Assembly: GCF_002210345.1 (NCBI RefSeq)
Contig: NZ_MWQI01000002.1
Location: 248,001-312,000, forward strand
Source of the DNA: Fibrobacter sp. UWB4
GTDB taxonomy: Bacteria > Fibrobacterota > Fibrobacteria > Fibrobacterales > Fibrobacteraceae
DNA: 64,000 nucleotides
Direction of reading: 5' to 3'
Positions 1 through 64,000 of the stretch are shown one piece after another. Both the position numbers and the translations under genes were made by a program. The notes under the pieces are model-generated. The model had not been told where the DNA came from. It did not search any database and saw nothing but the letters and a program-made list of their open reading frames with translations. Position 1 is the first letter of the stretch, and every line of letters starts with the position of its first letter.

Positions 1-486
1 ATGGTACGCGAATATGAAAAGATGATTCTGAACGAAGCGAACACCGACGCCCTAACAGAGCTTTACAACAGGCGTTATTTCGAGGACTTCATCCACAACA
101 ACGCCAAAAAATCCATGACGCTCATTTACATGGACCTCGACCGCTTCAAGGAAATCAACGATAATTTCGGGCACAAGCGCGGCGACCAGATTTTGAAGGG
201 TTCGGCAAAGTTCATCCAGGAAACATTCCCCGACGGAATTGTCGCACGCCTGGGCGGCGATGAATTTACAGTCATCTTAGAAAAAGAAATCACCGAAGAA
301 GAAATCAAAATACGATGCGAAGAGCTGAACAAAAAGATTTGCACACTCATTCGAGCAAGCGATTTACGCATATCCATCAGCTACGGCATTTCTTCAACAG
401 ACGGCAGTCGCAACACGGATGAGCTTTTGCGCGAAGCGGATAAACGCATGTACAAAAACAAGCGGGCAAAGCAGGGATATAAATAA
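1..486 (+). CDS. GGDEF domain (diguanylate cyclase), C-terminal part
   Basis: The visible 161 residues are almost entirely a GGDEF domain, which makes cyclic di-GMP from two GTP. An intact GGDEF signature lies at about residues 85-89, preceded by the DLDRFKEIND metal/GTP region (46-54) and followed by a typical ISISYGIS strand. No RxxD inhibitory site sits upstream of the signature, so classical product inhibition is not expected. The first base of the window happens to be an ATG, but a GGDEF domain usually follows a sensor or linker. The gene therefore most likely continues upstream and this is a partial CDS. It converges on the large EAL protein and shares a bidirectional hairpin terminator with it. 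Activity is inferred from the intact motif. Confidence 0.85.
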   Translation: MVREYEKMILNEANTDALTELYNRRYFEDFIHNNAKKSMTLIYMDLDRFKEINDNFGHKRGDQILKGSAKFIQETFPDGIVARLGGDEFTVILEKEITEEEIKIRCEELNKKICTLIRASDLRISISYGISSTDGSRNTDELLREADKRMYKNKRAKQGYK

Positions 487-510
487 AAGGGGCATCGCCC
501 CTTTTATTTA
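485..510. terminator. Bidirectional hairpin terminator between convergent genes
   Basis: An 8-9 bp stem (AAAAGGGGC / GCCCCTTTT) with a three-base loop is flanked by A and T runs on either side. It serves the GGDEF gene on the plus strand and the EAL gene on the minus strand. Confidence 0.8.
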
Positions 511-3500
511 TCAGTCGTTATATCTCATATTCGTTATGTCCGATATGGTAACGATGTATTTTTGAGAGCCTTCGTAAAGTACTCGTCCACGAACAAATTT
601 AATCTGCCCATTCTCGAGCTTTAGCGATTTGCCATACGGTTCTCCCGAAGCACTATACAGCTTTGCACGTTCCAAGAATTCTTCCGCAGAGCAAAGCGGT
701 ATCTGGAAAAGCTTACAAAGGTTGTCCATAGAATTCGTAATCGTTCTCTGGACATACATAGGTTTTCCATCAACACAGGAAAGGCTCAATATTCTATCGT
801 AATTGCCATCGATATAGATAATCTGGTCATACAGATTCAAAACAACAGCATCCGTCAATTCCTTATAGGCTTCGACATCGGTATCGTTTTCATTCTGGAG
901 TTTCAGAATGACATCGCCTGTATCTGGATCTGCCATCATATCAAACGTGGACTTGATGGAGAACCATCCATTTTTAAAATTATAGCTCAAATTGAGCGGC
1001 GGAACAGGCCGCTTATTCACATAGTCAAGAATCAATTTTTCACGAGTGTAATCTGACACCTTTTGGACATTTACACAATCCTTTGACATAAGCCCTGTCA
1101 AATAATTGTAATGGACATCGTAAGTATAATTACCAGAAAAGCCTTCCGGAATATACGTTATGCCTTCCATTCTCAACACTGGAGAATTCTTCGTGAGGTT
1201 CCAGAACAGGAATGCCTTGTAACCCGGTTCATAAGACTTGGTATGCGAAGCTTCACCAGAAGACATGAACAATTTGAAAGCATTCTTTCGGCCAAAATAA
1301 TTCTTTAGGGCCATATCGTCTTCGGAGACAAATACTGATAAAATACGTCCATACGGAGTATCTCTATAGAATCTGCCCACATGATAAATCCGCTTAACAA
1401 CACCTTTCTTCGTCTTAATACGATATGTTGTCTGAGTCGGCATAGAGCTACCACTGCGGAAAAGCGTTTCAAGCTTTTCATCGACTCGCGCATAGTCTTC
1501 AGGGAGAACTGCACCTTCAAATTTATGCCCTGTCAACGCACGGAAATCATCCTCGTTATCGCAATCAAAAATTTCGAGCGCCTGCCCATTGACATAAAGA
1601 ATGTCTCCGCTTACGGCTTCCAAAAGAACAACTCCGCCAGGAACATATTCCATATAGTTCAAAGCAAGCTGGTGGAGCAGCTCTGTATTCTTGATGGCAC
1701 CATCAATTTTAGACTTGACCTGCTCCTTGTTTTTTATAGGCGTATGAATAAACTGATAAGCACCCAAACGGACACTTTCTTTCGCCAGTTCCATATTATC
1801 CGTCATCACCACAAACGGCATCTGGAATTCTCGCTTCTCGCCTCTAAATTTTTGAATAATCTTGAAGCCATCAATTTTCGGAAGAGCGGCATCAATCAGG
1901 GCAAGCGAGATTTTGTTACCGTACTCCAGCAAAATATTGAGGACCTGTTCACCATCATTAGCCAGCATCACGTTGTAATCCGGCCTCAAGATTTCTTCTA
2001 GGAATGCCCGATCTTGCGAGTTCACCGTTGCAAGCAAAATATTCTTCGCCTCGGCAGGGAACCTCACCATTTTTTGCGATGACGAAGCACTTTCAACAGC
2101 GCTCACATGCGTATTGCGGAACGTCAAATCATAAATATGGCAACCGTTAATATCGGCAATCAAACGCCCTCCCAAGAACACATAGGTTCCATGGCTAGCA
2201 TAAGTCGTCTGTAACGGGGCCTTATACGCAGCGTGTTCAGCCTCGCGTAATTTTTCATAAACTGGATTACCAGGATCATTACAAGCAACCTCAACATCCT
2301 TAAAACTTGTAAATCCTAGACTCAGGAGTTGTTCTTCGTACTGCTGGTTTACAAACAGGAACTTAAACTTTCCATCTTCATAAGACATGATTGCCTTGGG
2401 AGTATCAACCAGATAATCGAGGCGCCCAAGCCTTGAATACACATGGCGAGCCTTCGGGTCTTCAATAGGCATTCCTATAGAAGTCATGTGTTTAAGCGTA
2501 TCCTTCAAAGGCATCGGTTTTCCGTAATAGTACCCTTGAACCTTTTCGCAGCCAATGCCCTTCAAAAAGTCCATCTGTTCCTTAGTCTCAACACCTTCAG
2601 CAAGAGTCTTAAGGCCCAAATTTTTCGCCATACGAACTGTCGAACGGATAATGGTACGGGAAGTCTCGTTAAAATTCGCCAGGAACGCCATATCAATTTT
2701 CAGTTCATCAAACTTATAATCCTTCAGCGTATTTAGAGAAGAATAGCCGCTACCAAAGTCATCCATCCAGACTTCATAACCAGCAAGACGGAATCGTTCA
2801 ATTTCGTTTCGGACATAAGAATCCGACGCAATGATACTTTCCGTAATCTCGACACGAATATAGTCACGATCAATTTTATATTTTTCGAGCGCTTCTTCAA
2901 CAACTTCGAAGATATTGCAGCCAATAAAATCTAGACGCGAAAGGTTAAACGAAACCGGGACAACCTGATTTCCGCTATCGATTTCCTCTCGCATTTCCTT
3001 ACAGACTATATTGATTACTTGGCTATCTAGCTTATGGATTTGTCCCGATTCTTCAAGAGCGCCGATAAAGACAGCAGGATTCAAGAAACCATATTGCGGG
3101 TCAATCCAGCGAGCAAGAGCTTCCATACCGCAGAATGTTTCCGTAATTGTACGGACAACCGGCTGATAAAAAACTTTGATGTAGCCATTTTTTATAGCTT
3201 CGTCAATGTGGTTCACAACGTAATTCTGCAAGAATAGCGCCTTGCGCAGATCTTCGTCATAATAACGAATAAATCCGTCACTAGCCTTCTTTTTGACTTT
3301 ACATGCAATTTTTGCCTTTTCGCAGACATCAAGCATCGCCTCAAATTCATCGACTTTACAAATGCCGACGTTGACATCCATCGAAATTTTAGAAATGGTA
3401 CTCTTGACAAACCTTCGAATTTCATTCAGTTTGCCTTCAACATTCACCATGTCCGCAACAATCGTAAAGTGATCATTGGATTGACGGCAAATCAAATTTT

Positions 3501-4473
3501 TCGGGAATAATTTTTTTAGGAATGCCGCGAAATGAAGCAGGAACTCGTTCCCCTTACTGTAGCCGTTGGCATTATTATAAAGCTTCATCCCGACGATGTC
3601 AAAGTAGATAACCGACGGTATACCGCCAGCATTTCTAATATCGTCCGCATAGTTTTCACCGCGCATGCGACAGTACTCCATGTTCGGGAGTCCTGTCAAA
3701 AGGTCGAAATAACGGTCCGTCCTTTCACTTATGCGATGGAAAATAGCATCCACACCATGCCATTTGATCAATGAAGCTTTTAAAATAAGGTCCCCGCCCG
3801 TACGCGAATTCGGCACAAGGACTTCGCCTCTTTCAAGAACCTCGTCAAGAGTAATCAGTTGCGGTTCTTTCGGATCAAAAAAGTATTCTTCAAAAGTGAT
3901 TCCCGAATTAAAGGGCTTTACCGGCGTCCAGATTCTCTCTACAGAAGCGCTGATCATGTAGATTTCGTGAGTCTTTGCATCGACAATGACAAAAGGCTCG
4001 ACAGTATCACTATTTAAAAATTCAATCAGGCTCTTATCAAATTCGAGACGCTTTTCCCTGTTCTGTTCCAGCGCCTCGGTCACATCGTCATAAACGACAA
4101 CCGTATATTCCGTAGAATCATCCAAAAAATGGTGATAGCCTACGGAATGGATGGTACGGTATTCCTCTTTCCCATACAGTTTTTGACGGTAAATAACCTC
4201 GTAACGCCCGTCCTTTGATTTTGCAAATTCTTTGGCCTTGTTCGCTACATATACAATATCTTCATGATGAACATCCTTATACATGTCCGTATCAAGAAAA
4301 TGCATCAAATCTTCACGTGTACAGCCAGGCTTCTGCCAGCGAACAAGTCCATTAGAGACGAGAATAGTTTCAAGATGTCCATTTGCAAACCGATAGACCG
4401 CAAGCGGAATATCGGAATTTTCCAATTCCTTCTTTATCCCCTCTGGAATGATATTTTTTTTCTGCTCAGACAT
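511..4473 (-). CDS. PAS / degenerate GGDEF / EAL / REC / PAS cyclic-di-GMP phosphodiesterase
   Basis: A cytoplasmic protein of about 1320 residues with no signal peptide or membrane segment. Numbering here counts from an in-frame GTG two codons upstream of the chosen ATG. Order: PAS-like sensor (20-135), second sensor-like region (150-255), GGDEF-like domain (258-410) whose signature has decayed to SNDHF, EAL domain (415-665), PAS-like stretch (680-790), receiver-like domain (812-930) and PAS-like C-terminus (from 945). The EAL domain keeps its catalytic set: E453 in EALARW, the NLSR Asn, EITES, the DDFGSGYSS Asp pair, KID and AEGVE. It should hydrolyse cyclic di-GMP while the GGDEF part can at most bind GTP. 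The receiver has the acceptor Asp (D863) but lacks the N-terminal Asp pair and the conserved C-terminal Lys, where HTPI stands. ATG 4473 has AGAGG about 10 nt upstream. Confidence 0.88.
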   Translation of the reverse strand: MSEQKKNIIPEGIKKELENSDIPLAVYRFANGHLETILVSNGLVRWQKPGCTREDLMHFLDTDMYKDVHHEDIVYVANKAKEFAKSKDGRYEVIYRQKLYGKEEYRTIHSVGYHHFLDDSTEYTVVVYDDVTEALEQNREKRLEFDKSLIEFLNSDTVEPFVIVDAKTHEIYMISASVERIWTPVKPFNSGITFEEYFFDPKEPQLITLDEVLERGEVLVPNSRTGGDLILKASLIKWHGVDAIFHRISERTDRYFDLLTGLPNMEYCRMRGENYADDIRNAGGIPSVIYFDIVGMKLYNNANGYSKGNEFLLHFAAFLKKLFPKNLICRQSNDHFTIVADMVNVEGKLNEIRRFVKSTISKISMDVNVGICKVDEFEAMLDVCEKAKIACKVKKKASDGFIRYYDEDLRKALFLQNYVVNHIDEAIKNGYIKVFYQPVVRTITETFCGMEALARWIDPQYGFLNPAVFIGALEESGQIHKLDSQVINIVCKEMREEIDSGNQVVPVSFNLSRLDFIGCNIFEVVEEALEKYKIDRDYIRVEITESIIASDSYVRNEIERFRLAGYEVWMDDFGSGYSSLNTLKDYKFDELKIDMAFLANFNETSRTIIRSTVRMAKNLGLKTLAEGVETKEQMDFLKGIGCEKVQGYYYGKPMPLKDTLKHMTSIGMPIEDPKARHVYSRLGRLDYLVDTPKAIMSYEDGKFKFLFVNQQYEEQLLSLGFTSFKDVEVACNDPGNPVYEKLREAEHAAYKAPLQTTYASHGTYVFLGGRLIADINGCHIYDLTFRNTHVSAVESASSSQKMVRFPAEAKNILLATVNSQDRAFLEEILRPDYNVMLANDGEQVLNILLEYGNKISLALIDAALPKIDGFKIIQKFRGEKREFQMPFVVMTDNMELAKESVRLGAYQFIHTPIKNKEQVKSKIDGAIKNTELLHQLALNYMEYVPGGVVLLEAVSGDILYVNGQALEIFDCDNEDDFRALTGHKFEGAVLPEDYARVDEKLETLFRSGSSMPTQTTYRIKTKKGVVKRIYHVGRFYRDTPYGRILSVFVSEDDMALKNYFGRKNAFKLFMSSGEASHTKSYEPGYKAFLFWNLTKNSPVLRMEGITYIPEGFSGNYTYDVHYNYLTGLMSKDCVNVQKVSDYTREKLILDYVNKRPVPPLNLSYNFKNGWFSIKSTFDMMADPDTGDVILKLQNENDTDVEAYKELTDAVVLNLYDQIIYIDGNYDRILSLSCVDGKPMYVQRTITNSMDNLCKLFQIPLCSAEEFLERAKLYSASGEPYGKSLKLENGQIKFVRGRVLYEGSQKYIVTISDITNMRYND

Positions 4474-4664
4474 AGCCACACATCCTCTACAAAAAGGGGA
4501 GCGAATGAATCTTACAGTAAAAAAATCAATGCTCCCCTTAAAAAAATAGCTTCTAATGTTTAAAATAATTTAATATTTCAAACTTCGCAAGTTTTTTAAC
4601 ATATTTTTATAATGTTTTTGATAAGAAATGTGATTTTCTTTACTTTTTATGGCCGCATAAAAAA

Positions 4665-5402
4665 CTACGCAAATACTTTGCTTCCCGCTTCAACAGCATC
4701 CGCAATGTCCATACCCACGTAATCCTGGGCGCTAAACCAGCGACCGCTCTTCTTGTCGTCTAGAAGCACACTCACAAGAGCGCCCGGCACAACGCTTTCG
4801 GGAGCATTCGGGGCGTTCGGGCCACCAAGATCCGTGCGCAGCCACCCCGGATCCATGACGTTCATCATCACGTCAGTGCCGTTCAGCTTGCAGGCGAAAT
4901 CCTTCACGAACTTCGTAAGGGCAGCCTTCGCGCAGGCGTAAGCGGCCAGCTCCGGCTCATTGGCGATTCCGCTCGTGGTGAGCTGCATGCGGCCAAAACC
5001 ACGCTTGATCATGCCCGGCAAAAAGTGGTAGGCAATTTTCATCGGAGCAAAGAAGTTTACAGCCATTGCCTGACGGAAATCTTCCATCGTATTCGTCGTG
5101 TAATCGGCAAAATAGTGGCTCATAAGGCCCGCATTGTTGAACACGAGGTCCACCTGGACGCCAAAGGAATCGATTTCATCAAGGGCTGCGTCAATTTCGG
5201 CTTCATTTTCGAGGTTGCAGCCCACGGCCTTCACTTGAACACCATACGGAGCAAGTTCGTTAATGACCTTTTCGGCATGGCTCTTGTCGCGGCCCTGCAA
5301 AATAAGATTTGCACCGAGTTTTGCCATTTCAATCGCAATGAGGCGGCCAACACCACGGCAACCTCCCGTCACCAAACACCACTTCCCTTTGACGTCAATC
5401 AT
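4665..5402 (-). CDS. Short-chain dehydrogenase/reductase (SDR)
   Basis: A classical SDR of about 245 residues, an NAD(P)-dependent oxidoreductase with a Rossmann fold. Visible motifs are the nucleotide-binding TGGCRGVG near the N-terminus, the NNAG motif, and the catalytic YACAK (YxxxK) preceded by the active-site Ser in the TTSG strand. The C-terminus has the usual PGW(L/V)RTD segment. I chose ATG 5402 because AAAGGGA lies 6 nt upstream; the six residues read further upstream start at a TTG and include this ribosome site. The substrate cannot be read from sequence. It is a single gene with a 292-bp AT-rich region upstream, where I see no further gene. Confidence 0.85.
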   Translation of the reverse strand: MIDVKGKWCLVTGGCRGVGRLIAIEMAKLGANLILQGRDKSHAEKVINELAPYGVQVKAVGCNLENEAEIDAALDEIDSFGVQVDLVFNNAGLMSHYFADYTTNTMEDFRQAMAVNFFAPMKIAYHFLPGMIKRGFGRMQLTTSGIANEPELAAYACAKAALTKFVKDFACKLNGTDVMMNVMDPGWLRTDLGGPNAPNAPESVVPGALVSVLLDDKKSGRWFSAQDYVGMDIADAVEAGSKVFA

Positions 5403-5694
5403 TCGTATCCCTTTGCGCAATGCGCGATAAATTTACCCTTACGAAAAATAATCAATCTTTTTCAAAACAGGCGCCAAAACGAAAGACGATTCTGTATACA
5501 AATGTAAAGACTTATCACACGCCCTTTAAATTTACACCAATTTGATTTTAAACAACAAAATTTTGAGTCAATAAATTAATAGACATTTTATGACAATAAA
5601 TAAGAAATAAAATCCAAAATATCAAAGTTTTACGTCATTTTGCAAACTAAAGCATGCACTTAACATTTCCAAATTTTCATAAAATTATGCTCCA

Positions 5695-6060
5695 ATGAAT
5701 TACGAAACACTCCTATTACACGAAGCCATCAGGCTCCTCCTTATTTCGATTAGGCAACAGCGTCAACACACGCAGCAGTCCCTATCCATCGAATCAGGAA
5801 TTTCAAGACAATTCATATCGCAAATGGAATGCGGGAAACGCGTTCCCTCAATAGACACGCTCTCCCAGCTCGCCATAGCTCTCAAAACAAGCATCAGTTC
5901 CCTTTCCGTAGAACTTGACCGCATATACCAGCATCTTTTTTGGCAAAAACACCCAAAACAAGCCGGGAAAAACGACGACGAGCCGCTCCAGAATGTCGCT
6001 GAAAATGATTTACCTCGCTTAGAGTACATACGCAAGGCCAAGGGATTACGCAAGCCCTAG
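5695..6060 (+). CDS. XRE-family helix-turn-helix regulator
   Basis: A 121-residue protein with a Cro/C1-type helix-turn-helix at about residues 12-70. Segments QQSLSIESGIS and RQFISQMECGKRVPSIDTLSQLA give the usual scaffold and recognition helices, and LAIALKTSISSL closes the domain. The C-terminal 50 residues are polar, without a recognisable sensor domain. It probably binds DNA as a dimer; its operator and target are unknown. It sits 40 bp upstream of rlmN on the same strand but has its own AT-rich upstream region. Nothing ties it to a toxin-antitoxin pair or a phage. Confidence 0.8.
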   Translation: MNYETLLLHEAIRLLLISIRQQRQHTQQSLSIESGISRQFISQMECGKRVPSIDTLSQLAIALKTSISSLSVELDRIYQHLFWQKHPKQAGKNDDEPLQNVAENDLPRLEYIRKAKGLRKP

Positions 6061-6100
6061 CCCTTAACAAGAAGCTTAAAATTTTCTATCTTTACAGGAT

Positions 6101-7174
6101 ATGGAATGGCAGCGCAATATAAAAACTTTGACAACCGACGAGCTCAAAGCTTGGCTTCGGGATGTTGACGAAAAGCCCTACCGCGCCGACCAGATTCAAA
6201 AATGGCTATTCTGCCAGCAGGTGCGTTCTTACGACGAGATGGTGAACATCTCCCCTGCCCTCCGCGAAAAAATGGCAAAACAGTTCACGCTTTGCGGTCT
6301 CAAGGAAGACCAGCGTTCTGTTTCTGTCGATGGAACGGTAAAGTGGCTTTTCCAGACCGAAGACGGTCACCATATTGAAACCGTGATGATCCCGGCAAAC
6401 GGTCGCTATTCCGTTTGCGTCTCGACCCAGGTCGGCTGCGCCATGAACTGCGCTTTCTGCCGCACCGCAAAAATGGGCTTCACGCGTAACCTCGAAGCAG
6501 GCGAAATTCTCGAAGAAATCATCAACGTCAACTGGTACTTGAAGGACAACGGCTTCATGAACGAAGAAGGCGGAGTCGCCCAGGTGACGAACATTATCTT
6601 CATGGGCATGGGCGAACCGCTCAACAACCTCGAGAACGTCCACCGCGTCTGCTGCACACTGCACAACCAGAAACTTTTCAACATGGGCGCAAAGCGCATG
6701 ACCGTGAGCACTTCGGGAGTCGTCCCGAAGATCAAGGAACTCGTGGACCGCAACACGCCCTGCTGCCTCGCCGTGAGCCTCAACAGCACGAACAACGAAT
6801 ACCGTTCGTCCGTGATGCCGGTGAACAAGACCTGGCCTATCGAGAAACTTTTGGAAGCGGTTGACGAATACATCCGCCGCACCGACAACTATGTGACGTT
6901 CGAGTTCGTGCTCATCCAGAACATCACCTGCACACCCAAGGCAGCAAAAGAGCTCATCCGCATTTGCGCTCCGCGTCGCGTGAAGGTGAATGCCATCGTG
7001 CTTAACGACGGCGACGACCCGACGCTCCACGCCCCCACCCCCGAAGAGGTGGAAGATTTCCTCGCCGCCGTGCGAGCTGCTGAAATTCAAATAACGATCC
7101 GCAATCCACGCGGTAGGGACATCCTTGCTGCGTGTGGACAATTAGCGTACAAAAAGGAAGGTAAAGAATGTTAA
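6101..7174 (+). CDS. rlmN: 23S rRNA (A2503-C2)/tRNA (A37-C2) methyltransferase, radical SAM
   Basis: A 357-residue RlmN. The enzyme methylates C2 of A2503 in 23S rRNA, and in some bacteria A37 of tRNA, by a radical-SAM mechanism. The CxxxCxxC iron-sulphur motif is at C113, C117 and C120 (GCAMNCAFC). The SAM-binding GMGEP motif (IFMGMGEPL) is present, as is the C-terminal RGRDILAACGQL segment whose Cys forms the methyl-carrying intermediate. The N-terminal accessory domain contains PYRADQIQKWLF. Length matches the family. An AGGA-like site precedes the ATG. The stop codon region overlaps the start of the next methyltransferase gene by 7 bp, so the two are probably co-translated. Confidence 0.96.
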   Translation: MEWQRNIKTLTTDELKAWLRDVDEKPYRADQIQKWLFCQQVRSYDEMVNISPALREKMAKQFTLCGLKEDQRSVSVDGTVKWLFQTEDGHHIETVMIPANGRYSVCVSTQVGCAMNCAFCRTAKMGFTRNLEAGEILEEIINVNWYLKDNGFMNEEGGVAQVTNIIFMGMGEPLNNLENVHRVCCTLHNQKLFNMGAKRMTVSTSGVVPKIKELVDRNTPCCLAVSLNSTNNEYRSSVMPVNKTWPIEKLLEAVDEYIRRTDNYVTFEFVLIQNITCTPKAAKELIRICAPRRVKVNAIVLNDGDDPTLHAPTPEEVEDFLAAVRAAEIQITIRNPRGRDILAACGQLAYKKEGKEC

Positions 7175-7788
7175 CGCAAAACCTCCCGGAATTCTGGGAC
7201 AATCTCTATGCCGAAGGCAAGGACTACTGGAATTTCAAGAAGGCGACTCCGGCCCTGCTTGAGTTTTTCAAGCACCCCTCCTGCCCCGCAACCGGCTCTG
7301 TGCTGATTCCAGGCGCCGGGTTCGGCTATGATGCCGAGGCATGGGCTTTGCGTGGACATGATGTTTTGGCAGTCGACTTTGCTCCGACCGCCGTTGATGA
7401 ACTGGACCACTTGAGCCGCAAGCACAAGAACTTGCGCTCCCTCGACCTCGACTTGTTCACCCTTTCTCCGAAGGATGCCAAGCGCGGTGGCCAGCAGTTC
7501 GATATCATTTATGACTACGGCACGTTCTCGGCAATCCATCCGGGCCGCCGCGACGAATTCTTCGAAGTCTGCTACAAGATGATGAAGGACGACGGCGTGT
7601 TCATCTGCCTCATGTACCCGCTCATGAACGGCAAGACCATGCAGGGTCCTCCGCACTGCATGAGCGAAGGCGAACTCTTGGCTCGTCTGGACGGCGTGTT
7701 TGACATTGTCGAACGCATCAAGCCCACGAACAGCATTCCGGGCCGCGAAGGCAAGGAAGAATTCTGGCTCCTGAAGAAATGCCTGTAA
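7168..7788 (+). CDS. TPMT-like class I SAM-dependent methyltransferase
   Basis: A 206-residue protein resembling the thiopurine S-methyltransferase family: an N-terminal FWDNLYAEGKDYW helix, SAM motif I VLIPGAGFGYDA (about 46-57), acidic motif II VLAVDFAPTAV and an IIYDYGTFSAI motif IV strand. Such bacterial enzymes methylate sulphur, selenium, tellurium or halide nucleophiles; the substrate here is unknown. The start overlaps rlmN by 7 bp, suggesting translational coupling, though the functional link is unclear. A GC hairpin with a T run follows 60-100 bp downstream. Confidence 0.82.
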   Translation: MLTQNLPEFWDNLYAEGKDYWNFKKATPALLEFFKHPSCPATGSVLIPGAGFGYDAEAWALRGHDVLAVDFAPTAVDELDHLSRKHKNLRSLDLDLFTLSPKDAKRGGQQFDIIYDYGTFSAIHPGRRDEFFEVCYKMMKDDGVFICLMYPLMNGKTMQGPPHCMSEGELLARLDGVFDIVERIKPTNSIPGREGKEEFWLLKKCL

Positions 7789-7796
7789 TGCCTTTG

Positions 7797-7824
7797 GTCA
7801 TTGGTCAATGGTCATCAGTCATTA
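7797..7824. repeat. Heptad repeat array, GTCATTA type (four units)
   Basis: Four tandem 7-mers (GTCATTG, GTCAATG, GTCATCA, GTCATTA) begin 8 bp after the methyltransferase stop. An almost identical array of four lies at 35508-35535. Confidence 0.85.
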
Positions 7825-7851
7825 GAATTTGAGTTCGTTGCGACTTTAGCT

Positions 7852-7889
7852 GTCATGCCCGCCTCCGAGCGGGCATCTCTTTTTTATAG
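7852..7889 (+). terminator. Palindromic repeat (GTCATGCCCGC type) followed by a T run
   Basis: GCCCGC-TCCGA-GCGGGC hairpin followed by ATCTCTTTTTT. It can terminate transcription of the rlmN-methyltransferase pair. Its arms (GTCATGCCCGC and GCGGGCATCTC) are the same as in the palindromes at 15043, 37563, 55667 and 55710, so this is also a member of a dispersed repeat family. Confidence 0.7.
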
Positions 7890-7977
7890 ACTTGAGGCTT
7901 GTAAAAAAAGCGCGAAAGACTCCACAGGCGCACCATTTTTTTGTATTTTTAGCCCAGTTTTTTATAAGGATTTTACT

Positions 7978-8475
7978 ATGGCTAACGATTTATGCCCGTG
8001 CGGTTCTGGCAAGGCCTACTGCGACTGCTGCGAACCGATTATTAAGAAGACCGCCCTCGCCCCGTCCCCGGAAGCCCTTATGCGCTCCCGCTACACTGCT
8101 TATGCCAAGCACGAAATTGCATGGCTCAAGGATTCCCTCGAAGCCACCCAGCGTGACGACTTTGATGAACCGAGCGTAGAAGCCTGGAGCCGTCAGTCCG
8201 AATGGCTCGGCATCGAAATCAAGCAGACCAAGACCGAAGAAGAAAAGAACATCGGCTGGGTCGAATTTGTCGCCCGCTTCAAGCAGGGCAACATCACTCG
8301 CAACCACCACGAACTTGGCGAATTCCACAAGGTCGGCGGTGCTTGGTACTTCTATGACGGTCGTGCCGTGAAGCAGGAAACTGTCCGCCACGAAGGTCCG
8401 GTTGTCGGCCGTAACGACCCGTGCCCGTGCGGTTCTGGCAAGAAGTACAAGAAGTGCTGCGGCGCTAACAAGTAA
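7978..8475 (+). CDS. YchJ-like protein with two SEC-C zinc motifs
   Basis: A 165-residue protein of the YchJ/UPF0225 type. Cys-rich SEC-C motifs lie at both ends ([13 protein letters not shown] near residue 6 and [13 protein letters not shown] near 150). Each should bind zinc through a CxCx(8)CC pattern. Between them is the NTF2-like core recognised by [13 protein letters not shown] and the GGAWYFYDG strand. The biochemical role of the family is not established; SEC-C zinc fingers are known from SecA. ATG 7978 was chosen because AAGGA lies just upstream; a reading frame extending back to 7801 runs through repeats and lacks family similarity. The stop codon falls inside the first unit of the heptad array. 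Confidence 0.88.
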
Positions 8476-8610
8476 ACAGTAGGAAGTAGGCAGTAGACGG
8501 TAGACAGTATTAATTAGGCGGCTTTGCCGCGATTATAAAACTTCCTACTTCCGACTTCTAACTTCCTACCAATCACTAATCACAAACCACCAACCACTAA
8601 CCACTATCCA
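8471..8610. repeat. Complete heptad element: 20 units filling the ychJ-argC gap
   Basis: From the stop of the SEC-C gene to the ATG of argC the sequence divides exactly into 20 heptamers. Left arm: AGTAAAC (containing the stop TAA), AGTAGGA, AGTAGGC, AGTAGAC, GGTAGAC, AGTATTA. Centre: ATTAGGC, GGCTTTG, CCGCGAT, TATAAAA, which holds a GGCGGC-TTT-GCCGC hairpin. Right arm: CTTCCTA-type units (CTTCCTA, CTTCCGA, CTTCTAA, CTTCCTA), then CTAACCA-type units ending at base 8610. The two arms are roughly complementary, so the whole can fold back. Confidence 0.9.
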
Positions 8611-9576
8611 ATGTTCAAGATATTCGTAGATGGCGAAGCAGGAACCACTGGCCTGCAAATTTTCGAGAGACTTGCCAAGCGTAACGACCTGGAAATTCTC
8701 AAGATCAATCCAGAACTCCGCAAGGACGTGAACGAACGCCAGAAGATGATCAATGAATCTGACGTGACGTTCCTTTGCCTCCCGGACGCAGCGTCCATGG
8801 AAAGTGCCGCCCTCTGCACGAATCCGAACACGCGCATCATCGACGCCTCCACGGCTCATCGCGTGAACCCGGCTTGGACATACGGTATGCCGGAACTTTC
8901 GGCCGAACAACGCGAAGCGATTTCCAAGAGCAAGCGCATTGCAAACCCCGGTTGCCACGCCTCTGGATTTATCCTCGGCGTCCATCCGCTCGTTGCCTCG
9001 GGAATCCTCCCGAAGAGCGCAAACCTCGCCGCATATAGCATCACCGGTTACTCCGGCGGCGGCAAGAAGCTCATCGCCGAATACGAAGCCGAAGACGCCC
9101 TCAGCCACAAGGCCGGTGAATCGAAGGCCATCATGGCTCCCGCCCCATACGCGCTTGCGCTCGCCCACAAGCACCTCCCCGAAATGAAGAAGTACTGCGG
9201 ACTCGAAAACGTCCCGTTCTTCAATCCGGTGCTTGGCCCCTACTACAAGGGTATGGCCGTGACGGTCGCCATCTTCCCGAACATGCTTTCGAAGGATTTC
9301 GGTCCGCAGGACTTGACCGAAATCCTCGCCAAGCATTACGAAGGTTCGAAGTTCGTGAAGGTCTTGCCGTACGAAGCCGCTCCGGTGCTCTTCAACGGTC
9401 GTTTGGACCCGACTGTTTGCAACGACACGAACAATGCCCGCATCCAGGTTTTCGGCAACGAAAACATCATGCAGGTCACGACGATCATCGACAACCTCGG
9501 CAAGGGTGCTAGCGGCGCCGCTATTCAGAACATGAATATCGCGCTCGGCCTCGACGAAACGATTGGTTTGGTTTAA
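8611..9576 (+). CDS. argC: N-acetyl-gamma-glutamyl-phosphate reductase, type 2
   Basis: A 321-residue ArgC that reduces N-acetylglutamyl-5-phosphate to the semialdehyde with NADPH, the third step of arginine synthesis. The N-terminal dinucleotide motif is DGEAGTTGLQI, and the active-site Cys is in ANPGCHASGF. The length and GEAGTTG start mark the shorter type 2 form rather than the 345-residue type 1. No other arg gene is near. The ATG follows immediately after the last heptad repeat and has no evident Shine-Dalgarno, so translation may rely on an unstructured leader. Confidence 0.95.
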   Translation: MFKIFVDGEAGTTGLQIFERLAKRNDLEILKINPELRKDVNERQKMINESDVTFLCLPDAASMESAALCTNPNTRIIDASTAHRVNPAWTYGMPELSAEQREAISKSKRIANPGCHASGFILGVHPLVASGILPKSANLAAYSITGYSGGGKKLIAEYEAEDALSHKAGESKAIMAPAPYALALAHKHLPEMKKYCGLENVPFFNPVLGPYYKGMAVTVAIFPNMLSKDFGPQDLTEILAKHYEGSKFVKVLPYEAAPVLFNGRLDPTVCNDTNNARIQVFGNENIMQVTTIIDNLGKGASGAAIQNMNIALGLDETIGLV

Positions 9577-9583
9577 CCCGCAT

Positions 9584-9672
9584 TCGTCATCCTGAGCAAC
9601 GCGATATATGAAACTCGGCAACTTGTTGCCTTAGTTGAATTAGGTTCGTAGGAGCAGGATCCAGTCAAATTT
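9584..9672. repeat. Dispersed GTCATCCTGAGC...GGATCCAGTCAAA repeat
   Basis: An 89-bp element begins CGTCATCCTGAGCAACGCG and ends GCAGGATCCAGTCAAATTTC. An inner inverted segment includes CGGCAACTTGTTGCC. Shorter or reversed relatives are at 12812-12912, 14158-14199, 30831-30863, 31385-31470 and 37668-37690. Confidence 0.7.
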
Positions 9673-9677
9673 CAAAA

Positions 9678-9716
9678 AAGCGCCAAAGCTCCATGAGTTT
9701 TGGCGTTTTTTGTTTT
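9678..9716 (+). terminator. Terminator of argC
   Basis: CGCCAAA...TTTGGCG stem, extended by GCTC/GAG pairs around a short loop, followed by GTTTTTTGTTTTT. Confidence 0.8.
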
Positions 9717-9770
9717 TGGAGGTGAAATTTGTACTCTATGAATTTCATCAAAAATTTCTAAATTTGGGCT

Positions 9771-10772
9771 ATGTTCTTAGACGAAAAAAATATTGAAGTT
9801 CGCTCCGGCAGAGGCGGTGACGGCATCTGCAGTTTCCATCGTGAAAAGTTTGTACCCCTCGGCGGTCCCGATGGCGGTGATGGCGGTCGTGGCGGCCACG
9901 TGATTTTGCAGGTGAACGAGCAGTACACCACGCTCCTCGACATGGGCAACACGCACATTTACAAAGCAAAGAGCGGTCAGCCCGGCGGCGCAAAGCGCTG
10001 CTCTGGCGCATCGGCCGAAGATTTGATCATTAGCGTTCCGCGTGGCACAATCGTCAAGGACGAACAGGGCCACATCCTCACGGACTTGACCGAACCGGGC
10101 CAGAAGTGGATTGCGGCTCGCGGCGGCAAGGGCGGCATGGGCAACCAGCATTTCGCAACTCCGAAGGTGCAGGCACCGCGCAAGTGCACTCCGGGTGAAA
10201 AGGGCGAAGTCCGCCAGCTGTTCCTCGAACTCAAGCTCATGGCAGACGTGGGTCTCGTGGGTTTCCCGAACGCAGGCAAGTCGAGCCTCGTGAACAAGAT
10301 TTCTAGCGGTCGCCCGAAGGTTGGTGACTATCCGTTTACGACTCTTGAACCGGTGCTCGGCATCGTCCAGGTGAACGGTCACAGCTTTGTGGTTGCCGAT
10401 ATTCCGGGTCTCTTGGAAGGCGCAAGCGAAGGCAAGGGCCTTGGCCACCAGTTCCTCAAGCACATCGAACGTACGCACACGTTGCTCTTTGTGATTGACG
10501 GTTTTGCCGAAAACGCCTACGAACAGTTTAAGGTTCTCAAGGAAGAGCTCAAGGCATTCCACCCGAAGCTTGCCGAAAAGAACTTTGTCGTAGCGCTCAA
10601 CAAGAGCGACCTCGGCATCGAAAACGCCATCAAGGAATTCAAGAAGCACCGCCAGAAAGTGGTCATCACATCGGCGGTCACTGGCGAAGGTTGTGCTGAA
10701 TTGCAGCAGGCTTTGGACGCTGCAGTGCCCCATATGCACAAAAAAAGCATCGGTTGGAGCAAAAAAGCGTAA
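9771..10772 (+). CDS. obgE: GTPase Obg (CgtA)
   Basis: A 333-residue essential ribosome-associated GTPase involved in 50S maturation and stress control. The glycine-rich Obg fold fills residues 1-158, with many GGDGG and GGKGG turns. The G domain has G1 GFPNAGKS (164-171), G2 DYPFTTLEP, G3 DIPG (210-213), G4 NKSD and a G5-like TSAV. The protein ends just after the G domain, so the optional C-terminal domain seen in longer relatives is missing. The HU/IHF gene starts 32 bp downstream on the same strand. Confidence 0.97.
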   Translation: MFLDEKNIEVRSGRGGDGICSFHREKFVPLGGPDGGDGGRGGHVILQVNEQYTTLLDMGNTHIYKAKSGQPGGAKRCSGASAEDLIISVPRGTIVKDEQGHILTDLTEPGQKWIAARGGKGGMGNQHFATPKVQAPRKCTPGEKGEVRQLFLELKLMADVGLVGFPNAGKSSLVNKISSGRPKVGDYPFTTLEPVLGIVQVNGHSFVVADIPGLLEGASEGKGLGHQFLKHIERTHTLLFVIDGFAENAYEQFKVLKEELKAFHPKLAEKNFVVALNKSDLGIENAIKEFKKHRQKVVITSAVTGEGCAELQQALDAAVPHMHKKSIGWSKKA

Positions 10773-10804
10773 CAGTTGCTTAAAATTATTGTAAATTCTT
10801 TAAT

Positions 10805-11155
10805 ATGAAGGCGACTCCGTCCAACATAACTAAGAAGGAAATCGTTGATGAAATCGCTTCCCAGACTGGATTTACGCAAGTAAAAACCAAAGTCATCGTG
10901 GAAGAACTCATCGACGCGATTTCCAATTGCGTTATCGAGGGCAACAATATCGAGTTGCGTGGATTCGGTCGCTTCAAGAATAAACAGCGCAAGGAACGCC
11001 GCACCCGGAACCCCAAGACTGGCGAACTCGTGAACATCCCCGCCAAGGTGCGCCCGGTGTTCGAGCCCAGCAAGGACTTGATCGAAAAAATCAACAACGT
11101 TCCTTTCGACTTAGAAGAGGCTTTTGTCCCTAAAGATGATCAAGAAAGAATCTAG
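10805..11155 (+). CDS. HU/IHF-family DNA-bending protein
   Basis: A 116-residue histone-like protein. Residues 8-98 are the HU/IHF fold: KKEIVDEIASQTGFTQ dimer helices, GRFKNKQRKERRTRNPKTGE with the intercalating Pro of the beta-arm (RNPKTGE), and IPAKVRPVFEPSKDL. ELRGFGRF resembles IHF more than HU. About 18 acidic residues beyond the usual end (FDLEEAFVPKDDQERI) form an extra tail. The gene overlaps the start of smpB by about 20 bp, suggesting an obgE-HU/IHF-smpB-amidase transcription unit. Confidence 0.9.
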   Translation: MKATPSNITKKEIVDEIASQTGFTQVKTKVIVEELIDAISNCVIEGNNIELRGFGRFKNKQRKERRTRNPKTGELVNIPAKVRPVFEPSKDLIEKINNVPFDLEEAFVPKDDQERI

Positions 11156-11606
11156 TACGCCCGTTATCCAGAACCGCAAGGCGAGCCACCTCTATTTTGT
11201 AGATGAAACTTTTGAAGTGGGAATCATGCTCATCGGTTCGGAAGTCAAGTCTATCCGTAACGGCAAGTGCACTCTGGGCGAAGCGTGGATCGATATCGAC
11301 GAAAACAAGGATGAACTCTGGCTCGTCGGTGCGCATATCGATGAATACCTTTTCGCAAACCGTTTCAACCATTTCCCTGCTCGCAGGAGAAAGCTCCTCG
11401 CCCACACGCACGAAATCCAGAAGATGCGCAAGGCGAAAGAATTGAAGGGTTGCACAATCATCCCGCTGAAAATGTACTTTAAGAACCGTATTGCAAAACT
11501 CGAAGTAGGAATATGCCGAGGCAAGGATCAACACGACAAGCGACAGGACATTCTAGTCCGCGACGCCAAGATGGAAATGGCTCGCGCCGCAAAGGCACAT
11601 CGCTAA
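11136..11606 (+). CDS. smpB: SsrA-binding protein SmpB
   Basis: A 156-residue SmpB, the tmRNA partner that loads tmRNA into the A site of stalled ribosomes. Family hallmarks are NRKASHLYF, FEVGIMLIGSEVKSIRNGK and LVGAHIDEYLFANRFNH. The C-terminal tail, RGKDQHDKRQDILVRDAK, is the basic helix that probes the mRNA channel. ATG 11136 gives a normal N-terminus; an in-frame TTG at 11124 sits too close to the AGAGG at 11115-11120 to be preferred, but it cannot be excluded. It overlaps both neighbours. The tmRNA gene is not in this window. Confidence 0.95.
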   Translation: MIKKESSTPVIQNRKASHLYFVDETFEVGIMLIGSEVKSIRNGKCTLGEAWIDIDENKDELWLVGAHIDEYLFANRFNHFPARRRKLLAHTHEIQKMRKAKELKGCTIIPLKMYFKNRIAKLEVGICRGKDQHDKRQDILVRDAKMEMARAAKAHR

Positions 11607-12754
11607 TTTTAGCTTTACTGCTAGTCGCATGTAGTCTATCCCTCGCTGCTACGGCAAGGGTCGATGTGGAGTCTGTCGCCCGCGAAATCAAGGGTTCGTT
11701 CCACTGGTATCCGGTGCAAAAGACATTCTCGATTGTTTCAGCAAAGGACACGCTCAAGTTCGCCGTCGGCATTCCGTACATGACGCGCAACGGTCGCACG
11801 GTCGATTTGTCGACAGCGCCGGAACTCGATAACGGGCATCTGTGGATTGCCGAGAACGACGCCAAAAAGATTTCCAGTAAGGTCGCGGCAGTCCCTGTAA
11901 CGAAGGACGAGATTGCACAAGCCAAAGCAAAAGAAACAGCGACTGCCAAGCCGGTTGCAAAGCCCGCCGAACAGAAACCAGCACAGCCGGTTGTCGTAAA
12001 GCCGAAGGCTCCGAAGCAAGAAATCGCAGGTACGCGCGAAGTCCGCACCATCGTGATTGACCCCGGACATGGCGGCAAGGATCCAGGCGCATCGGGCAAG
12101 AAGTCCCAAGAAAAGGATATCGTTCTCGCCGTCGCAAAGCTCTTGCGCAAGAACCTCGCGGACGAAGGCTTCAACGTGAAGCTCACCCGCAGCAAGGACG
12201 TTTTCATTGAACTGCGCCAACGCGCAAACTTGGCAAACCAGTGGGATGGCGACCTGTTCATCAGCCTGCACTGCAATGCCATTGACGCAAGCGAAGAGCG
12301 CAAGAAGATTATCCAGGGCTACCAGTTCTACGTGCTGCGCGCCCCGGAAAGCGAAGAAGACAAGGCGATAGCTCGTCGTGAAAACGCGGTCGCCACGCTC
12401 TACGGCGAAAAGAATGCCAAGGACGAACTTTCACCGTTGGAATGGTTCAAGCTCGAAGCCCGCCTTGAGCAATATAAGCAGACGAGTTATCTGTTCACCG
12501 AAAAATTGCTAAACAGTTTTGAAGGCGGAAAAATCAAGAAGATGAATACAGGCGTCGGCGGTGCGGGATTCATGGTTCTCGTAGGCGCGATGATGCCTGC
12601 CGTGCTCATTGAACTAGGCTTTATCAGCAATGAAGAAGATGAAGCCTACATGATGACGAAGGCTGGCCAGCAGGACCTCGCCGACCGCATTGCACAAGCC
12701 GTCAGCAAGTACAAGGACGCCGTCCACACCTACCGCGAAACGCTCGGAAGATAG
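11513..12754 (+). CDS. N-acetylmuramoyl-L-alanine amidase (Amidase_3)
   Basis: A 413-residue exported peptidoglycan amidase. The catalytic domain (about 185-405) has zinc ligands in IDPGHGGKDPGA, the following Glu in SQEKDIVLA and the His in ISLHCNA, and ends with the catalytic Glu in VLIELGFISNEED. An AMIN-like segment (50-115) and an Ala/Lys/Pro linker (130-175) precede it. The only usable start places the first 94 bp inside smpB, giving an Arg-rich n-region followed by LILALLLVACSLSLAATA. This may be a Sec signal peptide cleaved after ATA, or a lipoprotein signal, since LVAC fits a lipobox. It should split daughter-cell peptidoglycan in the periplasm. Confidence 0.9.
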   Translation: MPRQGSTRQATGHSSPRRQDGNGSRRKGTSLILALLLVACSLSLAATARVDVESVAREIKGSFHWYPVQKTFSIVSAKDTLKFAVGIPYMTRNGRTVDLSTAPELDNGHLWIAENDAKKISSKVAAVPVTKDEIAQAKAKETATAKPVAKPAEQKPAQPVVVKPKAPKQEIAGTREVRTIVIDPGHGGKDPGASGKKSQEKDIVLAVAKLLRKNLADEGFNVKLTRSKDVFIELRQRANLANQWDGDLFISLHCNAIDASEERKKIIQGYQFYVLRAPESEEDKAIARRENAVATLYGEKNAKDELSPLEWFKLEARLEQYKQTSYLFTEKLLNSFEGGKIKKMNTGVGGAGFMVLVGAMMPAVLIELGFISNEEDEAYMMTKAGQQDLADRIAQAVSKYKDAVHTYRETLGR

Positions 12755-12796
12755 CGCCTTCGGCGCAGTTACTAGATACTAGTTATAATTTCTAGA
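12748..12796. repeat. Short heptad array starting at the amidase stop codon
   Basis: In register from the stop: AAGATAG (contains TAG), CGCCTTC and GGCGCAG (a CGCC-TTC-GGCG hairpin), TTACTAG, ATACTAG, TTATAAT, TTCTAGA. The layout is the same as the longer elements: stop codon, hairpin of two heptads, then A/T-rich heptads. Confidence 0.65.
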
Positions 12797-12811
12797 ACCC
12801 AGCTATTAGAA

Positions 12812-12912
12812 AGACGAAAAAAAGGAATCCGCAAGATTTGACTGGATTCCTCGTTACACTCGGAATGACGAGATGTTTGCGGAATGAAGTGAAACTTTCA
12901 GAATGACGAAAG
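12812..12912. repeat. Dispersed GGAATCC...TTGACTGGATTCC...GAATGACG repeats
   Basis: A reversed copy of the family seen at 9584 (TTTGACTGGATTCCTCG...CGGAATGACG), followed by a degenerate second half-copy ending CAGAATGACG. It lies between the convergent amidase and lipoprotein genes; no clear T-tailed terminator is visible. Confidence 0.6.
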
Positions 12913-12928
12913 GCTTTCGACAAACAAA

Positions 12929-13999
12929 CTATTCAGCAGCCTTTGAATCTTTCTCAATGATTTTAAGGCATTCCGCAAGAATCGCATCATATTTTTTCTG
13001 ATAAGTTTCAGTTGTTGCAGGAGTGCCATCATCGCAAGTCTTGGTCTTTGCAATATAGCCATTGAACCAATAAGCAGAATATTGACTCAACCAGGAATCG
13101 GATTGATCCTCATCATCCATGGTATAAGGGGCAAAGCGTCCCTTCAAAGTTTTATTCTCACGGTCCACAAGACTATTTAAATATTTTTGTTCCGATTCAG
13201 ATCTGGCAATATCTTCCATGAGCCTTCCAGAAACAATCTCATACAGTTTTTTCTGAACATCGGCAAGGACATCCGTAAACAGGGCAAAATTTTCCTGCGG
13301 ACAATTTTTCACAACAACATCAGGAGCGACGCCATGAGCCTCATTATATTCTTTTTCGCTCGTATAGAATTTCTTCCCATCTAATTTAACATCGACGTAC
13401 GAGCTGTCGTTGGAACATTTCATGTCCACGAACATGCGCATCGGACAACCGCCATACGTAATGCCATAAAGAGGTTCTTCCCGAAACAGGTCTTTAACAG
13501 CACCGCAAGACTGGAGGGCACTTTCCCATCTCGATATAATTTTTTCGGATAAAGTTGTATCTGACTTTAAATACTTTTTATAATCATCACAGGATAGACT
13601 TTCTGTACTACCGCAAGATACCATTCCCATATAAGAACTTTTATAGCAAGTCACCGAAGGATCTCTCGCCAAGACATAGTCTGCAGTTCCAGAAGAGCTT
13701 TGGGCTTTTAGGCTACTCGAAGAAAGAGATGCGCTAGACGAGCTTCCAACTTCTGCCGAACTTGCTGCGGATTCTTCAGAAGAACTTTGCGGTAGAGCAA
13801 TTTCAGATAAGCTTGAAGCTTGCGCTATCGTAGAACTCGAAGAATCCTCTTTTGCGTCACTTCCGCTCGCATCGGACGAAGAATCTGGATTTGCAGCTTG
13901 CATTGCGGGAAATTGCGGATTGGAATCCGTACCGCAACTCGCCCAAAAAAGTGATGCGACCGTCAAGTAACTCAGGCGCCAAAACTTGCGGATATTCAT
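12929..13999 (-). CDS. Ser-rich lipoprotein, lineage-specific
   Basis: A 356-residue protein with a lipoprotein signal (lipobox FWASC, acylated Cys about residue 22). A Ser-rich linker runs over about 38-105, the flexible linker type common in Fibrobacter exported proteins. The rest is a globular domain with many Cys residues, including CYKS, GMVSCGS, SLSCDDY, QSCGAV, YGGCPM and MKCSN, which suggests disulphides in an exported domain. I recognise no enzyme or binding family. The ATG has TAGAG/AAAGGAG-like bases upstream. It is probably anchored in the outer membrane. It is transcribed in the same direction as the exported protein at 14204 but is separated from it by a terminator. Confidence 0.75.
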   Translation of the reverse strand: MNIRKFWRLSYLTVASLFWASCGTDSNPQFPAMQAANPDSSSDASGSDAKEDSSSSTIAQASSLSEIALPQSSSEESAASSAEVGSSSSASLSSSSLKAQSSSGTADYVLARDPSVTCYKSSYMGMVSCGSTESLSCDDYKKYLKSDTTLSEKIISRWESALQSCGAVKDLFREEPLYGITYGGCPMRMFVDMKCSNDSSYVDVKLDGKKFYTSEKEYNEAHGVAPDVVVKNCPQENFALFTDVLADVQKKLYEIVSGRLMEDIARSESEQKYLNSLVDRENKTLKGRFAPYTMDDEDQSDSWLSQYSAYWFNGYIAKTKTCDDGTPATTETYQKKYDAILAECLKIIEKDSKAAE

Positions 14000-14120
14000 A
14001 AAATTCTCCTTTACTCTCTAAATTATAATTTATCAAAATTGATTTTTTAAAAAACATTCAATACAAACAAAAAGCGTTGACATTCCGTCAATAAGCACAA
14101 CGAACACAAGTTGTCATTGT

Positions 14121-14150
14121 AAAAAAGAACTGTCACTTTCGCAACAGTTC
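14121..14150 (-). terminator. Terminator of the 14204-14956 gene
   Basis: Read on the minus strand: GAACTGT stem, nine-base loop, ACAGTTC, then TTTTTTAC. Confidence 0.75.
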
Positions 14151-14157
14151 TCTCCAA

Positions 14158-14199
14158 AATTGACTGGATCCTTCGAGGCGTTGCCTCTCAGGATGACAC
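14158..14199. repeat. Dispersed TTGACTGGATCC...CAGGATGACA repeat
   Basis: TTGACTGGATCCTTCGAGGCG followed by TTGCCTCTCAGGATGACA. It contains a GAGGC-GTT-GCCTC hairpin and is the reverse orientation of the 9584 family. Confidence 0.65.
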
Positions 14200-14203
14200 A
14201 AGG

Positions 14204-14956
14204 CTATTTACGGACTTGCACGGAGTGCTTGCTTATGGCCGGGCGACCAAGCAAGTCAAAGTATTTGAACTTTTTAATATTCGCCGCTGATCGGATTTTT
14301 CGGATTCCAATCGTCGTTTGGGGATTCACCGGAACCAAGAACAAATCTGTAACGCTGTAATGGGAATCGGTAATAAAATGAATCGTATCCCCTTTGGTCT
14401 CGTATGTAATCTTCTTGAAATTTTCATCTTCAGGATCGGTACCATCATAGCAAACATTATTGTTATTCGAATCCAAATAAAGAACAGACTTGTAGCCAGA
14501 ATCATCCGTAAAAAGAGTATCGTTTCGAAGGACGAAAGATCCATGAGTCGTAAAATTTTCCCCTTCATCAACACTCGTATATTCAAAACTTATCGAGTCT
14601 GTACCGGCAAAATATTTGACACTGCTATAAAATTCTCCATTATTCTTTACGACGATTTTTTTCAAGCCATCTTCTGTTGTCGTTTCTTGTGTGAAGTTAA
14701 ATACTTTCTTAACCGTTTTATTTTCATTCGCCATAACAATGCTATCAGGGAGATAATTTCCAGGCGTGTAATACTGTTTCTTGAACCACGGTTCGGATTC
14801 CATTCCTTCCTTAGGGGTTCTATAGAGACTATCAAGAACATAGTCTCCAGGAATATCAGCTTCCAAAATTATAGTCTTGAAATAAGCCTCAACACAATTG
14901 AGAGCGTTAGCGTAAATGGAAAGAGCGGCAAGAAAAAAGAGGGTCTTTTTAATCAT
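14204..14956 (-). CDS. Exported protein of unknown function
   Basis: A 250-residue protein with a Sec signal peptide (KKTLFFLAALSIYANA, cleavage near residue 18). The body is beta-rich and polar with no family I recognise. The last 30 residues (KYFDLLGRP...SVQVRK) resemble the short basic C-terminal tail on several Fibrobacter exported proteins, including the xylanase here (VFDMQGRF...QRVLVK). This hints at a shared sorting or anchoring signal, but that is inference. It is monocistronic, with a terminator downstream at 14121-14150. Confidence 0.7.
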   Translation of the reverse strand: MIKKTLFFLAALSIYANALNCVEAYFKTIILEADIPGDYVLDSLYRTPKEGMESEPWFKKQYYTPGNYLPDSIVMANENKTVKKVFNFTQETTTEDGLKKIVVKNNGEFYSSVKYFAGTDSISFEYTSVDEGENFTTHGSFVLRNDTLFTDDSGYKSVLYLDSNNNNVCYDGTDPEDENFKKITYETKGDTIHFITDSHYSVTDLFLVPVNPQTTIGIRKIRSAANIKKFKYFDLLGRPAISKHSVQVRK

Positions 14957-15005
14957 AGTTATTTCGAGGGTTAAATATTGTACAAAATATACTCATTTTT
15001 CACAT

Positions 15006-15037
15006 AAAAAAAGAACCGCTGCCAAAGCAACAGTTCT
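15006..15037 (-). terminator. Terminator downstream of yebC
   Basis: Minus strand: AGAACTG-TTGCTTTGGCAG-CGGTTCTTTTTTT, an imperfect stem with a strong T run. Stem and loop resemble those of the terminator at 14121. Confidence 0.65.
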
Positions 15038-15042
15038 TTAAA

Positions 15043-15071
15043 GGAGATTCCCGCTCAGTGGCGGGAATGAC
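15043..15071. repeat. Palindromic repeat (GGAGATTCCCGC...GCGGGAATGAC)
   Basis: ATTCCCGC and GCGGGAAT arms around CTCAGTG, flanked by GGAG and GAC. Same family as 7852 and 55667-55738. The ATTCCC(N8)GGGAAT core resembles palindromes dispersed in other bacteria (for example Neisseria dRS3). Confidence 0.75.
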
Positions 15072-15087
15072 ATGCAAGACAAGCCAC

Positions 15088-15136
15088 TCTTTCGTCTCTC
15101 GTCTGTAGCGAGCGACGCGAGCGTTCTCTCGTCTAA
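15088..15136. repeat. Heptad element, TAGACGA/GAGACGA type
   Basis: Read on the minus strand: TAGACGA, GAGAACG, a GC hairpin (GCTCGCGTCGCTCGC), TA, CAGACGA, GAGACGA, AAGAG. The same order of units is found twice between 21082 and 21222. Confidence 0.75.
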
Positions 15137-15139
15137 TTA

Positions 15140-15215
15140 TTGACGCTTACGCCTTCGGCTTCGGCGTCCGTCCTGCGGCTCGGTTATGGGATTGCAAGCA
15201 ATCCCGCATCACTCG
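15140..15215. repeat. Repeat with variable-stem hairpin, copy 1
   Basis: TGACGCTTACGCC...GGCGTCC...GGCTCGGTTAT, then hairpin GGGATTG-CAAG-CAATCCC (15188-15205), then GCATCACTCG. The copy at 19554-19621 has the same outer sequence but a different stem (AGAAAAATG-CAAG-CATTTTTCT) around the same loop. Confidence 0.65.
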
Positions 15216-15224
15216 CCTTACGGA

Positions 15225-15968
15225 CTATTCTGCGTCCATGTCAGCTTCGTCGATTTCGGCGTTGTGGTAGACTTCCTGAACGTCGTCGTGATCTTCGAAC
15301 TTGTCGATGAGCTTGAGGAGCTTCACGGCGTCGTCGTGACCGAGCTTGACCGGGTCATTCGGGACGTAGCTGAGTTCAGCGCTCATCATTTCGATGCCTG
15401 CATTTTCGAGAGCCTTGGAAACAGCGTCGAAAGCTTCCGGAGAAGTGGAGATTTCATGAACGCCATCTTCGGTGCTCATGTCTTCGGCACCAGCTTCGAG
15501 GACGAGGTCCATGATCTGGTCTTCCGGATACTTTTCAGCATCGACGACAATCACGCCCTTGTAGGTGAATGCCCAAGAAACGGACCCGGATTCGCCCATG
15601 GAACCGTTGTTCTTGTTGAAGATGTTACGGATTTCAGCAACCGTACGGACCTTGTTGTCGGTCATGCACTGCACCATGATAGCAATGCCTGCCGGGCCGC
15701 GTCCTTCGTACAGCGGTTCCGTCATTTCGGTACCGGAGTTAGCACCCGTACCCTTGGCAATAGCACTTTCAATGTTCTTGGTCGGCAAGCTCTGGCTCTT
15801 GGACTTGAGAATTGCAGCACGGAGACGCGGGTTAGCGTCAGGATTGCCGCCGCCGAGCTTAGCAGCGATGGAGATTTCCTTAATCAGCTTGTTCCAAGCC
15901 TTGGCACGAGCGACGTCGGTTTTGGCTTTCTTGCGTTTGGTGGTGGCCCATTTGGAGTGACCGGACAT
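15225..15968 (-). CDS. yebC: YebC/PmpR-family protein (TACO1 homologue)
   Basis: A 247-residue YebC protein. The N-terminal MSGHSKWATTKRKKAKTD and the MGESGSVSWAF motif are diagnostic. The family has been described both as DNA-binding regulators (PmpR) and, more recently, as translation factors that help ribosomes through proline stretches; which role applies here cannot be read from the sequence. The C-terminus is very acidic. An AGAGG-like site lies upstream of the start (GTAGAGGTAAATT). Downstream are a terminator and three different repeats. Confidence 0.95.
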   Translation of the reverse strand: MSGHSKWATTKRKKAKTDVARAKAWNKLIKEISIAAKLGGGNPDANPRLRAAILKSKSQSLPTKNIESAIAKGTGANSGTEMTEPLYEGRGPAGIAIMVQCMTDNKVRTVAEIRNIFNKNNGSMGESGSVSWAFTYKGVIVVDAEKYPEDQIMDLVLEAGAEDMSTEDGVHEISTSPEAFDAVSKALENAGIEMMSAELSYVPNDPVKLGHDDAVKLLKLIDKFEDHDDVQEVYHNAEIDEADMDAE

Positions 15969-16007
15969 AATTTACCTCTACTTGAGTTTTGTAATAAAAT
16001 TTAGTAA

Positions 16008-16727
16008 CTATTTTCCATTCATCTTGCAGCGGCGTTTCTGCTTGGCAGTGAGCTTGCGGCTAGAGCAATCAAGGTCATCGTGCTTTTTAGACTTGAACTT
16101 TGCCTTTTCAGCTCTTTCACGAGTCCTGCGGTCGGCCTCTTCCTGAGCCTTGCGCTCAGCTTCAGCAGCCTTAGCCGCTTGGCGCTTCTGCTGCATATCG
16201 ATAAGCTTTGTCTTATCTATAGGAACAGCGGACGCCTTAGTAATTTCTCGTTCGTACTTACCGCTCCAGATTTTACCGAGAAGCGAACCAGACTGGAGAG
16301 CATCATCCAAGATGCTCTGTGCCCAGCCATCGTTTGCAGGCGGCAAAAGCTTGAACGACAAGTTGCGAATTCTAGTCGGTTCTTCGTCGTAATAAAGCAT
16401 CATATCGAAGAAGCCCACGTTGTATTCTTCGCCATCGGAACCGGCAGCAATCTTGTCCGGAATATAGGCAAGCACAGCGTAAAGCGCTCTATCGAAAAGA
16501 GCTGTTATAAGGACATCGGAATCTCCACCGGGAGCCTGCACTTCGCCTTCCGCAAGGAATGCCCACGGAGCCACATCGACTCGGAGCCTAAACTTGTGGA
16601 AACCCTTCTCAGCCTTTTTCAGCTTGATCAAGGCGCCAGAGAAAGCCTGGAATTCCGGCTTAATGGAGCCTTCCTGCGCGAACACCATGGCACACGCAAG
16701 GAAGATGACCGTTAGAATTTTTTTCAT
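16008..16727 (-). CDS. Exported protein with Lys/Arg-rich coiled-coil tail, unknown function
   Basis: A 239-residue protein with a Sec signal peptide (KKILTVIFLACAMVFA, cleavage before QEG). Residues 20-165 form a compact domain of mixed strands with no family I recognise. Residues 175-239 are charged and helical (QKRQAAKAAEAERKAQEEAD, then basic), consistent with a periplasmic coiled coil. A DLDCSSRKL...RRCKMNGK end holds two Cys. It stands between pgm and yebC on the minus strand, about 30-40 bp from each, so it may share their transcript. Confidence 0.7.
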   Translation of the reverse strand: MKKILTVIFLACAMVFAQEGSIKPEFQAFSGALIKLKKAEKGFHKFRLRVDVAPWAFLAEGEVQAPGGDSDVLITALFDRALYAVLAYIPDKIAAGSDGEEYNVGFFDMMLYYDEEPTRIRNLSFKLLPPANDGWAQSILDDALQSGSLLGKIWSGKYEREITKASAVPIDKTKLIDMQQKRQAAKAAEAERKAQEEADRRTRERAEKAKFKSKKHDDLDCSSRKLTAKQKRRCKMNGK

Positions 16728-16756
16728 TTCCCTAACCCAATTCGCTTAATTTGTCC

Positions 16757-18370
16757 TTAGTTCTTGAAGAACAAAGCCTTTGCAGCTTCGAACATCGGAT
16801 CCTTTTCATCCGGGTTACGGCATTCCGTATAAATACGGACCTTCGGTTCCGTACCGGACGGACGCACGAGCATCCAGGAATCGTCGTCGAAGATGACCTT
16901 CACGCCGTCGAGCGTGAGGAGCTGCTTCACGGTCTTTTCGTTGTTGCCAACCATGACCTTTGCACCCGGCTTAGCGATATCGGCAATGGCGTTGACCTTG
17001 GCCTTGAGCGGTTCGCCAACGAGGGACTTGTCGACTTCGAAACCAGAACGGGTCGGGTAGAAGCGGCCGTATTCTTCATACAAAGCGTCGAGGTATTCGC
17101 CGAGGTTCTTGCCAGTTGTCGCAAGAATTTCGAGAGCGATGAGGAGGCCGAACTGGGCGTCCTTTTCGAGCGTGTTGTTGAGTCCGGAGATACCGTCAGA
17201 TTCTTCGAATGCAACGAGAGCCTTCTGCTTGGCATTGCGGCTGAGCCACGGGCGGAAGTTCTTGAAGCCCACCGGAGTTTCCATGACAGGAACGCCGAGC
17301 TTTTCAGCAATGATGTTCACGAAGTTGGAAGTTGCAACGGACTTAGCCACGCAGCCCTGTTCCTTGCGCCAGGTTGCCATGTAGTGGAAAGCGATTGCAC
17401 CGAACTGGTTCATGTCGATTTCGCGAGTGCCGTCGTAGAAACGGATACGGTCGCCATCCGGGTCAAAGATTGCACCGAGACGGAACCAGGACTTGCTTTC
17501 GTCGAGGACCTTGCGGACCTTTTCGAGGTTCTTGCTGGACGGTTCCGGAGCGATACCGCCGAACAAAGAATCATCTTCGTTGCGGAGCGTGATGAGGCAT
17601 TCCGGATTGTCGAGGAGAGCAGCCGGACGGCGGCGGGTAGAACCGTGAACATGGTCGCACACAAGCGTGAGGCGGCCCTTCTTGATGAATTCCTTGATGC
17701 GGTCGAACTTGATCGTGCCCTGCTTCACGAGGAATTCCTTGTAAATCTTGAGGGAGTCGATAATTTCCCAGTCAACCTTGGAGACCGGTTCGAACTTCCA
17801 GGTAGCCATCATTTCGTTAGAAAGCTTGGTGATGACGTTCGTGATTTCCGGACCTGCAGGACCGCCGTCTGCCGGGTTGAACTTGATGCCGTTGTAGTGG
17901 CTCGGGTTGTGGCTCGGAGTCATGTTGATGGAGCAAGCAGCACCGAGCATTTCGATGGCAGCGGAGAATTCCGGAGTCGGCATTTCGCCACCGTAATAGA
18001 CCTTCACGCCAGCCTTTGCAAACTGGTCTGCGACAGCTTCGCAGAATTCGTGACCGAGCAAGCGGTTGTCATGACCAACGACCACGCCACGCTTCTGGAG
18101 TTCGGCAAAATCCTTGACACCCAGAGCAGCGAAAAGTTCCGGAGTTGCTTCCTTGTACAAACGCACAATAGCAGCACCGACAACCTGCAAGTTGCGGAGT
18201 GTGAATTCAGAACCGATTTCACCGCGCCAGCCGGAGGTACCAAAGCTGACCTTAGCCGGTTCCTGGGAGGTCAAAGCGACCTGCTTCACGGTTTCAACCA
18301 GGTTCATATCGGTAGCCGGGTTGAATTCGGGGGACTGAATCTTTTTCCAAATCTGGGTAATGTTTTCCAT
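16757..18370 (-). CDS. Phosphoglucomutase/phosphomannomutase family
   Basis: A 537-residue alpha-D-phosphohexomutase, which interconverts hexose 1- and 6-phosphates for glycogen, cell-wall and sugar-nucleotide supply. Motifs: FGTSGWRGE near the N-terminus, the phosphoserine loop MTPSHNP, the metal loop DPDGDR, the sugar-binding FEESDG and the phosphate-binding RPSGTEPKVRIY. Preference for glucose or mannose cannot be decided, though the Fibrobacter glycogen/cellodextrin economy makes glucose likely. ATG 18370 has AAAGGA 7 nt upstream; ten residues read further upstream are not expected to be translated. Confidence 0.93.
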   Translation of the reverse strand: MENITQIWKKIQSPEFNPATDMNLVETVKQVALTSQEPAKVSFGTSGWRGEIGSEFTLRNLQVVGAAIVRLYKEATPELFAALGVKDFAELQKRGVVVGHDNRLLGHEFCEAVADQFAKAGVKVYYGGEMPTPEFSAAIEMLGAACSINMTPSHNPSHYNGIKFNPADGGPAGPEITNVITKLSNEMMATWKFEPVSKVDWEIIDSLKIYKEFLVKQGTIKFDRIKEFIKKGRLTLVCDHVHGSTRRRPAALLDNPECLITLRNEDDSLFGGIAPEPSSKNLEKVRKVLDESKSWFRLGAIFDPDGDRIRFYDGTREIDMNQFGAIAFHYMATWRKEQGCVAKSVATSNFVNIIAEKLGVPVMETPVGFKNFRPWLSRNAKQKALVAFEESDGISGLNNTLEKDAQFGLLIALEILATTGKNLGEYLDALYEEYGRFYPTRSGFEVDKSLVGEPLKAKVNAIADIAKPGAKVMVGNNEKTVKQLLTLDGVKVIFDDDSWMLVRPSGTEPKVRIYTECRNPDEKDPMFEAAKALFFKN

Positions 18371-18412
18371 AAGGGTTCCTTTGTAGTTTTTACGTCGCAA
18401 AGATAGAAATTT

Positions 18413-18441
18413 AGTAGGAAGTAGGAAGTAGACAGTAGGAA
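18413..18441. repeat. Heptad array, AGTAGGA type (four units)
   Basis: AGTAGGA, AGTAGGA, AGTAGAC, AGTAGGA in the leader region of the phosphohexomutase gene. No central hairpin, so a half-element. Confidence 0.85.
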
Positions 18442-18472
18442 GAAACGCCTAAAACAAGGGGTTACAATTCTT

Positions 18473-18505
18473 GTAAAAAAAAGACTCACTTTTATGTGAG
18501 CCTTG
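18473..18505 (-). terminator. Terminator of the Rpn-type nuclease gene
   Basis: Minus strand: GGCTCAC-ATAAAA-GTGAGTC followed by TTTTTTTT. Confidence 0.85.
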
Positions 18506-18534
18506 ACTTTTACCTATTTCTTAAATTGCAACGA

Positions 18535-19497
18535 CTACTTCGATTTCAAAGCTTCAAGCCGAGCCTTCGCCTCAGCAATTTTCTCTGGGGGCAAGCCCAT
18601 TGCCTGCATAACGCTTATAGCATCGGCATGGCCTTCAGTTTTGCCTTCCGACTTGCCTTCAGCCTTTCCTTCAGTCTTACCCTTGAGAAAATTCTCAGCA
18701 ATAACGGCATCGTATGCATGCATTTCGTCGAACATGAATTGCTCCATTTTTTTCAAAAGTTCAGGATCAGCATTGCTTACCCGCAAGCGGTCCAAAGCGT
18801 TCTTGAGAAGCGGGTCTTCCGATTCGGGGACTTCAAGCGGGCCCCTTGAAATGAGCCTAAGCCAGAAATCTTCACGGGAGTTCACGCCCTTGCGAAGCTT
18901 CAAGAACTTAACCAAATCAACTATAATATATTTATTTTTCGGAAACAGCGGCAAGGCCATCCCCGCCTTTACATCGTGCTTACTATAAAGCATCCACGTG
19001 TCCTTATAAATCTCCCTCGACTCCAAGATCGGGAATCTGCAAAGCCAAATGGAAACAGTTTCAGGAACCTCGTAATAATGAGCCATCTTTTCCTTTTCGG
19101 ACATCGCAAGGAACTGTTCCGACCGATTATAATCATGCTTGCCACGTATCGTTAGATACGCATTGTAAAGCTGCATACGGTCCAAAAAGAACGGATGTTC
19201 GCGGTTTTGTAACTCGATATTCATGAAGCGGTTGTCACGCGTCGCCACCCACACATCAAGCCGCATGGGCTCATCGCCAGGCATAAACACGTCGATATAT
19301 TTTTCGAATGCGTAGCTGAGGTCGACAATTTCGTGGTCATTGTCAAGTTCAAGAATACTGTTCAGCAGGTCACGAATCGTATCCTTGTCATCCAGCAAGG
19401 CGCGGAACGTCGCCGGATAATACGGAAGCAAGTATTCTACGCCATCTGCGTTTTTGACAATATACGGTTTTGTTGTTGTATTATTTTCATTTGCCAT
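18535..19497 (-). CDS. Rpn/PD-(D/E)XK nuclease-family transposase-like protein
   Basis: A 320-residue member of the recombination-promoting nuclease family. The N-terminal part (20-250) carries the PD-(D/E)XK core: RLDVWVATRD then MNIELQ, giving D, E and Q near positions 83, 97 and 99 (numbered from the upstream in-frame ATG). YFFL-like and QLYNAYL helices follow. Near residue 275 a GKTEG/GKAEG/GKSEG/GKTEG series repeats with a 12-bp DNA period, as often seen in this family. ATG 19497 is preferred because AAGGA lies 7 nt upstream. Rpn proteins nick DNA and promote RecA-independent recombination in E. coli; mobility here is not shown, and no terminal inverted repeats are visible. Confidence 0.88.
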   Translation of the reverse strand: MANENNTTTKPYIVKNADGVEYLLPYYPATFRALLDDKDTIRDLLNSILELDNDHEIVDLSYAFEKYIDVFMPGDEPMRLDVWVATRDNRFMNIELQNREHPFFLDRMQLYNAYLTIRGKHDYNRSEQFLAMSEKEKMAHYYEVPETVSIWLCRFPILESREIYKDTWMLYSKHDVKAGMALPLFPKNKYIIVDLVKFLKLRKGVNSREDFWLRLISRGPLEVPESEDPLLKNALDRLRVSNADPELLKKMEQFMFDEMHAYDAVIAENFLKGKTEGKAEGKSEGKTEGHADAISVMQAMGLPPEKIAEAKARLEALKSK

Positions 19498-19503
19498 TAG
19501 CAT

Positions 19504-20118
19504 GTCCTTATAATGGTAAGGAACATCCCCTACCCGTTATATTAACACGCTTTTGACGCCTACGGCGTCCGCGGCTGCACTCGGTCATAGAAAAATGCAA
19601 GCATTTTTCTGCGACTCTCGTTTTGCACGCTTTTTTGCCCCATTTGGCCCAAAGCTTTTTTTTGAATTCGAGTAAAATGATTTTAACACAGACAACAAAA
19701 CAATTTCGGACAAAGTTAATTTTTCAGCATCAAGCCGGGGCGTTACGGGACCGGCGTATGAGGCCCCGTTCGAGGGGGTGGAGAGCAACGAAGTGCGAAC
19801 CAGGGGGACACACCCCCACCAACCTTAACTAGATTGCCGCGTCGCTACGCTCCTCGCAATGACGTTTTTTCAAGCTACAGCTCTTGATTTACAAGCCTTT
19901 AATTTCGCCACATTTTTCTCTCATATCTAGTCTTTGCTCGTGGCAAGCTCCGCGATATTCTTCACATTTTCACATGCAAAATTCCAATAACTAATAACCC
20001 AAATCTATCGGTAATAAAATTATTTGATGATGCAAATTCATTACTTTTGCAAAACGGTGCAATTCCAATAACAATTTACTGCCTACGGCCTACTGTCTAC
20101 TGCCTACTTTATTATATT
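19504..20118. other. 615-bp non-coding region made largely of repeats
   Basis: I see no gene here. In order it holds: a copy of the variable-stem hairpin repeat (19554-19621, hairpin 19589-19610); an AT-rich stretch; a GC-rich segment with GGGGGTG...CACCCCC arms (19774-19817); ATTGCCGCG...CGCAATGACG (19832-19863), related to the GTCATTGC family; an AT-rich stretch containing AATTCCAATAAC twice (about 19981 and 20061); and the heptad array leading into dapA. Short open frames across it have neither ribosome sites nor family similarity. Confidence 0.7.
19554..19621. repeat. Repeat with variable-stem hairpin, copy 2
   Basis: GACGCCTACGGCGTCC...GGCTGCACTCGGTCAT, then hairpin AGAAAAATG-CAAG-CATTTTTCT (19589-19610), then GCGACTCTCG. 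The outer parts match 15140-15215, and the stem sequence differs while remaining fully paired. Confidence 0.65.
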
Positions 20119-20127
20119 ATGGCTACT
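20079..20127. repeat. Heptad array leading into dapA
   Basis: CTGCCTA, CGGCCTA, CTGTCTA, CTGCCTA, CTTTATT, ATATTAT, GGCTACT, then the ATG at 20128. The register continues exactly to the second candidate start codon of dapA. Confidence 0.75.
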
Positions 20128-21084
20128 ATGCAAATTACAAACGCTTCTCAACTTACTGGTGTTTTCCCCGCGTTGTTCACCCCGCTCAAGAACGACGATC
20201 CTAAGAACCTTCGCAACTCCATCGACTATAAGAAGATGGGGCAGATGATTGACGATGTTATTGCAGCTGGTGCTAGTGGTGTGCTCCCCGCCGTGACGAC
20301 GGGCCAGAGTGCAACGGTCTCTCCGCAGCAGCACTTGGATATCATTAAGTTCACGCTCGACTACGTTGACGGTCGCGTTCCTGTGATTGCAGGCGCAGGC
20401 TCCAACTGCACGCGCGAATCTATCGAGATGATCGAAAACGTTTTGAAGATTGCTCCGGTGGCGGTCCTCTGCGTTACAGGCTACTACAACAATCCGCCGC
20501 AAGAAGGCCTCCTCAAGCACTACCAGACGCTCAGCAGCGAAACGGGTGCCAAGATTGTTATTTACAACGTTCCGGGCCGTACCTCCAGCTATGTCCATCC
20601 GGACACCTTGATTGCTCTTGCCGAAGACAAGAACATCATCGGTCTCAAGCAGGCGGTTGAATTTGGTTTTGGCGAAAAGTTCCACGAAGACACGATGCGC
20701 GTCATCAAGGAAACAAAGGGCAAGGACTTCGCTGTGATGAGCGGTGAAGACGGTCTCTTTGCAGACCTCCTCGAAATGGGCGGCACGGGTATCGTGAGCG
20801 CAACGGGCAACATCCCGGAAGCTTGCAAGACTTTCGTTGACCTCTACAAGGCTTTCCAGGCTGGCGACAAGGACAAGGCTCACAACTTGCAGAAGGCTGC
20901 ACGCGACTACATCGACGCCACGTTCTGCCGCAAGAACCCGATTCCTCTCGGAACGCTCTTCAACAGCCCGTTGTTCCAGCCGCTCGTAAGCGTGAAGGAC
21001 ACGGCTAACGGTGCCGACGCTGTTGCCCGCATCATGAAGCTCATCGACGAGAAGGCAACCAGTTTGAAGAAGTATCATATTTAG
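20119..21084 (+). CDS. dapA: 4-hydroxy-tetrahydrodipicolinate synthase
   Basis: A class I aldolase of about 321 residues that condenses pyruvate with aspartate semialdehyde, the first committed step to diaminopimelate and lysine. Visible are GVFPALFTPL at the start, the VTTGQSATVS phosphate-like turn, the catalytic Tyr in IYNVPGRTS and the Schiff-base Lys in IGLKQAV. It is about 25 residues longer than E. coli DapA, mostly at the ends. Two ATGs, 20119 and 20128, are possible; neither has a clear Shine-Dalgarno, and the heptad register ends exactly at 20128. The open frame upstream of these runs through heptads and is not real. The stop codon lies in the first unit of a TAGACGA element. Confidence 0.93.
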   Translation: MATMQITNASQLTGVFPALFTPLKNDDPKNLRNSIDYKKMGQMIDDVIAAGASGVLPAVTTGQSATVSPQQHLDIIKFTLDYVDGRVPVIAGAGSNCTRESIEMIENVLKIAPVAVLCVTGYYNNPPQEGLLKHYQTLSSETGAKIVIYNVPGRTSSYVHPDTLIALAEDKNIIGLKQAVEFGFGEKFHEDTMRVIKETKGKDFAVMSGEDGLFADLLEMGGTGIVSATGNIPEACKTFVDLYKAFQAGDKDKAHNLQKAARDYIDATFCRKNPIPLGTLFNSPLFQPLVSVKDTANGADAVARIMKLIDEKATSLKKYHI

Positions 21085-21222
21085 ACGAAAGAACGCCGCT
21101 GCGCGGCTACAGACTAAAGACGAGAGATTGTTAAACAAGTTATTTGAATCTTTTCTCTCGTCTGTAGCAAAGCAACGCAGTTGCGAAGCGTTCACTCGTC
21201 TCTCGTCTATTTTTTTAACAGG
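21082..21222. repeat. Two TAGACGA-type heptad elements in opposite orientation
   Basis: Plus strand from the dapA stop: TAGACGA, AAGAACG, CCGCTGC, GCGGCTA, CAGACTA, AAGACGA, GAGATTG; the hairpin GCCGC-TGC-GCGGC is in register. A second copy is inverted at about 21150-21213 (minus strand TAGACGA, GAGACGA, GTGAACG, GC-rich stem, CAGACGA, GAGAAAA). The pair fills the gap to the next gene. Confidence 0.75.
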
Positions 21223-21231
21223 AGAATCACA

Positions 21232-21930
21232 ATGGCTAAGAATGAAAAATCCGTTACCGACTTGGTCTGCGAACACATCAAGAAGCAGAAGCTTCTTCCG
21301 ATCCCGGTGCAGACTCTGAACGAAGAAGCCGAAGCTACACGCTACTTCGGCGGCGACCTCAAGGAATTCTTGGCAGCAGCCAAGACTCTCGGCGCAAAGG
21401 GAATCTTCGTTGAAACACTTTATCTGGAAGACGACGAATTCTACTACGACAGCGGCATCGATGACGAAGAATACCTCGCCATGAACGGCGACTTCAATAA
21501 CGAATGCTGCTGCGGTGAAAACTGCAACTGCAAGAAGGGCGACAAGAAGAAGTCCAAGAAGGCTGAAGAAGACGATAAGGTTGACGGCGTTCTCTTGGAA
21601 CCGGAAGACCTCGAAGGTCTTGACCTCTCTCTCCTCCGTCCGGAAATTGCTAAGTTCCTCGACCGCGTTGGCGAAAGCTGCGGCGTACGCTTGACGGTTC
21701 CGGGTGTGGATCACCTCGAAGTCGAAATTTTCGCTGACTGGTACGACGAATTTGCCGAACTCGTTGACGAAGCTTCTGAAATCATCGAAGAAGATCCGAA
21801 CGGCGCCCTCGAACAGGTGGAAGCCATGTTCAAGGAAGCTGAAAAGGCAGCCAAGGATGAGGACAAGAGTGTGAAGAAAATCGCCGCTCATCCGCCGAAA
21901 AAGACCGCAAGCGCTAAAGCTAAGAAGTAA
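21232..21930 (+). CDS. Acidic protein with a Cys cluster, unknown function
   Basis: A 232-residue cytoplasmic protein that I cannot assign. The N-terminal third looks like a small helical domain. A tight Cys cluster (ECCCGENCNC, C92, C93, C94, C98, C100) is followed directly by KKGDKKKSKK, suggesting metal binding on an exposed loop. Residues 110-210 are strongly acidic and helical, and the tail is Lys/Ala-rich. AGGAG lies 8 nt before ATG 21232, which settles the start; the longer reading starts inside the repeat. A strong terminator follows. It shares direction with dapA but is separated by two repeat elements, so co-function is not implied. Confidence 0.75.
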   Translation: MAKNEKSVTDLVCEHIKKQKLLPIPVQTLNEEAEATRYFGGDLKEFLAAAKTLGAKGIFVETLYLEDDEFYYDSGIDDEEYLAMNGDFNNECCCGENCNCKKGDKKKSKKAEEDDKVDGVLLEPEDLEGLDLSLLRPEIAKFLDRVGESCGVRLTVPGVDHLEVEIFADWYDEFAELVDEASEIIEEDPNGALEQVEAMFKEAEKAAKDEDKSVKKIAAHPPKKTASAKAKK

Positions 21931-21966
21931 TCTTAAGAAGTCTTCAACTTTAGACAAAGTATTGAC

Positions 21967-21997
21967 GCGAGTTCCGTTTCGGGACTCGCTTTTTTTT
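21967..21997 (+). terminator. Strong rho-independent terminator
   Basis: GCGAGTTCCG-TTT-CGGGACTCGC stem with one mismatch, followed by eight T. Confidence 0.92.
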
Positions 21998-22060
21998 GTG
22001 CACGAGATGCGCGGCATTTCCAACGTTCGCAAGCATCACGCGAAATTTGTTCAACATGCA

Positions 22061-22087
22061 AAAACGCTCCCCGACGGGGAGCGTTTT
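22061..22087. terminator. Terminator of xynC
   Basis: AAAACGCTCCCC-GAC-GGGGAGCGTTTT. The 12-bp stem with A/T flanks works in both directions; on the minus strand it ends xynC. Confidence 0.9.
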
Positions 22088-22112
22088 CACAGTCTTTGGG
22101 GAGAGAAACTTT

Positions 22113-23939
22113 TTACTTCACAAGAACGCGCTGCATGAAGCTGCCCTGCTTCACCATGTAAATGCCAGAGTTCTTGTAGTTAGACTTGAGAACCTGAGCC
22201 ATAGATGCGCCGGCTTCGAGCTTTGCGATACCGAGGAAACGACCCTGCATATCGAACACCTGGAAGTTGCCACTCTTGAGTTCCATTCTTGGAACTGCTG
22301 CGTGAATTGCAGTCGTGCTGCTAGAAGATTTCACGGTCTTAGAAGAGCTAGACTTAGCTTCGCTACTAGAACTGGATTCAGGCTGTGGAAGCGGATGTTT
22401 CTTGTCGGTCATCTTGAAGTAGGTGACATCGAACGAACCAGAACCACCACCGGCTTCGACAAGCACCTTGGCTTCGTACATCTTACCCATTTTCATGCCG
22501 AGAGATTCCCATTTCTTGAAGTGAGCCGTGATGTCGATATGGCCACAGGAACGAGCACTCTTACGCACGCTGAAGAACTGCGGGAAAGTCTGATCCCCCT
22601 TAATGGAGGGCTTGTTTACACGAGTGTTCTGCCAAATTTCGTAAGTATCACCGTCAACCGTGAATTCACCCTTTCTCTGGCCAAGGAGATTTGCACCCGG
22701 CTTGCTGAACCAGTCATCAACGATGTAGTATTCCACGAGCGGATCAACCGTCCAACCATAGATACCAATGTAGTTGTAGCCACCGGCAGAACCCTGTTTT
22801 TTCCAGTTGAAATAGGCATCGATGGGGCCAACTTGTTCATAAGTCTGCTTTTCATCATACTTGAAGCCGACACGGGCAAGGAAGTCACCCGTATTACTCC
22901 AGCTGGCCTTATAAGTTCCGTTATCATAGTAGGTCATGGAGTTATTGCCACCCTGGTACCAGATTTCATAGTGGTACGGAGAGCTGCCGACATTACCCGT
23001 CACGCTAGAGTTGTTCTGCCCCTGAGTCGTCTTGCTGGAACCCTGGTGACCCATTTCGTCCTTGCAGGCGTCAATCGTACCGGAAACAGTGCTGCTGCCC
23101 TTAGAAGAGCTAGATTTCACTGTTCCTGCAGAAGAGCTGGAAGTCGGGGTTACTGGGCCATTGGAGACATAGACCTTGGCGTAATTAAAATCAATCTTTC
23201 CAGAAGCGCCCTGCTGTTCAGGATACTGACCAGCTTCGCCCAAAATCTTTGCTTCATACAAAGAGGAACCAAGAGTAATGCCCTTCTGCTTCCAAGCCTT
23301 GAAATGTTCAGTGATGCTGATGGTACCGCACTTACGGGCAGTGCTTCTCAAGCTGTAAATCTGCTTGAAGGGTTTATTGCCTTCAATACTTGCTCTGTTG
23401 GCGTCAGCCGTGAAGATTTCGTATTCGGCGCCGTCAACAGTGATTTTGCCCTGAGACGTACCAAGCCAATTCGGTCTAGAGGCCGGACCCCAGTTATCGA
23501 CGATGTACCATTCGATCAACGGGTTCTGCATCCAACCGTAAATACCCGCATAAGCATAAGAAATTGATTTATCATTGGTAAAGGTCTTCATGCTATAATC
23601 GGCAACAAGGTTACCGACCGCGAGAGGATCCTTGCCACTGTTCATCCCGTAATAGAGACCTTCTCTGCACAGGAAGTCATCTGTATTGGAGAAAGAACAT
23701 GAAAAAGAGCCGTCGGTATAGAAATCGGTTGTAGCGCTGCCGCTCTTGTTCCACTGTTCATAGTGGAAATCACCAATTTGTCCAGTTTCACCCTTGTCGG
23801 CACCCGCGCCAACGCTAAACGAGACCGTTTTCTTTGTGCCAGAATGACTTGCGTTGCAGAAATCCTGGGCAAAAGCACCAGAGGCAAGTCCTAAAGACAG
23901 GACCAATCCAATCTTGGCTGCACTAGAAATGTTTTTCAT
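22113..23939 (-). CDS. xynC: Endo-1,4-beta-xylanase with two GH11 domains
   Basis: A 608-residue secreted xylanase that cleaves beta-1,4 bonds in xylan by a retaining mechanism. The signal peptide (LVLSLGLASGAFA) ends near residue 24. GH11 domain A spans about 30-258 with nucleophile E143 (PLIEWYIVDNW) and acid/base E235 (ILGEAG). Domain B spans about 320-508 with E403 (PLVEYYIVDDW) and E495 (VLVEAG). Two Ser-rich linkers (265-287, 521-541) separate the domains and lead to a basic tail (555-608, VFDMQGRF...QRVLVK) like those on other Fibrobacter exported proteins. ATG 23939 has AGGAG 10 nt upstream. The length and two-domain plan match the described F. succinogenes XynC, which supports the symbol. 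An inverted repeat (GTTGTTT...AAACAAC, 24024-24041) plus a T run lies in the leader. Confidence 0.95.
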   Translation of the reverse strand: MKNISSAAKIGLVLSLGLASGAFAQDFCNASHSGTKKTVSFSVGAGADKGETGQIGDFHYEQWNKSGSATTDFYTDGSFSCSFSNTDDFLCREGLYYGMNSGKDPLAVGNLVADYSMKTFTNDKSISYAYAGIYGWMQNPLIEWYIVDNWGPASRPNWLGTSQGKITVDGAEYEIFTADANRASIEGNKPFKQIYSLRSTARKCGTISITEHFKAWKQKGITLGSSLYEAKILGEAGQYPEQQGASGKIDFNYAKVYVSNGPVTPTSSSSAGTVKSSSSKGSSTVSGTIDACKDEMGHQGSSKTTQGQNNSSVTGNVGSSPYHYEIWYQGGNNSMTYYDNGTYKASWSNTGDFLARVGFKYDEKQTYEQVGPIDAYFNWKKQGSAGGYNYIGIYGWTVDPLVEYYIVDDWFSKPGANLLGQRKGEFTVDGDTYEIWQNTRVNKPSIKGDQTFPQFFSVRKSARSCGHIDITAHFKKWESLGMKMGKMYEAKVLVEAGGGSGSFDVTYFKMTDKKHPLPQPESSSSSEAKSSSSKTVKSSSSTTAIHAAVPRMELKSGNFQVFDMQGRFLGIAKLEAGASMAQVLKSNYKNSGIYMVKQGSFMQRVLVK

Positions 23940-24079
23940 AGTAATGATACTCCTCACATTTTAGTTATGCTTAACATAATATATTAGAGAGTATTCTAAA
24001 AAGGACTCCTGAAAAAAAAGTTTGTTGTTTAGAAAAACAACGACATTTTGTTTACAGAAAAAAGTTAAAAAATGGCACA

Positions 24080-24117
24080 AAAAAAGCCTCTTCCCCAACA
24101 TTTCAGGAAGAGACTTT
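24080..24117 (-). terminator. Terminator of gyrA
   Basis: Minus strand: GTCTCTTCC...GGAAGAGGC followed by TTTTTTT. Confidence 0.88.
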
Positions 24118-24160
24118 TAAAATTTCGGGAACTAACGTTCCGTCTCAACAAGTTTAGCGA

Positions 24161-26872
24161 TTATTCTTCGGTTTCCGTCGGGCCGATTTCCTGCTTTTCA
24201 GCATCGTCTTTTACAACGGAATCGTCATCGACTTCAACGCCTTTGACCTTGTCGAAAGTTTCCTTGGCATCAGCGCTATCCTGTTCGATATCTTCGACGC
24301 TCGGGAGTGCAGTTGCATCCTTCACGACGTCGCCATCGCGCAGCGTAATCGCCTTGACACCCTGGGCATTGCGGCCCGTGAGGCGTATATCGGCAGCCTT
24401 GATGCGGATGACCTGACCATCCTTACTCGTAATGATCAAATCGTAATCGTCAGCTACGCTTTCCACGAACACGGCGGCACCAATCTTGTCTGTAACGTTC
24501 AGGTTGCGGACACCCTTGCTGCCACGGCGGGTCACGCGGTAAGAACCCGGTTCAGAACGCTTGCCATAACCCTTTTCGGTGATGGTCAAGATCTTGTTAC
24601 CAGCCTTGAGCCACAAGAGCGAAATGACTTCGTCGCCTTCGGCGAGCGTAATGCCCTTCACGCCATGTGTGCCACGGCCCATAGCGCGGAAGCAACTAAT
24701 CGGGAACGTGACGGCCTGACCGTTCTTGGTCGCAATCATCAAGAGATCCTTCGGGATCGGACGGTTTGCAAAGTCTTCAGCATCGCCAGATTCAGATTCT
24801 TCGGCAACAGCGGCTTCGGCAGCCTGAGCTTCCGCGGCATTTTCAACGGCTTCTGCGGAATCGTCGTCAGAAGCGTTCTTGCTGGCTTCGTATTCTTCGG
24901 CAGACATGCCCACGAGCTGAACCTTGACCAATTCATCGTCTTCGTCGAGGCTAATGGCATTGACGCCAGCCTTGCGCGGACGGCTAAAGAGCGTGAGGTC
25001 CATCTTGTTGATGATGCCCTTCTTGGTCGCAAACACGAGGCAGAAGTATCCACCGAACTTGCGCACCGGCACAATCGCCTGCACCTTTTCGCCTTCCGTG
25101 AGAGCGACAAAGTTCACAATCGGGCGTCCCTTACCATTGCGGGCGCCTTCCGGCAAGCGGTAGACCTTTGTCCAGTAGACACGGCCCTTGTTCGTAAACA
25201 CGAGCAAGTAGCTGTGCGTACTAGCCGTGAAGATCTGTTCCACATTGTCTTCGTCCTTGAGGCCTGCGCCGATGATGCCTTTACCACCGCGGTTCTGAGC
25301 CTTGAACGTGTCAATCGGGAGGCGACGGATGTAGCCTTCCTTGCTAAGCGTAATGACCTGTTCTTCTTCGGCAATGAGGTCTTCGTCATCGCTATCGTCA
25401 ATCGCTTCGCCAATCGTCGTGCGGCGTTCATCACCATACTTGTCAACGACTGCATCGAGCTTCTGGAGCATGATAGCAACGCGGCGTTCGCGCTTTTCCA
25501 AGATGTCCTTCAAGTCTGCGACCGTTGCAATGAGTTCGTTGTATTCGGCTTCCAACTTTTCGATGTTCAAGCCAACCAACTGGGCAAGGCGCATGTCAAC
25601 GATGGCCTGAGACTGAATTTCATCGAGTGTGAAGCGATCCTGCAAGCTCTGCTTTGCTATTTCGGTCGTCTTGCTCTGGCGAATAATCTGCACGACTTCG
25701 TCGATGTTCTGCGTTGCAACACGCAAGCCTTCGATGATGTGGAGACGAGCGGCGGCCTTCTTCAAGTCGAACTGCGTTGCACGCGTAATCACATCGAGGC
25801 GGTGGTCAATATAGACCTGCAAAAGATCCTTGAGCGTAAGAAGCTTCGGGAGGTTATTGACAAGCGCCAAGTTGTAAATGCTAAACGTCGTCTGGAGCTG
25901 CGTGTACTTGAACAAGTTATTCAAGACAACTTCACCAACTGCATCACGACGAAGTTCAATCACGATGCGGATGTCACGGCTCGACTCATCGCGGATATCC
26001 GTAATGCCATCTATTCGCTTGTCGCGGACGAGGTCTGCAATCTTCTTGCAGAGTTCGGCCTTGTTCACCATGTACGGGATTTCGGTGACGATGATACGCG
26101 GTTTGCCCTTTGCATCCGTTTCAATTTCGGTACGGGCGCGCACACGCACACGGCCATGACCCGTGAGGTAAGCTTCACGAATACCAGAACGGCCACAGAC
26201 AATAGCGCCTGTCGGGAAGTCCGGGCCCTTCACATATTCCATGAGGTCTTCGCCAGTCAAGTCTGGATTTTCAGCCAAAGCATGGATAGCGGCACCGACT
26301 TCGCGCAAGTTGTGCGGAGCCATATTCGTCGCCATACCCACGGCAATACCCGACGTTCCGTTCACAATCATGTTCGGGAGCGCAGACGGGAGCACCAGCG
26401 GTTCTTCGAGCGATTCATCGTAGTTCGGGCCCATGTCGACCGTCTCTTTTTCGAGATCTTCGAGCATGAGGGCGCCGAGGTTGTTCATCTTGGCTTCGGT
26501 GTAACGCATGGCAGCCGGGCTGTCACCGTCGATAGAACCGAAGTTGCCCTGACCAAACACCAGCGGATAACGCAAAGAGAAGTCCTGCGCCATACGGGCA
26601 AGAGTATCGTAAACAGCAACGTCACCATGCGGGTGGTACTTACCGATAACATCACCCACGATACGGGCGGACTTGACCGTTCCCTTGTTCGGAACCACGC
26701 CCAACTTGTGCATACTGTACATCACGCGGCGGTGCACTGGCTTAAAGCCATCGCGCGCATCCGGCAATGCACGAGCGACAATAACGCTCATCGAGTAGCG
26801 AAGATAGCAGTCCTGCATGTCTTGTTCGACAAGACTCTTGAACTGCGATCCAGGTACCATTTCTTCTGACAT
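24161..26872 (-). CDS. gyrA: DNA gyrase subunit A
   Basis: A 903-residue GyrA, the breakage-reunion subunit that introduces negative supercoils with GyrB. The catalytic Tyr is Y124 (AAMRYTEAKM). In the quinolone-determining region, HPHGDVAVYD carries Val85 where E. coli has Ser83, while Asp89 (E. coli Asp87) is kept. The GyrA box reads QNRGGKG instead of QRRGGKG. An acidic Ala/Glu-rich insertion of roughly 45 residues (SAEEYEASK to AEDFANRP) interrupts the C-terminal beta-pinwheel, and the tail is acidic. GAGG precedes the ATG. The AGTAGGA heptad array lies between it and surE. The gyrase assignment over ParC rests on the GyrA box and length. Confidence 0.96.
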   Translation of the reverse strand: MSEEMVPGSQFKSLVEQDMQDCYLRYSMSVIVARALPDARDGFKPVHRRVMYSMHKLGVVPNKGTVKSARIVGDVIGKYHPHGDVAVYDTLARMAQDFSLRYPLVFGQGNFGSIDGDSPAAMRYTEAKMNNLGALMLEDLEKETVDMGPNYDESLEEPLVLPSALPNMIVNGTSGIAVGMATNMAPHNLREVGAAIHALAENPDLTGEDLMEYVKGPDFPTGAIVCGRSGIREAYLTGHGRVRVRARTEIETDAKGKPRIIVTEIPYMVNKAELCKKIADLVRDKRIDGITDIRDESSRDIRIVIELRRDAVGEVVLNNLFKYTQLQTTFSIYNLALVNNLPKLLTLKDLLQVYIDHRLDVITRATQFDLKKAAARLHIIEGLRVATQNIDEVVQIIRQSKTTEIAKQSLQDRFTLDEIQSQAIVDMRLAQLVGLNIEKLEAEYNELIATVADLKDILEKRERRVAIMLQKLDAVVDKYGDERRTTIGEAIDDSDDEDLIAEEEQVITLSKEGYIRRLPIDTFKAQNRGGKGIIGAGLKDEDNVEQIFTASTHSYLLVFTNKGRVYWTKVYRLPEGARNGKGRPIVNFVALTEGEKVQAIVPVRKFGGYFCLVFATKKGIINKMDLTLFSRPRKAGVNAISLDEDDELVKVQLVGMSAEEYEASKNASDDDSAEAVENAAEAQAAEAAVAEESESGDAEDFANRPIPKDLLMIATKNGQAVTFPISCFRAMGRGTHGVKGITLAEGDEVISLLWLKAGNKILTITEKGYGKRSEPGSYRVTRRGSKGVRNLNVTDKIGAAVFVESVADDYDLIITSKDGQVIRIKAADIRLTGRNAQGVKAITLRDGDVVKDATALPSVEDIEQDSADAKETFDKVKGVEVDDDSVVKDDAEKQEIGPTETEE

Positions 26873-26886
26873 TAGTTAACCTCTAT

Positions 26887-26917
26887 AGTAGGAAGTAGAC
26901 AGTAGGATGTAGGAAGT
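26887..26917. repeat. Heptad array between surE and gyrA
   Basis: Minus strand: CTTCCTA, CATCCTA, CTGTCTA, CTTCCTA, CTATAGA. A half-element without a central hairpin; the last unit runs into the gyrA ribosome-binding site. Confidence 0.85.
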
Positions 26918-26923
26918 CTTTCC

Positions 26924-27739
26924 CTAAATCTTGCCGCCGCCTTCTAACATTTCTTTAATCACATCTAAACTTTCTTCATCGGTCTGGTCTATGCGGTGCG
27001 GTGTGATTGTCGCATAGCCCTTATCTAGCAAGTTGTCGTCCGAACCCTCGGGAGCCATCGACCACAGCTTTTCGCCATCCAAAAACCACAAGCCATCCTT
27101 GTGATCGTAGTGGTCGGTAAACATACCACGGTCCATCGTGCAAGCCTTAAATCCAAGGAATTCATCATCCTTGACTTTCGGGAAATTCACATTCCAGAAA
27201 ACGCCCTTGGAAATTTTCTTGAACAGGTTCTCGGAAACAATCTTGCGCGCAAAATCAATCGCCACCTGCAACAGGTTACCTTTCAATCCACGGAGCGAAA
27301 GCGCCACCGCAGGCACCCCCCAAAGGGCAGCTTCGCGAGCACCGGCAACCGTCCCCGAATATAGCGACGACACGCCGGAATTTTCGCCCACATTGACTCC
27401 CGAAAAACATACATCAAAGCCTTCGGGAACAATCGTGTTATCATCAAGGCCGTAATTGGCAAAATGCCCCACGGCAAACTTCACACAGTCCGCAGGAGTG
27501 CCCGAAACCGAGTAAACCTCGTACGGCAACTTCGCCTTCCCCGGAACCGTTTCGACGTGCTGAATACGCAACCCGCGACGGATCGTAAAGGCGTGACCGA
27601 CACCACTCTGTTCGTCTTCGGGCGCAAAAACATAGACATCGGAAACCTCGCTCAAAGCAAGAGCGAGAGCATGCAAATTGACACTACCAACGCCATCGTC
27701 GTTAGTGATCAATACCCTAGTTTTCCGTAATTGTTCCAT
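26924..27739 (-). CDS. surE: 5'/3'-nucleotidase SurE
   Basis: A 271-residue SurE, a metal-dependent nucleoside monophosphate phosphatase linked to stationary-phase survival. The ITNDDG motif gives the metal-binding Asp pair. SGVGHAFT, SVSGTPADCVKFA and SGVNVGENSGVSSLYSGTVAGA (shown in two parts in the protein) form the active-site loops. Length is normal. It is followed on the same strand by gyrA after 51 bp that hold a heptad array, so both may be on one transcript. The start has no strong Shine-Dalgarno. Confidence 0.95.
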   Translation of the reverse strand: MEQLRKTRVLITNDDGVGSVNLHALALALSEVSDVYVFAPEDEQSGVGHAFTIRRGLRIQHVETVPGKAKLPYEVYSVSGTPADCVKFAVGHFANYGLDDNTIVPEGFDVCFSGVNVGENSGVSSLYSGTVAGAREAALWGVPAVALSLRGLKGNLLQVAIDFARKIVSENLFKKISKGVFWNVNFPKVKDDEFLGFKACTMDRGMFTDHYDHKDGLWFLDGEKLWSMAPEGSDDNLLDKGYATITPHRIDQTDEESLDVIKEMLEGGGKI

Positions 27740-27850
27740 TTATATGCAATTTAGAAAAACGGGTGATAAAAATGTTTCAAAATCCTTAAAAACACGCGTA
27801 AAAAAGCCATTTTTGAGCCGTTTAAAGGGTAATTTTCTATCATTTCAACC

Positions 27851-28603
27851 ATGTACACGGAACCTAAATTTTTAGCCATGAAAGAGCCCTCAAAATTCAA
27901 GAGGCTCGCAGAACTTTTACGAGTAATCATCTTGCAATTAGGCGACGATGTTCCACGCGCCCGCCGTGAATTCGAGACCTACGCCGAATGGCTCCACCTG
28001 CCCGAATCCGAGAGATTGACCGGCAAGAACCAGGCGCAAATGATTGACTTGTACAAGACGTTCCGCACCCGCGCAGGACTTGGCTTTGAACGCGACGTGT
28101 ACCTGGAACAAGAACCGGGCGATCGAGAAGTCGCAAACGAAAAGCCCATCCAATTCGCCGTGCTCGTGCACAATTTGCGCAGCGCATTCAACGTGGGTTC
28201 CATCATCCGCAGCACCGACTGTTTTGGACTCGAAGGCGTACACCTCAGCGGCTACAGCTGTAGCCCCGACCACGTGACCGTCAAAAGTGCTGCACGCGGC
28301 TGCCAGGAATGGATCCCCATCAAGCGCTGGGACAGCCCCTTCGATTGCATCAAGTGGCATAAGGAAAACGGTTACGAAATCATCGCCCTTGAAACCGGCG
28401 AAGACATCCCGAGTATAAACAACGTAAAATGGCCCGAGAAAGGCCTCATCGTTCTCGGCAACGAAGAACTCGGCATCGCCCCGGAAATCATGGCCGAAGC
28501 AACCATGAAAGTCACCATCCCGATGGCTGGCCGCAAGGCAAGCATGAACGTCGCAGGCGCATTCGCCATCATGGCATTCTGCCTCCGCAGCAACGCGAAA
28601 TAA
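27851..28603 (+). CDS. SpoU/TrmH-family RNA 2'-O-methyltransferase
   Basis: A 250-residue SPOUT methyltransferase that transfers methyl from SAM to a ribose 2'-OH of tRNA or rRNA. The three knot motifs are present: motif 1 NLRSAFNVGSIIRSTDCFG, motif 2 IVLGNEELGI and motif 3 IPMAGRKASMNVAGAFAI. About 95 helical residues precede them, a likely RNA-binding extension; its PRARREFETYAEWL part is not a standard domain that I recognise. The target base cannot be predicted. A shorter start at residue 10 is possible. It is convergent with the PD40 gene. Confidence 0.88.
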   Translation: MYTEPKFLAMKEPSKFKRLAELLRVIILQLGDDVPRARREFETYAEWLHLPESERLTGKNQAQMIDLYKTFRTRAGLGFERDVYLEQEPGDREVANEKPIQFAVLVHNLRSAFNVGSIIRSTDCFGLEGVHLSGYSCSPDHVTVKSAARGCQEWIPIKRWDSPFDCIKWHKENGYEIIALETGEDIPSINNVKWPEKGLIVLGNEELGIAPEIMAEATMKVTIPMAGRKASMNVAGAFAIMAFCLRSNAK

Positions 28604-28628
28604 AAAAGCGATATTCCAAAAAGCAAAA

Positions 28629-28657
28629 AGCCGCAGCTTCAAGCTGCGGCAATTTTT
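28629..28657. terminator. Bidirectional terminator
   Basis: GCCGCAGCTT-C-AAGCTGCGGC with AAAAA before and AATTTTTTT after, between convergent genes. Confidence 0.88.
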
Positions 28658-28661
28658 TTAC

Positions 28662-28711
28662 TAGTAACTCTAAACTAGTAACTAGCCCAAAAGGCGAAGT
28701 AACTATTTACT
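28662..28711. repeat. Heptad array starting at the stop codon of the PD40 gene
   Basis: Minus strand: AGTAAAT, AGTTACT (the stop TAG spans these two), TCGCCTT, TTGGGCT, AGTTACT, AGTTTAG, AGTTACT. Same layout as other elements, with the GC part weakly paired. Confidence 0.7.
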
Positions 28712-29902
28712 CGGAGCAAGCGCCTTCACGGCGTCGGTCAAGCGGTCAATAGCCTTGATGAGTTCATCCATCTTGGCATCGCTTACGCCACCGGCAATGG
28801 CGGCAGCAGTCGCATTCGCAGCCGTTTCAACAGCCTTAGCAGCTGGAGCAGCACTCACCGGAACATGCCCAAACCAGATATCCGGCCAGCGGTCGTTACC
28901 ACTGTTGTATGTAATACGCGTTGCAGTTTCAACCGGTTCGCCAATCTTCCAAATATAGAGTTCGTAGTCGAACAAGTCGTGGTCGTGGCCCTTGTCGGTT
29001 GCGCCCCACACAAGCCACTTGCCATCTGGCGAGAGGCGCGGGAAGTATTCATGGCTACGGCGGCCAGGAAGGTCCATCAGCTTCACGTTCTTCGGAATTC
29101 CAAAGAAGCCGACCTTTTCCACCTGCTTGCCATCCTTAGCCGTGAACCACAAGATTTCACTCGGAGCAGCCGTACCACCGTTACCCGTAGGGTTCACGCG
29201 GTAGAGCTTGGAGCCATCGAAATTCCAGTCGATCTGGCAACCGTCACCGGACTTTGTCCAAGCGTTCTTAGCCAAGTCCCACACGCCCGTTTCACGCATC
29301 GAACCACGAAGCGTGATTGCAAGATGCTTGCCATCCGGACTCATGTTCGGTTCCTGCAAAATCACGCCAGCCTTATTGAACGCCTTCTCGCCATCGAGCA
29401 CGAGCGTTTCTTTTTTGCTCGTAAGGTCCATCGTAAAGACCTTGCCTGCACGGCTAAACACAATCGACTTGCCATCCGGGCGCCAGGTGCCCCACGTGGC
29501 GTTTTCAACAATCTTCGTTTCGTTTGAGCCATCAATGCCGACAGTCCACAAGTCCCACTTTTCCGGGTAGTTGGCATCGTTTTCAGGAACCCAGCCACCC
29601 TTGCTGCGGTTAAAAAGAACCTTCGAGCCATCAGGAGCAATACGCGGGAACCAGTCCACATTATTGCTCTTGGTCAGCGCACGGGCATTCGTCCCGTCAG
29701 CATTCATAATCCAAATATCGTGGAGCGAATTCGCACGGCTCGTAGACCAGACAATCGCCCCTTCGAGCTTTCCCTTCAAGGCATCGAGAGCCTTCTGTTC
29801 TTCAGGAGTCGGGTCAACAGACGCACCCATGGGAGCGCCCTGTGCAGCAAAAGCAGATACGGCCAAAAAGCCAATTGCGGAAATCAATGCAAACTTTTTC
29901 AT
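28703..29902 (-). CDS. Exported PD40/TolB-like beta-propeller protein
   Basis: A 399-residue protein with a Sec signal peptide (KKFALISAIGFLAVSAFA). Residues 50-345 are six or so PD40/WD40-like beta-propeller blades, seen as repeats of the kind DIWIMNADGTNARALT, IAPDGSKVLFN, WRPDGKSIVFS, MSPDGKHLAIT and LSPDGKWLVWG. A C-terminal Ala-rich helical segment (355-399) follows. This resembles the TolB propeller, which works with Pal at the outer membrane. However, the N-terminal TolB domain is missing and no tol genes are near, so a generic periplasmic binding role is safer. ATG 29902 (second Met) is chosen; no strong Shine-Dalgarno is visible. Confidence 0.8.
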   Translation of the reverse strand: MKKFALISAIGFLAVSAFAAQGAPMGASVDPTPEEQKALDALKGKLEGAIVWSTSRANSLHDIWIMNADGTNARALTKSNNVDWFPRIAPDGSKVLFNRSKGGWVPENDANYPEKWDLWTVGIDGSNETKIVENATWGTWRPDGKSIVFSRAGKVFTMDLTSKKETLVLDGEKAFNKAGVILQEPNMSPDGKHLAITLRGSMRETGVWDLAKNAWTKSGDGCQIDWNFDGSKLYRVNPTGNGGTAAPSEILWFTAKDGKQVEKVGFFGIPKNVKLMDLPGRRSHEYFPRLSPDGKWLVWGATDKGHDHDLFDYELYIWKIGEPVETATRITYNSGNDRWPDIWFGHVPVSAAPAAKAVETAANATAAAIAGGVSDAKMDELIKAIDRLTDAVKALAPSK

Positions 29903-30111
29903 AATCATGTTTTAAAAGATAGCAACACAGAAAAAATTGTGGAATAGAACACTTTTTAAAGCATCACAATTTAGCCCAACATGCAAATAAGTTTTTTGTA
30001 AGATTCTAGCAAAGCAAAAAGAACGCGTAGAGAACATTTAATGTTATTAAAAGCTTTTTTCGCAACCGCTCAAAGAAATGTCAATATAGATTTACAATTC
30101 GAGGAATGATT

Positions 30112-30483
30112 ATGAAGTTACAAATTACCAGATGCTTACTGTTTGCAGGCATACTTGCAACTGCGTGGAACTGTTCCGAAAGTTCAGCAACACAAGACAG
30201 CGCATCAAGCAACACTTCAAGTCTTCAGATACCGCAGAACATCGTCGTAAGCGAACCCAGCTACTTTTACCAGCTCGGATCCAACTACTACGTCATCGCC
30301 CCCACAACCATGACCGTAAGCGACGGCTCCGGGAATGTCATCGGCACATTCAACACATCCACAGGCGCCATCATGTCGCTCTCTGGAGAAATCATCGCCA
30401 TCAACCTGGACTTGAGCAAAATGCCCGTTGTCGCCCCGGCCGCACCCGCCAAGACATTGATTGCCGTTGACCTGGACTCCTAG
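30112..30483 (+). CDS. Small putative lipoprotein
   Basis: A 123-residue exported protein with a signal sequence and a Cys at the end of its hydrophobic stretch (ILATAWNC). The lipobox is imperfect (W and N before Cys), similar to FWASC in the 12929 lipoprotein. A short Ser/Thr-rich stretch follows, then a small beta-rich domain (SYFYQLGSNYYVI, GNVIGTFNTSTGAI). I recognise no family. GAGGA lies 6 nt upstream of ATG 30112, while the upstream ATG 30106 abuts that site. A TATAGAT -10-like element is near 30085. It ends 20 bp before the RNA methyltransferase gene. Confidence 0.65.
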   Translation: MKLQITRCLLFAGILATAWNCSESSATQDSASSNTSSLQIPQNIVVSEPSYFYQLGSNYYVIAPTTMTVSDGSGNVIGTFNTSTGAIMSLSGEIIAINLDLSKMPVVAPAAPAKTLIAVDLDS

Positions 30484-30503
30484 CAATTTTTATATTGCAG
30501 TCC

Positions 30504-31961
30504 ATGAGTGACGCCCTCGAAAAACGCATCAAGAAACACATCATCGGAAAGCCCCATCGCTTTTTAGCCATTTCTCCGCTTGGCTTTGAACAAACGCTTG
30601 CGAGAGAACTTGATTGCATTTTAGGAGAAAGCGCAACAGAACCGTCGCACGTCACTGGAGACGGCAAAGTCGAGTTCACCACAAAACTGACTGAAGCGTG
30701 GAAAGCAGTCGCCGTAAGCCGCATCGCAAACCGCGTACTCATGGAAGTCGCAAGCTTCAAAGCCGAGAACTTCCGCGAACTCGAAAAGAAAGCAAGCGAA
30801 ATCCCGTGGGAACTTTATTTAGACGCCAACGTCATCCCGAGCCGCGCGAGGGATCCAGTAAAGTTCACCAACGCATTAAACATTCACGTCACTTGCAAGC
30901 ATTCCCGTCTGTACCACAGCGACGCCATCGCCGAACGTTTGTATAAAATAATAGAAGAAGGGGTAAGTGTCCCCCTCGCTCCTGCCGACACGGCATCCGC
31001 TACCCCCTCTGCGGGGACACCCCGCAACGCCCCGATGCAAAACGAGAATCGCGGCACACCTCAAAATCTTTACGTCAACTTCCTAGACGACCGCTGCACT
31101 ATCTGGCTAGACCTCGCCGGAGAAGAACTCTACAAGCGCGGCTTTGAACGTTTCGTGAACGATGCCCCGCTCAAAGAAACCATCGCCTCTGCGATGATAT
31201 TCGAAGCATTCCACTTCCTACCGTCTACTTCCTGCTGTCTACTAGATTTAATGTCCGGCAGCGGCACGTTCAGCCTCGAATCCGCCTGCATTGCAAACAA
31301 AATCATTCCCGGCACGTGCCGCGATTTTGCACTCAAGCACCAGCCCGCCTTCAAAGAAGCCACCTGGAATTTTATAACGCGAAGCGTCACCCTGAACGAA
31401 GTGAAATGCAACACATCTACGTTCGTCACCCTGAGTGAAACGAAGGGTCCAGTAAAGTCTTGCAACACATTCGCGACAATCGCAAAAATCATCACGAGCG
31501 ATATTTCCGAACGCGCGGTAAGCATCATCAAGCACAACATCGAATGTAGCCCGCTCGCACAAATCGCGCCGAACGAAAACACGCCCACAATTTCTCCGCA
31601 ACTCCGCGACTTTTTCAGCTACACCGCCAAAGAAATTGTAGACGCCTGCGACGACGCCTCGCCCGTTCTCGTGCTGAACCCACCCTACGGCAAACGCCTT
31701 GATTTCGACGCGCCCAAGCTTTACACGCAAATCGGCAAAAAGCTAACAGAACTCGCCCGCGACTTACGCAATTTGGGCAAATCACTCACAGTCGCCATCC
31801 TCGCTCCGAAAGACGACACCCGCGATGGCGCCAAGTACACCTGCACCGCAAACCTTTTGCGCGAATGCCCCGCCCTTTCAACAGAGATCAACCCAACCGC
31901 CAAAGTCGTCCAAACAAGCCACGGCGGCTTTAGCCTCAACGCCTTCTTTGCAACAATCTAG
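30504..31961 (+). CDS. RlmL-like THUMP/UPF0020 RNA methyltransferase carrying in-frame repeats
   Basis: A 485-residue class I SAM-dependent methyltransferase of the RlmL/UPF0020 type, which makes m2G in 23S rRNA. An N-terminal ferredoxin-like/THUMP part (15-185) precedes the catalytic domain, with SAM motif I LLDLMSGSGTFSLES and motif IV NPPYGKRLDF. The gene is longer than its core needs because it carries in-frame pieces of intergenic repeats: a GGATCCAGTAAAG repeat (30831-30863), a GTGTCCCC...GGGGACAC inverted repeat (30968-31021), heptads (31214-31248) and two GTCACCCTGA repeats (31385-31470). No stop or frameshift results and catalytic motifs remain, so it may still be active. ATG 30504 is chosen. 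Confidence 0.85.
   Translation: MSDALEKRIKKHIIGKPHRFLAISPLGFEQTLARELDCILGESATEPSHVTGDGKVEFTTKLTEAWKAVAVSRIANRVLMEVASFKAENFRELEKKASEIPWELYLDANVIPSRARDPVKFTNALNIHVTCKHSRLYHSDAIAERLYKIIEEGVSVPLAPADTASATPSAGTPRNAPMQNENRGTPQNLYVNFLDDRCTIWLDLAGEELYKRGFERFVNDAPLKETIASAMIFEAFHFLPSTSCCLLDLMSGSGTFSLESACIANKIIPGTCRDFALKHQPAFKEATWNFITRSVTLNEVKCNTSTFVTLSETKGPVKSCNTFATIAKIITSDISERAVSIIKHNIECSPLAQIAPNENTPTISPQLRDFFSYTAKEIVDACDDASPVLVLNPPYGKRLDFDAPKLYTQIGKKLTELARDLRNLGKSLTVAILAPKDDTRDGAKYTCTANLLRECPALSTEINPTAKVVQTSHGGFSLNAFFATI
30831..30863. repeat. Intragenic dispersed repeat (GTCATCCCGAGC...GGATCCAGTAAAG)
   Basis: In-frame copy encoding VIPSRARDPVK. Same family as 9584-9672. Confidence 0.75.
30968..31021. 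repeat. Intragenic inverted repeat (GTGTCCCC...GGGGACAC)
   Basis: Eight-base perfect arms around a 38-bp centre, in frame, encoding a Pro/Ala/Thr/Ser-rich loop (SVPLAPADTASATPSAG). GTGTCCCCCT also occurs (reverse strand) at about 19802. Confidence 0.65.
31214..31248. repeat. Intragenic heptad array (five units)
   Basis: CTTCCTA, CCGTCTA, CTTCCTG, CTGTCTA, CTAGATT. They encode FLPSTSCCLLD, directly before the SAM-binding motif I. Confidence 0.85.
31385..31470. repeat. Intragenic tandem copies of the GTCACCCTGA repeat
   Basis: Two copies (CGTCACCCTGAACGAAG and CGTCACCCTGAGTGAAACG), each followed by TGCAACACAT (31407-31416 and 31461-31470). The second includes GGGTCCAGTAAAGTC. In frame, encoding VTLNEVK and VTLSETKGPVK. 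Confidence 0.75.
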
Positions 31962-32067
31962 GCGCCATTCCATTTTCATCACAAGAATTAATTTTCTAAC
32001 TTATAACCGAAATTTAAGGTGGCATATACAATGTCGCCGGAATTATTAAAGACAAAAAAGGATCATT

Positions 32068-33924
32068 ATGCCGAAACTTCGTTCGCTCAAGACTATGGAA
32101 GGCCGCGAAATGGCCGGTGCACGTGCCCTTTGGCACGCAACAGGAACCAAGGTAGAAGACTTTGGTAAGCCCGTCATTTGCGTGGTGAACAGCTACACCC
32201 AGTTTGTACCGGGTCACGTTCATCTCAAGGATGTCGGCCAGGTTGTCGCACGCGCGATCGAAGCTGCCGGCGGTGTCGCTAAGGAAATGAACACCATCGC
32301 AGTCGATGACGGTATCGCCATGGGCCACGACGGTATGCTCTATAGCCTTCCCTCCCGCGACCTCATTGCAGACGCTACCGAATACATGGCTAACGCCCAC
32401 CGCGCCGATGCCCTCGTTTGCATTTCCAACTGCGACAAGGTGACTCCGGGTATGCTCATGGCCGCTATGCGCCTCAACATTCCGGCAATCTTCGTTTCTG
32501 GCGGTCCGATGGAAGCTGGTCACGTCACGACGAAGGACGGCAAGGATCGCGCCCTCGACTTGATCGACGCCATGATCGATTCTGCAGACAACACCATCAG
32601 CGATGAAGAAGTGGCAGACATCGAAGCAAACGCTTGCCCGACTTGCGGTTCCTGCTCCGGCATGTTCACCGCAAACTCTATGAACTCCCTTACCGAAGCC
32701 CTCGGCCTTAGCCTCCCGGGCAACGGCACCATCGTCGCTACCCACGCCGAACGCAAGAAGCTCTTCGAAGCTGCCGGTAAGCGCATCGTGGAACTCTGCC
32801 ACCAGTATTACGATTTGAACGACGAAAGCATCCTCCCGAGGAGCATCGCCACGAAGGACGCCTTCGAAAACGCCATGCGCCTCGATATCGCCATGGGTGG
32901 TTCTTCTAACACCGTTCTCCACTTGCTCGCCGTCGCTCAGGAAGCTGGCGTGGACTTCACCATGAAGGACATCGACCGCCTCTCCCGCAACACGCCGTGC
33001 ATCTGCAAGGTCGCCCCGACCGTCCACAACATCCATGTCGAAAACGTGAACCGCGCAGGCGGCATCATGGGCATCATCGGTGAACTCGACCGCATGGGCC
33101 TCATCCACAAGAGCGCAAAGACTGTTCACGCCGCCACGATGGGCGACGCTCTCGAAATGAACGACCTCAAGCGTAATCCGACTGCCGAAGCCAAGCAGCG
33201 CTACCTCGCAGGTCCGGGCCGCAAGTACAACATCGAAGCATTCTCTCAGAACTTCATGTATCCGGATCACGACCTCGACCGCGCAAACGGCGCTATCCGC
33301 GATGGTGAACACGCTTACACCAAGGACGGCGGCCTCGCTGTTCTTTACGGTAACCTCGCTATCGACGGCTGCATCGTGAAGACCGCAGGCGTTGACGAAT
33401 CCATCTGGAAGTTCACTGGCCCGGCAATCGTATTCGAAAGCCAGGAAGAAGCCGTGAACGGCATTCTCGGCAACAAGGTGAAGGCTGGCGACGTCGTCGT
33501 CATCCGCTACGAAGGCCCGAAGGGTGGTCCTGGCATGCAGGAAATGCTCTACCCGACCTCTTACCTCAAGAGCCGTCACCTCGGCAAGTCTTGCGCCCTC
33601 CTCACCGACGGTCGCTTCTCCGGCGGTACGAGCGGTCTCTCCATTGGCCACGCTTCTCCGGAAGCCGCCAACAAGGGTAACATCGGTCTCGTGCACACGG
33701 GCGACGTCATCGAAATCGATATCCCGAACCGCACCATCAACGTGGAACTCACCGACGAAGAACTCGCCGCCCGCCGTCAGGAAATGGAATCCCGTGGTAA
33801 TAAAGCATGGCGTCCTGAACACAGAGACAGACAGGTTTCCAAAGCACTTCAAGCATATGCAGCAATGGCATCAAGTGCAGATAAAGGTGCTGTCAGAGAC
33901 CTGTCTCTGATTGGAGTTAAATAA
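32068..33924 (+). CDS. ilvD: Dihydroxy-acid dehydratase
   Basis: A 618-residue IlvD that dehydrates 2,3-dihydroxy-isovalerate and related acids, the third step of valine, leucine and isoleucine synthesis. It uses an iron-sulphur cluster and Mg. Cluster Cys residues are in SNCDKVTPG and [12 protein letters not shown], and the C-terminal [12 protein letters not shown] is the family signature. Length matches the E. coli-type enzyme. AAAGGA precedes the ATG. From about base 33796 to the stop (some 42 codons) codon choice changes sharply: AGA, GCA, AAA, AAT, CTG and TCA replace the CGC, GCC, AAG, AAC, CTC and TCC used elsewhere. The protein remains homologous there, so the end may be a recombined segment. 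Confidence 0.96.
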
Positions 33925-33943
33925 GGGCATCTCCTTTTCATAC

Positions 33944-33974
33944 AAAAAACGGCACCGCGCAGGTGCCGTTTTTT
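33944..33974. terminator. Bidirectional terminator of ilvD and the STAS gene
   Basis: AAAAAACGGCACC-GCGCA-GGTGCCGTTTTTT, a 13-bp perfect stem. Confidence 0.92.
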
Positions 33975-33998
33975 CATCCATACAAATTCTAAACCAAA

Positions 33999-34295
33999 CT
34001 ACACGACAGTCAGAATATCTGAGAATCCCGTCACCTCAAAAATTTCCTTGATTTCATCGCAGACATTCTTGATAGTCATCTTGCCCTGCTTGTTCATAAT
34101 CTTCTGGGCCGAAAGCAACACACGCAATCCCGCCGAAGAAATATAAGTCAACTTGGCAAAATCAAATTCCAAATCAACAACCCCATCCAGCTTCCCCTGA
34201 ATTTCAGATTCAAGCAAAGGAGCAGTCATAGTGTCCAGACGCCCTTCTAGAGCGAAAGACATATTGGAGCCATCCACTTTTTTTTCGATTTTCAT
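33999..34295 (-). CDS. STAS-domain anti-anti-sigma factor
   Basis: A 98-residue single STAS domain (SpoIIAA/RsbV type). The phosphorylatable Ser is in YISSAGLRVL (about residues 53-60), and the GRLDTMTAPLLE and DLEFDFAKL strands are typical. In its unphosphorylated state it should bind the partner anti-sigma kinase and free a sigma factor or other client. It is encoded 35 bp downstream of the HATPase gene on the same strand, with AGAGAGG before the ATG, so the two are an operon. No sigma factor or PP2C phosphatase lies nearby, so the client is unknown. Confidence 0.9.
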   Translation of the reverse strand: MKIEKKVDGSNMSFALEGRLDTMTAPLLESEIQGKLDGVVDLEFDFAKLTYISSAGLRVLLSAQKIMNKQGKMTIKNVCDEIKEIFEVTGFSDILTVV

Positions 34296-34330
34296 TATAG
34301 CCTCTCTTTGTATTTTAAATCAACAATAAA

Positions 34331-34744
34331 TTAACCCAATTTTTTGACAACGGTTAAAATATTCTTCTGACCATCACGTTTATACTCAACACCATCCATA
34401 ATTTTTTTCACGAGGAATATTCCAAGTCCTCCAATTTCACGGTCCTCTGCAGAAAGTGAAACATCTGGGTCCGTTTTCTTTAGCGGATCGTATTCCACTC
34501 CCTCGTCAATGAAAGTGAGCTTTGCAGTCAGCACATCCGCATTCACATTCAGAATCAACTTCATGTTCGAAGAGCCTGAATAACGAACAACATTGCTGAA
34601 CAGTTCATCGATGGCAACGCCAATCTGCATGATAGCCTTTGGCGAAGGATGAAGCGGTTCCAGTGAACTTTCAACAAAATCTGTCAAAGTTCTAACATTT
34701 TCAAATTTTGAATCTACGACGATTTCTTTAACCCAATTCTGCAT
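34331..34744 (-). CDS. RsbW/SpoIIAB-like anti-sigma serine kinase
   Basis: A GHKL-type ATPase of about 137 residues. The N-box is IGVAIDELFSNVVRYS and the G1/G2 boxes are FIDEGVEYDPL and GGLGIFLVKKIMD. It should phosphorylate the adjacent STAS protein and, when free, hold a sigma factor. The upstream in-frame start is a TTG (34756); ATG 34744 is preferred, although neither has a clear Shine-Dalgarno. The pair resembles partner-switching modules that control stress, biofilm or secretion genes. Confidence 0.88.
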   Translation of the reverse strand: MQNWVKEIVVDSKFENVRTLTDFVESSLEPLHPSPKAIMQIGVAIDELFSNVVRYSGSSNMKLILNVNADVLTAKLTFIDEGVEYDPLKKTDPDVSLSAEDREIGGLGIFLVKKIMDGVEYKRDGQKNILTVVKKLG

Positions 34745-34869
34745 ATTACCAGCCAAATATTTCGTAAATCATACAATAATTATACATTTATCTCGCAAAA
34801 ATAATCAACAATTCTAAGAAAGTCCCCAAAAAAAGAGCAAAAAAACAAACAATTCTATATTTGAATCGT

Positions 34870-35355
34870 ATGATCAACACAACCCTCTGCTATATCGAGC
34901 AAAACGGCAAATATTTGCTCCTCCATCGCATCAAGAAAAAAAAAGACATCAACAAAGATAAGTGGATTGGTATCGGAGGCAAGTTCGAAGAATGGGAATC
35001 CCCCGAAGACTGCATCCACCGCGAAGCGCTTGAAGAAACAGGACTCACGCTCATCCGTCCCAAATACCGGGGCATAGTCACCTTCATCAGCGACGGCATG
35101 GACCAAACCGAATTCATGCACCTTTTCACAGCTACCGAATTTACAGGTTCGCTCAAGGATTGCGACGAGGGTGTACTGGAATGGGTGGATAAGCAGAAAA
35201 TTCGCGAACTGCCCCACTGGGATGGCGACCTCATATTCCTGGCTTTACTCGAACGCGGCGAACCATTTTTTTCGCTAAAGCTCACCTACAAAGGGAGTGA
35301 ACTTACCGAGGCGTTATTGAACGAGGAACCGGTTACGCTGCAAGATTTCCTATAA
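34870..35355 (+). CDS. Nudix hydrolase (MutT-like)
   Basis: A 161-residue Nudix protein. The Nudix box is complete: GKFEEWESPEDCIHREALEE followed by TGL (Gx5Ex7REUxEExGU). LCYIEQNGKYLLLHR before it and a WIGIGG turn resemble 8-oxo-dGTP diphosphatase/MutT relatives that remove damaged nucleotides; substrate assignment is inference. ATG 34870 is used rather than the TTG at 34861. It is divergent from the anti-sigma operon across a 125-bp AT-rich gap and has its own terminator. Confidence 0.9.
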   Translation: MINTTLCYIEQNGKYLLLHRIKKKKDINKDKWIGIGGKFEEWESPEDCIHREALEETGLTLIRPKYRGIVTFISDGMDQTEFMHLFTATEFTGSLKDCDEGVLEWVDKQKIRELPHWDGDLIFLALLERGEPFFSLKLTYKGSELTEALLNEEPVTLQDFL

Positions 35356-35452
35356 AAATGTAATATTCCACATTTTTTTGAGGAAAAATGATATAACGAG
35401 TTAACAAACTGCTAAAAATTAAGCATATTTGTAATACTCCAAACCAACCCCA

Positions 35453-35500
35453 GACTCGGCAAGATGCGTATTCTTACGATATTGCCGAGTCGCTTTTTTT
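35453..35500 (+). terminator. Terminator of the Nudix gene
   Basis: GACTCGGCAA...TTGCCGAGTC, a 10-bp stem with a 20-base loop, followed by GCTTTTTTT. Confidence 0.82.
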
Positions 35501-35507
35501 ATAAGTG

Positions 35508-35535
35508 GTCAATAGTCATTAGTCAATAGTCATTG
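35508..35535. repeat. Heptad repeat array, GTCATTA type (four units)
   Basis: GTCAATA, GTCATTA, GTCAATA, GTCATTG; the counterpart of 7797-7824. Confidence 0.85.
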
Positions 35536-35585
35536 GCCAAGTGCACACCGCCCGCCATGCAGGAGTTCTCTAGTTTAACCAAAAA

Positions 35586-36101
35586 TTACCACTTGGCAAG
35601 GGCGTTCGAAACGATCAGGTCCTGGAGCTTTTCAACGGCACGCGTCTGACCATGGCGGTCTTCGGTCTCGTTCGCCTGGACATCATAAACTCCGTCTGCA
35701 GAAAGGGACTTGCTCTCGTAGATGATTCTTTCTTTTACGTTATCATAAAACTTAACTTCAACGCGGATCGTAACGCGATATGTCTCGACATCGCTATTGC
35801 TGTTGTAGTTTTCAGGCTTGTTCGAATAGCTTAACAAAGTAATTTCAAAATCGGCATTGGCATCGCCATTCACGAGGCGCACACCACCCGCATTGCGTTT
35901 GAACATATCAACAACGGCCGTATGGATATTATTGGCGAGCACCGGGTCTAGAGTCTTGTCATCAACTTCATGAATGTTAACTGTTTTAATATGGCTCGGA
36001 AGCGTCGAAGCGGTAAAGCTGTAACAGCCATTCAAAAGAGTAGCAAGCAAAGCTACAGCAACAAAACAAAGCAAACAGGAGAGATTCTTTCGAAAACGCA
36101 T
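35586..36101 (-). CDS. lptE: LptE-like LPS-assembly lipoprotein
   Basis: A 171-residue lipoprotein with signal peptide and lipobox LLNGC (Cys26). CYSFTASTLPSHIKTVNI right after it is the start typical of Bacteroidota/Fibrobacterota LptE. The rest has the alternating strand pattern of the family (ADFEITLLSYSNKPE, YRVTIRVEVKFYD). LptE plugs the LptD barrel and helps insert lipopolysaccharide at the outer membrane. lptD is not in the window. The gene is divergent from serS across 63 bp, so their promoters must overlap. Confidence 0.82.
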   Translation of the reverse strand: MRFRKNLSCLLCFVAVALLATLLNGCYSFTASTLPSHIKTVNIHEVDDKTLDPVLANNIHTAVVDMFKRNAGGVRLVNGDANADFEITLLSYSNKPENYNSNSDVETYRVTIRVEVKFYDNVKERIIYESKSLSADGVYDVQANETEDRHGQTRAVEKLQDLIVSNALAKW

Positions 36102-36164
36102 GTCGATAATTTAGAAAAAAGCTATCTTTCCACCCGTAAAAAAATTTTCAACCGAGGCAATCAA

Positions 36165-37451
36165 ATGCTTGATATTAAAAAGATCCGTGAAAATCCGGAA
36201 TATTATATTGCTGAAACAGAAAAGAAATATACGACCGTAAGCCTTCGTGACGTGCTCGCCGTCGATAACGAACGCCGCCCACTCCTCACCGAAGTCGAAC
36301 GCCTCAAGAGCGAACGCAACGCCCAGTCCAAGCGCATTGGCGAACTCAAGAAGAAGGGCGAAAACGCAGACGAAGCCCAGGCCGCCACGCGCGAACTCGG
36401 CAACAAGATCGACGAACTTGACAAGAAGCTCAAGGAACTTGACTACAAGCAGACCGAAATGCTCATGCACGTTCCGAACATCGCTCCGCGTTCTCCGGAA
36501 GGCAAGGACAGTTCGGACAACGTTGTTGAAAAAGACGGTCCGATCCCGTTTGACTACTACACCAAGAACGATGACTTCGCCCGCGTCGACCACAAGACTC
36601 TCGGCGAACGCCTTGGCATTTTTGACTTTGAACGTGGCGCAAAGATTTCTGGCAGCGGCTTTCCGGTTTACCGCGGTCTCGGCTCTCGCCTCGAACGCGC
36701 CCTCATCCAGTTCTTCCTCGACGAACACCAGAAGGCAGGCTTCGAAGAATTCACTCCGCCGTACCTCGTTACCCGCAACACCATGCGCGGCACGGGTCAG
36801 CTCCCGAAGTTCGAAGAAGACATGTACCGTTGCGACAAGGATGACGACCTGTTCCTCATCCCGACGGCAGAAGTCCCGCTCACGAACCTCTACTCTGGCG
36901 AAGTGATTCCGGAATCTGAACTCCCGAAGCGCATCTGCGCCTACTCCGCTTGCTTCCGCCGCGAAGCTGGCAGCTACGGCAAGGACACCCGCGGTCTGCT
37001 GCGCTTGCACCAGTTCAACAAAGTTGAAATGGTCTACTTCGCCCATCCGGAACACAGCTACGAAGACCACGAAGAACTCACCCGCTTCGGTGAAAAGCTC
37101 CTCGAAAAGCTCGGCCTCCCCTACCACCGCCTTGCCCTCTGCAAGGGCGACCTCGGTTTCGGTGCTGCCAAGTGCTACGACCTCGAAGTTTACGCTCCGG
37201 TCGAAAAGAAGTGGCTCGAAGTCAGCTCCTGCTCGAACTTCGAAGACTACCAGGCTCGCCGCGCCAACATCAAGACGAAGGTCAACGGCAAGAACGTCTA
37301 CCTCCACACGCTTAACGGCTCTGGCCTCGCCACTCCGCGCGTGATGGTCGGCATCTGCGACAACTACCAGCAGAAAGACGGCTCGCTCAAGATTCCTGAA
37401 GTGCTGCGTCCGTACATGGGTGGGCTAGAGTTTATCAAACCGAAAGCCTAA
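36165..37451 (+). CDS. serS: Seryl-tRNA synthetase
   Basis: A 428-residue class II synthetase charging tRNA-Ser and tRNA-Sec. An N-terminal coiled-coil arm that grips the tRNA spans about 30-110 (charged helix with ERLKSERNAQSKRIGELKKK). The catalytic core has motif 1 near GTGQLPKFEED, the Ser/ATP pocket TAEVPLTN, motif 2 FRREAGSYGKDTRGLLR and motif 3 GSGLATPRVMVGICDNYQ. ATG 36165 has GAGG upstream and gives the usual MLDIKKIRENPE start; the open frame back to 35970 overlaps lptE and is not real. A second, imperfect copy of its last 11 codons and stop lies 105 bp downstream. Confidence 0.96.
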   Translation: MLDIKKIRENPEYYIAETEKKYTTVSLRDVLAVDNERRPLLTEVERLKSERNAQSKRIGELKKKGENADEAQAATRELGNKIDELDKKLKELDYKQTEMLMHVPNIAPRSPEGKDSSDNVVEKDGPIPFDYYTKNDDFARVDHKTLGERLGIFDFERGAKISGSGFPVYRGLGSRLERALIQFFLDEHQKAGFEEFTPPYLVTRNTMRGTGQLPKFEEDMYRCDKDDDLFLIPTAEVPLTNLYSGEVIPESELPKRICAYSACFRREAGSYGKDTRGLLRLHQFNKVEMVYFAHPEHSYEDHEELTRFGEKLLEKLGLPYHRLALCKGDLGFGAAKCYDLEVYAPVEKKWLEVSSCSNFEDYQARRANIKTKVNGKNVYLHTLNGSGLATPRVMVGICDNYQQKDGSLKIPEVLRPYMGGLEFIKPKA

Positions 37452-37774
37452 CCATGTAGTGAGGATTTTTCGCAAGAAAAATCCGAGTGCGAGGTTTCGC
37501 AAGAAACCTTGCCCGCTCATCGGGGTGGGCTTGAGTTTATCACCCCGAAGAAGTAATAATTGTCATGCCCGGCTCGACCGGGCACCACCCTCTTGTTATG
37601 GCAAGACGGGATCTATCGAATTTCAAAAAGCAAGTCCCCGCGGACTTGCTTTTTTCGTCGTCATCGTCATTCCGAGCAACGCGAGGACAACTCAGAAGGC
37701 GAGCGTTGCAAAAAAGAGTTAACTCTTTTTTATAACCGAGCCAACGAGTTGGGGCTAGCCCCATCCAGTCACAT
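37452..37774. other. Repeat-filled region after serS, with a duplicated serS tail
   Basis: No gene is visible in these 323 bp. Contents: two hairpins with the same GCAA loop and different stems (GGATTTTTC-GCAA-GAAAAATCC, 37463-37484; AGGTTTC-GCAA-GAAACCT, 37492-37509); a 34-bp imperfect copy of the serS 3' end (37523-37556, reading GGLEFITPKK then stop); a GTCATGCCCGG...CCGGGCA palindrome (37563-37590); a terminator; and a GTCATTCCGAGCAACGCGAGGA repeat (37668-37690). Confidence 0.75.
37626..37656. terminator. Bidirectional terminator
   Basis: AAAAAGCAAGTCC-CCGC-GGACTTGCTTTTTT, between convergent serS and the small membrane protein gene. Confidence 0.88.
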
Positions 37775-38104
37775 TTATTTCAGCTTTTCCAGCTTTTCAT
37801 AAACGTCGTACAGTCTCTGCACCCCGTTTTCTAGCCCGTAGTAATGCTTCACGTACGGCACGAGCAATGCAAAGAACAGCACATCCAGCATCATGACCGG
37901 GATTTCAGGCACGACAACCACAAAAAGTATCCCGCCCACAGTCAAAAGCGCAAACAGAATCATCACAAGTTCGTGCACCAGCCGCTCATGCTGAAAAAAG
38001 CCGATATGCGTCCGCACCGACAAGAGCTGTTCTGCCGTCAAAGGCACCCCCGCCGCAACCATTTTCAAAAGTTCATTTTCGTAATTGCTCAACTTTTTCA
38101 GCAT
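37775..38104 (-). CDS. Small two-helix membrane protein, unknown function
   Basis: A 109-residue protein. A short N-terminal cytoplasmic helix (KLSNYENELLKMVAAG) is followed by two long hydrophobic segments at about 45-65 (LVMILFALLTVGGILFVVVV) and 68-85 (VMMLDVLFFALLVPYV), then a charged helix. I do not recognise a family. ATG 38104 is preferred; the frame continues upstream for 39 codons, but that part overlaps a GC-rich inverted repeat and lacks a ribosome site. A TATAAT-like sequence lies around 38107-38115. It is transcribed divergently from the acyl-CoA synthetase. Confidence 0.65.
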   Translation of the reverse strand: MLKKLSNYENELLKMVAAGVPLTAEQLLSVRTHIGFFQHERLVHELVMILFALLTVGGILFVVVVPEIPVMMLDVLFFALLVPYVKHYYGLENGVQRLYDVYEKLEKLK

Positions 38105-38195
38105 ATTTATAATATACAGAAATCTTGAATCATATGCAATCATCCGATGCAACAAAAAAAAGAAAGAAGCGTCGGCCAAGGATGGGGAGGGTGCA

Positions 38196-38242
38196 GGGAG
38201 GGGCCCGTGCGGCCTTCGCAACTCCGAGCTGGGGCCCCTCCC
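38196..38242. repeat. GC-rich inverted repeat
   Basis: GGGAGGGGCCC (38196-38206) and GGGGCCCCTCCC (38231-38242) enclose a 24-bp centre in an otherwise AT-rich promoter region between divergent genes. It can form an 11-bp stem. No T run follows closely, so it is not an obvious terminator. Confidence 0.6.
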
Positions 38243-38343
38243 GCATAACGTACTTTTTCACATTCAAAATACAGATTTTTTTAACGCCCTTTTTTTTAAA
38301 AAAATTTTTGAGCTATTGCAAAATAGAATGTTATTTTAAAAGC

Positions 38344-40116
38344 ATGGAGTCTTTGGAATTCACATCCCTGCCGTCCATGTTCTTTGCAAACTGCGACAGG
38401 GCCGCTTTTAAAGGATGGTATCACCGTAAAAACGGTGAGTGGATTCACTATTCCAAAGGAACTCTCAAGCAAAACGTCAAGGCTCTCGCACTTGCCTTAA
38501 ATTCACTCGGTTTAAAAGAAAAAGAAAGCGTCGGCATCATCGCCCCAAGTTCTCCAAACTGGATTATCGCAGACATAGCCATACAAATAAATCACGCTCA
38601 CGTCGTTCCGCTTTTTCCAAACATTTCTTCTGAGAACTTTGAATACCAAAGTCACGATGCCAATATCAAGATCCTAATTATCAATTCCTTTGAAGAACTT
38701 GAAGAGCCTCTTTACGATTTGCTCCCGTCTTTTTCAAAAATCATCTGCATCGACAACGATTCGTTCCTCCCAGCCAATGGAATTTATTGGGAAGACCTGC
38801 TAAAAAAAGGATCCAAACTTCTTGCAGACAAGAACCAATCGGAATGGATCAAAAAGAATATTAAATCCATTCAGCCAGACGATATTTTTAGCATCATTTA
38901 TACAAGCGGTTCTACAGGTCGGCCCAAAGGTGTGGAACTTACACACAGGAACATGTTAGTACAAATTCAAAACATCGCCCCGATGTTCAAGTTTGATACA
39001 AAAAAAGATTCATGCCTCACAATCCTCCCGGTCGCTCACGTTCTCGAGCGCATGGCCGTCTATTTTTACACGCTCAGCGGCGTCACCGTTTACTTTGGCG
39101 ACAATCCCAAGAACCTTTCGCACATCTTGCGTGAAGTTCGACCGACCATCATGATCGTGGTCCCGCGCATTCTCGAGCGCCTTTACGAGAGCATGACAAC
39201 AGCAACAGATCGCGCCAAGGGAATCAAAAGATTCCTAATAAAACACGCTATCAAGATTGCAAAAATCAAAGAACCCAATAAGCGCTTCGATCCTCTTTAT
39301 TGGCTATTCAATAAGCTCGTCTATAAGAAAATGCGTGAAGCCGTCGGAGGCAACTTCCGCATGATTATTTCGGGTAGCAGTTCTCTCAACAAATCTATTT
39401 TACGATTCCTTTTGAACATCGGGCTACCCGTTTTTGAAGGCTATGGCATGACGGAATGTTCGCCCGTCGTTTCTGCAAACTGCCCAAAAGCGATAAAGCC
39501 CGGTTCAATAGGCAAGCCTCTGCCCCATCTCGAAGTCCGAATCGGGAAATGCAACGAAATCCAAGTCCGTGGTGAAAGCGTTTTTAAAGGATACCACAAT
39601 CGCCCCGACTTGAACGCCAACATATTCACAGAAGACGGTTTTTACCATTCTGGAGACCAAGGCTATTTCGACGATGACGGATTCCTTTATTTTACAGGTC
39701 GCATCAAAGAACTCCTCAAGACAAGTACCGGCAAATACGTTAGCCCCAACCCCATCGAACTCGAAATCATCCGCCACCCGCTTGTAGAACAGGCGCTCGT
39801 CATCGCAAATGACCGTAAGTTCGCCTCGGCCATTATCTGGCTGAACCCTGTAGGCGCCCGCCGCATGCTCAAGCCGCAAAACGAAGATTACGATGTAGAA
39901 AATGCGCTAAAGTCACCACTTGTCCGCGATGCCATCAATCGCCACATCGAACATGTCAACGAAAAGTTGAATCATTGGGAACAAATTCGCAAGTGGACTC
40001 TGGTCGGTGACGAACTCACAATTGAATCGGGTCTCTTGACCCCCACATTAAAAATTCGGCGCACCGTTGCTGAAAAACGATACGCCGAACAAATTGAAAA
40101 GATGTATCAACAGTAA
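38344..40116 (+). CDS. Long-chain acyl-CoA synthetase (AMP-forming)
   Basis: A 590-residue ANL-superfamily ligase that activates fatty acids with ATP and CoA. Motifs: P-loop-like YTSGSTGRPKGVELTH, A5 YGMTECSPVVSAN, A7 SGDQGYFDDDGFLYFTGR and the C-terminal KELLKTSTGKYVSP region; the pattern is that of eukaryote-like long-chain ligases (FAA/FadD15 type). Role: recycling or incorporating exogenous or volatile fatty acids into lipid, by inference. ATG 38344 starts the family-like MESLEFTSLPSMFF; the frame open back to 38125 crosses a GC inverted repeat. Its stop codon TAA lies inside the first heptad of the element at 40112. Confidence 0.9.
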   Translation: MESLEFTSLPSMFFANCDRAAFKGWYHRKNGEWIHYSKGTLKQNVKALALALNSLGLKEKESVGIIAPSSPNWIIADIAIQINHAHVVPLFPNISSENFEYQSHDANIKILIINSFEELEEPLYDLLPSFSKIICIDNDSFLPANGIYWEDLLKKGSKLLADKNQSEWIKKNIKSIQPDDIFSIIYTSGSTGRPKGVELTHRNMLVQIQNIAPMFKFDTKKDSCLTILPVAHVLERMAVYFYTLSGVTVYFGDNPKNLSHILREVRPTIMIVVPRILERLYESMTTATDRAKGIKRFLIKHAIKIAKIKEPNKRFDPLYWLFNKLVYKKMREAVGGNFRMIISGSSSLNKSILRFLLNIGLPVFEGYGMTECSPVVSANCPKAIKPGSIGKPLPHLEVRIGKCNEIQVRGESVFKGYHNRPDLNANIFTEDGFYHSGDQGYFDDDGFLYFTGRIKELLKTSTGKYVSPNPIELEIIRHPLVEQALVIANDRKFASAIIWLNPVGARRMLKPQNEDYDVENALKSPLVRDAINRHIEHVNEKLNHWEQIRKWTLVGDELTIESGLLTPTLKIRRTVAEKRYAEQIEKMYQQ

Positions 40117-40207
40117 GAAGTTAGCAGTAGGAAGTCGGAAGTTAAATAATCGCAGCGAAGCTGCCTAACTTAACAACTTCCTACCGTCTACTGTCTACTG
40201 CCTACTA
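40112..40207. repeat. Complete heptad element between convergent genes
   Basis: Left arm AGTAAGA (holds the acyl-CoA synthetase stop), AGTTAGC, AGTAGGA, AGTCGGA, AGTTAAA; centre TAATCGCAGCGAAGCTGCC; right arm in CTTCCTA, CCGTCTA, CTGTCTA, CTGCCTA phase, ending in the serA stop codon (TAG on the minus strand). Both convergent genes thus end inside the element. The centre matches ATAATCGCGGC...GCCGCC of the other two complete copies in reverse orientation. Confidence 0.88.
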
Positions 40208-41371
40208 GAAGTGGATCACGCGGACCTTGATGACCTTGTCGAGCTTGGAGAGCTTTTCGACGATGGAATCATCGACCTTGCTTTCGACGTCAACGAGGTT
40301 GTAACCGATCTTGCCATTGCTCTTGTTGCTGAAAGAAGCAATGTTGATGCCTTCTGCACCGAACACCTTCGTGATTTCAGAAATCATGTTCGGAACGTCC
40401 TGGTTGATCACGACAACGCGGCTCTTGATGCCAGCATGCGGATGATCGACGAGAGCCGGGAAGTTCACGGAATTGCGGACGCAACCGTATTCGATGTAGT
40501 CCTTCAATTCTTCAACAGCCATCACTGCGCAGTTTTCTTCGGCTTCTTCAGTAGAAGCGCCGAGGTGCGGGAAGCAAGTGACCTTGTCGTTCTTGATGAG
40601 TTCTGCAGTCGGGAAGTCGCAGAGGTAACCCTGGAGGGAACCAGAAGCGAGCATTTCGTTCACCGGATCCATTTCAACAATGCCACCACGAGCAAAGTTC
40701 ATGATGTAGGAACCCTTGAACTGAGCGAGGTTCTTGCGGTTGAGGAGGTTTTCGGTAACGCCCTTGATGAACGGAACGTGGACCGTGAGGAAGTCAGAAT
40801 TTGCAATCACGGTGTCGAGGTCAGCAATTTCGACCTTGTTAGAAAGCTCATGCATGTTGTTTGCGTTCGGATACGGTTCGTAAGCGATCACGCGCATGTT
40901 CTTCCAACGGGCATAGTTAGCAACGAGCACACCGATCTTGCCAAGGCCAACAACACCGAGAGTCTTGCCGGCAAGTTCCATACCAGCAAACTTCTTCTTG
41001 CCGCTTTCGACAGTCTTTGCGAGGTCCGGATCGTTCACGTCGAGACCCTTGACCCAAGCAGCAGCCTTGTCAGCGTTACGGACAGCCATGCCGAGCACGG
41101 TCATCACGAGTTCAGCAACAGCGTTTGCGTTTGCACCCGGAGTATTGAACACGCAGATGCCCTTTGCAGAAGCCTTGTCAATCGTGATGTTATTCACGCC
41201 AGCACCGGCGCGAGCGACAGCCAAAAGGCCATTGAAGTTATCCGTATCGACCTGGGCAGAACGCACCAAGATAGCATCCGGGTTTTCGATAGCATCGGAA
41301 ACCTGGTAGAACGGGCCAAACAAGCCCAAGCCTTTCTTGGAAATGTTGTTCATTGTCTTAATAGTTGCCAT
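40205..41371 (-). CDS. serA: D-3-phosphoglycerate dehydrogenase
   Basis: A 388-residue SerA, the first enzyme of serine synthesis (3-phosphoglycerate to phosphohydroxypyruvate, NAD-dependent). NAD-binding GVVGLGKIGVLVA, the substrate/catalytic Arg region MNFARGGIVE and the catalytic His in PHLGASTEEAEENC are present. An ACT regulatory domain closes the protein (about 318-388: VVVINQDVPNMISEITKVFG), suggesting serine feedback. Of the size class of the shorter SerA forms. AAAGGA precedes the ATG. It is flanked on both sides by complete heptad elements; the downstream one contains its stop codon and the upstream one ends at its ATG. Confidence 0.94.
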   Translation of the reverse strand: MATIKTMNNISKKGLGLFGPFYQVSDAIENPDAILVRSAQVDTDNFNGLLAVARAGAGVNNITIDKASAKGICVFNTPGANANAVAELVMTVLGMAVRNADKAAAWVKGLDVNDPDLAKTVESGKKKFAGMELAGKTLGVVGLGKIGVLVANYARWKNMRVIAYEPYPNANNMHELSNKVEIADLDTVIANSDFLTVHVPFIKGVTENLLNRKNLAQFKGSYIMNFARGGIVEMDPVNEMLASGSLQGYLCDFPTAELIKNDKVTCFPHLGASTEEAEENCAVMAVEELKDYIEYGCVRNSVNFPALVDHPHAGIKSRVVVINQDVPNMISEITKVFGAEGINIASFSNKSNGKIGYNLVDVESKVDDSIVEKLSKLDKVIKVRVIHF

Positions 41372-41490
41372 TTTTCATTCCTTTGTTTAAGTTAAAAAGT
41401 AACAAGTAGGAAGTTAGAAGTAGGAAGTTGAATAATCGCGGCTTCGCCGCCAAATTTATTCTGTCTACTTCCTACTGTCTACCGTCTACT
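41372..41490. repeat. Complete heptad element: 17 units between ispG and serA
   Basis: Minus strand, beginning three bases after the ispG stop: AGTAGAC, GGTAGAC, AGTAGGA, AGTAGAC, AGAATAA, ATTTGGC, GGCGAAG, CCGCGAT, TATTCAA, CTTCCTA, CTTCTAA, CTTCCTA, CTTGTTA, CTTTTTA, ACTTAAA, CAAAGGA, ATGAAAA, then the serA ATG. That is 119 bp, exactly 17 heptads; the serA ribosome site (AAAGGA) is itself within one unit. The centre aligns unit by unit with that of 8471-8610. Confidence 0.9.
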
Positions 41491-41493
41491 AAA

Positions 41494-43233
41494 TCAAGGT
41501 TCCTGCCAGCGACCACGTTCCTTGATGAGGTTCACCAATTCTTCGATGGCGTCCTCTTCGGGGATGTTCTTCTTCACTGCAGTCTTGCCTTCGAAAAGCG
41601 TAATACGGCCAGGGCCACCGCCCACATAGCCGAAGTCGGCATCAGCCATTTCACCAGGGCCATTCACGATGCACCCCATGATGCCAATGGAAATGTCTTG
41701 CAAATGTCCAAAGCGAGCCTTGATCTTGCCCATCACCTGCTGGATGTCGTAAAGCGTACGACCGCAGCTCGGACAGCTGATAAAGTTCGTCTTGCTACGG
41801 CGACAATAAGCGGCCTGCAACATATCGAATGCGAGAATCACAGAATCCTTCGGGTTCTTGTAACCGTCAATCACGACAGCATCGCCAAGGCCATCCGTCA
41901 CGAGGCTTCCGATATCGGCAGATACACGAAGCGTATCCTTTTCACTATCTGTAATCTTTGCATAAAGGAGAATCGGATCCTTGCGGTTTGCGGCATACAA
42001 AGCAGAAGCGAGAGCGCGTACGCCCATCACCATTTCAGGCCCCGTATAGCAGAAGAGCGATCCTTCCGGCACGGCATTCGGATTTGCGGCAAAGCCTGCG
42101 ATATCCATCGGATCCTTGAATTCCACGACCGGCTTTGCATCGAGACCCGGCAAAGCAAATTCAGCATTGCGGCGTTCGCCCGTGAGGCTCATGGCATCGG
42201 CCTTCATGCCGACGCGCACCGGTTCCGAACCGCCAATCTTTACGCCTGCAAGCGTCACCGGGATTGTTTCCCTGCGTTCGTAGTGGTACGGATCCTTTTC
42301 CAAAACCGGCACCGCAAACTTCGGAGCATCAGCCTTGAGTTCGCAAGCCTTGATGAGTTCCTGCGCCACCGGGACTTCCGCCACCGGATCTTCAGTCAAG
42401 GACACGCGAATCGTATCGGCAAGGCCATCGAGTAAAAGCGCACCGATGCCAGCCGCAGACTTCAAACGTCCGTCGGAACCAGCACCCGCTTCCGTCACGC
42501 CAACATGGAACGGATACGGCTTGAAGTGTTCCTGCTTCAGGCGAGCAGCAAGCAAGCGGTAAGCAGAAATGGCCACACGCGGATTGCTCGACTTGAGGCT
42601 CAAGACCACCTGGTCAAAATGTTCGGCTTCGCAAACAGCCAAATATTCGATGGCGCTTTCCACCATGCCTTCGACGGTGTCGCCATAGCGATAAATCATA
42701 CGGGCGCTCAAGGAACCGTGGTTCACGCCAATGCGGATAGCACGGCCAAGGCGCTTCGCTTCTTGCACAAACGGAGTGAAGGCTTCGGCAACTTTTTCCT
42801 TGCCTTCTTCAAAGGACTTGTCCGTCTGCTGGTCAAGCGTCAAAATACCAGTATCTACAAAGTTACCCGGGTTGATGCGAACCTTTTCCACCCACTTGAG
42901 CGCTTCGAAAGCTGCCTTCGGCTGGAAGTGGATATCGGCAGAAACAGGAACCGTGCAACCGGCAGCGCGCACACGCTTCATGACTTCTTCAAGTCCAGCG
43001 GCATCGGCGAACGTAGGCGCCGTAATACGCACCAGACCGCAACCGACCTTGGCAAGCGCAAGCGTTTCGGCCACAGTCTTTTCGACGTCCTTCGGCTTGG
43101 TCGTCGTCATGGATTGAACTAAAATGGGGGCATTGCCCCCTATCAAAGCGTCGCCTACGCGAACCTGAACAGTTTCCCTGCGAACCGCCTTAAAACGGTC
43201 ATCAACATACGGAAGTGTAGTAAAATCTAGCAT
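41494..43233 (-). CDS. ispG: 4-hydroxy-3-methylbut-2-enyl diphosphate synthase, three-domain form
   Basis: A 579-residue IspG (GcpE), the penultimate enzyme of the MEP isoprenoid pathway. It reductively opens methylerythritol cyclodiphosphate with a 4Fe-4S cluster. The TIM-barrel part starts with VRVGDALIGGNAPILVQSMTT. The cluster domain has ISCPSCGRTLYD and GIMGCIVNGPGEM. At 579 residues it is the longer form with an extra central domain (roughly 290-460), known from plants, Chlamydia and Bacteroidota, in contrast to the 370-residue E. coli form. Its ATG lies in the 3' arm of an 11-bp inverted repeat. It follows the HD-GYP pair by 60 bp on the same strand. Confidence 0.95.
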   Translation of the reverse strand: MLDFTTLPYVDDRFKAVRRETVQVRVGDALIGGNAPILVQSMTTTKPKDVEKTVAETLALAKVGCGLVRITAPTFADAAGLEEVMKRVRAAGCTVPVSADIHFQPKAAFEALKWVEKVRINPGNFVDTGILTLDQQTDKSFEEGKEKVAEAFTPFVQEAKRLGRAIRIGVNHGSLSARMIYRYGDTVEGMVESAIEYLAVCEAEHFDQVVLSLKSSNPRVAISAYRLLAARLKQEHFKPYPFHVGVTEAGAGSDGRLKSAAGIGALLLDGLADTIRVSLTEDPVAEVPVAQELIKACELKADAPKFAVPVLEKDPYHYERRETIPVTLAGVKIGGSEPVRVGMKADAMSLTGERRNAEFALPGLDAKPVVEFKDPMDIAGFAANPNAVPEGSLFCYTGPEMVMGVRALASALYAANRKDPILLYAKITDSEKDTLRVSADIGSLVTDGLGDAVVIDGYKNPKDSVILAFDMLQAAYCRRSKTNFISCPSCGRTLYDIQQVMGKIKARFGHLQDISIGIMGCIVNGPGEMADADFGYVGGGPGRITLFEGKTAVKKNIPEEDAIEELVNLIKERGRWQEP

Positions 43234-43270
43234 GGCTCAAATTTAGAATTTTTTCCAATTTTGAGCCATG
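43231..43270 (-). promoter_or_regulatory. Inverted repeat that can mask the ispG start codon
   Basis: On the minus strand, CATGGCTCAAA and TTTGAGCCATG form a perfect 11-bp stem around an 18-base loop, with the ispG ATG at the end of the 3' arm. The 5' arm also contains ATGGCTCAA, opening an 8-codon frame (MAQNWKKF, stop TAA) that ends inside the loop. Lack of a T run argues against a terminator. A role in translation control is inference. Confidence 0.5.
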
Positions 43271-43293
43271 GTCATTCAAGCCAAAAGTGACAA

Positions 43294-45021
43294 TTAATCA
43301 GCCTTTTCGGCTTCCGCATTTTCCGCAGCACATTCCTGCTTGTAGAATGCCTCCAGCTCTTCTCGGCTCTGTTCAAAATACTTCTTCAAACTCGGATCAA
43401 AATGCTTACCCATGGACTTGTCAATAATATCGTAAGCATCCCCAAAAGAAAATGCTTCCTTGTAACACCTCTTGCTCACAAGAGCGTCATACACATCTGC
43501 AATCGCCATCACGCGGGCTTCGAGCGGAATAGCCTCGCCCTTCAGCCCATACGGATATCCACTGCCATCCCAGCGTTCATGATGCCCGCCGGCCATGTTC
43601 TTTGCAATTTCCACGAAGAGTTCGCTCTGGAAATTCGAAAGCAGGTTCTTGATAATGATAGCACCCTTTTCAGCATGCGTTTTCATCTCGGCATACTCTT
43701 CTTCTGTAAACTTACCAGGCTTGCAAAGGACTTTATCATCAATGGCAATTTTACCGATATCGTGCATAGGAGCCGCCGCAATCATATCGTCATAAAATTC
43801 CTTCGAATAGTTGAGATTCGGATCTTTCTGCATTTTCGCCACAAGAATACTAACAACTTCCTTTGTACGCTTGAGATGCGCCCCAGTAAAGCCATCCTTG
43901 TTATTGACCATTTCGGCCATACCCACAAGCATCTGGTTCTGGAACAAGCGAATCTGATCCTTATTGTTCTTGATAAGAGCAGCAAGTTCTGTGTTGTTTG
44001 CGTCCAGGCGTTCTATATAGCGCTGGATATTGGTTTCATCTTCAATACGGAACAAGCATATCTGCAATTTCTTATTCTGATGCACATTGCGCATAACCGC
44101 CTTGAAGTAGCGTTCTTTATACGAGAAACGGTAAACTTTATCTCCGCTAGAATCTTTCAGCTGAGTCATGCCTTCCTTAAAGACATCCGCAATTTCAGCA
44201 TCCTGGGGCAAATTATGGTCCACACGGCAATCCAACAGTTCCGGGAAATAGCGACTTGCAATATCATTGCAACCCAAATACAAGCCCTTCGGTGAGAACG
44301 CCAAATATGCAGCCGTATTTTCTGCTTCAAGAGATTCCAGCACACTGTTCATAACATCGTGCATCTTTACCAAGGCGCAGACATAAAGCAAGACCAGTTC
44401 ATCAATCAAGTACACAAGCGGCATGAGCAAGGTGTCGTTTTCCATATTGCGAGCCAAGATAAAAGCACCGATGGAAACGAACGCCAACGCAGCAATAGCG
44501 ATCAAAGTCTTATAACTAACATTGCGTTTTTTCTTTGCAGCAATGATAATGACAACCACATTGGCCAGCATGTAGAAATACAGCAAAATATTCCACAAGA
44601 CATGCCCAGGGCCGTACGTCGGCATATAGCTGCCAAAGCCGTTCAGTACAACATACCTTACAGATTCATAAAAGACATCGCTAAAGCCAACCGTGCACGA
44701 AAGCCCAAATACAAGGGCGCTATACAGGAACAAAAATAGCTTGATCCACCTCGACAATTCAAAAGAGCAAAGGCGGCAAATCAAGAGGAACAAGAAGAGC
44801 GGCAGGAAACACGCCCCCAAATAGCACACTTTGTTAGCAACAATAGCCCCTTCAATGGTCGTCGAAAGAGCGAGAAACAAGTAGCCAAAATCGGCAAGGA
44901 CAATCGAAAAGAAAAACGCCGTAAAATAGGTATTCAACGGCCTACGATAGAAAACAGAAAGTAGGCAGGCGTTTATCCCCGAAAAGACGCACATTGCAAT
45001 CAAGTAATAGATAACAAACAT
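43294..45021 (-). CDS. 7TM-PAS-HD-GYP cyclic-di-GMP phosphodiesterase, intact HD
   Basis: A 575-residue membrane protein. The N-terminal 7 hydrophobic helices (about 3-215) resemble the histidine-kinase-type 7TM sensor. A PAS-like domain (235-330) and short coiled coil (335-365) follow, then HD-GYP (about 365-550) with H420-D421 (APMHDIGK), HHERWDGSG and GYP at 488-490. It should hydrolyse cyclic di-GMP to pGpG/GMP in response to a membrane or extracellular cue. ATG 45021 has GGAAGAG 6-7 nt upstream; the frame upstream of it overlaps the preceding gene. It is paralogous over its full length to that gene, which ends 23 bp earlier, so the pair is an operon. Confidence 0.9.
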   Translation of the reverse strand: MFVIYYLIAMCVFSGINACLLSVFYRRPLNTYFTAFFFSIVLADFGYLFLALSTTIEGAIVANKVCYLGACFLPLFLFLLICRLCSFELSRWIKLFLFLYSALVFGLSCTVGFSDVFYESVRYVVLNGFGSYMPTYGPGHVLWNILLYFYMLANVVVIIIAAKKKRNVSYKTLIAIAALAFVSIGAFILARNMENDTLLMPLVYLIDELVLLYVCALVKMHDVMNSVLESLEAENTAAYLAFSPKGLYLGCNDIASRYFPELLDCRVDHNLPQDAEIADVFKEGMTQLKDSSGDKVYRFSYKERYFKAVMRNVHQNKKLQICLFRIEDETNIQRYIERLDANNTELAALIKNNKDQIRLFQNQMLVGMAEMVNNKDGFTGAHLKRTKEVVSILVAKMQKDPNLNYSKEFYDDMIAAAPMHDIGKIAIDDKVLCKPGKFTEEEYAEMKTHAEKGAIIIKNLLSNFQSELFVEIAKNMAGGHHERWDGSGYPYGLKGEAIPLEARVMAIADVYDALVSKRCYKEAFSFGDAYDIIDKSMGKHFDPSLKKYFEQSREELEAFYKQECAAENAEAEKAD

Positions 45022-45044
45022 ACCACTCTTCCAAACAAGTTCAA

Positions 45045-46757
45045 CTAATGATCTACAGAACAGTAATAATCCATCAGCTGGTCCTGGCATTCCAAGAAGC
45101 AATCTTTCAAACGCGGATCAAACTGTTTACCCATTGACGCAACAATTACATCACGGGCTTCCCTAAACGACATACGTTCCTTGTAGCAACGCTTACTCAC
45201 CAAAGCGTCATAAACATCGGCAAGAGCCATGATGCGCGCTTCCATCGGAATATTATCCCCCGAGCGCTGTTCTGGATAACCCGTACCGTCCCAGCGTTCA
45301 TGATGGTAAAGCGCCATATTCTTGGCAACATTGACAAAATAATTGTCCTTCACGTCAGAAAGGAGCTTTTCAATAATGTTAGCCCCCTTCTCCGCATGGG
45401 TCTTCATAATTTCACGATCATCGACATTGAAGCGTCCTGGCTTGCGTAGCACAGCATCGTCAATCGCCACCTTACCGAGATCATACATCGGAGCTGCGGC
45501 AATCAATACATCCAGGAACTTATCCGACAAATTATCAAATCCTTTTTTGCGCATCATCGAAACAAGAATCTTTACGACCTCGCTTGTACGCTTGATGTGA
45601 CCATCCATGTTCCCAGCACGGCTTTCCGCCATTTGCGCCATGCCGACAATCCATTTTTCCTGCACTGAAAGTTTTTCGTTTTCAGTCTTTACCATGTTCT
45701 TCTGCAACATGGAATTGCTGCGGCCAAGAGCATCAATGTAGCGCTGTTCCTGCGTATTGTCTTCAATCCTGAACAAGAACACATTCTTTCCATGCACTTG
45801 CCTCAAGACCTTCACTTCGCACTTGTAATGACGCCCGGAATAATTGAACTCGGTCATCTGGCAATAATCCGTCAAAATCTTGGATTTCCTGTACTTTTCA
45901 ATCCAGGACATAATGTGCTGCTGCAATTCTGTTTCACCTTTCAAATGAGCGTCAACTCTCATTTTGACAAGTTCAGGGAAAAAGTTCATTGCAATCCGGT
46001 TTGCACCCAAGTACGCACCATCGACCAAAAAAGAGAAATAGGCGCACGAACTTTCTGTTTCAATGGACTCGATAACGCATTCCGTAATATCGTACCATTT
46101 TACATTGTTACAAATGTAGAGCAAGAGGACCTGGTCAATTACATAGATAAGCGGCATAATCATCATGTCGCTTTCCAAGAAACGAGCCAGGAAGAACGAA
46201 AGAATCGTTGCGATTTCGCCAATGATCATTGCAATAATGTTCTTGAGCGAAACCATTTTCTGATGCAAAATTGCACGGATAATGACCCATATATCCAGAA
46301 TAACATAGCTCACCAGGAACGCATTGAACAAGCTATGGGCCCAGCCATACGTCGCCACATAGTTGCCGACCCCAGCCTGAACCACATACTCCACCGTCTT
46401 GTAATATGCCGGGAAATACCCGACCGTCATAGCCAGTGCACAAATAGTAAAGCTCATCAGGATAAGCGTCAAGTGCAGCCACTTCGGAATGCTCATCTTG
46501 CATATTTTCAGGAGAGCAAAGAACATGAACATCGGAAGGAACGACCCTCCGAGGTAGTTCACCTTATTGGCTATAATCGCGCCTTCAACCGTTTCAGAAA
46601 ATCCAAGCAGCCAATGGCCAAAATTCGCGACAAGAATCGCGTAGAAGGAGTAGTAAATGTAAATGTTCCGCTGATTCTGAAAACGCAGAGAAAGTACTGC
46701 CAGGTTGACAGCGGACAAAACAAACATCAATGTTAAATAGATATAACCCATATCCAC
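45045..46757 (-). CDS. 7TM-PAS-HD-GYP paralogue with a substituted HD motif
   Basis: A 570-residue tandem paralogue of the next gene: 7 hydrophobic helices (3-218), PAS-like domain (238-335), coiled coil and HD-GYP domain (about 370-550). GYP (493-495) and HHERWDGTG are intact, but the HD dyad reads APMYDLGK, with Tyr425 (TAT) replacing the metal-binding His (CAT in the paralogue; bases 45485-45483). This single C-to-T change should weaken or abolish the metal centre, so the protein may act as a sensor of cyclic di-GMP, a partner of the intact paralogue, or a weak enzyme. It is the first gene of the pair; 166 bp separate it from pnp. Confidence 0.88.
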   Translation of the reverse strand: MDMGYIYLTLMFVLSAVNLAVLSLRFQNQRNIYIYYSFYAILVANFGHWLLGFSETVEGAIIANKVNYLGGSFLPMFMFFALLKICKMSIPKWLHLTLILMSFTICALAMTVGYFPAYYKTVEYVVQAGVGNYVATYGWAHSLFNAFLVSYVILDIWVIIRAILHQKMVSLKNIIAMIIGEIATILSFFLARFLESDMMIMPLIYVIDQVLLLYICNNVKWYDITECVIESIETESSCAYFSFLVDGAYLGANRIAMNFFPELVKMRVDAHLKGETELQQHIMSWIEKYRKSKILTDYCQMTEFNYSGRHYKCEVKVLRQVHGKNVFLFRIEDNTQEQRYIDALGRSNSMLQKNMVKTENEKLSVQEKWIVGMAQMAESRAGNMDGHIKRTSEVVKILVSMMRKKGFDNLSDKFLDVLIAAAPMYDLGKVAIDDAVLRKPGRFNVDDREIMKTHAEKGANIIEKLLSDVKDNYFVNVAKNMALYHHERWDGTGYPEQRSGDNIPMEARIMALADVYDALVSKRCYKERMSFREARDVIVASMGKQFDPRLKDCFLECQDQLMDYYCSVDH

Positions 46758-46858
46758 AACCGGTATAGAACCGTTTATAAAGCTAATCTATTTTTGCAAG
46801 AAGGAACATCCGCCTCCTAAAAAAGTTCCACTCGCAAAAGTGTACAATTGCAAATATA

Positions 46859-46892
46859 AAAAAGAAAACGCATGGTCATAACCATGCGTTTC
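46859..46892 (-). terminator. Terminator of pnp
   Basis: Minus strand: AAACGCATGGT-TATG-ACCATGCGTTT followed by TCTTTTTTATA. Confidence 0.88.
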
Positions 46893-46923
46893 CTTTAGAT
46901 AGTCTAATTGAACTCATCCAGGA

Positions 46924-49164
46924 CTATGCTTCAGCCGGAGCTTCGGCAGCAGGTGCTTCCGGAGCAGCATCAGCGGCCGGAGCGGCCTTCGGAGGGAGCA
47001 AAGCCTTCATAGAGAGCTTCACCTTGCCCTTCGGGTCAACACCGAGGCAGAGCACTTCGACTTCGTCACCGACGTGAACGACGTCTTCGACCTTATCGAC
47101 ACGGCGGTCGGCAAGTTCGGAGATGTGAACGAGACCATCGCGACCCGGGAGGATTTCGACGAATGCGCCAAACGGCTGGATCGTCTTCACCTTGCCCTTG
47201 TACTTGCGGCCCGGTTCCGGTTCTGCAGTGAGTTCTTCGATCATGCGACGGCAAACTTCACCAGCCTTACCCGTCGGGGCGGCGATGTCGATATTGCCGT
47301 TGTCGTCAATGTTGATGGTGCAGCCCGTCTGAGCCTGCATGCCCTTGATGACAGAGCCACCAGAACCGATAACGTCACGGATCTTCGTGGTCGGGATGCG
47401 CATCTTGAGCATCGTCGGAGCCTTTTCAGAAACGTGCGGACGCGGGGCAGCGAGACCAAGTTCAGCCATCTTGCCGAGGATGTGGATACGGCCCTGACGA
47501 GCCTGTTCCAAAGCTTCGCGCATGAGTTCCGGGGTGATACCGCGGATCTTGATGTCCATCTGGAATGCCGTGATACCTTCAGCAGTACCCGTCACCTTGA
47601 AGTCCATATCGCCGAGGTGGTCTTCCGTACCGGTAATGTCGGTCAAGATCTTGATCTTGCCACCTTCCTTGACGGAACCCTTTTCGGAGATGAGGCCCAT
47701 GGCGATACCTGCAACCGGAGCCTTGATAGGAACGCCAGCGTCCATCAAGCTGAGGCAGCCACCGCAAACAGAGGCCATGGAAGAAGAACCGTTGGATTCC
47801 ATGATTTCGGAAACCACGCGGATCGTGTACGGGAAGTCTTCCGGGAGCGGAAGAACAGCTGCGAGGGAGCGTTCAGCCAAGTGACCGTGACCAATTTCAC
47901 GGCGAGAAAGACCGAGCTTCTTGCATTCACCGACAGAGAACGGCGGGAAGTTGTAATGGAGCATGTAGCTCTTTGCGCCTTCGCCCTGCAAGCTTTCGAA
48001 ACGTTGTTCGTCAGCCTTTGTTCCAAGCGTACAAATGACGAGACCCTGGGTTTCGCCACGCTGGAAGATTGCAGAACCGTGAGCACGCGGGAGCACGCCC
48101 ATTTCGATTTCGATCGGGCGGACTTCGGTCGTGGTACGACCGTCAAGACGAACGCCTTCGTTCAAAATCATTTCGCGCATAGCCGTGCGTTCGAGTTCGC
48201 CAAAGATGCCCTTAGCATCGGCAGCGAGCTTCGGATCCTGAGCTTCGCCTTCGCCAATCACAGCGAGGATACGCGGATCTTCGAGCATACGAGCGCAGAG
48301 GTCTGCCATAGCCGGATAGAAGTCCGTCTTCACCATGTTGGAGTGGACGTCCTTGTTCAGTTCGTCCCAGACGACTTCCTTGACCAAAGCAACGAGCTTG
48401 TCGTGTTCTTCACCAACAAACTTCGGCTTGAGTTCCATCTTCGGCTTGGAGCAGCGGTCCACCAGTTGCTGTTGGGCCTTGCACATTTCCTTAATGACTT
48501 CGTGACCAGCGAGGATAGCGCCAATCATCGTGTCTTCGGACACTTCGTAAGCACCACCTTCGACCATGCACACAGAGTCTTCCGTACCGGCGACCACGAG
48601 GTCTAGATCGGCCACGGCAACCTGGTCATAAGTCGGCATCACGATGTTCTGGCCATCAACGACAGCCACGCGAACGGCAGCAACCTGCTGTTCGAACGGG
48701 AGTTCAGAAAGACCGATAGAAAGAGATGCTGCACTTACGCCAAGAACGTCCGGAGCGAACTTCTTGTCGGAAGAAAGAACCTGAACGACGACCTGGACTT
48801 CACGTGTGAAGTTTTCCGGGAACATCGGACGAATCGGACGGTCGATGATACGAGCAGAAAGAATTTCTTCATCGCTCGGACGACCCGGTTCGCGCTTGCT
48901 ATAGCCACCAGGCAGGCGTCCGGCAGCATAAGACTTTTCGCGGTATTCAACTGTCAGAGGGAAGAAGTCACCATCCTTTTCTTCACCGTAGCAAACGGTA
49001 GAAAGGACAAACGCGTCCCCCATCTTGGCGACAGCAGAACCACGTGCCTGCTTTGCGATACGGCCAGTTTCAAACGTAATGACACGGCCATCCGGAAGGT
49101 TTACAGACACTTCCTTCGGGTCGAGCATCTTGCCGTATTTAGCTTGATAAGCTTCTGTTGACAT
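46924..49164 (-). CDS. pnp: Polyribonucleotide nucleotidyltransferase (PNPase)
   Basis: A 746-residue PNPase, the phosphorolytic 3'-5' exoribonuclease of the RNA degradosome. Two RNase PH domains (about 10-230 and 325-560) flank the helical linker. GRPSDEEILSARIIDRPIRP and SMASVCGGCLSLMDAGVPI mark them. A KH domain (IRDVIGSGGSVIKGMQAQTG) and an S1 domain (GRKYKGKVKTIQPFGAFVEI) follow. The end is an Ala/Pro/Glu-rich tail. It lies 20 bp downstream of rpsO, the conserved rpsO-pnp order, and has its own terminator. Confidence 0.97.
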   Translation of the reverse strand: MSTEAYQAKYGKMLDPKEVSVNLPDGRVITFETGRIAKQARGSAVAKMGDAFVLSTVCYGEEKDGDFFPLTVEYREKSYAAGRLPGGYSKREPGRPSDEEILSARIIDRPIRPMFPENFTREVQVVVQVLSSDKKFAPDVLGVSAASLSIGLSELPFEQQVAAVRVAVVDGQNIVMPTYDQVAVADLDLVVAGTEDSVCMVEGGAYEVSEDTMIGAILAGHEVIKEMCKAQQQLVDRCSKPKMELKPKFVGEEHDKLVALVKEVVWDELNKDVHSNMVKTDFYPAMADLCARMLEDPRILAVIGEGEAQDPKLAADAKGIFGELERTAMREMILNEGVRLDGRTTTEVRPIEIEMGVLPRAHGSAIFQRGETQGLVICTLGTKADEQRFESLQGEGAKSYMLHYNFPPFSVGECKKLGLSRREIGHGHLAERSLAAVLPLPEDFPYTIRVVSEIMESNGSSSMASVCGGCLSLMDAGVPIKAPVAGIAMGLISEKGSVKEGGKIKILTDITGTEDHLGDMDFKVTGTAEGITAFQMDIKIRGITPELMREALEQARQGRIHILGKMAELGLAAPRPHVSEKAPTMLKMRIPTTKIRDVIGSGGSVIKGMQAQTGCTINIDDNGNIDIAAPTGKAGEVCRRMIEELTAEPEPGRKYKGKVKTIQPFGAFVEILPGRDGLVHISELADRRVDKVEDVVHVGDEVEVLCLGVDPKGKVKLSMKALLPPKAAPAADAAPEAPAAEAPAEA

Positions 49165-49184
49165 AAAAATCTCCAGTCAGAGAA

Positions 49185-49457
49185 TTAGCCGCGGAGACCG
49201 AGTTCCTTGATCAATGCACGCTGAGCGATAATGTCCTTTTCGCCGTAGTACTTGAGAAGGTTCTTGCGCTTTGCAACCATCATAGACAGACCGCGGAGAG
49301 AGTGGAAGTCCTTCTTGTTGGTCTTGATGTGTTCGGTGAGGTTCTTGATCTTTTCCGTGAGGATAGCGATCTGAACGCGGACGTTACCGGTGTCCTTTTC
49401 GTTAGCACCAAACTTAGCGGTGAGTTCTGCAGCCTTTTCTTTAGTGATAGTAGCCAT
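49185..49457 (-). CDS. rpsO: 30S ribosomal protein S15
   Basis: A 90-residue S15, a primary 16S rRNA-binding protein. NVRVQIAILTEKIKNLTEHI, HSLRGLSMMVAKRKNLLKY and the RALIKELGLRG end are typical, although the family DTGSPEVQ turn here reads DTGNVRVQ. ATG 49457 is chosen over ATG 49466 because AAAGGA abuts the first ATG and lies 9 nt before the second. It heads the rpsO-pnp transcription unit. A leader of about 100 bases with mutually exclusive stems lies upstream and may mediate autoregulation. Confidence 0.95.
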   Translation of the reverse strand: MATITKEKAAELTAKFGANEKDTGNVRVQIAILTEKIKNLTEHIKTNKKDFHSLRGLSMMVAKRKNLLKYYGEKDIIAQRALIKELGLRG

Positions 49458-49523
49458 TTTAGCCATTCCTTTTTTTTGATTGTTTGTTTCATTACATGTT
49501 TTTGTCCGAGTTTACTGCTCTAG

Positions 49524-49560
49524 CACCAGTGGAATTGGCGAATCTGGTCACAGGACCCAG
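49524..49560 (-). promoter_or_regulatory. Possible S15 autoregulatory leader
   Basis: Minus strand: CTGG (49560-49557), ACCAG (49548-49544) and CTGGTG (49529-49524). The middle segment can pair with either the first or the third, giving two exclusive hairpins about 65-100 bases before the rpsO start. S15 is known to repress its own mRNA in several phyla with unrelated structures; the link here is inference. Confidence 0.3.
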
Positions 49561-49597
49561 GCAAAAATGCAATTTGGACTCATATATAGTAAAATTA

Positions 49598-49625
49598 GTT
49601 ACTAGTTACTAGTTAGTAGTTACTA
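49598..49625. repeat. Heptad repeat array, GTTACTA type (four units)
   Basis: GTTACTA, GTTACTA, GTTAGTA, GTTACTA. Related units occur at 12769 and 28662. Confidence 0.85.
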
Positions 49626-49771
49626 GAGATGCTACGAAAAAGCACCTAAAAAAGGGGGGATGGGCTATGGGGTCGGTCGCCTACGGCTCCCTTTGGGGTA
49701 TGGGCTATGAGCTATACCTCAAAGCGAAGCGTGCTCAAAGCACCGCAGGTGCGTGCTCATACCTCAAAGCC

Positions 49772-52700
49772 CTACAAAAACCTCGAAAGTACTTCTTTCA
49801 GCTTGTTGACGTTCACGGGTTTTGCCACATGCTCGTTCATGCCGGCATCCAGAGCGGCCTGCTGGTCATCGGCAAAAGCGTTAGCCGTCATTGCAATGAT
49901 GGGTAGACCTGCAACCAATTCATTGTCCAGCTTACGAATCAGGCGGGTCGCCTCGTAGCCATCCATAACCGGCATCTGGACATCCATCAAGATCAAGTCA
50001 CAATCACCCGGCTGCACATGTTTCATGTACTCCACAGCCTTTTCGCCATCGCATGCCGTCGTGACCTGGATTCCGCAGTCTTCCAGAATTTCCTGGGCAA
50101 TTTCACGGTTCAGTTCGTTATCATCGACCAGCAACACCTTCTTGCCATTAAAATTAATCTTCTTGTCAAACACCGGTGCTTCAGCATGGGCAAAACCAAA
50201 GCTCTGCATCAGTATATTCTTTGCATCGGACAAGAACACTGGTTTACTTACAAAATTATGGATACCCACCTCAAGAGCCTTATCCTCGATATCCGACCAT
50301 TCATAAGCGGACATTACAATCACGAGAATGTCTTGGCCCAGAATTTCACGAAGCATCTTGGTCGTCTTTATGCCATCCATATCCGGCATGCGCCAGTCCA
50401 CGAGGAACGCATCATAGGCAAACCCATCCGCCTTAGCTTTTTCCACTTTTTGCAAAGCATCCGCTCCAGAATAGCAACAATCCACATCGACGCCTAACTC
50501 GCCAAAAAGCTGCGGGAGACTCTTTATACAATCGACATCATCATCAACAACCAGAATTCTCTTGCCTTCCAGTTCCTTGATTTTCATGATTTCATGCCCA
50601 GGCTCAACAAGCTTGAACTTGAAATTCAGAACAACATCAGTTCCTTCATTCACCTTGCTCTTGATATCAATTGAGCCATCCATCATATCGACGATATTCT
50701 TTGTAATCGCCATGCCAAGGCCCGTTCCCTGAATGCCAGAGACCGTCGAGGAATTTACACGAGTAAACGCGTCATAAATTTTCGGCAAGAAATCTTCGCT
50801 CATGCCGATGCCCGAGTCCTTTATTCTAAACTCGTACACTCCGTATCCCGGATCAGAGATTTCCTTCTGTTCAACGGAGAACCAAATTGAACCTCCAGCC
50901 GGAGTATATTTCACGGCATTGGAAATCACGTTCAACAGCACCTGGTTCAGGCGGAGACGATCACAGACAACATTTTCATTGTGGATACCGATGCTATTGG
51001 CAAAGAACTGCAATTTTTTCGCATTGATATCCGCCTGCACAATATCCTTGAGCGTATGGACTATTTCAGGCAGGCGTTCCGGTTTTTCGTTCAGGTTCAA
51101 CTTGCCAGATTCAATACGGCTCATGTCAAGCACATCATTAATCAGCGAAAGCAAGTGGTTCGACGAAAGTTCAATCTTTCCGAGAAATCCCTTGACCTGT
51201 TCCTTGTTGCCAATGTGCATGGTCGCAAGTTCCGTATAGCCAATAATTGCATTCATCGGAGTGCGGATATCGTGGCTCATGTTGTTGAGGAACATCGTCT
51301 TTGCCCTCGATGCAGACTTAGCCATTTCAAGAGCCTGTTCAAGGGCAGCCTGCTGCGCCATTTCCTTGCGGTAAACGACATCGTTGTTAAAGAGGCCAAC
51401 AAGCACACGACGGCTCTTGGACCAGTCGCCCATTTTGGTCACTTTCATGCGATACCATTTGAGACCTTCGCTGGTCACTCGACGATAGTCCTGGAAGAAC
51501 GAATTCTCATGCCGCAAGCGAGCGATAACTTCATCTCGATTAAGCGTCTGAAGAATCGAGTCCACGTCGTCTTTATAAACAATCTTGCGGACATTCTTTT
51601 CACGATCCTTAAAGAAATCTACGCCCTCGCCCGTCTGTTCATCGATAACATCATTAAACTTTCCACCCGTCAGAGAAACGCTAAACAGGCCCGTATCGAT
51701 ATTGACATCGAACACGACTTCGTACTGATCCGAAAGGCTCATGATGCGTTCAATATTTTCCTGGTGTTCCGTTTCAGCACGGTACTGGGCGTCCACTTCA
51801 ACAAAGCCTACGGCAATAAGCTTTGGCGGGACGTCAATCGGTTCAGCCTTTGCAAACACCAAGCGCGTGTACTTGTATTCAGAACCATACAGGTGCCTAA
51901 ATACAATCGTCAGTCGCTTCTGGTGCATCAGCTGTTCAGCCACAATTTCCCTTGAGGCCAGTTTGAAAAGTTTTTCGCGATCATCAGGGTGCGCCATATC
52001 GAGGACAAAAGCCTTAAATACATCTTCAAGCCTGTCACACGAAGCAAAAACATTATTCAACGATTCCCTAATATCTTCACGAACCGCAAGGACTCCGCTA
52101 GACCCGTCAACCAGATTAAAATAGAACAGCGACGAATAGTCTTCCGAAAGGATGTCAATGATTTCAAGGTTCTGCTTCAGGTTGGACTGAATTTCCATCT
52201 GCTTCTTGATTTCTTCATCAACACTGTGCAAGCCAAAAACAATGCCCTTAAGATTGCCGATTTCATCCTTGTCGGCAATAATCTTCATCTGGTAATAGAC
52301 GTCCTTGCCATCAAGCTTGATTCTAAAATTGACATGGACCACGGATTCATCCTTCAACGTCGAAACAAGGCGATCACGGCTAGTCTGTTCACGGAACTGG
52401 AGCTTATCGGAATCACAGACAAGATATTTAAGCAGCAAGTCCATTCTCTTTGCAAAACTCTTTTCCGAAGACCACCCAGGAATAGACTTTAAAAGGATGG
52501 AACTTGCACGGTAAGTCACCACAAAATCTGTCGAAGCGTCATCACCAAGCGTTACGTAGTTCACAAAGTCAAAATCCGAAGCAAGAGATTCAATCACCCT
52601 ATTGTTGCGATCCATTTCCTGACGCTGGGCAATCGCCTTATTGACCTCGGAATCAATATTTTCAACGGCCACAATCACATGATTTTCATCTTTACTGGAC

Positions 52701-53968
52701 TTAATAGCCTTCATCCTATAGAACTGAGGAACACCGTCAATAACAAGCCTGTATTCGACAGCTGCACTAGCGCTTTCTTCAAGACGCTTGAGGAAAGCTC
52801 CCTTTTCCATAAAATGCATGACGACTTCAAGATCGTCCTCGTAAAGGTTATGCCGCAAGCTCGCGATGGACTCAAAGAAGAAATCCCGCCCATTCACCTC
52901 TTCGTGCAACTTGCTCATAAGCGTATCGGCATGGAACGTATCAAACGTATCATCCAGGACGTTCACATAGAAAATGCACTCGTAAGTTCCACTCAAGGCA
53001 TCGGCAATTTCGGAATACTCATTCTTCTCGGCTTCTGCCATCCGGCGGGCATTCCACACCATGCGCAACAGGTACAACAGGATAACAAGCAACTCAATTG
53101 CAGAAATCCCTATATAGAACCTGCGAATTTTATCAACGCGGGCAAAAGCAATATTTTCATTGACATACAGAATCTGGGACCAGCAACCACCGAAAAGCGG
53201 TAACGCCACCAAAAGTTTCGCTTCATCCGAAGATTCCTCTCCGTATGCCATATGGGCCGCCCCGCCCTTAATTACCGCTGCCGCCCACTCGTCAAGCGAA
53301 TACCCGCTCTTCGGCTTGAGCGTCCTAACAAAATCATTGAAATTCTTCCACTTTCCCGTTTTTTCGACAACAAAGGATCCATCGCGACGATCCACTACAA
53401 TCAGAGATGTTTTCCCCTTAAACGCATTGGTGGCAACATAGTTATACAACGACTTGATTTCAGAGACAGCGGAAAGCATGGCCACCACCTGCCCCCTACG
53501 ACGGACAGGCACAAGCTGTTCAAACACGATATTTTCGGAATGAACCACATCGCGGCCAACCTTAGAGACATACGGCTTGGGTGATACAATTTTTTTATAG
53601 TTCTCTATATAAGAGGAATCGAAAACAACCGCATGGTCTGCAATAATATGGCCATCGGGTAAATAAAGACGGGCGGCTGACACTAACGGTCCGATACGCG
53701 AACCACGAACCAAGCGCACCATGTTTTCCGATAGCAGGTTTTCTTCCATCCCCACCACAGTCGAAATGTTAGACAGAGCACTTAAAAGCGAACGGCCCAA
53801 AAAGCCCATCTTGGCTTCAGAAGCATAAGCGACTTCATCCAGGGAATCCCAGCTATCATCAATTGCTTTTCTGTTTATGTACAAAAAAGAGACATTCGTT
53901 ACAATAAACAAAAACGCAACCAAAAGCAGCGATACGATTAAATTTCGTTTAAAAAAATGATCATTCAT
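49772..53968 (-). CDS. Hybrid sensor histidine kinase with two receiver domains
   Basis: A 1398-residue membrane kinase. A first membrane helix (11-33), an extracytoplasmic Cache-like sensor (about 34-285) and a second helix (about 288-306) are followed by a long cytoplasmic stretch (310-880) that appears to hold four PAS-like repeats; FYVNVLDDTF, NYVTLGDDAS, FYFNLVDGSS and VFDVNIDTG each mark one. Then HisKA (H901 in SHDIRTPMNAIIGY), HATPase (N box NVISNAVKY near 1014, G boxes DSGIGM and GTGLGMAI) and two receivers: REC1 1136-1255 (D1191 in LVDWRMPDMDG) and REC2 1276-1398 (D1329 in LMDVQMPVMDG), both with KP. No HPt domain or output regulator is encoded nearby. A single-gene unit. Confidence 0.92.
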   Translation of the reverse strand: MNDHFFKRNLIVSLLLVAFLFIVTNVSFLYINRKAIDDSWDSLDEVAYASEAKMGFLGRSLLSALSNISTVVGMEENLLSENMVRLVRGSRIGPLVSAARLYLPDGHIIADHAVVFDSSYIENYKKIVSPKPYVSKVGRDVVHSENIVFEQLVPVRRRGQVVAMLSAVSEIKSLYNYVATNAFKGKTSLIVVDRRDGSFVVEKTGKWKNFNDFVRTLKPKSGYSLDEWAAAVIKGGAAHMAYGEESSDEAKLLVALPLFGGCWSQILYVNENIAFARVDKIRRFYIGISAIELLVILLYLLRMVWNARRMAEAEKNEYSEIADALSGTYECIFYVNVLDDTFDTFHADTLMSKLHEEVNGRDFFFESIASLRHNLYEDDLEVVMHFMEKGAFLKRLEESASAAVEYRLVIDGVPQFYRMKAIKSSKDENHVIVAVENIDSEVNKAIAQRQEMDRNNRVIESLASDFDFVNYVTLGDDASTDFVVTYRASSILLKSIPGWSSEKSFAKRMDLLLKYLVCDSDKLQFREQTSRDRLVSTLKDESVVHVNFRIKLDGKDVYYQMKIIADKDEIGNLKGIVFGLHSVDEEIKKQMEIQSNLKQNLEIIDILSEDYSSLFYFNLVDGSSGVLAVREDIRESLNNVFASCDRLEDVFKAFVLDMAHPDDREKLFKLASREIVAEQLMHQKRLTIVFRHLYGSEYKYTRLVFAKAEPIDVPPKLIAVGFVEVDAQYRAETEHQENIERIMSLSDQYEVVFDVNIDTGLFSVSLTGGKFNDVIDEQTGEGVDFFKDREKNVRKIVYKDDVDSILQTLNRDEVIARLRHENSFFQDYRRVTSEGLKWYRMKVTKMGDWSKSRRVLVGLFNNDVVYRKEMAQQAALEQALEMAKSASRAKTMFLNNMSHDIRTPMNAIIGYTELATMHIGNKEQVKGFLGKIELSSNHLLSLINDVLDMSRIESGKLNLNEKPERLPEIVHTLKDIVQADINAKKLQFFANSIGIHNENVVCDRLRLNQVLLNVISNAVKYTPAGGSIWFSVEQKEISDPGYGVYEFRIKDSGIGMSEDFLPKIYDAFTRVNSSTVSGIQGTGLGMAITKNIVDMMDGSIDIKSKVNEGTDVVLNFKFKLVEPGHEIMKIKELEGKRILVVDDDVDCIKSLPQLFGELGVDVDCCYSGADALQKVEKAKADGFAYDAFLVDWRMPDMDGIKTTKMLREILGQDILVIVMSAYEWSDIEDKALEVGIHNFVSKPVFLSDAKNILMQSFGFAHAEAPVFDKKINFNGKKVLLVDDNELNREIAQEILEDCGIQVTTACDGEKAVEYMKHVQPGDCDLILMDVQMPVMDGYEATRLIRKLDNELVAGLPIIAMTANAFADDQQAALDAGMNEHVAKPVNVNKLKEVLSRFL

Positions 53969-54127
53969 AAGTTTTTTGTAACATTTCAGGATATATTATA
54001 CATTTTACAACGCAAAACTGAGGGGAAATTCTCAAAAAAATACAGCATTAGCCATTTTTTTTGCTAAAACGTGTTTTTTTTCACAAAAAGATGTTCGTAA
54101 GAAATCAAATCTTTATACATTGACGAT

Positions 54128-55681
54128 ATGAAAATATTAACGAAATTATTTCTCTTCCTGGCATTTTTAACCGCATTTTCACTTGCCGACACAACAGCCG
54201 TTGTCGCTCCGGTAAAAAAAGATTCCACAAAAGCTGAAATCTCCGCGCCCAAGAAACAGGCGGTCTGGATCAAGCTCGAAGGCGACGTTGACCCCGCCAT
54301 GTACGAATTCTGTGCGCGAGCCATCGGCGAAGCCATCGAGAAGAAGCCCGACTACATAGTCTTTGAAATCAACACGTTCGGCGGTCGACTCGATGCAGCC
54401 TTCGACCTCGTCGATACCATCATGGCGGTCAAGGGTCCCGAAACAATCGCCCTCGTGAAAAAGAAGGCCATCAGCGCAGGCAGCCTCATCGCCCTTGCCT
54501 GCAAAAAGCTCTACATGCTCGAAGCGACAACGATTGGCGACTGCGCCCCGATTGTCCAAGGTGGCGACGGCACTCCGCAAATCGTAGGCGAAAAAATCCA
54601 GTCTCCGCTCCGCGCCAAGTTCCGAAACCTCGCCCAGCGCAACGGTTACCCAGAACTGTTGGCCTCCTCGTTTGTAACGCCAGAACTAGAGGTTCTCGAA
54701 CTCACCGCCAAGCTCGACAAAGGCAAAGCGACCGAACGCGACACGACGCTTATTATCGAAGGCAAGAAATTCGCCGTACTCGACAGTAACGAAAAGAAAT
54801 TCTGGGGTTCGCCCAAGATTCTCGTGAAGGAAGGCGAACTTTTGACCATGACCGACAAGGAAGCCGAAGAACTCGGATTTTCCAGAGGCACGTTCAAGAA
54901 CCGCGAAGACTTTGAAACAAAGCTCGCTATCGAACGCAAAAGTGAAGTCGAAACGAACACGGGCGAAAAAATCGCAAGCGCCATCGCCGCCATCTCGGGC
55001 ATTCTCCTAATTCTTGGTTTCGGCGCCCTTTACATAGAATTCAAGACGCCCGGATTTGGAATGTTCGGTATTATCGGCATCATCTTAATCGGCATCGTCT
55101 TCTTCGGGCAGTTCGCGCCGCAGCTTGACGGCTACTTCCCGGCCATCCTGCTTGTAGCGGGCGTGATTCTATTCCTCGTCGAGATATTCGTCATGCCGGG
55201 CACATTCCTGTTCGGCATCGGCGGCATCGCCTGTATGATTATCGCACTTATCATGAGCTTTGATACGGCAAACATCCCGGAATACGTCCCCGAAGCAGTC
55301 GAAACGACATTCGACGCAACGCCATGGCTATTCGGGCTATTCTTCGTCCTCGGGAGTGCAGCCGTTGCACTCATCATCCCGATTGCGGCAAGCAAGTACC
55401 TGATTCCGCTTTTACCCGAAGGCTGGACCCCGATGCTCAAGACCGACATGGAAACAGCTGTCTCCCCGACCGAAGATGTGCAGGAAGTCGCTATTGGCAC
55501 GGTCGGAACCGCCAAAACATTCCTACGCCCTGTAGGCCAGGCAAGCTTTACCATGCCGGATGGAAGCACCAAGCTTTTTGACGTGCAGACTCACGGCGAG
55601 ATCATCGAAGCCGGAGAAAAAGTCAAGATAGAAGCAATACAGGAAGGTCATATATGGGTTTCTCGTGTCATCCCCGCGTAG
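54128..55681 (+). CDS. nfeD: NfeD-family membrane serine protease
   Basis: A 517-residue long-form NfeD. A signal peptide (LTKLFLFLAFLTAFSLA) precedes a ClpP/SppA-like serine protease domain (about 45-225) with the FEINTFGGRLDAA oxyanion strand and Ser116 in KKAISAGSLIALA. Four or so membrane segments (about 280-420) and a C-terminal OB-fold (440-515, GTVGTAKTFLRPVGQASF) complete the usual architecture. NfeD proteins act with flotillin/stomatin-type scaffolds, and floA follows 117 bp downstream, which supports that pairing. The stop codon lies within a GTCATCCCCGC palindrome, which therefore supplies the last codons. Confidence 0.92.
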   Translation: MKILTKLFLFLAFLTAFSLADTTAVVAPVKKDSTKAEISAPKKQAVWIKLEGDVDPAMYEFCARAIGEAIEKKPDYIVFEINTFGGRLDAAFDLVDTIMAVKGPETIALVKKKAISAGSLIALACKKLYMLEATTIGDCAPIVQGGDGTPQIVGEKIQSPLRAKFRNLAQRNGYPELLASSFVTPELEVLELTAKLDKGKATERDTTLIIEGKKFAVLDSNEKKFWGSPKILVKEGELLTMTDKEAEELGFSRGTFKNREDFETKLAIERKSEVETNTGEKIASAIAAISGILLILGFGALYIEFKTPGFGMFGIIGIILIGIVFFGQFAPQLDGYFPAILLVAGVILFLVEIFVMPGTFLFGIGGIACMIIALIMSFDTANIPEYVPEAVETTFDATPWLFGLFFVLGSAAVALIIPIAASKYLIPLLPEGWTPMLKTDMETAVSPTEDVQEVAIGTVGTAKTFLRPVGQASFTMPDGSTKLFDVQTHGEIIEAGEKVKIEAIQEGHIWVSRVIPA

Positions 55682-55738
55682 GCGGGGATCTCCTATCCAA
55701 TAAAAAAAAGGAGATGCCCGCTCGGTGGCGGGCATGAC
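55667..55738. repeat. Inverted pair of palindromic repeats between nfeD and floA
   Basis: GTCATCCCCGCGTAGGCGGG with GATCTCC (55667-55693) and, reversed, GGAGATGCCCGCTCGGTGGC with GGGCATGAC (55710-55738), separated by 16 A-rich bases. Each is a palindrome and the two are also complementary. The nfeD stop TAG (55679-55681) lies in the first loop. Confidence 0.85.
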
Positions 55739-55798
55739 AAGAAAAAACAGGCATGACAAAAAATTTAAAACAAAAACATACAACTTGGAGAAAAACAA

Positions 55799-56773
55799 AT
55801 GGATACTCTTCTCACCGTTGGCATTATCATTGCCGCCATCGTCGTCATCATCATTCTCGCCTTTATCGGCAAGTTCTTTAGCCTCTGGCTCCAGGCCTTG
55901 TTCTCCAAGGCAAACGTGAGCATCTTCCAGCTCATCGGTATGCGTCTCCGTAAGGTGCCGCCGCAGGTCATCGTGGAAGCTCGAATTCTCAGCTGCAAGG
56001 CCGGCCTCCCGGTGGACACCAACTTGCTCGAAGCCCACTACCTCTCCCGCGGTAACGTGCTCCGCGTGATCCAGGCTCTCATCGCCGCCAACAAGGCAAA
56101 CATCAAACTCGACTTCAAGGAAGCCGCAGCAATTGACCTTGCAGGCCGTAACGTGCTCGAAGCCGTGCAGATGTCCGTGAACCCGAAGGTCATCGAAACC
56201 CCGAAGGTCTCCGCCGTGGCTCTCGACGGTATTCAGCTCCACGCCATTACCCGAATCACCGTGCGCGCCAGCATCCAGAAACTCGTCGGTGGCGCCGGCG
56301 AAGAAACGGTCGTCGCCCGCGTTGGCGAAGGCATCGTATCTTCCATCGGTTCTGCACAGAGCCACAAGGAAGTGCTCGAAAACCCGAACATGATTTCCAA
56401 GAAGGTGCTCGCCTCCGGCCTTGACGCTGGTACGGCATTCGAAATCCTCTCCATCGACATTGCTGATGTGGACGTGGGCCAGAACATCGGTGCTATCCTT
56501 GAAACCGACCGTGCCGAAGCCGACAAGAAGATTGCTCAGGCCAAGGCAGAAGAACGCCGCGCCATGGCTTTCGCCGCCGAACAGGAAATGAAGGCTAAGG
56601 TGATGGAAATGAAGGCAAAGCTTGTAGAAGCCGAAGCCCAGATCCCGATGGCCATGGCAACCGCACTGCGCGAAGGAAAGCTCGGCGTAATGGATTACTA
56701 CAATCTCAAGAACATCGAAGCCGATACACAGATGCGTAAAGAAATCGGTTCTGCGCCGGAAGCAAGCAAGTAA
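55799..56773 (+). CDS. floA: Flotillin-like protein FloA
   Basis: A 324-residue FloA, a scaffold of functional membrane microdomains. A hydrophobic N-terminal hairpin/helix (5-28) is followed by an SPFH domain (about 35-230) and a helical Ala/Glu-rich region (230-300, with repeats such as [20 protein letters not shown]). GMRLRKVPP and [15 protein letters not shown] are family markers. GGAG lies 8 nt upstream of the ATG. With nfeD upstream it forms the nfeD-floA pair known in Bacillus. The gene for a membrane winged-helix protein starts 22 bp later. Confidence 0.94.
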
Positions 56774-56795
56774 TTTGACCAGAAGGGTTTAGCCC

Positions 56796-57644
56796 ATGGA
56801 ATCATTACTCATATTCATTGCGATTTTCGTCATCGATGCGCTGATCAAAAGGGCTAATGCGAAGAAGAAGTCCGAACAGCAGCAACAGCATGCTCCAACG
56901 GACGATTCGATGCAAGAGTTCGAAGAAGAACGTGATGACGAAAATTTCGACGAAAACGAGGACTCCCCACCCGAGACCAAGCCTTTCGCCGCTCGCAAAC
57001 TGCAAGAGTACATCAAGCAGTTTGAAGAAGCGCAGCGAGAAGCAGCCCAGGGAACAATGGAATCCCCGATGCCGCCCCCCATTCCCGAAAGCCACCATCG
57101 CATGGGCAACCATGTGACGATGCGGGAAGTTGCAGAAAACATCATTCAGCTAGACGTTATCGATATCGAATACCTGATGGATGAATTTGGAATGTCCAAA
57201 GGAAGCGCTATCGAAATGATAAACTTGCTGCAACAGCACCGCATTATCGGGCACGACATGGGCGAAGGGGAATACGATGTCCTCGTGCAAGATATCACCG
57301 AACTCAACAACCTGCTAGCGCACGAGCAGAAAGCGGAAGTTTTTGTCCAAGCGGCAACAACCACGCCCAAGCCAAGCGCATCAACGGCAGCAAGCGATAA
57401 GCAGAACCAGCTGAAGATTCTCGAAGAACGCGCCCGCAGGGCACGAGAAGAAGCCGTCGCCATAGCCCGCCAAAGCGATATCGAAAACGGCTATTCAGAA
57501 GAACCTAGCGAAAGTGCAGACCTGCTCAACAAGCGCACCGTTGTGCGCTCGATAAGCAGGGAAAGCGTCCGACGCGGATTCATCTGGGGAAAGATTATCG
57601 ATGAGCCTCGCTTCAAAAAGCGCTGGACGGCTCTAAGCAGGTAA
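56796..57644 (+). CDS. Membrane-anchored protein with FtsK-gamma-like winged helix
   Basis: A 282-residue protein I cannot assign to a named family. An N-terminal hydrophobic helix (3-17) is followed by a Gln/Glu/Asp-rich linker (25-70), a short helix, a Met/Pro spacer (PMPPPIPES) and a domain at about 108-168. The last reads IDIEYLMDEFGMSKGSAIEM then INLLQQHRIIGHD, the pattern of the DNA-binding FtsK gamma winged helix. A coiled coil (205-235) and a basic tail follow. It is third in the nfeD-floA unit, 22 bp after floA, and is followed by a terminator. A role linking membrane microdomains to DNA is inference. Confidence 0.72.
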   Translation: MESLLIFIAIFVIDALIKRANAKKKSEQQQQHAPTDDSMQEFEEERDDENFDENEDSPPETKPFAARKLQEYIKQFEEAQREAAQGTMESPMPPPIPESHHRMGNHVTMREVAENIIQLDVIDIEYLMDEFGMSKGSAIEMINLLQQHRIIGHDMGEGEYDVLVQDITELNNLLAHEQKAEVFVQAATTTPKPSASTAASDKQNQLKILEERARRAREEAVAIARQSDIENGYSEEPSESADLLNKRTVVRSISRESVRRGFIWGKIIDEPRFKKRWTALSR

Positions 57645-57706
57645 TTCGCGCAACATTTCGATGGATTAAGCAGTCGAACGCGCGACCTCTCGAAATCATA
57701 CAATTC

Positions 57707-57737
57707 ATCCCGGACGGTTCCACCGCCCGGGATTTTT
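57707..57737 (+). terminator. Terminator of the nfeD-floA unit
   Basis: ATCCCGG...CCGGGAT stem extended by inner GC pairs, followed by TTTTT. The rest of 57645-57805 holds no gene; 57748-57798 includes a CATGCTTCGACGATGCTCAGC segment like dispersed repeats in many bacteria. Confidence 0.8.
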
Positions 57738-57805
57738 GCAACCGATGGAGATGGCGGACCATGCTTCGACGATGCTCAGCACAGGAGTCCACCATGACAT
57801 GCACA

Positions 57806-57843
57806 AAAACACAAAACCCCCGATCTTTCGATCGAGGGTTTTG
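57806..57843 (-). terminator. Terminator of tRNA-Asn
   Basis: Minus strand: AAAACCCTCGATC-GAAA-GATCGGGGGTTTT then GTGTTTTT, directly after the tRNA. Confidence 0.9.
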
Positions 57844-57845
57844 AG

Positions 57846-57918
57846 CTGCTTCACTTGGACTCGAACCAAGGACAACGCGATTAACAGTCGCGGGCTCTAC
57901 CAACTGAGCTATGAAGCA
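57846..57918 (-). tRNA. tRNA-Asn (anticodon GTT)
   Basis: A full cloverleaf on the minus strand: 7-bp acceptor stem TGCTTCA/TGAAGCA, D arm GCTC-AGTTGGTAGA-GC, anticodon stem CGCGA/TCGCG with loop CTGTTAA, variable loop TTGTC, T arm CTTGG-TTCGAGT-CCAAG and discriminator G. The 3' CCA is not encoded. The anticodon GTT reads Asn codons AAC/AAT. Own promoter and terminator make it a single-gene unit. Confidence 0.97.
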
Positions 57919-57930
57919 TCGACGGGTCCA

Positions 57931-57959
57931 AATATAGATGTTTTTTATTCTTTTGTCAA
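57931..57959 (-). promoter_or_regulatory. Sigma-70 promoter of tRNA-Asn
   Basis: Minus strand: TTGACA (57959-57954), 17-bp spacer, TATATT (57936-57931). The -10 ends 13 bases before the mature 5' end (57918). A near-consensus promoter in an AT-rich gap. Confidence 0.85.
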
Positions 57960-58009
57960 GGCATTAAGGCTAAAAAATTTCTTTTTTTGCGATTGGCGCT
58001 GGAGCATTA

Positions 58010-58837
58010 TTAGAGTTCCCGGCTACGCATCAAGGCTATTTCTGCGGCATACCCAGGCAACTCGTTCGGAGTCTCCAGATAGAACGGAAGTCCCTTCAAC
58101 GCCGGGTGGTTCACGACATTCACAAGAGCCTCAAGCCCGATATTTCCGCCACCAATGACTTCATGACGGTCCTTATGGCTGCCCATCATGTTCTTGCTGT
58201 CATTCAAGTGAATCGCACACAAGCGCTTTAGCCCAATCACTTTGTCAAATTCAGCAAGAACATCGTCCAAGTGGTTCACGATATCGTAGCCGCCATCAAA
58301 AACATGGCAAGTATCCAGGCAGACACCAACCTTATCATCAAGTTCTACGCAGTCAATAATCCGGCGCAACTCTTCAAATGTACGCCCGACTTCGCTCCCC
58401 TTCCCCGCCATCGTTTCCAGAAGCACTTTAGTCTTCAAGTCTTTATGCAGAATATTGTTCAAATGCCGAGCAATAAGATCGATGCCGACATCAACACCCT
58501 GCTTTACATGGCTGCCTGGATGGAAGTTGTACATCGCATGCGGGAAATGGTCCATGCGATACAAGTCATCCTTCATGACATCCTGAGCATACTGCCTCAG
58601 CGATGGATCTGCAGCACAGGCGTTCAATGTGTATGGGGCATGTGCCAAAATCGGGGCAAAGCCATGCGCATCCATAAACGAGTTCAACGCTTCCGCATCG
58701 GCCTTGTCAAAAGGCTTTGCAGCGCCGCCACGCGGATTACGTGTAAAGAACTGGAATGTATCGGCTCCAATGGAAAGAGCGGTCTCGCCCATCGCCAAAA
58801 AGCCACCAGAAGAGGACAAATGACAACCGATATGCAT
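58010..58837 (-). CDS. nfo: Endonuclease IV (AP endonuclease)
   Basis: A 275-residue AP endonuclease that cleaves 5' of abasic sites in base-excision repair. A TIM barrel with three zinc ions: [11 protein letters not shown] at the start, the ligand-bearing [42 protein letters not shown] and [18 protein letters not shown], all conserved. Length is normal. The adjacent beta-barrel gene ends 2 bp before the start on the same strand, so the two are likely co-transcribed, though not functionally related. Confidence 0.96.
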
Positions 58838-58839
58838 AA

Positions 58840-61155
58840 CTAGAAATCGTAATTGACGGAAACACTACCGTAGATATCTCTATAATCTTCAGACTTGTTG
58901 TCCGGACGATAGTTAAAGAAAGCGCCTAACGTGCACTCCGTACTAAACCGTTCTGTCAGCTGGAACTTTGTTCCTGCGGAAAAATCTAAATCCATTTCCA
59001 TTTCATCAACATCTTTACCACTTTCCTTGCGGCTCATGAAAATCTGACGGATATTCCCGTGCAACATCAAATCAAGAAAACCCGGCTTCAACTGTATAGA
59101 GGCGTTGTCCAGAAGGCTCCATTCAAATTCGCTCATTTCATTGCGATTGTAAAGTCTGAACCTGGGCGTCAGCGCGACCGTATTACGGACCGTTTCAAGA
59201 GTCGTCGTAAGAGAAATCGGATAACGAGCGTCAAAATAATCACCGCCGTGGAAATAGTAGCCCAAGATACCATACGTTTCATCAGAAAAATCAAAATCTT
59301 CCAGCAAGTCATCCTGCTTAAATCTCGACATATCCGTGCGATACGTCCAGACGCCGCCAACCTTCAGCACATTTTTCGGGAACTTGAACGTGGCCACAAC
59401 CTCGACAGTATGCTTCAGCAGGCGTTCTTCAAATTCAGTCGCCAAGTATTCTTCATCCTTTAATTCATCATACATTGCCCAATGTGCAGAATCAAGCTGA
59501 ATCGTTCCATCTTCGGTTTTCACATCAACTGTAGGTTTTCCTTTCTGGATATCAAACCAGGAATCCGCATAAATTCCCGAAGAAGCAAAGTAATTGCCGT
59601 GAAGTCTCTGGGGCGTACTGCGGGTGCGGTAGTTGAGTGCATAACGGGCCATGACTTCGACAGAATCGCACACTTTAAAAGTATTCTTTAAATCAAAGTC
59701 ATGAATATAGAGCGTTCGCGGGGCATCCTGTTCATGCTTTTCGAGCCAGTCATCATCTGCCCCCGGCAAAAGACCAAGCTTGGATCCTTCGGCAAATCCA
59801 AATACGTTATACGCATCGCCATGTCCCGAAGCATTTTCAATATTCAATTCATAACCAAAATTCAGCTTCCAGAAATCCTTGACCTGCTGGTCCAGTTTGG
59901 CACCCAGCTGACGTGAATTTTGCAGCAAGTCTGGAGAACCCGCGCTATAGTAATTACGACCGACAAAACGGAAATACGCATCAATCATCGTCACATTGTT
60001 TTTCCAGTTATACGCACCGGACAAAGCCAGATTTTGCGCAGTCCATTTCGAAGGATCCTCATTTTTTTCGTCTCGATACTTCTTCAGAACATCTTGCGCA
60101 ACTTTCAAAATACGCTTGAGTTCGTCACGCATATCGTCTACACTCATGTCCATATTATCGCCGAAAATGAGTTCCAGTTCTTCGCGACTCATGCGGTTCA
60201 CTGTAGAAGAATTATTCATCAATCGGCGCAACTGTGCAAAGCGGGATACGTCAAGCCCGGCCTCTTCAAATACGGAGTTCACAGCACGATGGGCCACAAC
60301 ATTCACAGTATCAGCACCACCAAAGCCAAACTGCACATTGTAGGCGCCTCGGCCTCCAAGAACTTTTCCGTTGATATCGCCAAAGAAAGTCCTTGAAGAA
60401 TACATCGGATCAGATAAATTCACATTTTTTGTAGTTCCATCACGCAAGAAAGGATCCTCAAGATAATCCTTGCTCCCAATAAATCCTACTGTAGCGTCAA
60501 AATCCTTCGTTACATTCCAAAGCAACTTGCCGCCAAGTACCATTTTCTGCGCTTCAACTTCATCAAGACCAATGTACTTGTTGTATTGATCCGGGTCCTT
60601 GTCGCCCTGCAATTTAGGTGCGCGATTTTCACCGCCAAACGCGCTCAGGACAAGCAACGGTTTTGCATCCTTTTTCAGGTTCAAGTTGAAATCATAACTA
60701 GCACCAAGCAGATCTATACCCGCCAAGTACAATTCGCCACCCGAAACAAACATATCGCCCAAGACGAGTTTCTGGAAGCGGTCTTCGTAAGACGCCTGTA
60801 TAAACTTCGGATCAAATTTTCTCCATTTATCGCTAGATGCATCCAACGTAAAATCTATTTTCTGCCCTGATGGCGATTCCATGTGAAGAAACACATTCCA
60901 GGCGCCAAAAATTCCAGGAACCTGAAAATAATTCCTGTACTTTTTCCCTGGATAGACAGAATCTTTGCCATTTACAAAAATTTCATCAGATTCATTTTTT
61001 TGAGTCACGACAGAATGGTAACCAAATTCTGCACCAACAGACCCATTTATAACCCACGAAGAATCACCTTGCGAAAAGTCCACAGAATCAACAGCCGATT
61101 GCGCCAAAGCGGGGATAGCCAAAAAAGAAGCTAGAGCGATTCCTCGAAAAATCAT
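58840..61155 (-). CDS. Outer-membrane beta-barrel protein, unknown function
   Basis: A 771-residue exported protein with a signal peptide ([16 protein letters not shown], cleavage before QSA). Nearly the whole length is made of alternating amphipathic strands rich in Tyr, Phe and Asp turns (for example [31 protein letters not shown]), ending with [11 protein letters not shown] terminal aromatic residue is the outer-membrane barrel sorting signal. A short helical insert (about 292-375) lies in the middle. I recognise no transporter family and no TonB box or plug. It overlaps the upstream FecR-domain gene by 4 bp (ATGA), so they are translationally coupled and may work together at the envelope. 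Confidence 0.8.
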
Positions 61156-62480
61156 TTATCAACCTCATAAATTTTAGCCGTCCTAACGGCATAACCACTC
61201 TTGTGAACGACCTCAATATCAAAGCGGTTCTTGTGCGCACGCTTCAATTCTACAGGAATCTGATAATCCAGATTCTGGATTTGGGACAATCGTTCCTGCA
61301 AAATGACCTTGCCATCCTGCCGAATGGTAACTTTATTCAAAGAACTCGGATCATAGTCAGGTACACGGATCTGGAATTGCAGAGTCTGCATAATCAAATC
61401 TTCGATTCCTGGAATCGGAGGCGGAGGCGGCACCTGGATGTGTTCATGCCTTTTGCCAAAAACTTTTACAGAGAAAGGCTTCATGGGATAGCAGCCCAAT
61501 TTCTTCCTTGCACTGCTACGCCCAACATCATTCTCTGCGACAAATTCATATTCATGAACGCCACTGCGTAAAGCAAGGCGTTTGGGCATATTGCGTTTTA
61601 CAGAAATTTCAGAAATCGGCGTTCCATCCATCACCACGGACAAGTGAGCCTCAGTCCCTTTGGCTACATCTGACACCGAGACGTTGGCAACACAGCGCAA
61701 CGAATCGTAAGACGAATACTTAATCTGCGGAATCATATTATCACGATCTCCAGCCTGCCGATCTGCAGCAGAGGACTTCCGCAATAGGGATTCCTGATAG
61801 ACCGAGTCCGCATATATTACAGCCGCCTTCATTTCTTCCATCGTCAACGACGTGTCTGCAAGAAGCGTGTCTAGAATTTTTGCAAAGCCCATATCTCCAG
61901 AAGATCTAAGTTTCAACACTGCAAATTCACCCTTGCCAATGACGGTTTCGCCCTCGCCAATAGAAAGAGAATCAACGTTAACCGGCAAAATCATCAACCG
62001 GCCATTTTTCAGGCCCGCAAAAAAAGCATTTCCATTATCACCAATAAAGCCCTCCGTTCCGCGAATCGAAGCAGCAGCAGTCCCCGTACTGAAATCTACC
62101 TTATTGCCTTTATTTTTTTCAACATTAAAGCCCATATACCCCTTTCGGATATCAGGCTTTATAACATAGTTACCCGATCCATCGTCTTCAATAAGGTCCT
62201 TAATACTGACAACGGAATTTTCAGCAATAGTAAGAACGCTATTATCCCCTTTCAATTTCAGCTCAATAGCACCGCCATCACTGGTCTTAAAGCAGTTGTT
62301 CAGTTCAAATTTGGCTCCATACTTAGCAGCAGTCCAGTCCGAACTATCAGCACAGCTATTTTTACTCTTATAAGCTTCGGGAACAACACCACTAATTGTA
62401 CCCACTTTGGGAGCCGCAGAAACAGACAATGGGGCGACTATCGCAAGTAATAAACACGACAACGACAGATGCTTGAACAT
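61152..62480 (-). CDS. Exported FecR-domain protein
   Basis: A 442-residue protein with a signal peptide (LSLSCLLLAIVAPLSVSA). A FecR-like region spans about 40-205: VLTIAENSVVSIKDL, KGYMGFNVEK, VDFSTGTAAASIRGTEGFI and GEFAVLKL. It is the exported, non-regulatory kind of FecR domain, without the sigma-factor-binding N-terminus. A Cys-containing Ig-like portion (260-335), a PPPPPIPG hinge (352-360) and a second beta domain (370-440) follow. GGAGAAG precedes the ATG. The last codons overlap the start of the beta-barrel gene (ATGA). A role as periplasmic or surface partner of that barrel is inference. Confidence 0.82.
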   Translation of the reverse strand: MFKHLSLSCLLLAIVAPLSVSAAPKVGTISGVVPEAYKSKNSCADSSDWTAAKYGAKFELNNCFKTSDGGAIELKLKGDNSVLTIAENSVVSIKDLIEDDGSGNYVIKPDIRKGYMGFNVEKNKGNKVDFSTGTAAASIRGTEGFIGDNGNAFFAGLKNGRLMILPVNVDSLSIGEGETVIGKGEFAVLKLRSSGDMGFAKILDTLLADTSLTMEEMKAAVIYADSVYQESLLRKSSAADRQAGDRDNMIPQIKYSSYDSLRCVANVSVSDVAKGTEAHLSVVMDGTPISEISVKRNMPKRLALRSGVHEYEFVAENDVGRSSARKKLGCYPMKPFSVKVFGKRHEHIQVPPPPPIPGIEDLIMQTLQFQIRVPDYDPSSLNKVTIRQDGKVILQERLSQIQNLDYQIPVELKRAHKNRFDIEVVHKSGYAVRTAKIYEVDK

Positions 62481-62568
62481 AAAACTTCTCCAACTATTTT
62501 CTTACAATAAATTTACTTTTTTTGTAAGAAATGGCAATAGAATTTTAAGAAAGGCAAGCTAAATCACA

Positions 62569-62895
62569 TCACCCACCGGCAAGCTTAACCGTATACCCCT
62601 TTTTCTCAAGTTCGGCCTTGAGAACGTTACGCTTATCGCCCTGGATCTCGATATTGAAATCCTTAACAGATCCACCAACTCCGCATTTTTGCTTTAATGC
62701 GCGAGCCAGGTCCTTAAGTTCATCTTCATCCATCGGCACTCCAGAAACAACACTTGCCATTTTACCACCGCCAAGGCGTTTCAGCATAATGCGGACAACG
62801 CCATCGCCCTGCGGACGACTCGCCTTCGGCTTTTCTTCCTTGATTCGGCCTACTCCACTTGCAAATACTAGCGTAGAACGTTCTTCGATACCCAT
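62569..62895 (-). CDS. eIF1/SUI1-family translation factor homologue (YciH-like)
   Basis: A 108-residue protein with the SUI1 fold in its C-terminal 80 residues: VVRIMLKRLGGGKMASVVSG, LKDLARALKQKCGVGGSVKD, IEIQGDKRNVLKAELEKKGY. The CGVGGSVKD and IQGD motifs are diagnostic. Bacterial homologues such as YciH influence start-codon fidelity or act as stress-related translation inhibitors; its role here is unproven. The N-terminal 30 residues are basic and flexible. ATG 62895 has GAGG 6 nt upstream; the longer reading starts before that site. Confidence 0.88.
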   Translation of the reverse strand: MGIEERSTLVFASGVGRIKEEKPKASRPQGDGVVRIMLKRLGGGKMASVVSGVPMDEDELKDLARALKQKCGVGGSVKDFNIEIQGDKRNVLKAELEKKGYTVKLAGG

Positions 62896-62958
62896 GCAAT
62901 ACCTCATTTTTGTCAAAAGATAGTTAATAGCCAAATTGCGTTTTTTATTTATACAAAA

Positions 62959-62988
62959 GAATCCCGACCATTGCTGATCGGGATTCTT
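62959..62988. terminator. Terminator of the 63006 gene
   Basis: AGAATCCCGA-CCATTGCTGA-TCGGGATTCT, with a T run on each strand. Confidence 0.9.
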
Positions 62989-63005
62989 TTTTTAAGCTTT
63001 ACGCC

Positions 63006-64000
63006 TTACTTTTTCTTCGAAGAAGATTTCTTGTTTTCCTTCTTAGAAGACTTAGAAGCCTTTTCGTTTCCGCGAAGCACCGGGCGTCTATAACCAAAGC
63101 GCTTCATCATTTCGTCGCTAGACTTCAGGATATCGCCAATCTTAGACTTGCTATCCACAGGCGGGACCACGCAACGCTGCTTAGAGCGAACTTCAACCTT
63201 GGTCTTCACGATATACGGACCTGTACCATAGAGGCGACCGTTTGCATCTCTCAATTCACCGTTCATATCCGGTTTCATTTCGAAGAAGAACTTCACAAGG
63301 CCAGCCTTGTCTACAAAATCAGGATCGTCGATATCATAATCGAACTTGTATTCATCGACAAACTGGCCGCTTGTCGTGAAGAACCAGAGTGTCACGCGAG
63401 CCTTAGAAGTGTAGAGCGTCGCCGCACTATAGTCCTTACCAAGTTCCTTCTGGAATTCTTCAGAGCAGTATTTCTTGACATATTCATCAACAGAAACCTT
63501 CTCACTGCCATCGGCATCGACACCTTCCAAAGCGACCATGTTACCGTTGATAATGATATCGTCCAAAGTCGCAAGACCACCAACAGCGCTAACAATCGGC
63601 AACTTCATATCTATGGTAACCGTCGGGCCAATGTGACCCTTGTAACCCGGATACGGTTCTTCACCCGAGCCCTTCTTAGATTTCTTCGAAGTTCCCTTAA
63701 TGACTTCAACTTCCTTATCCGTCTTCGGATTATAAATGGTCACTGCATAGGTCTGATCTTCTTCAGGCGGATTCTTGTCATAGTACTTATTCACAGAATC
63801 AATAGAAACGATAACCATCGGTTCTTCAAGATCGATATTCACATCCTTAGCCTTCTTCATCATGACCTTAACTTCAGCAATCGTTTCGTTGCCAGCCTTG
63901 TCACGATAAATACGCTTGATGGTGTTCACACCCTTTTCAAGGCTCTGGAAGTTCAAGGTATCTTGCTTGACACAATTCTTCTTGTCGCCATCAACGGCAA
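63006..64000 (-). CDS. Exported Ig-like protein, 5' part outside the window
   Basis: The reading frame is open to the window edge, so only the C-terminal 331 residues or so are seen. The apparent first Met at 63956 is a TTG in mid-protein. Near the start of the visible part, GVNTIKRIYRDKAGNET is typical of bacterial Ig-like repeats on surface proteins. Further strands (ARVTLWFFTTSGQFVDEYKF) and a GELRDANGRLYGTGPYIVKT segment resemble an extension hinge or FlgD-like Ig domain (the latter often reads D.xGR...G.Y.v). The C-terminus is Lys/Ser-rich (SKSSKKENKKSSSKKK). It is likely a cell-surface or periplasmic protein; its function cannot be read. Confidence 0.75.
   Translation of the reverse strand, partial: AVDGDKKNCVKQDTLNFQSLEKGVNTIKRIYRDKAGNETIAEVKVMMKKAKDVNIDLEEPMVIVSIDSVNKYYDKNPPEEDQTYAVTIYNPKTDKEVEVIKGTSKKSKKGSGEEPYPGYKGHIGPTVTIDMKLPIVSAVGGLATLDDIIINGNMVALEGVDADGSEKVSVDEYVKKYCSEEFQKELGKDYSAATLYTSKARVTLWFFTTSGQFVDEYKFDYDIDDPDFVDKAGLVKFFFEMKPDMNGELRDANGRLYGTGPYIVKTKVEVRSKQRCVVPPVDSKSKIGDILKSSDEMMKRFGYRRPVLRGNEKASKSSKKENKKSSSKKK

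Follow-up and report, generated by a model that had tools for sequence, protein, structure and literature searches.

The heptad-bearing ychJ-argC gap of Fibrobacter sp. UWB4 holds one copy of a probably dispersed family of intergenic repeats

Introduction

In the 64,000-nucleotide stretch of Fibrobacter sp. UWB4 DNA analysed here (contig NZ_MWQI01000002.1, positions 248,001 to 312,000; hereafter the window, whose first letter is position 1), the 140 bp between ychJ and argC can be read as 20 steps of seven bases running from the stop codon of one gene to the start codon of the next. A preliminary description took this to be an element fitted exactly between stop and start, with a hairpin kept in register at its centre, and suggested a structural RNA, a product of slippage by 7 bp, or a mobile or templated sequence. 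This raises the question of whether the layout is peculiar to this gap or belongs to a wider class of sequences, and what could have produced it. Throughout, G and L numbers denote genomes and loci.

Results

Heptads in the ychJ-argC gap

The gap is flanked by ychJ (7978-8475; YchJ_M-like and SEC-C domains in Pfam) and argC (8611-9576; semialdehyde dehydrogenase domains, Pfam support for ArgC), and the 20 seven-base steps of 8471-8610 were borne out. Identity between bases seven positions apart was 78/133 (0.59), compared with 0.16-0.40 at every other lag as far as 24, multiples of 7 aside, and the independent program TRF called period-7 arrays at 8471-8509, 8540-8569 and 8574-8610. The open reading frame ends confirmed that the first unit holds the ychJ stop codon (8473-8475) and that the last runs up to the argC ATG. 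The claim that the whole gap consists of heptads held for the outer arrays and failed for about five middle steps (8506-8540), where the hairpin core and its margins lie. Beginning on the left, five TAG-phase units are followed by the core, four CTTCCTA-type units, six CTAACCA-type units and the ATG:

8471..8509, + strand: left arm (TRF period 7, 5.6 copies; lag-7 identity; unit types)
8473..8475, + strand: ychJ stop codon TAA, inside the first unit of the array (open reading frame end at 8475; register test)
8514..8535, - strand: hairpin core TAATCGCGGCAAAGCCGCCTAA (pattern match G000:C2:256514-256535 -; covarying stem; fold)
8540..8569, + strand: right arm of CTTCCTA-type heptads (TRF; fold; duplex test)
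8570..8610, + strand: outer heptads of a second type, CTAATCA, CTAACCA and CTATCCA (TRF 8574-8610; end at the argC ATG)

The left arm (locus L008) reads AGTAAAC, AGTAGGA, AGTAGGC, AGTAGAC, GGTAGAC, with TAG in phase, and is mostly of the TAGACAG/TAGGCAG type; the right arm is complementary to it in type (TAGGAAG on the - strand). Between them the core, GCGGC-TTT-GCCGC at 8518-8530, pairs 8518-8522 with 8526-8530. CTAACCA-type units also occur upstream of argC in several relatives. As RNA, 8471-8610 is more stable than shuffled sequence on both strands (z -4.5 and -2.5). No intrinsic terminator, that is a GC stem followed by a T run, was found in 8471-8610, the single site in the scanned stretch being 7855-7876, and an Rfam scan of 7700-9000 returned one match, far below the gathering score, at 8034-8214, outside the element.

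Seven-base periodicity across the genome and the genus

In 464 kb, made up of the window and 20 sampled stretches, we detected 59 intergenic period-7 arrays, against a mean of 2.3 (range 0-5) in shuffles drawn as first-order Markov samples. The other periods from 4 to 20 gave 0-3 intergenic arrays each, except 14 (39), and period 21 gave 10; an excess at 14 and 21 is expected of multiples of 7. Under a stricter threshold, one period-7 segment lay in coding DNA versus 49 in intergenic DNA. The preliminary description had proposed a comparison with shuffled sequence as a test, which the periodicity survived; of the two codon registers examined below, the one with stop codons survived as well and the one with start codons did not.

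Wider statistics rest on 864 kb, or 24% of the 3.58-Mb genome; besides the window, itself part of contig 2, this sample comprises 39 20-kb stretches of contig 1 and a single one of contig 2. Genes were called there with a simple codon-score script (coding fraction 0.81), and some gaps may hide missed genes; on this basis 108 arrays occupied 86 of 499 gaps. The TAG-heptad pattern TAGnnnnTAGnnnnTAGnnnnTAG matched the own genome at 231 places and its mirror (reversed) pattern at none, and it was found in 117 of the 167 genomes of the phylum and in 78 of the 80 of the genus. Counts per genome were very uneven, from 1 to 578. In some Fibrobacter genomes (e.g. G062, G067, G068 and G090) the mirror control equalled or exceeded the signal; outside the genus the signal was patchy: a few genomes (G019, G150, G162) gave a strong one, and in many it did not rise above the mirror.

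The mirror control itself had 44-115 matches in G067, G088, G137 and G123, which may carry arrays of another unit type. TAACTGA repeats were considered as the source of these matches and rejected, exact triple units being present in only 3 of the 80 Fibrobacter genomes. The common units of the own genome consist of TAG plus four bases with GG at most, and do not have the form of a quadruplex-able GGGANTN unit; some TAGGGGT units occur in G168. In G170, three different units make up a higher-order repeat of 21 bp in longer TAGRMRG arrays (G170:C2:187262-187369 and G170:C3:50291-50342), a sign of multi-unit exchange.

TAG phase and orientation of the arrays

TAG or CTA recurred in a fixed phase in 86 of the 108 arrays (864 kb), compared with 3 of 108 in reversed letters. 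On the + strand the phased triplet was TAG in 44 arrays and CTA in 42; the 22 unclassified arrays include GACGAGA- and GGAATTC-type units as well as some TAG-bearing arrays. In 73 of 86 cases the position in the gap followed the triplet, with TAG arrays on the left and CTA arrays on the right (P=3e-11); that is, 73 phased arrays read away from the flanking gene. This inward rule was seen in gaps with a single array (41/51), at both 3' ends (37/46) and 5' ends (36/40) of genes, and in tandem (50/57) and convergent (17/20) gaps, and was less clear in divergent ones (6/9). Arrays occupied 19 of the 95 convergent gaps and 58 of the 306 tandem ones; divergent gaps were poorer in arrays, with 9 of 98 (P=0.04 vs convergent, P=0.03 vs tandem).

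Register with stop and start codons

Register with the stop codon exceeds chance genome-wide: TAG was in phase with it in 16 of 36 arrays lying within 60 bp of stops (P=1.2e-5), and part of this excess is expected because the array itself can supply in-frame TAGs. The stop was TAG in 20 of those 36 cases, against 177 of 640 genes overall. Register with the start codon, by comparison, was at chance level (36 arrays near starts, phases 6, 5, 5, 8, 2, 4, 6; P=0.67). The register said to be kept across the hairpin looks like chance too, the left-to-right phase differences of 27 arm pairs being spread 3, 4, 7, 5, 2, 4, 2 over the seven classes. Nor did the orthologous ychJ-argC gaps of other species show the start-codon register, (gap+5) mod 7 being 0 in only 5 of 26 array-bearing loci. 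We rejected an exact stop-to-start unit, given the flat start phase and a gap length that is not a multiple of 7 in most relatives.

The conserved C-terminal end of ychJ together with its stop forms the first unit for several different heptad types, and other heptad types in this gap are out of phase (L045, L047, L051, L066, L079). Where an array adjoins the ychJ stop, this stop was TAG at 13 of 26 loci, versus 6 of 30 where none does (P=0.025; 56 of 57 argC loci, L067 having too little upstream DNA; like all our species comparisons, this treats genomes as independent of phylogeny). The ychJ-argC gap holds one copy of a large repeat family, neither unique nor truly stop-to-start; the heptads first described there are real, and their special stop-to-start reading fails.

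Two unlike arms of one family

Among 40 pairs of neighbouring arrays, 21 could be classed on both sides and 18 of these were of one family, against 8.3 expected; all 40 pairs taken together pair better than permuted arms (0/5000). The arms are complementary at the family level. Within the TAGRMRG family of the own genome, every one of the 13 two-arm elements (each arm with two or more exact units, gap 8-120) had unlike arms, one rich in TAGGAAG and the other in TAGACAG/GCAG/ACGG (r=-0.83, P=2e-4), a pattern to be expected if a single asymmetric ancestor was copied. Of seven element pairs taken from other species, 6 had arms differing by at least 0.25 in TAGGAAG fraction, and the permutation test (P=1.0, r=+0.51) was uninformative, since all are in one orientation. 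The TAGGAAG arm lay on the TAATCGC side in the two-arm core copies read (L001-L003, L007-L010); L013 has no right arm and carries mixed units on the TAATCGC side.

In tandem gaps, the TAGACAG arm came first in the transcript in 10 of 12 elements, one of the 12 being from G167. Nine arms split evenly between TAGGAAG and other units, five of them at 3' ends and four at 5' ends, were set aside; the remaining TAGRMRG arms of the own genome were mostly TAGGAAG in 9 cases and mostly not in 18 at 3' ends, compared with 17 and 3 at 5' ends (P=9e-4, the arms of one element not being independent). GGAAG resembles the genome's own Shine-Dalgarno-like motifs, among them AAGGA and AGGAG, which are most frequent when they begin about 11-12 bases ahead of the start codon; GGAAG itself is little enriched there (at most 3/536 per position). 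It is conceivable that arm polarity stems from the avoidance of false starts after stop codons (Shine-Dalgarno avoidance).

Templating of one arm from the other, as the preliminary description had allowed, was not supported for TAGRMRG, where the arms of one locus (nine pairs) pair worse than arms re-paired across loci (-25.6 vs -32.5 kcal/mol, 99.9% of permutations being as good or better). For seven TAGTYAN pairs, own and re-paired arms did not differ. Selection of unit order for pairing was rejected, since in 18 elements pairing improved slightly when the units of one arm were permuted (-25.1 vs -23.9). A weaker mRNA-sense than antisense stem was no rule either (14 of 26 tandem pairs), the sense stem being weaker in 3 of 7 TAGRMRG elements. 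When compared with MITE-like terminal inverted repeats, the arms are inverted by family, yet variable in length and type.

The hairpin core

One sub-family carries a genus-restricted core, TAATCGCGGC-nnn-GCCGCC, with compensatory changes. The core pattern TAATCGCnGCnnnGCnGCCnAA occurs at 12 places in the own genome when matched exactly and at 22 when as many as two mismatches are allowed, versus 3 for the mirror control; it was found in 42 Fibrobacter genomes and one other of the 167, the mirror control giving zero in every genome. At the free core pair we counted G-C 133, A-T 9, T-A 3, G-T 1 and unpaired 4 among the 150 places listed, a count by eye that covers genomes rather than events and repeats orthologs, the three T-A cases being one orthologous locus. 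The 19 own copies gave GC 15, AU 3 and GU 1. At the orthologous site 40112-40206, the pair is A-T in the own genome and G126, and T-A in G076, G098 and G113. For the 19 core copies RNAalifold predicts the five core pairs only, with no conserved arm structure, and in a five-species alignment of 40106-40210 the covariation score rests on one pair, 46 of 500 shuffles scoring at least as high. The foot of the stem lacks the REP tag GTAG/CGTC, the core being flanked by TAAT...CTAA. A structural RNA (or DNA), the first of the original proposals, is possible in so far as the core stem covaries and the arms are complementary by family.

Occupied and empty sites among relatives

The window contains seven further arrays or elements:

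7794..7825, + strand: TTGGTCA/TAGTCAT-family array downstream of a TPMT-like gene (TRF; absent in G167)
18413..18442, + strand: TAGGAAG array at the 5' end of a - strand gene (common to the own genome, G167 and G168)
20077..20108, + strand: CTA-phase array in a divergent gap, ahead of an ATG
35508..35539, + strand: TAGTCAT-family array in a convergent gap (absent in G168)
40112..40206, + strand: sister element between convergent genes, core 40147-40168 (absent in G167)
41399..41496, + strand: sister element between a GcpE-domain gene and a 2-hydroxyacid dehydrogenase gene (absent in G167)
49596..49626, + strand: TAGTTAC array (G167 carries TAGGAAG heptads at the site)

Slippage by 7 bp is visible in the ychJ-argC element of G167 (L023; argC 97% identical), whose left arm is one unit shorter and whose right arm is one unit longer, leaving the total length unchanged; there are substitutions besides. 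G168 (argC 95%) has a TAGTTAC-type element in this gap instead, and at 7794..7825 it has another, TAGAACT-like sequence below the array threshold. Of 35 window gaps comparable in G167, 6 carry arrays here and 3 of these also have an array in G167 (one of another type); the figures for G168 are 21, 4 and 2, with three gaps having an array in G168 only. At 40112-40206 and 41399-41496 the empty sites of G167 are gaps of 2 and 32 bp. The proposal of a mobile or dispersed sequence is supported, arms and core recurring genome-wide and two window copies being absent from G167; no target-site duplication is evident at two occupied/empty pairs inspected by eye.

The element at 41399-41496 shows 0, 3 and 3 differences of 98 in G126, G076 and G098, compared with 48, 60 and 76 of 600 (8-13%) in the flanks (P=0.0009, 0.02 and 0.003), and in G113 the arms are kept and the core is replaced. 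By comparison, 40112-40206 differs about as its flanks do (3, 11, 14 and 12 of 95 vs 43, 83, 124 and 88 of 600). Since 41399-41496 is nearly unchanged and yet missing in G167, and 40112-40206 is not so conserved, turnover is fast at some loci and slow at others. The ychJ-argC gap measures 40 bp or less in 24 of 56 argC loci. The folds of three window elements are stronger than those of shuffles (z about -3.7 to -4.9), and the outer units of 40112-40206 are perfectly complementary in G076. The element at 41404-41490 had no match among plasmids.

Discussion

Relation to known repeats

The portions of Rehm et al. (2015; PMC4692102) considered here describe Xanthomonas GGGAATC heptads as intergenic, with 70 and 75 convergent inverted pairs in two species, as under-represented between divergent genes, and as varying in length and sequence between close species; both there and in Nostoc, heptads that follow a gene favour its coding strand and those that precede one favour the non-coding strand. 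The Fibrobacter repeats are likewise intergenic, of period seven, arranged in close convergent pairs and subject to the same strand bias. They differ in that the Xanthomonas unit is GGGANTN and quadruplex-forming, whereas the Fibrobacter unit is TAG plus four bases, and those portions make no mention of a hairpin core, unlike arms, stop-codon phase or empty sites. They report only a few inverted pairs for the GGGGA(C/T)T heptads of Nostoc 7120, whose position near genes and strand preference the Fibrobacter arrays share. The Fibrobacter elements are a variant of the published Xanthomonas-type convergent heptad pairs, in which the TAG phase, the unlike arms of one family, the covarying core and the occupied/empty sites are apparently new. 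Among the top-ranked papers of a literature search on tandem, heptad or palindromic repeats in Fibrobacter, thin for subscription journals, none describes these elements as far as titles and the starts of abstracts show.

In Nostoc, TTGGTCA is among the STRR heptad units, and small (21-27 nt) hairpin repeats, SDR, are often embedded in heptad arrays. As judged from this description rather than from compared sequences, the Fibrobacter core, a covarying stem of about 22 nt within heptads, may be comparable; unlike the Nostoc arrangement, its arrays are inverted across the core, not direct. An array at the end of a Fischerella plasmid gene matches 32 bp of a Fibrobacter TAGTCAT array at 97% identity, and TAGTCAT-like arrays also lie between genes on Nostoc plasmids; three of six matched plasmid records are Yersinia, inside annotated genes. 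The short match may reflect convergence, the units being so simple.

TAACTGA repeats of Beggiatoaceae, Cyanobacteria and Bacteroidetes are portrayed in the sections of MacGregor (2015; PMC4679880) used here as lying mostly just upstream of start codons, with one unit sequence and one indirect repeat, abundant in a genome and of unknown function. Like them, the Fibrobacter heptads are intergenic and hold stops in one orientation; unlike them, they consist of other units, TAACTGA in triplicate being confined to 3 of 80 Fibrobacter genomes. REP or GTAG palindromes, small dispersed extragenic palindromes according to the relevant part of PMC3733652, invite a similar comparison. The Fibrobacter elements are also small, dispersed and extragenic, and GTAG occurs in TAGRMRG arrays; in contrast to REP, their arms are heptads of several families and the foot of the core is without the tag. 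REP palindromes, which measure 20-40 bp and have GTAG or CGTC at the stem's foot, are tied to the RAYT (Y1) transposase in copy-rich genomes. The Y1 transposase domain PF01797 had no match in the complete, heptad-rich genomes G066 and G076 (407 and 527 TAG-heptad matches) and two in the own genome, where RVT_1 had none; a RAYT or reverse transcriptase as the mover is therefore not supported.

A proposed dispersed family and its rivals

We favour, at a probability of about 0.6, the reading that the 140 bp are one copy of a dispersed, genus-wide intergenic family of inverted repeats with tandem-heptad arms, with or without a small GC core. A few heptad families sit at many gene ends, with arms facing inward and TAG in phase, and relatives show occupied and empty sites, arm changes of 7 bp and different heptad types at one site. 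Copies would reach gene ends by some copying or recombination process, slippage or unequal exchange would afterwards make their arms longer or shorter in steps of 7 bp, and copies would homogenise within a genome. Tolerance could account for the geometry: TAG recurs in all three frames, which may let the arrays persist at gene ends and would therefore allow a 3'-end array to supply or replace the stop codon, and the complementary CTA strand of the common types is open and would thus do no harm ahead of a start codon or even within a gene. Between cistrons, the elements would fold to imperfect hairpins in mRNA. They may be under some selection, as arm type tracks the gene end and core stems covary, with constraint perhaps limited to a minority of loci. 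The near-identity of 41399-41496 in three species is not predicted by neutral turnover and counts against this explanation, as do the failure to identify a mobilising enzyme, the lack of a target-site duplication by eye, the weak inward rule in divergent gaps and the high mirror counts in several genomes.

The strongest rival, which we nevertheless consider unlikely, is a selected RNA element, an intercistronic hairpin that would tune mRNA ends or the expression of the next gene through processing, protection, attenuation or Rho-type termination on the C-rich arm. The covarying core stem, the conservation of 41399-41496 beyond its flanks, the stronger-than-shuffled folds of three window elements, the scarcity of arrays in divergent gaps, and the dependence of arm type on gene end, with the TAGACAG arm 5' in 10 of 12 tandem elements, are all consistent with it. 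Against it, the element can be lost from the argC gap (40 bp or less at 24 of 56 loci) and heptad types are exchanged at one site; the neighbour at 40112-40206 is about as divergent as its flanks, own-locus arms pair no better than cross-locus arms, the ychJ-argC element has no U-tract terminator, and stem strength is inconsistent between sense and antisense (sense weaker in 3 of 7 TAGRMRG elements).

Plain microsatellites, arising by local 7-bp slippage at each gene end without dispersal, are improbable and already disfavoured. They would explain unit gains and losses of exactly 7 bp, and heptads are over-represented among simple sequence repeats in other bacteria, where polymerase slippage has been hypothesised (PMC4692102, in part); however, they do not account for a few families and a common core at unrelated loci in amounts varying by species, nor for inverted pairs of one family with unlike arms. 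Template switching at quasi-palindromes, copying one arm onto the other, would fit the complementarity by family and the perfectly complementary outer units of 40112-40206 in G076, but is very improbable and for TAGRMRG already disfavoured, as nine TAGRMRG pairs pair worse than re-paired arms and seven TAGTYAN pairs no differently.

The roughly 80 Fibrobacter genomes bear on the question of why a unit of exactly seven bases is so common in bacterial intergenic repeats: they allow one to follow arrays as they come and go, gain or lose whole units, and exchange one type for another at a given site. The match of the inward rule to Xanthomonas and Nostoc despite unrelated units suggests a general constraint or mechanism. 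A speculation that we regard as unlikely is that several phyla (Fibrobacter, Xanthomonas, cyanobacteria, Beggiatoaceae) share an unrecognised process that builds inward seven-base arrays at gene ends and lets them move as tiny paired elements, possibly seeded at stop codons; in Fibrobacter it would have yielded asymmetric two-arm elements round a conserved hairpin, some recruited as intercistronic RNA regulators. Through these elements, housekeeping genes come to be separated by stop codons, leaders and hairpins that are strain-specific, and proteins may acquire inserted residues.

Related repeats and heptads inside a gene

A second kind of intergenic element, GGGGTATGGGCTATG... GGTCGCC...GGCTCCC...CTCAAAG..., lies at 49660-49760, has partial heptad character, and recurs in gaps and upstream of argC in other species (L025, L031, L061, L062). 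In several species, the heptad-bearing gap upstream of argC contains a hairpin-rich insert, GGGGAAAGCCTTCCCCTGGCTCGC...CTAGGGGCTCCGCCCC, with small differences (L026, L028, L035, L041, L052, L057, L070, L072, L074). A repeat like GTCATCCTGAGCGAAG...CGAAGGATC recurs in gaps at L136, L142, L147, L149 and L152, and sits between two heptad arms at least in L149 and L152. Heptads of the form CTTCCTACCGTCTACTTCC... also occur in frame at 31213-31243 inside the open reading frame 30504-31961, which encodes a UPF0020/RlmL-like methyltransferase, just before its MSGSGTF motif. By eye, this coding site has CTAACCA-type heptads in G168 and a different insert in G167, and from these sequences heptads of different type seem to have entered one protein loop of the methyltransferase.

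Follow-up and report, generated by a model that had tools for sequence, protein, structure and literature searches.

The gap upstream of serA contains one copy of a dispersed palindromic element. This element probably belongs to a repeat family of the genus Fibrobacter, a non-coding palindrome that behaves as a hitchhiker of the REP or MITE type and whose polarity may be due to selection. As we picture it, a member of the family would be a palindrome of about 93-98 bp with 4-5 unspaced AGTNNNN units, a hairpin of the form TTTGGCGGC-NNN-GCCGCGATTAT, and an inverted arm. A first-pass annotation of the window (the whole 64-kb stretch of DNA that was analyzed) had argued for a defined element instead of random slippage. 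This view is upheld by the conserved unit order and core, by dispersed copies, by empty orthologous sites, and by compensatory changes in the core.

Structure and limits of the element upstream of serA

The gap between ispG and serA, on the minus strand, contains 7-bp periodic arms that flank a GC hairpin. (The gene names ispG and serA are those of the first-pass annotation.) In the sense of serA, the left part of the gap is AGTAGAC GGTAGAC AGTAGGA AGTAGAC AGAATAA ATTTG-GCGGC-GAA-GCCGC-GATTATTCAA, and the right part continues with CTTCCTA CTTCTAA CTTCCTA CTTGTTACTT, then TTTAACTTAAACAAAGGAATGAAAA, and then the ATG. AGT recurs at 7-bp steps in the left arm, which the right arm mirrors in inverted form. 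The element extends over about 41397-41490 (minus strand) and consists of an arm with four 7-bp units and one transition unit, the GC hairpin, and the inverted arm (Table 1). Its RNA is predicted to fold into one long hairpin (-33.4 kcal/mol, z = -5.2); the folding z-scores of the three copies in the window are -5.2, -2.2, and -4.2.

The element had been described as 119 bp, or 17 x 7, that end exactly at the start codon of serA, with the ribosome-binding site as one of the heptad units. Neither part of this description holds. The last ~25 bp before serA (TTTTAACTTAAACAAAGGAATGAAAA) are nearly identical in species that lack the element (L031 and L033), and element-free alleles such as those of G045 and G046 read ...GGAACCGTAAAAGTTTTAACTTAAAACAAAGGAATGAAAAATG before serA. 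Because element-free species carry them, these about 25 bp, including the ribosome-binding site, belong to the native leader. Also, the gap is 125 bp long in four of the six species that carry the element, versus 122 bp here. That a 17-fold multiple of 7 ends at the ATG of serA is a coincidence.

Table 1. Positions of the copies of the element and of other heptad arms in the window
Feature	Position	Strand	Evidence
5' arm of the serA-upstream element: AGTAGAC GGTAGAC AGTAGGA AGTAGAC and transition unit AGAATAA	41456..41490	-	Same order in L038, L039, L042, L044, L045
Core hairpin GCGGC-GAA-GCCGC of the serA-upstream element	41438..41450	-	Exact core pattern in 58/80 genus genomes
3' (inverted) arm TCAACTTCCTACTTCTAACTTCCTACTTGTTACTT of the serA-upstream element	41397..41434	-	Right boundary deduced from empty alleles
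Native serA leader with ribosome-binding site (AAAGGA), outside the element	41372..41396	-	Found in empty alleles L031, L033
Second copy, 3' end of serA, convergent gap; core GCAGC-TTC-GCTGC; serA stop codon TAG forms the first triplet	40111..40207	-	Orthologous alleles compared
Copy between the gene ending at 8475 and argC; core GCGGC-TTT-GCCGC at 8518-8530	8471..8565	+	Genome match, core scan
ACT-side arm of a separate heptad family (AGTGGTT/AGTGATT in reverse complement), between the copy at 8471..8565 and argC	8566..8610	+	
Heptad arm, AGTAGGC/AGTAGAC family, precedes a start codon	20064..20120	-	
Heptad arm, AGTAGGA family, within a called ORF	31208..31243	-	
Heptad arm, AGTCATT family; orthologous gap empty in G046	35495..35551	+	
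Heptad arm, AGTTACT family	49580..49638	+	
Heptad array AGTAGGA, about 4 units	18413..18442	+	

Copies in the window, the genome, and the genus

The copies upstream of serA and argC align unit for unit, as the first-pass annotation had noticed. The ungapped alignment, at a 7-bp offset, has 81/119 identities (the best ungapped background alignments reach a mean of 0.36 and a maximum of 0.45), and the argC copy is found as a gapless match when the genome is searched with the serA element (78% over 87 bp, E = 6e-14). The argC copy had been drawn as 8471-8610, but it stops short of the argC start codon: 8566-8610 is the ACT-side arm of the other heptad family (AGTGGTT/AGTGATT) and separates the copy from argC. 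Within that arm, at 8571-8584, AATCACTAATCACA comprises two unspaced units that fit WATCACW, the consensus of omega parS (shuffle expectation 0.00).

Further copies, on which the original proposal depended, are present both in this genome and in its relatives. With the serA element as the query, its own genome gives 12 matches (at another locus, the identity reaches 90% over 87 bp), and at least one match occurs in 65 of the 80 genomes from the genus. In the heptad scan, records named Fibrobacter predominate and have loci in common with this genome, and on that basis we take the genus to be Fibrobacter. Counts of first-look candidates for the serA element vary enormously within the genus, from 0 to 225 per genome (G000-G079). 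Of the 80 genus genomes, 58 have the exact core pattern, as compared to 2 of 88 genomes from elsewhere in the phylum; a reversed control gave 0. All matches to the core consensus GGCGGCNNNGCCGCGATTAT (up to 2 mismatches) have flanking heptad arms, and the arms around this shared core fall into several families (AGTAGGA, AGTYATT, TAGGTTA, and GACGAGA). AGTAGGA, AGTAGAC, and AGTTACT are the dominant units, with wide variation in unit sequence both within and between elements. According to a simple home-made gene caller, 75 of 79 heptad arms lie outside called genes.

Period 7 also dominates more broadly. In 456 kb of the genome, there are 50 periodic segments at lag 7, 22 at lag 14, and 20 at lag 21, as compared to at most 9 at each other lag from 2 to 20; a caveat is that these 456 kb are 20 stretches picked around matches, which inflates the density (the 64-kb window was not so picked). 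The AGT-N4 spacing is specific to period 7. Genome-wide, AGTAGGAAGTAGGA (at most 1 mismatch) occurs 134 times, versus 1 control match.

At the gathering score, Rfam matches only a tRNA within the window and nothing in the ispG-serA region. Searching the open-access literature for the exact heptad strings gave no relevant paper, and a term search of the F. succinogenes S85 genome paper (PMC3079729) turned up no discussion of such repeats.

Orthologous gaps are filled, empty, or replaced

We classified the ispG-serA gap by eye in 30 species. Six have this element, nine have elements with other heptads (2 TAGGTTA, 3 GACGAAA, 2 GAGGTAT, 1 AGTGGTT, and 1 GAATTGA), three have unrelated palindromes, and 12 are empty. 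With a bare gap in 12 of 30 relatives, the element is not tied to serA. The other palindromic repeats, in L034, L049, and L055, read TCATCCTGAG... and ATTCCGGGTC...CCGGAATGACG. Because they occupy the same gap, the ispG-serA gap seems to be a general landing place. There is similar turnover at the serA 3' gap and at the argC gap, and empty and alternative alleles occur at further gaps too.

The copies upstream of serA are 93-99% identical across species, as compared to 77-89% for the 3' ends of ispG and 88-95% for the 5' ends of serA. The last 400 bp of ispG are 98-100% identical between filled G007 and empty G045, after which the two differ by the element. To place the six carriers, 5 changes are required on the tree of ispG and 6 on that of serA; for these trees, extraction was poor for two ispG rows, and many forks have weak support. 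As judged from these alignments and trees, an element that is more alike than its flanking genes and that recurs on the trees supports horizontal movement. Some of the recurrence might come from repeated loss, or from recombination of the flanks, instead of repeated gain, and strong selection on the element, with many losses, could in principle also account for the 93-99% identity. We rejected recombination of a long tract that carries serA along with the element: serA from G007 resembles filled and empty alleles to about the same degree, and a donor tract is not visible. The adjacent ispG and serA trees disagree between species (L029-L058; for instance, G007 and G052), apparently pointing to frequent recombination in the genus.

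Comparing filled and empty pairs gave no consistent target-site duplication: there is a 0-2 bp overlap in the cleanest pairs, but the identity of the flanks is only about 80-98%. The serA 3' alleles hinted at a TA duplication with TAG...CTA ends, but this failed in other filled/empty pairs.

Arms, unit number, and local slippage

According to the first-pass annotation, the stem is preserved despite differences in the hairpin loop. This holds for the core and was not seen for the arms. Arms pair better with their own partners than with arms drawn from all elements (-26.1 vs. -20.1, permutation p = 0.0003), but they do no better than arms swapped within one heptad family (family A, p = 0.85, n = 16; family B, p = 0.31, n = 13), where a weakness is that families were assigned by simple motif rules. 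Because swaps within a family pair equally well, we conclude that arms are matched at the level of the heptad family and that single substitutions carry no sign of compensation; unit-by-unit compensation in the arms is rejected.

Local slippage with fold-back template switching is another conceivable origin, although we think it unlikely. A 7-bp step would fit the grip of the polymerase, the folded strand would be copied into the inverted arm, and the palindrome would arise anew in each gap. Arms that match by family and not base by base are what this predicts, and different heptad families do occupy the same gap. Work cited in PMC4692102 describes an excess of heptamers in many bacteria and proposes slippage of the polymerase. 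Arrays in other phyla also fit: next to (AGTAGGA)3, an ACT-type partner lies downstream at 12/63 loci and upstream at 0, so that only the convergent order is seen. But an identical core and a non-repetitive order of units at dispersed loci are not a product of local expansion, and alleles at one site are nearly identical between diverged species. Arm length is narrow instead of broadly variable: most arms (63 of 79) consist of 4 or 5 units. If the elements are a repeat family, then slippage may tune the number of units, while the dispersed copies would not have been created by it.

We considered G-quadruplexes as the reason for four-unit arms and rejected them: the 49 arms with at most two GG units also peak at four (27/49). 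Very long, near-perfect heptad arrays occur in Prevotellaceae, Planctomycetaceae, and Calothrix (L106, L112, and L134), as compared to 4-5 units in the Fibrobacter arms.

Polarity relative to genes

Among the 75 arms that could be assigned to the nearer gene end, 62 follow one rule: in the coding sense, AGT units come after a stop codon and ACT units come before a start codon. (A sign test gives 8e-9, a value that is too small because the two arms of a pair are not independent.) The stop codon at the 3' end of serA is TAG in 13/13 element-bearing alleles, as compared to 4/17 alleles without a heptad element (p = 2e-5). Similarly, in a sample of the genome, TAG terminates 14 of the 26 genes that an AGT arm abuts, versus 85 of about 330 other genes (p = 0.006).

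Related preferences are reported elsewhere. The heptamers of Xanthomonas and Nostoc prefer to have the G-rich strand downstream of ORFs or antisense upstream (Rehm et al., PMC4692102), and in Beggiatoaceae, TAACTGA repeats (ACT-N4-ACT in the sense direction) lie just upstream of start codons (MacGregor, PMC4679880). This polarity, common to unrelated bacteria, is the most interesting result.

Selection could explain the polarity if the elements are hitchhikers. They might move between cells through DNA transfer and recombination, or with the help of an unknown enzyme, and would be tolerated only in gaps. Before a start codon, the AGGA motifs of the purine-rich AGT strand would mimic ribosome-binding sites and be selected against; after a stop codon, the C-rich, G-poor strand could load Rho and would also be selected against. 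Because of these two effects, an arm would survive only in the harmless orientation.

A broader idea is that palindromes with heptad arms form a widespread class of mobile DNA, and that an unknown enzyme whose footprint is 7 bp moves or maintains them. We are doubtful of it. If it were true, then the polarity and convergent order that distant phyla share would be the signature of that enzyme, and Fibrobacter would be the first genus in which such a defined element is documented together with its core, its empty sites, and its horizontal spread.

The core hairpin and gene ends

In contrast to the arms, the core does show compensatory changes, which the first-pass annotation had suggested testing in the GC stem. 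The core stems GCGGC, GCAGC, GCTGC, and GCGCC each occur with the matching partner, so there are several compensatory types. At the orthologous serA 3' site, the stem is GCAGC/GCTGC in three species and GCTGC/GCAGC in two, around an unchanged loop, which is a compensatory double change.

These changes and the stable predicted folds might suggest a functional RNA hairpin, selected at gene ends as a bidirectional transcript end or as an mRNA-stabilizing structure. The location of the arms agrees with this: 24 of 42 stop-side arms are within 10 nt of the stop codon, and arms are enriched in tandem and convergent gaps. Still, we consider a selected RNA hairpin improbable. There is no U-tract after the stem (GATTATTCAAC or GATTATAAAAC comes next instead), and a scan with a loose terminator consensus flags only GATTATTTAA / CAAATTTATT tails. 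At the serA 3' site, several element-free relatives carry an ordinary hairpin and T-run instead. The arms are not maintained pair by pair, and element-free gaps are common. For a hitchhiking palindrome, RNA from either direction can be expected to fold as a long hairpin and may mark or shield mRNA ends, which we would regard as a by-product unless shown otherwise.

Relation to known repeats and candidate enzymes

Our best reading is that the element is a REP/MITE-like, non-autonomous intergenic palindrome of the known class of heptamer repeats. Like the repeats of Xanthomonas (GGGAATC) and Nostoc (GGGGAYT), it has unspaced, degenerate 7-bp units, is intergenic, and shows the same polarity (PMC4692102). 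In Xanthomonas, four units are the most frequent number and many arrays are convergent inverted pairs (PMC4692102); in Nostoc, few inverted pairs are reported. What differs in Fibrobacter is that the arms are joined by a conserved GC core hairpin, which several families share. The TAACTGA repeats of Beggiatoaceae (PMC4679880) have the same ACT-N4-ACT grammar upstream of starts and the same patchy distribution across phyla, but they have a single heptad in essentially direct repeats, and a shared palindromic core is unreported. Intergenic tandem heptanucleotides are also known in cyanobacteria, as STRR and as the Calothrix heptamers cited in PMC4692102. Calothrix, Okeania, and Pleurocapsales have (AGTAGGA)3 arrays. 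More broadly, these arrays (L059-L138) come from Cyanobacteria, Aminicenantes, Sulfurovum, Bacteroidota, Acidobacteria, Nitrospinota, Elusimicrobia, Shewanella, and others. To our knowledge, STRR have no arm-core-arm architecture.

REP and BIME elements are similarly dispersed intergenic palindromes that are non-coding, form mosaic combinations, and vary in occupancy between species. A conserved tetranucleotide at the foot of the hairpin, GTAG or GGAG, is a defining feature of REP. In Fibrobacter, there is no such conserved tetranucleotide (the foot is mostly TTTG, TTAG, or TCAG), no RAYT (REP-associated Y1 transposase) was seen in the genome, and heptad arms replace the REP arrays.

Heptameric repeats have been seen in many bacteria without an account of the number seven, the preferred number of units, or the orientation. 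Fibrobacter is a tractable case, with a defined element, related complete genomes, and filled, empty, and replaced alleles at orthologous gaps. These alleles make the origin of the element (mobile element, slippage, or protein footprint) and its effect on neighboring genes testable.

By analogy with the ribbon-helix-helix protein omega (a ParB) of plasmid pSM19035, whose parS is also made of unspaced heptads and needs at least 4 contiguous ones for full activity (PMC9499535), the element might be a nucleoid or regulatory landing pad under selection, bound by an oligomeric protein with a 7-bp footprint. In line with this, the heptads are unspaced, most arms have 4-5 of them, and the serA 5' copy is strongly conserved, but the idea is very improbable given the high variability of the units within and between elements and the 12/30 orthologous gaps that lack the element. 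The omega consensus fits only the minority unit AGTGATT, with one double match in the window, and a search for Omega_Repress homologues gave matches in 0/80 genomes, with control genomes likewise giving no match.

As for enzymes that might act on a REP-like family, neither an associated enzyme nor a candidate for an autonomous partner with the same ends was identified, and the analysis turned up no function for the element; we rejected three ideas. RAYT-driven movement is not supported because the only Y1 transposase in the genome is IS200-like and unrelated. Templating of heptads by a reverse transcriptase was dismissed, as RVT_1 was not detected in this element-rich genome. Loss of the palindrome nuclease SbcCD does not explain the elements either: SbcD is present in both heptad-rich and heptad-poor species and is nearly universal in the genus. 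The two Y1_Tnp matches are identical 162-codon frames in a 719-bp IS200-like copy, from which heptads are absent. Two identical IS200-like copies (L218 and L219; the identical stretch is 719 bp) each lie right after a terminator-like hairpin.
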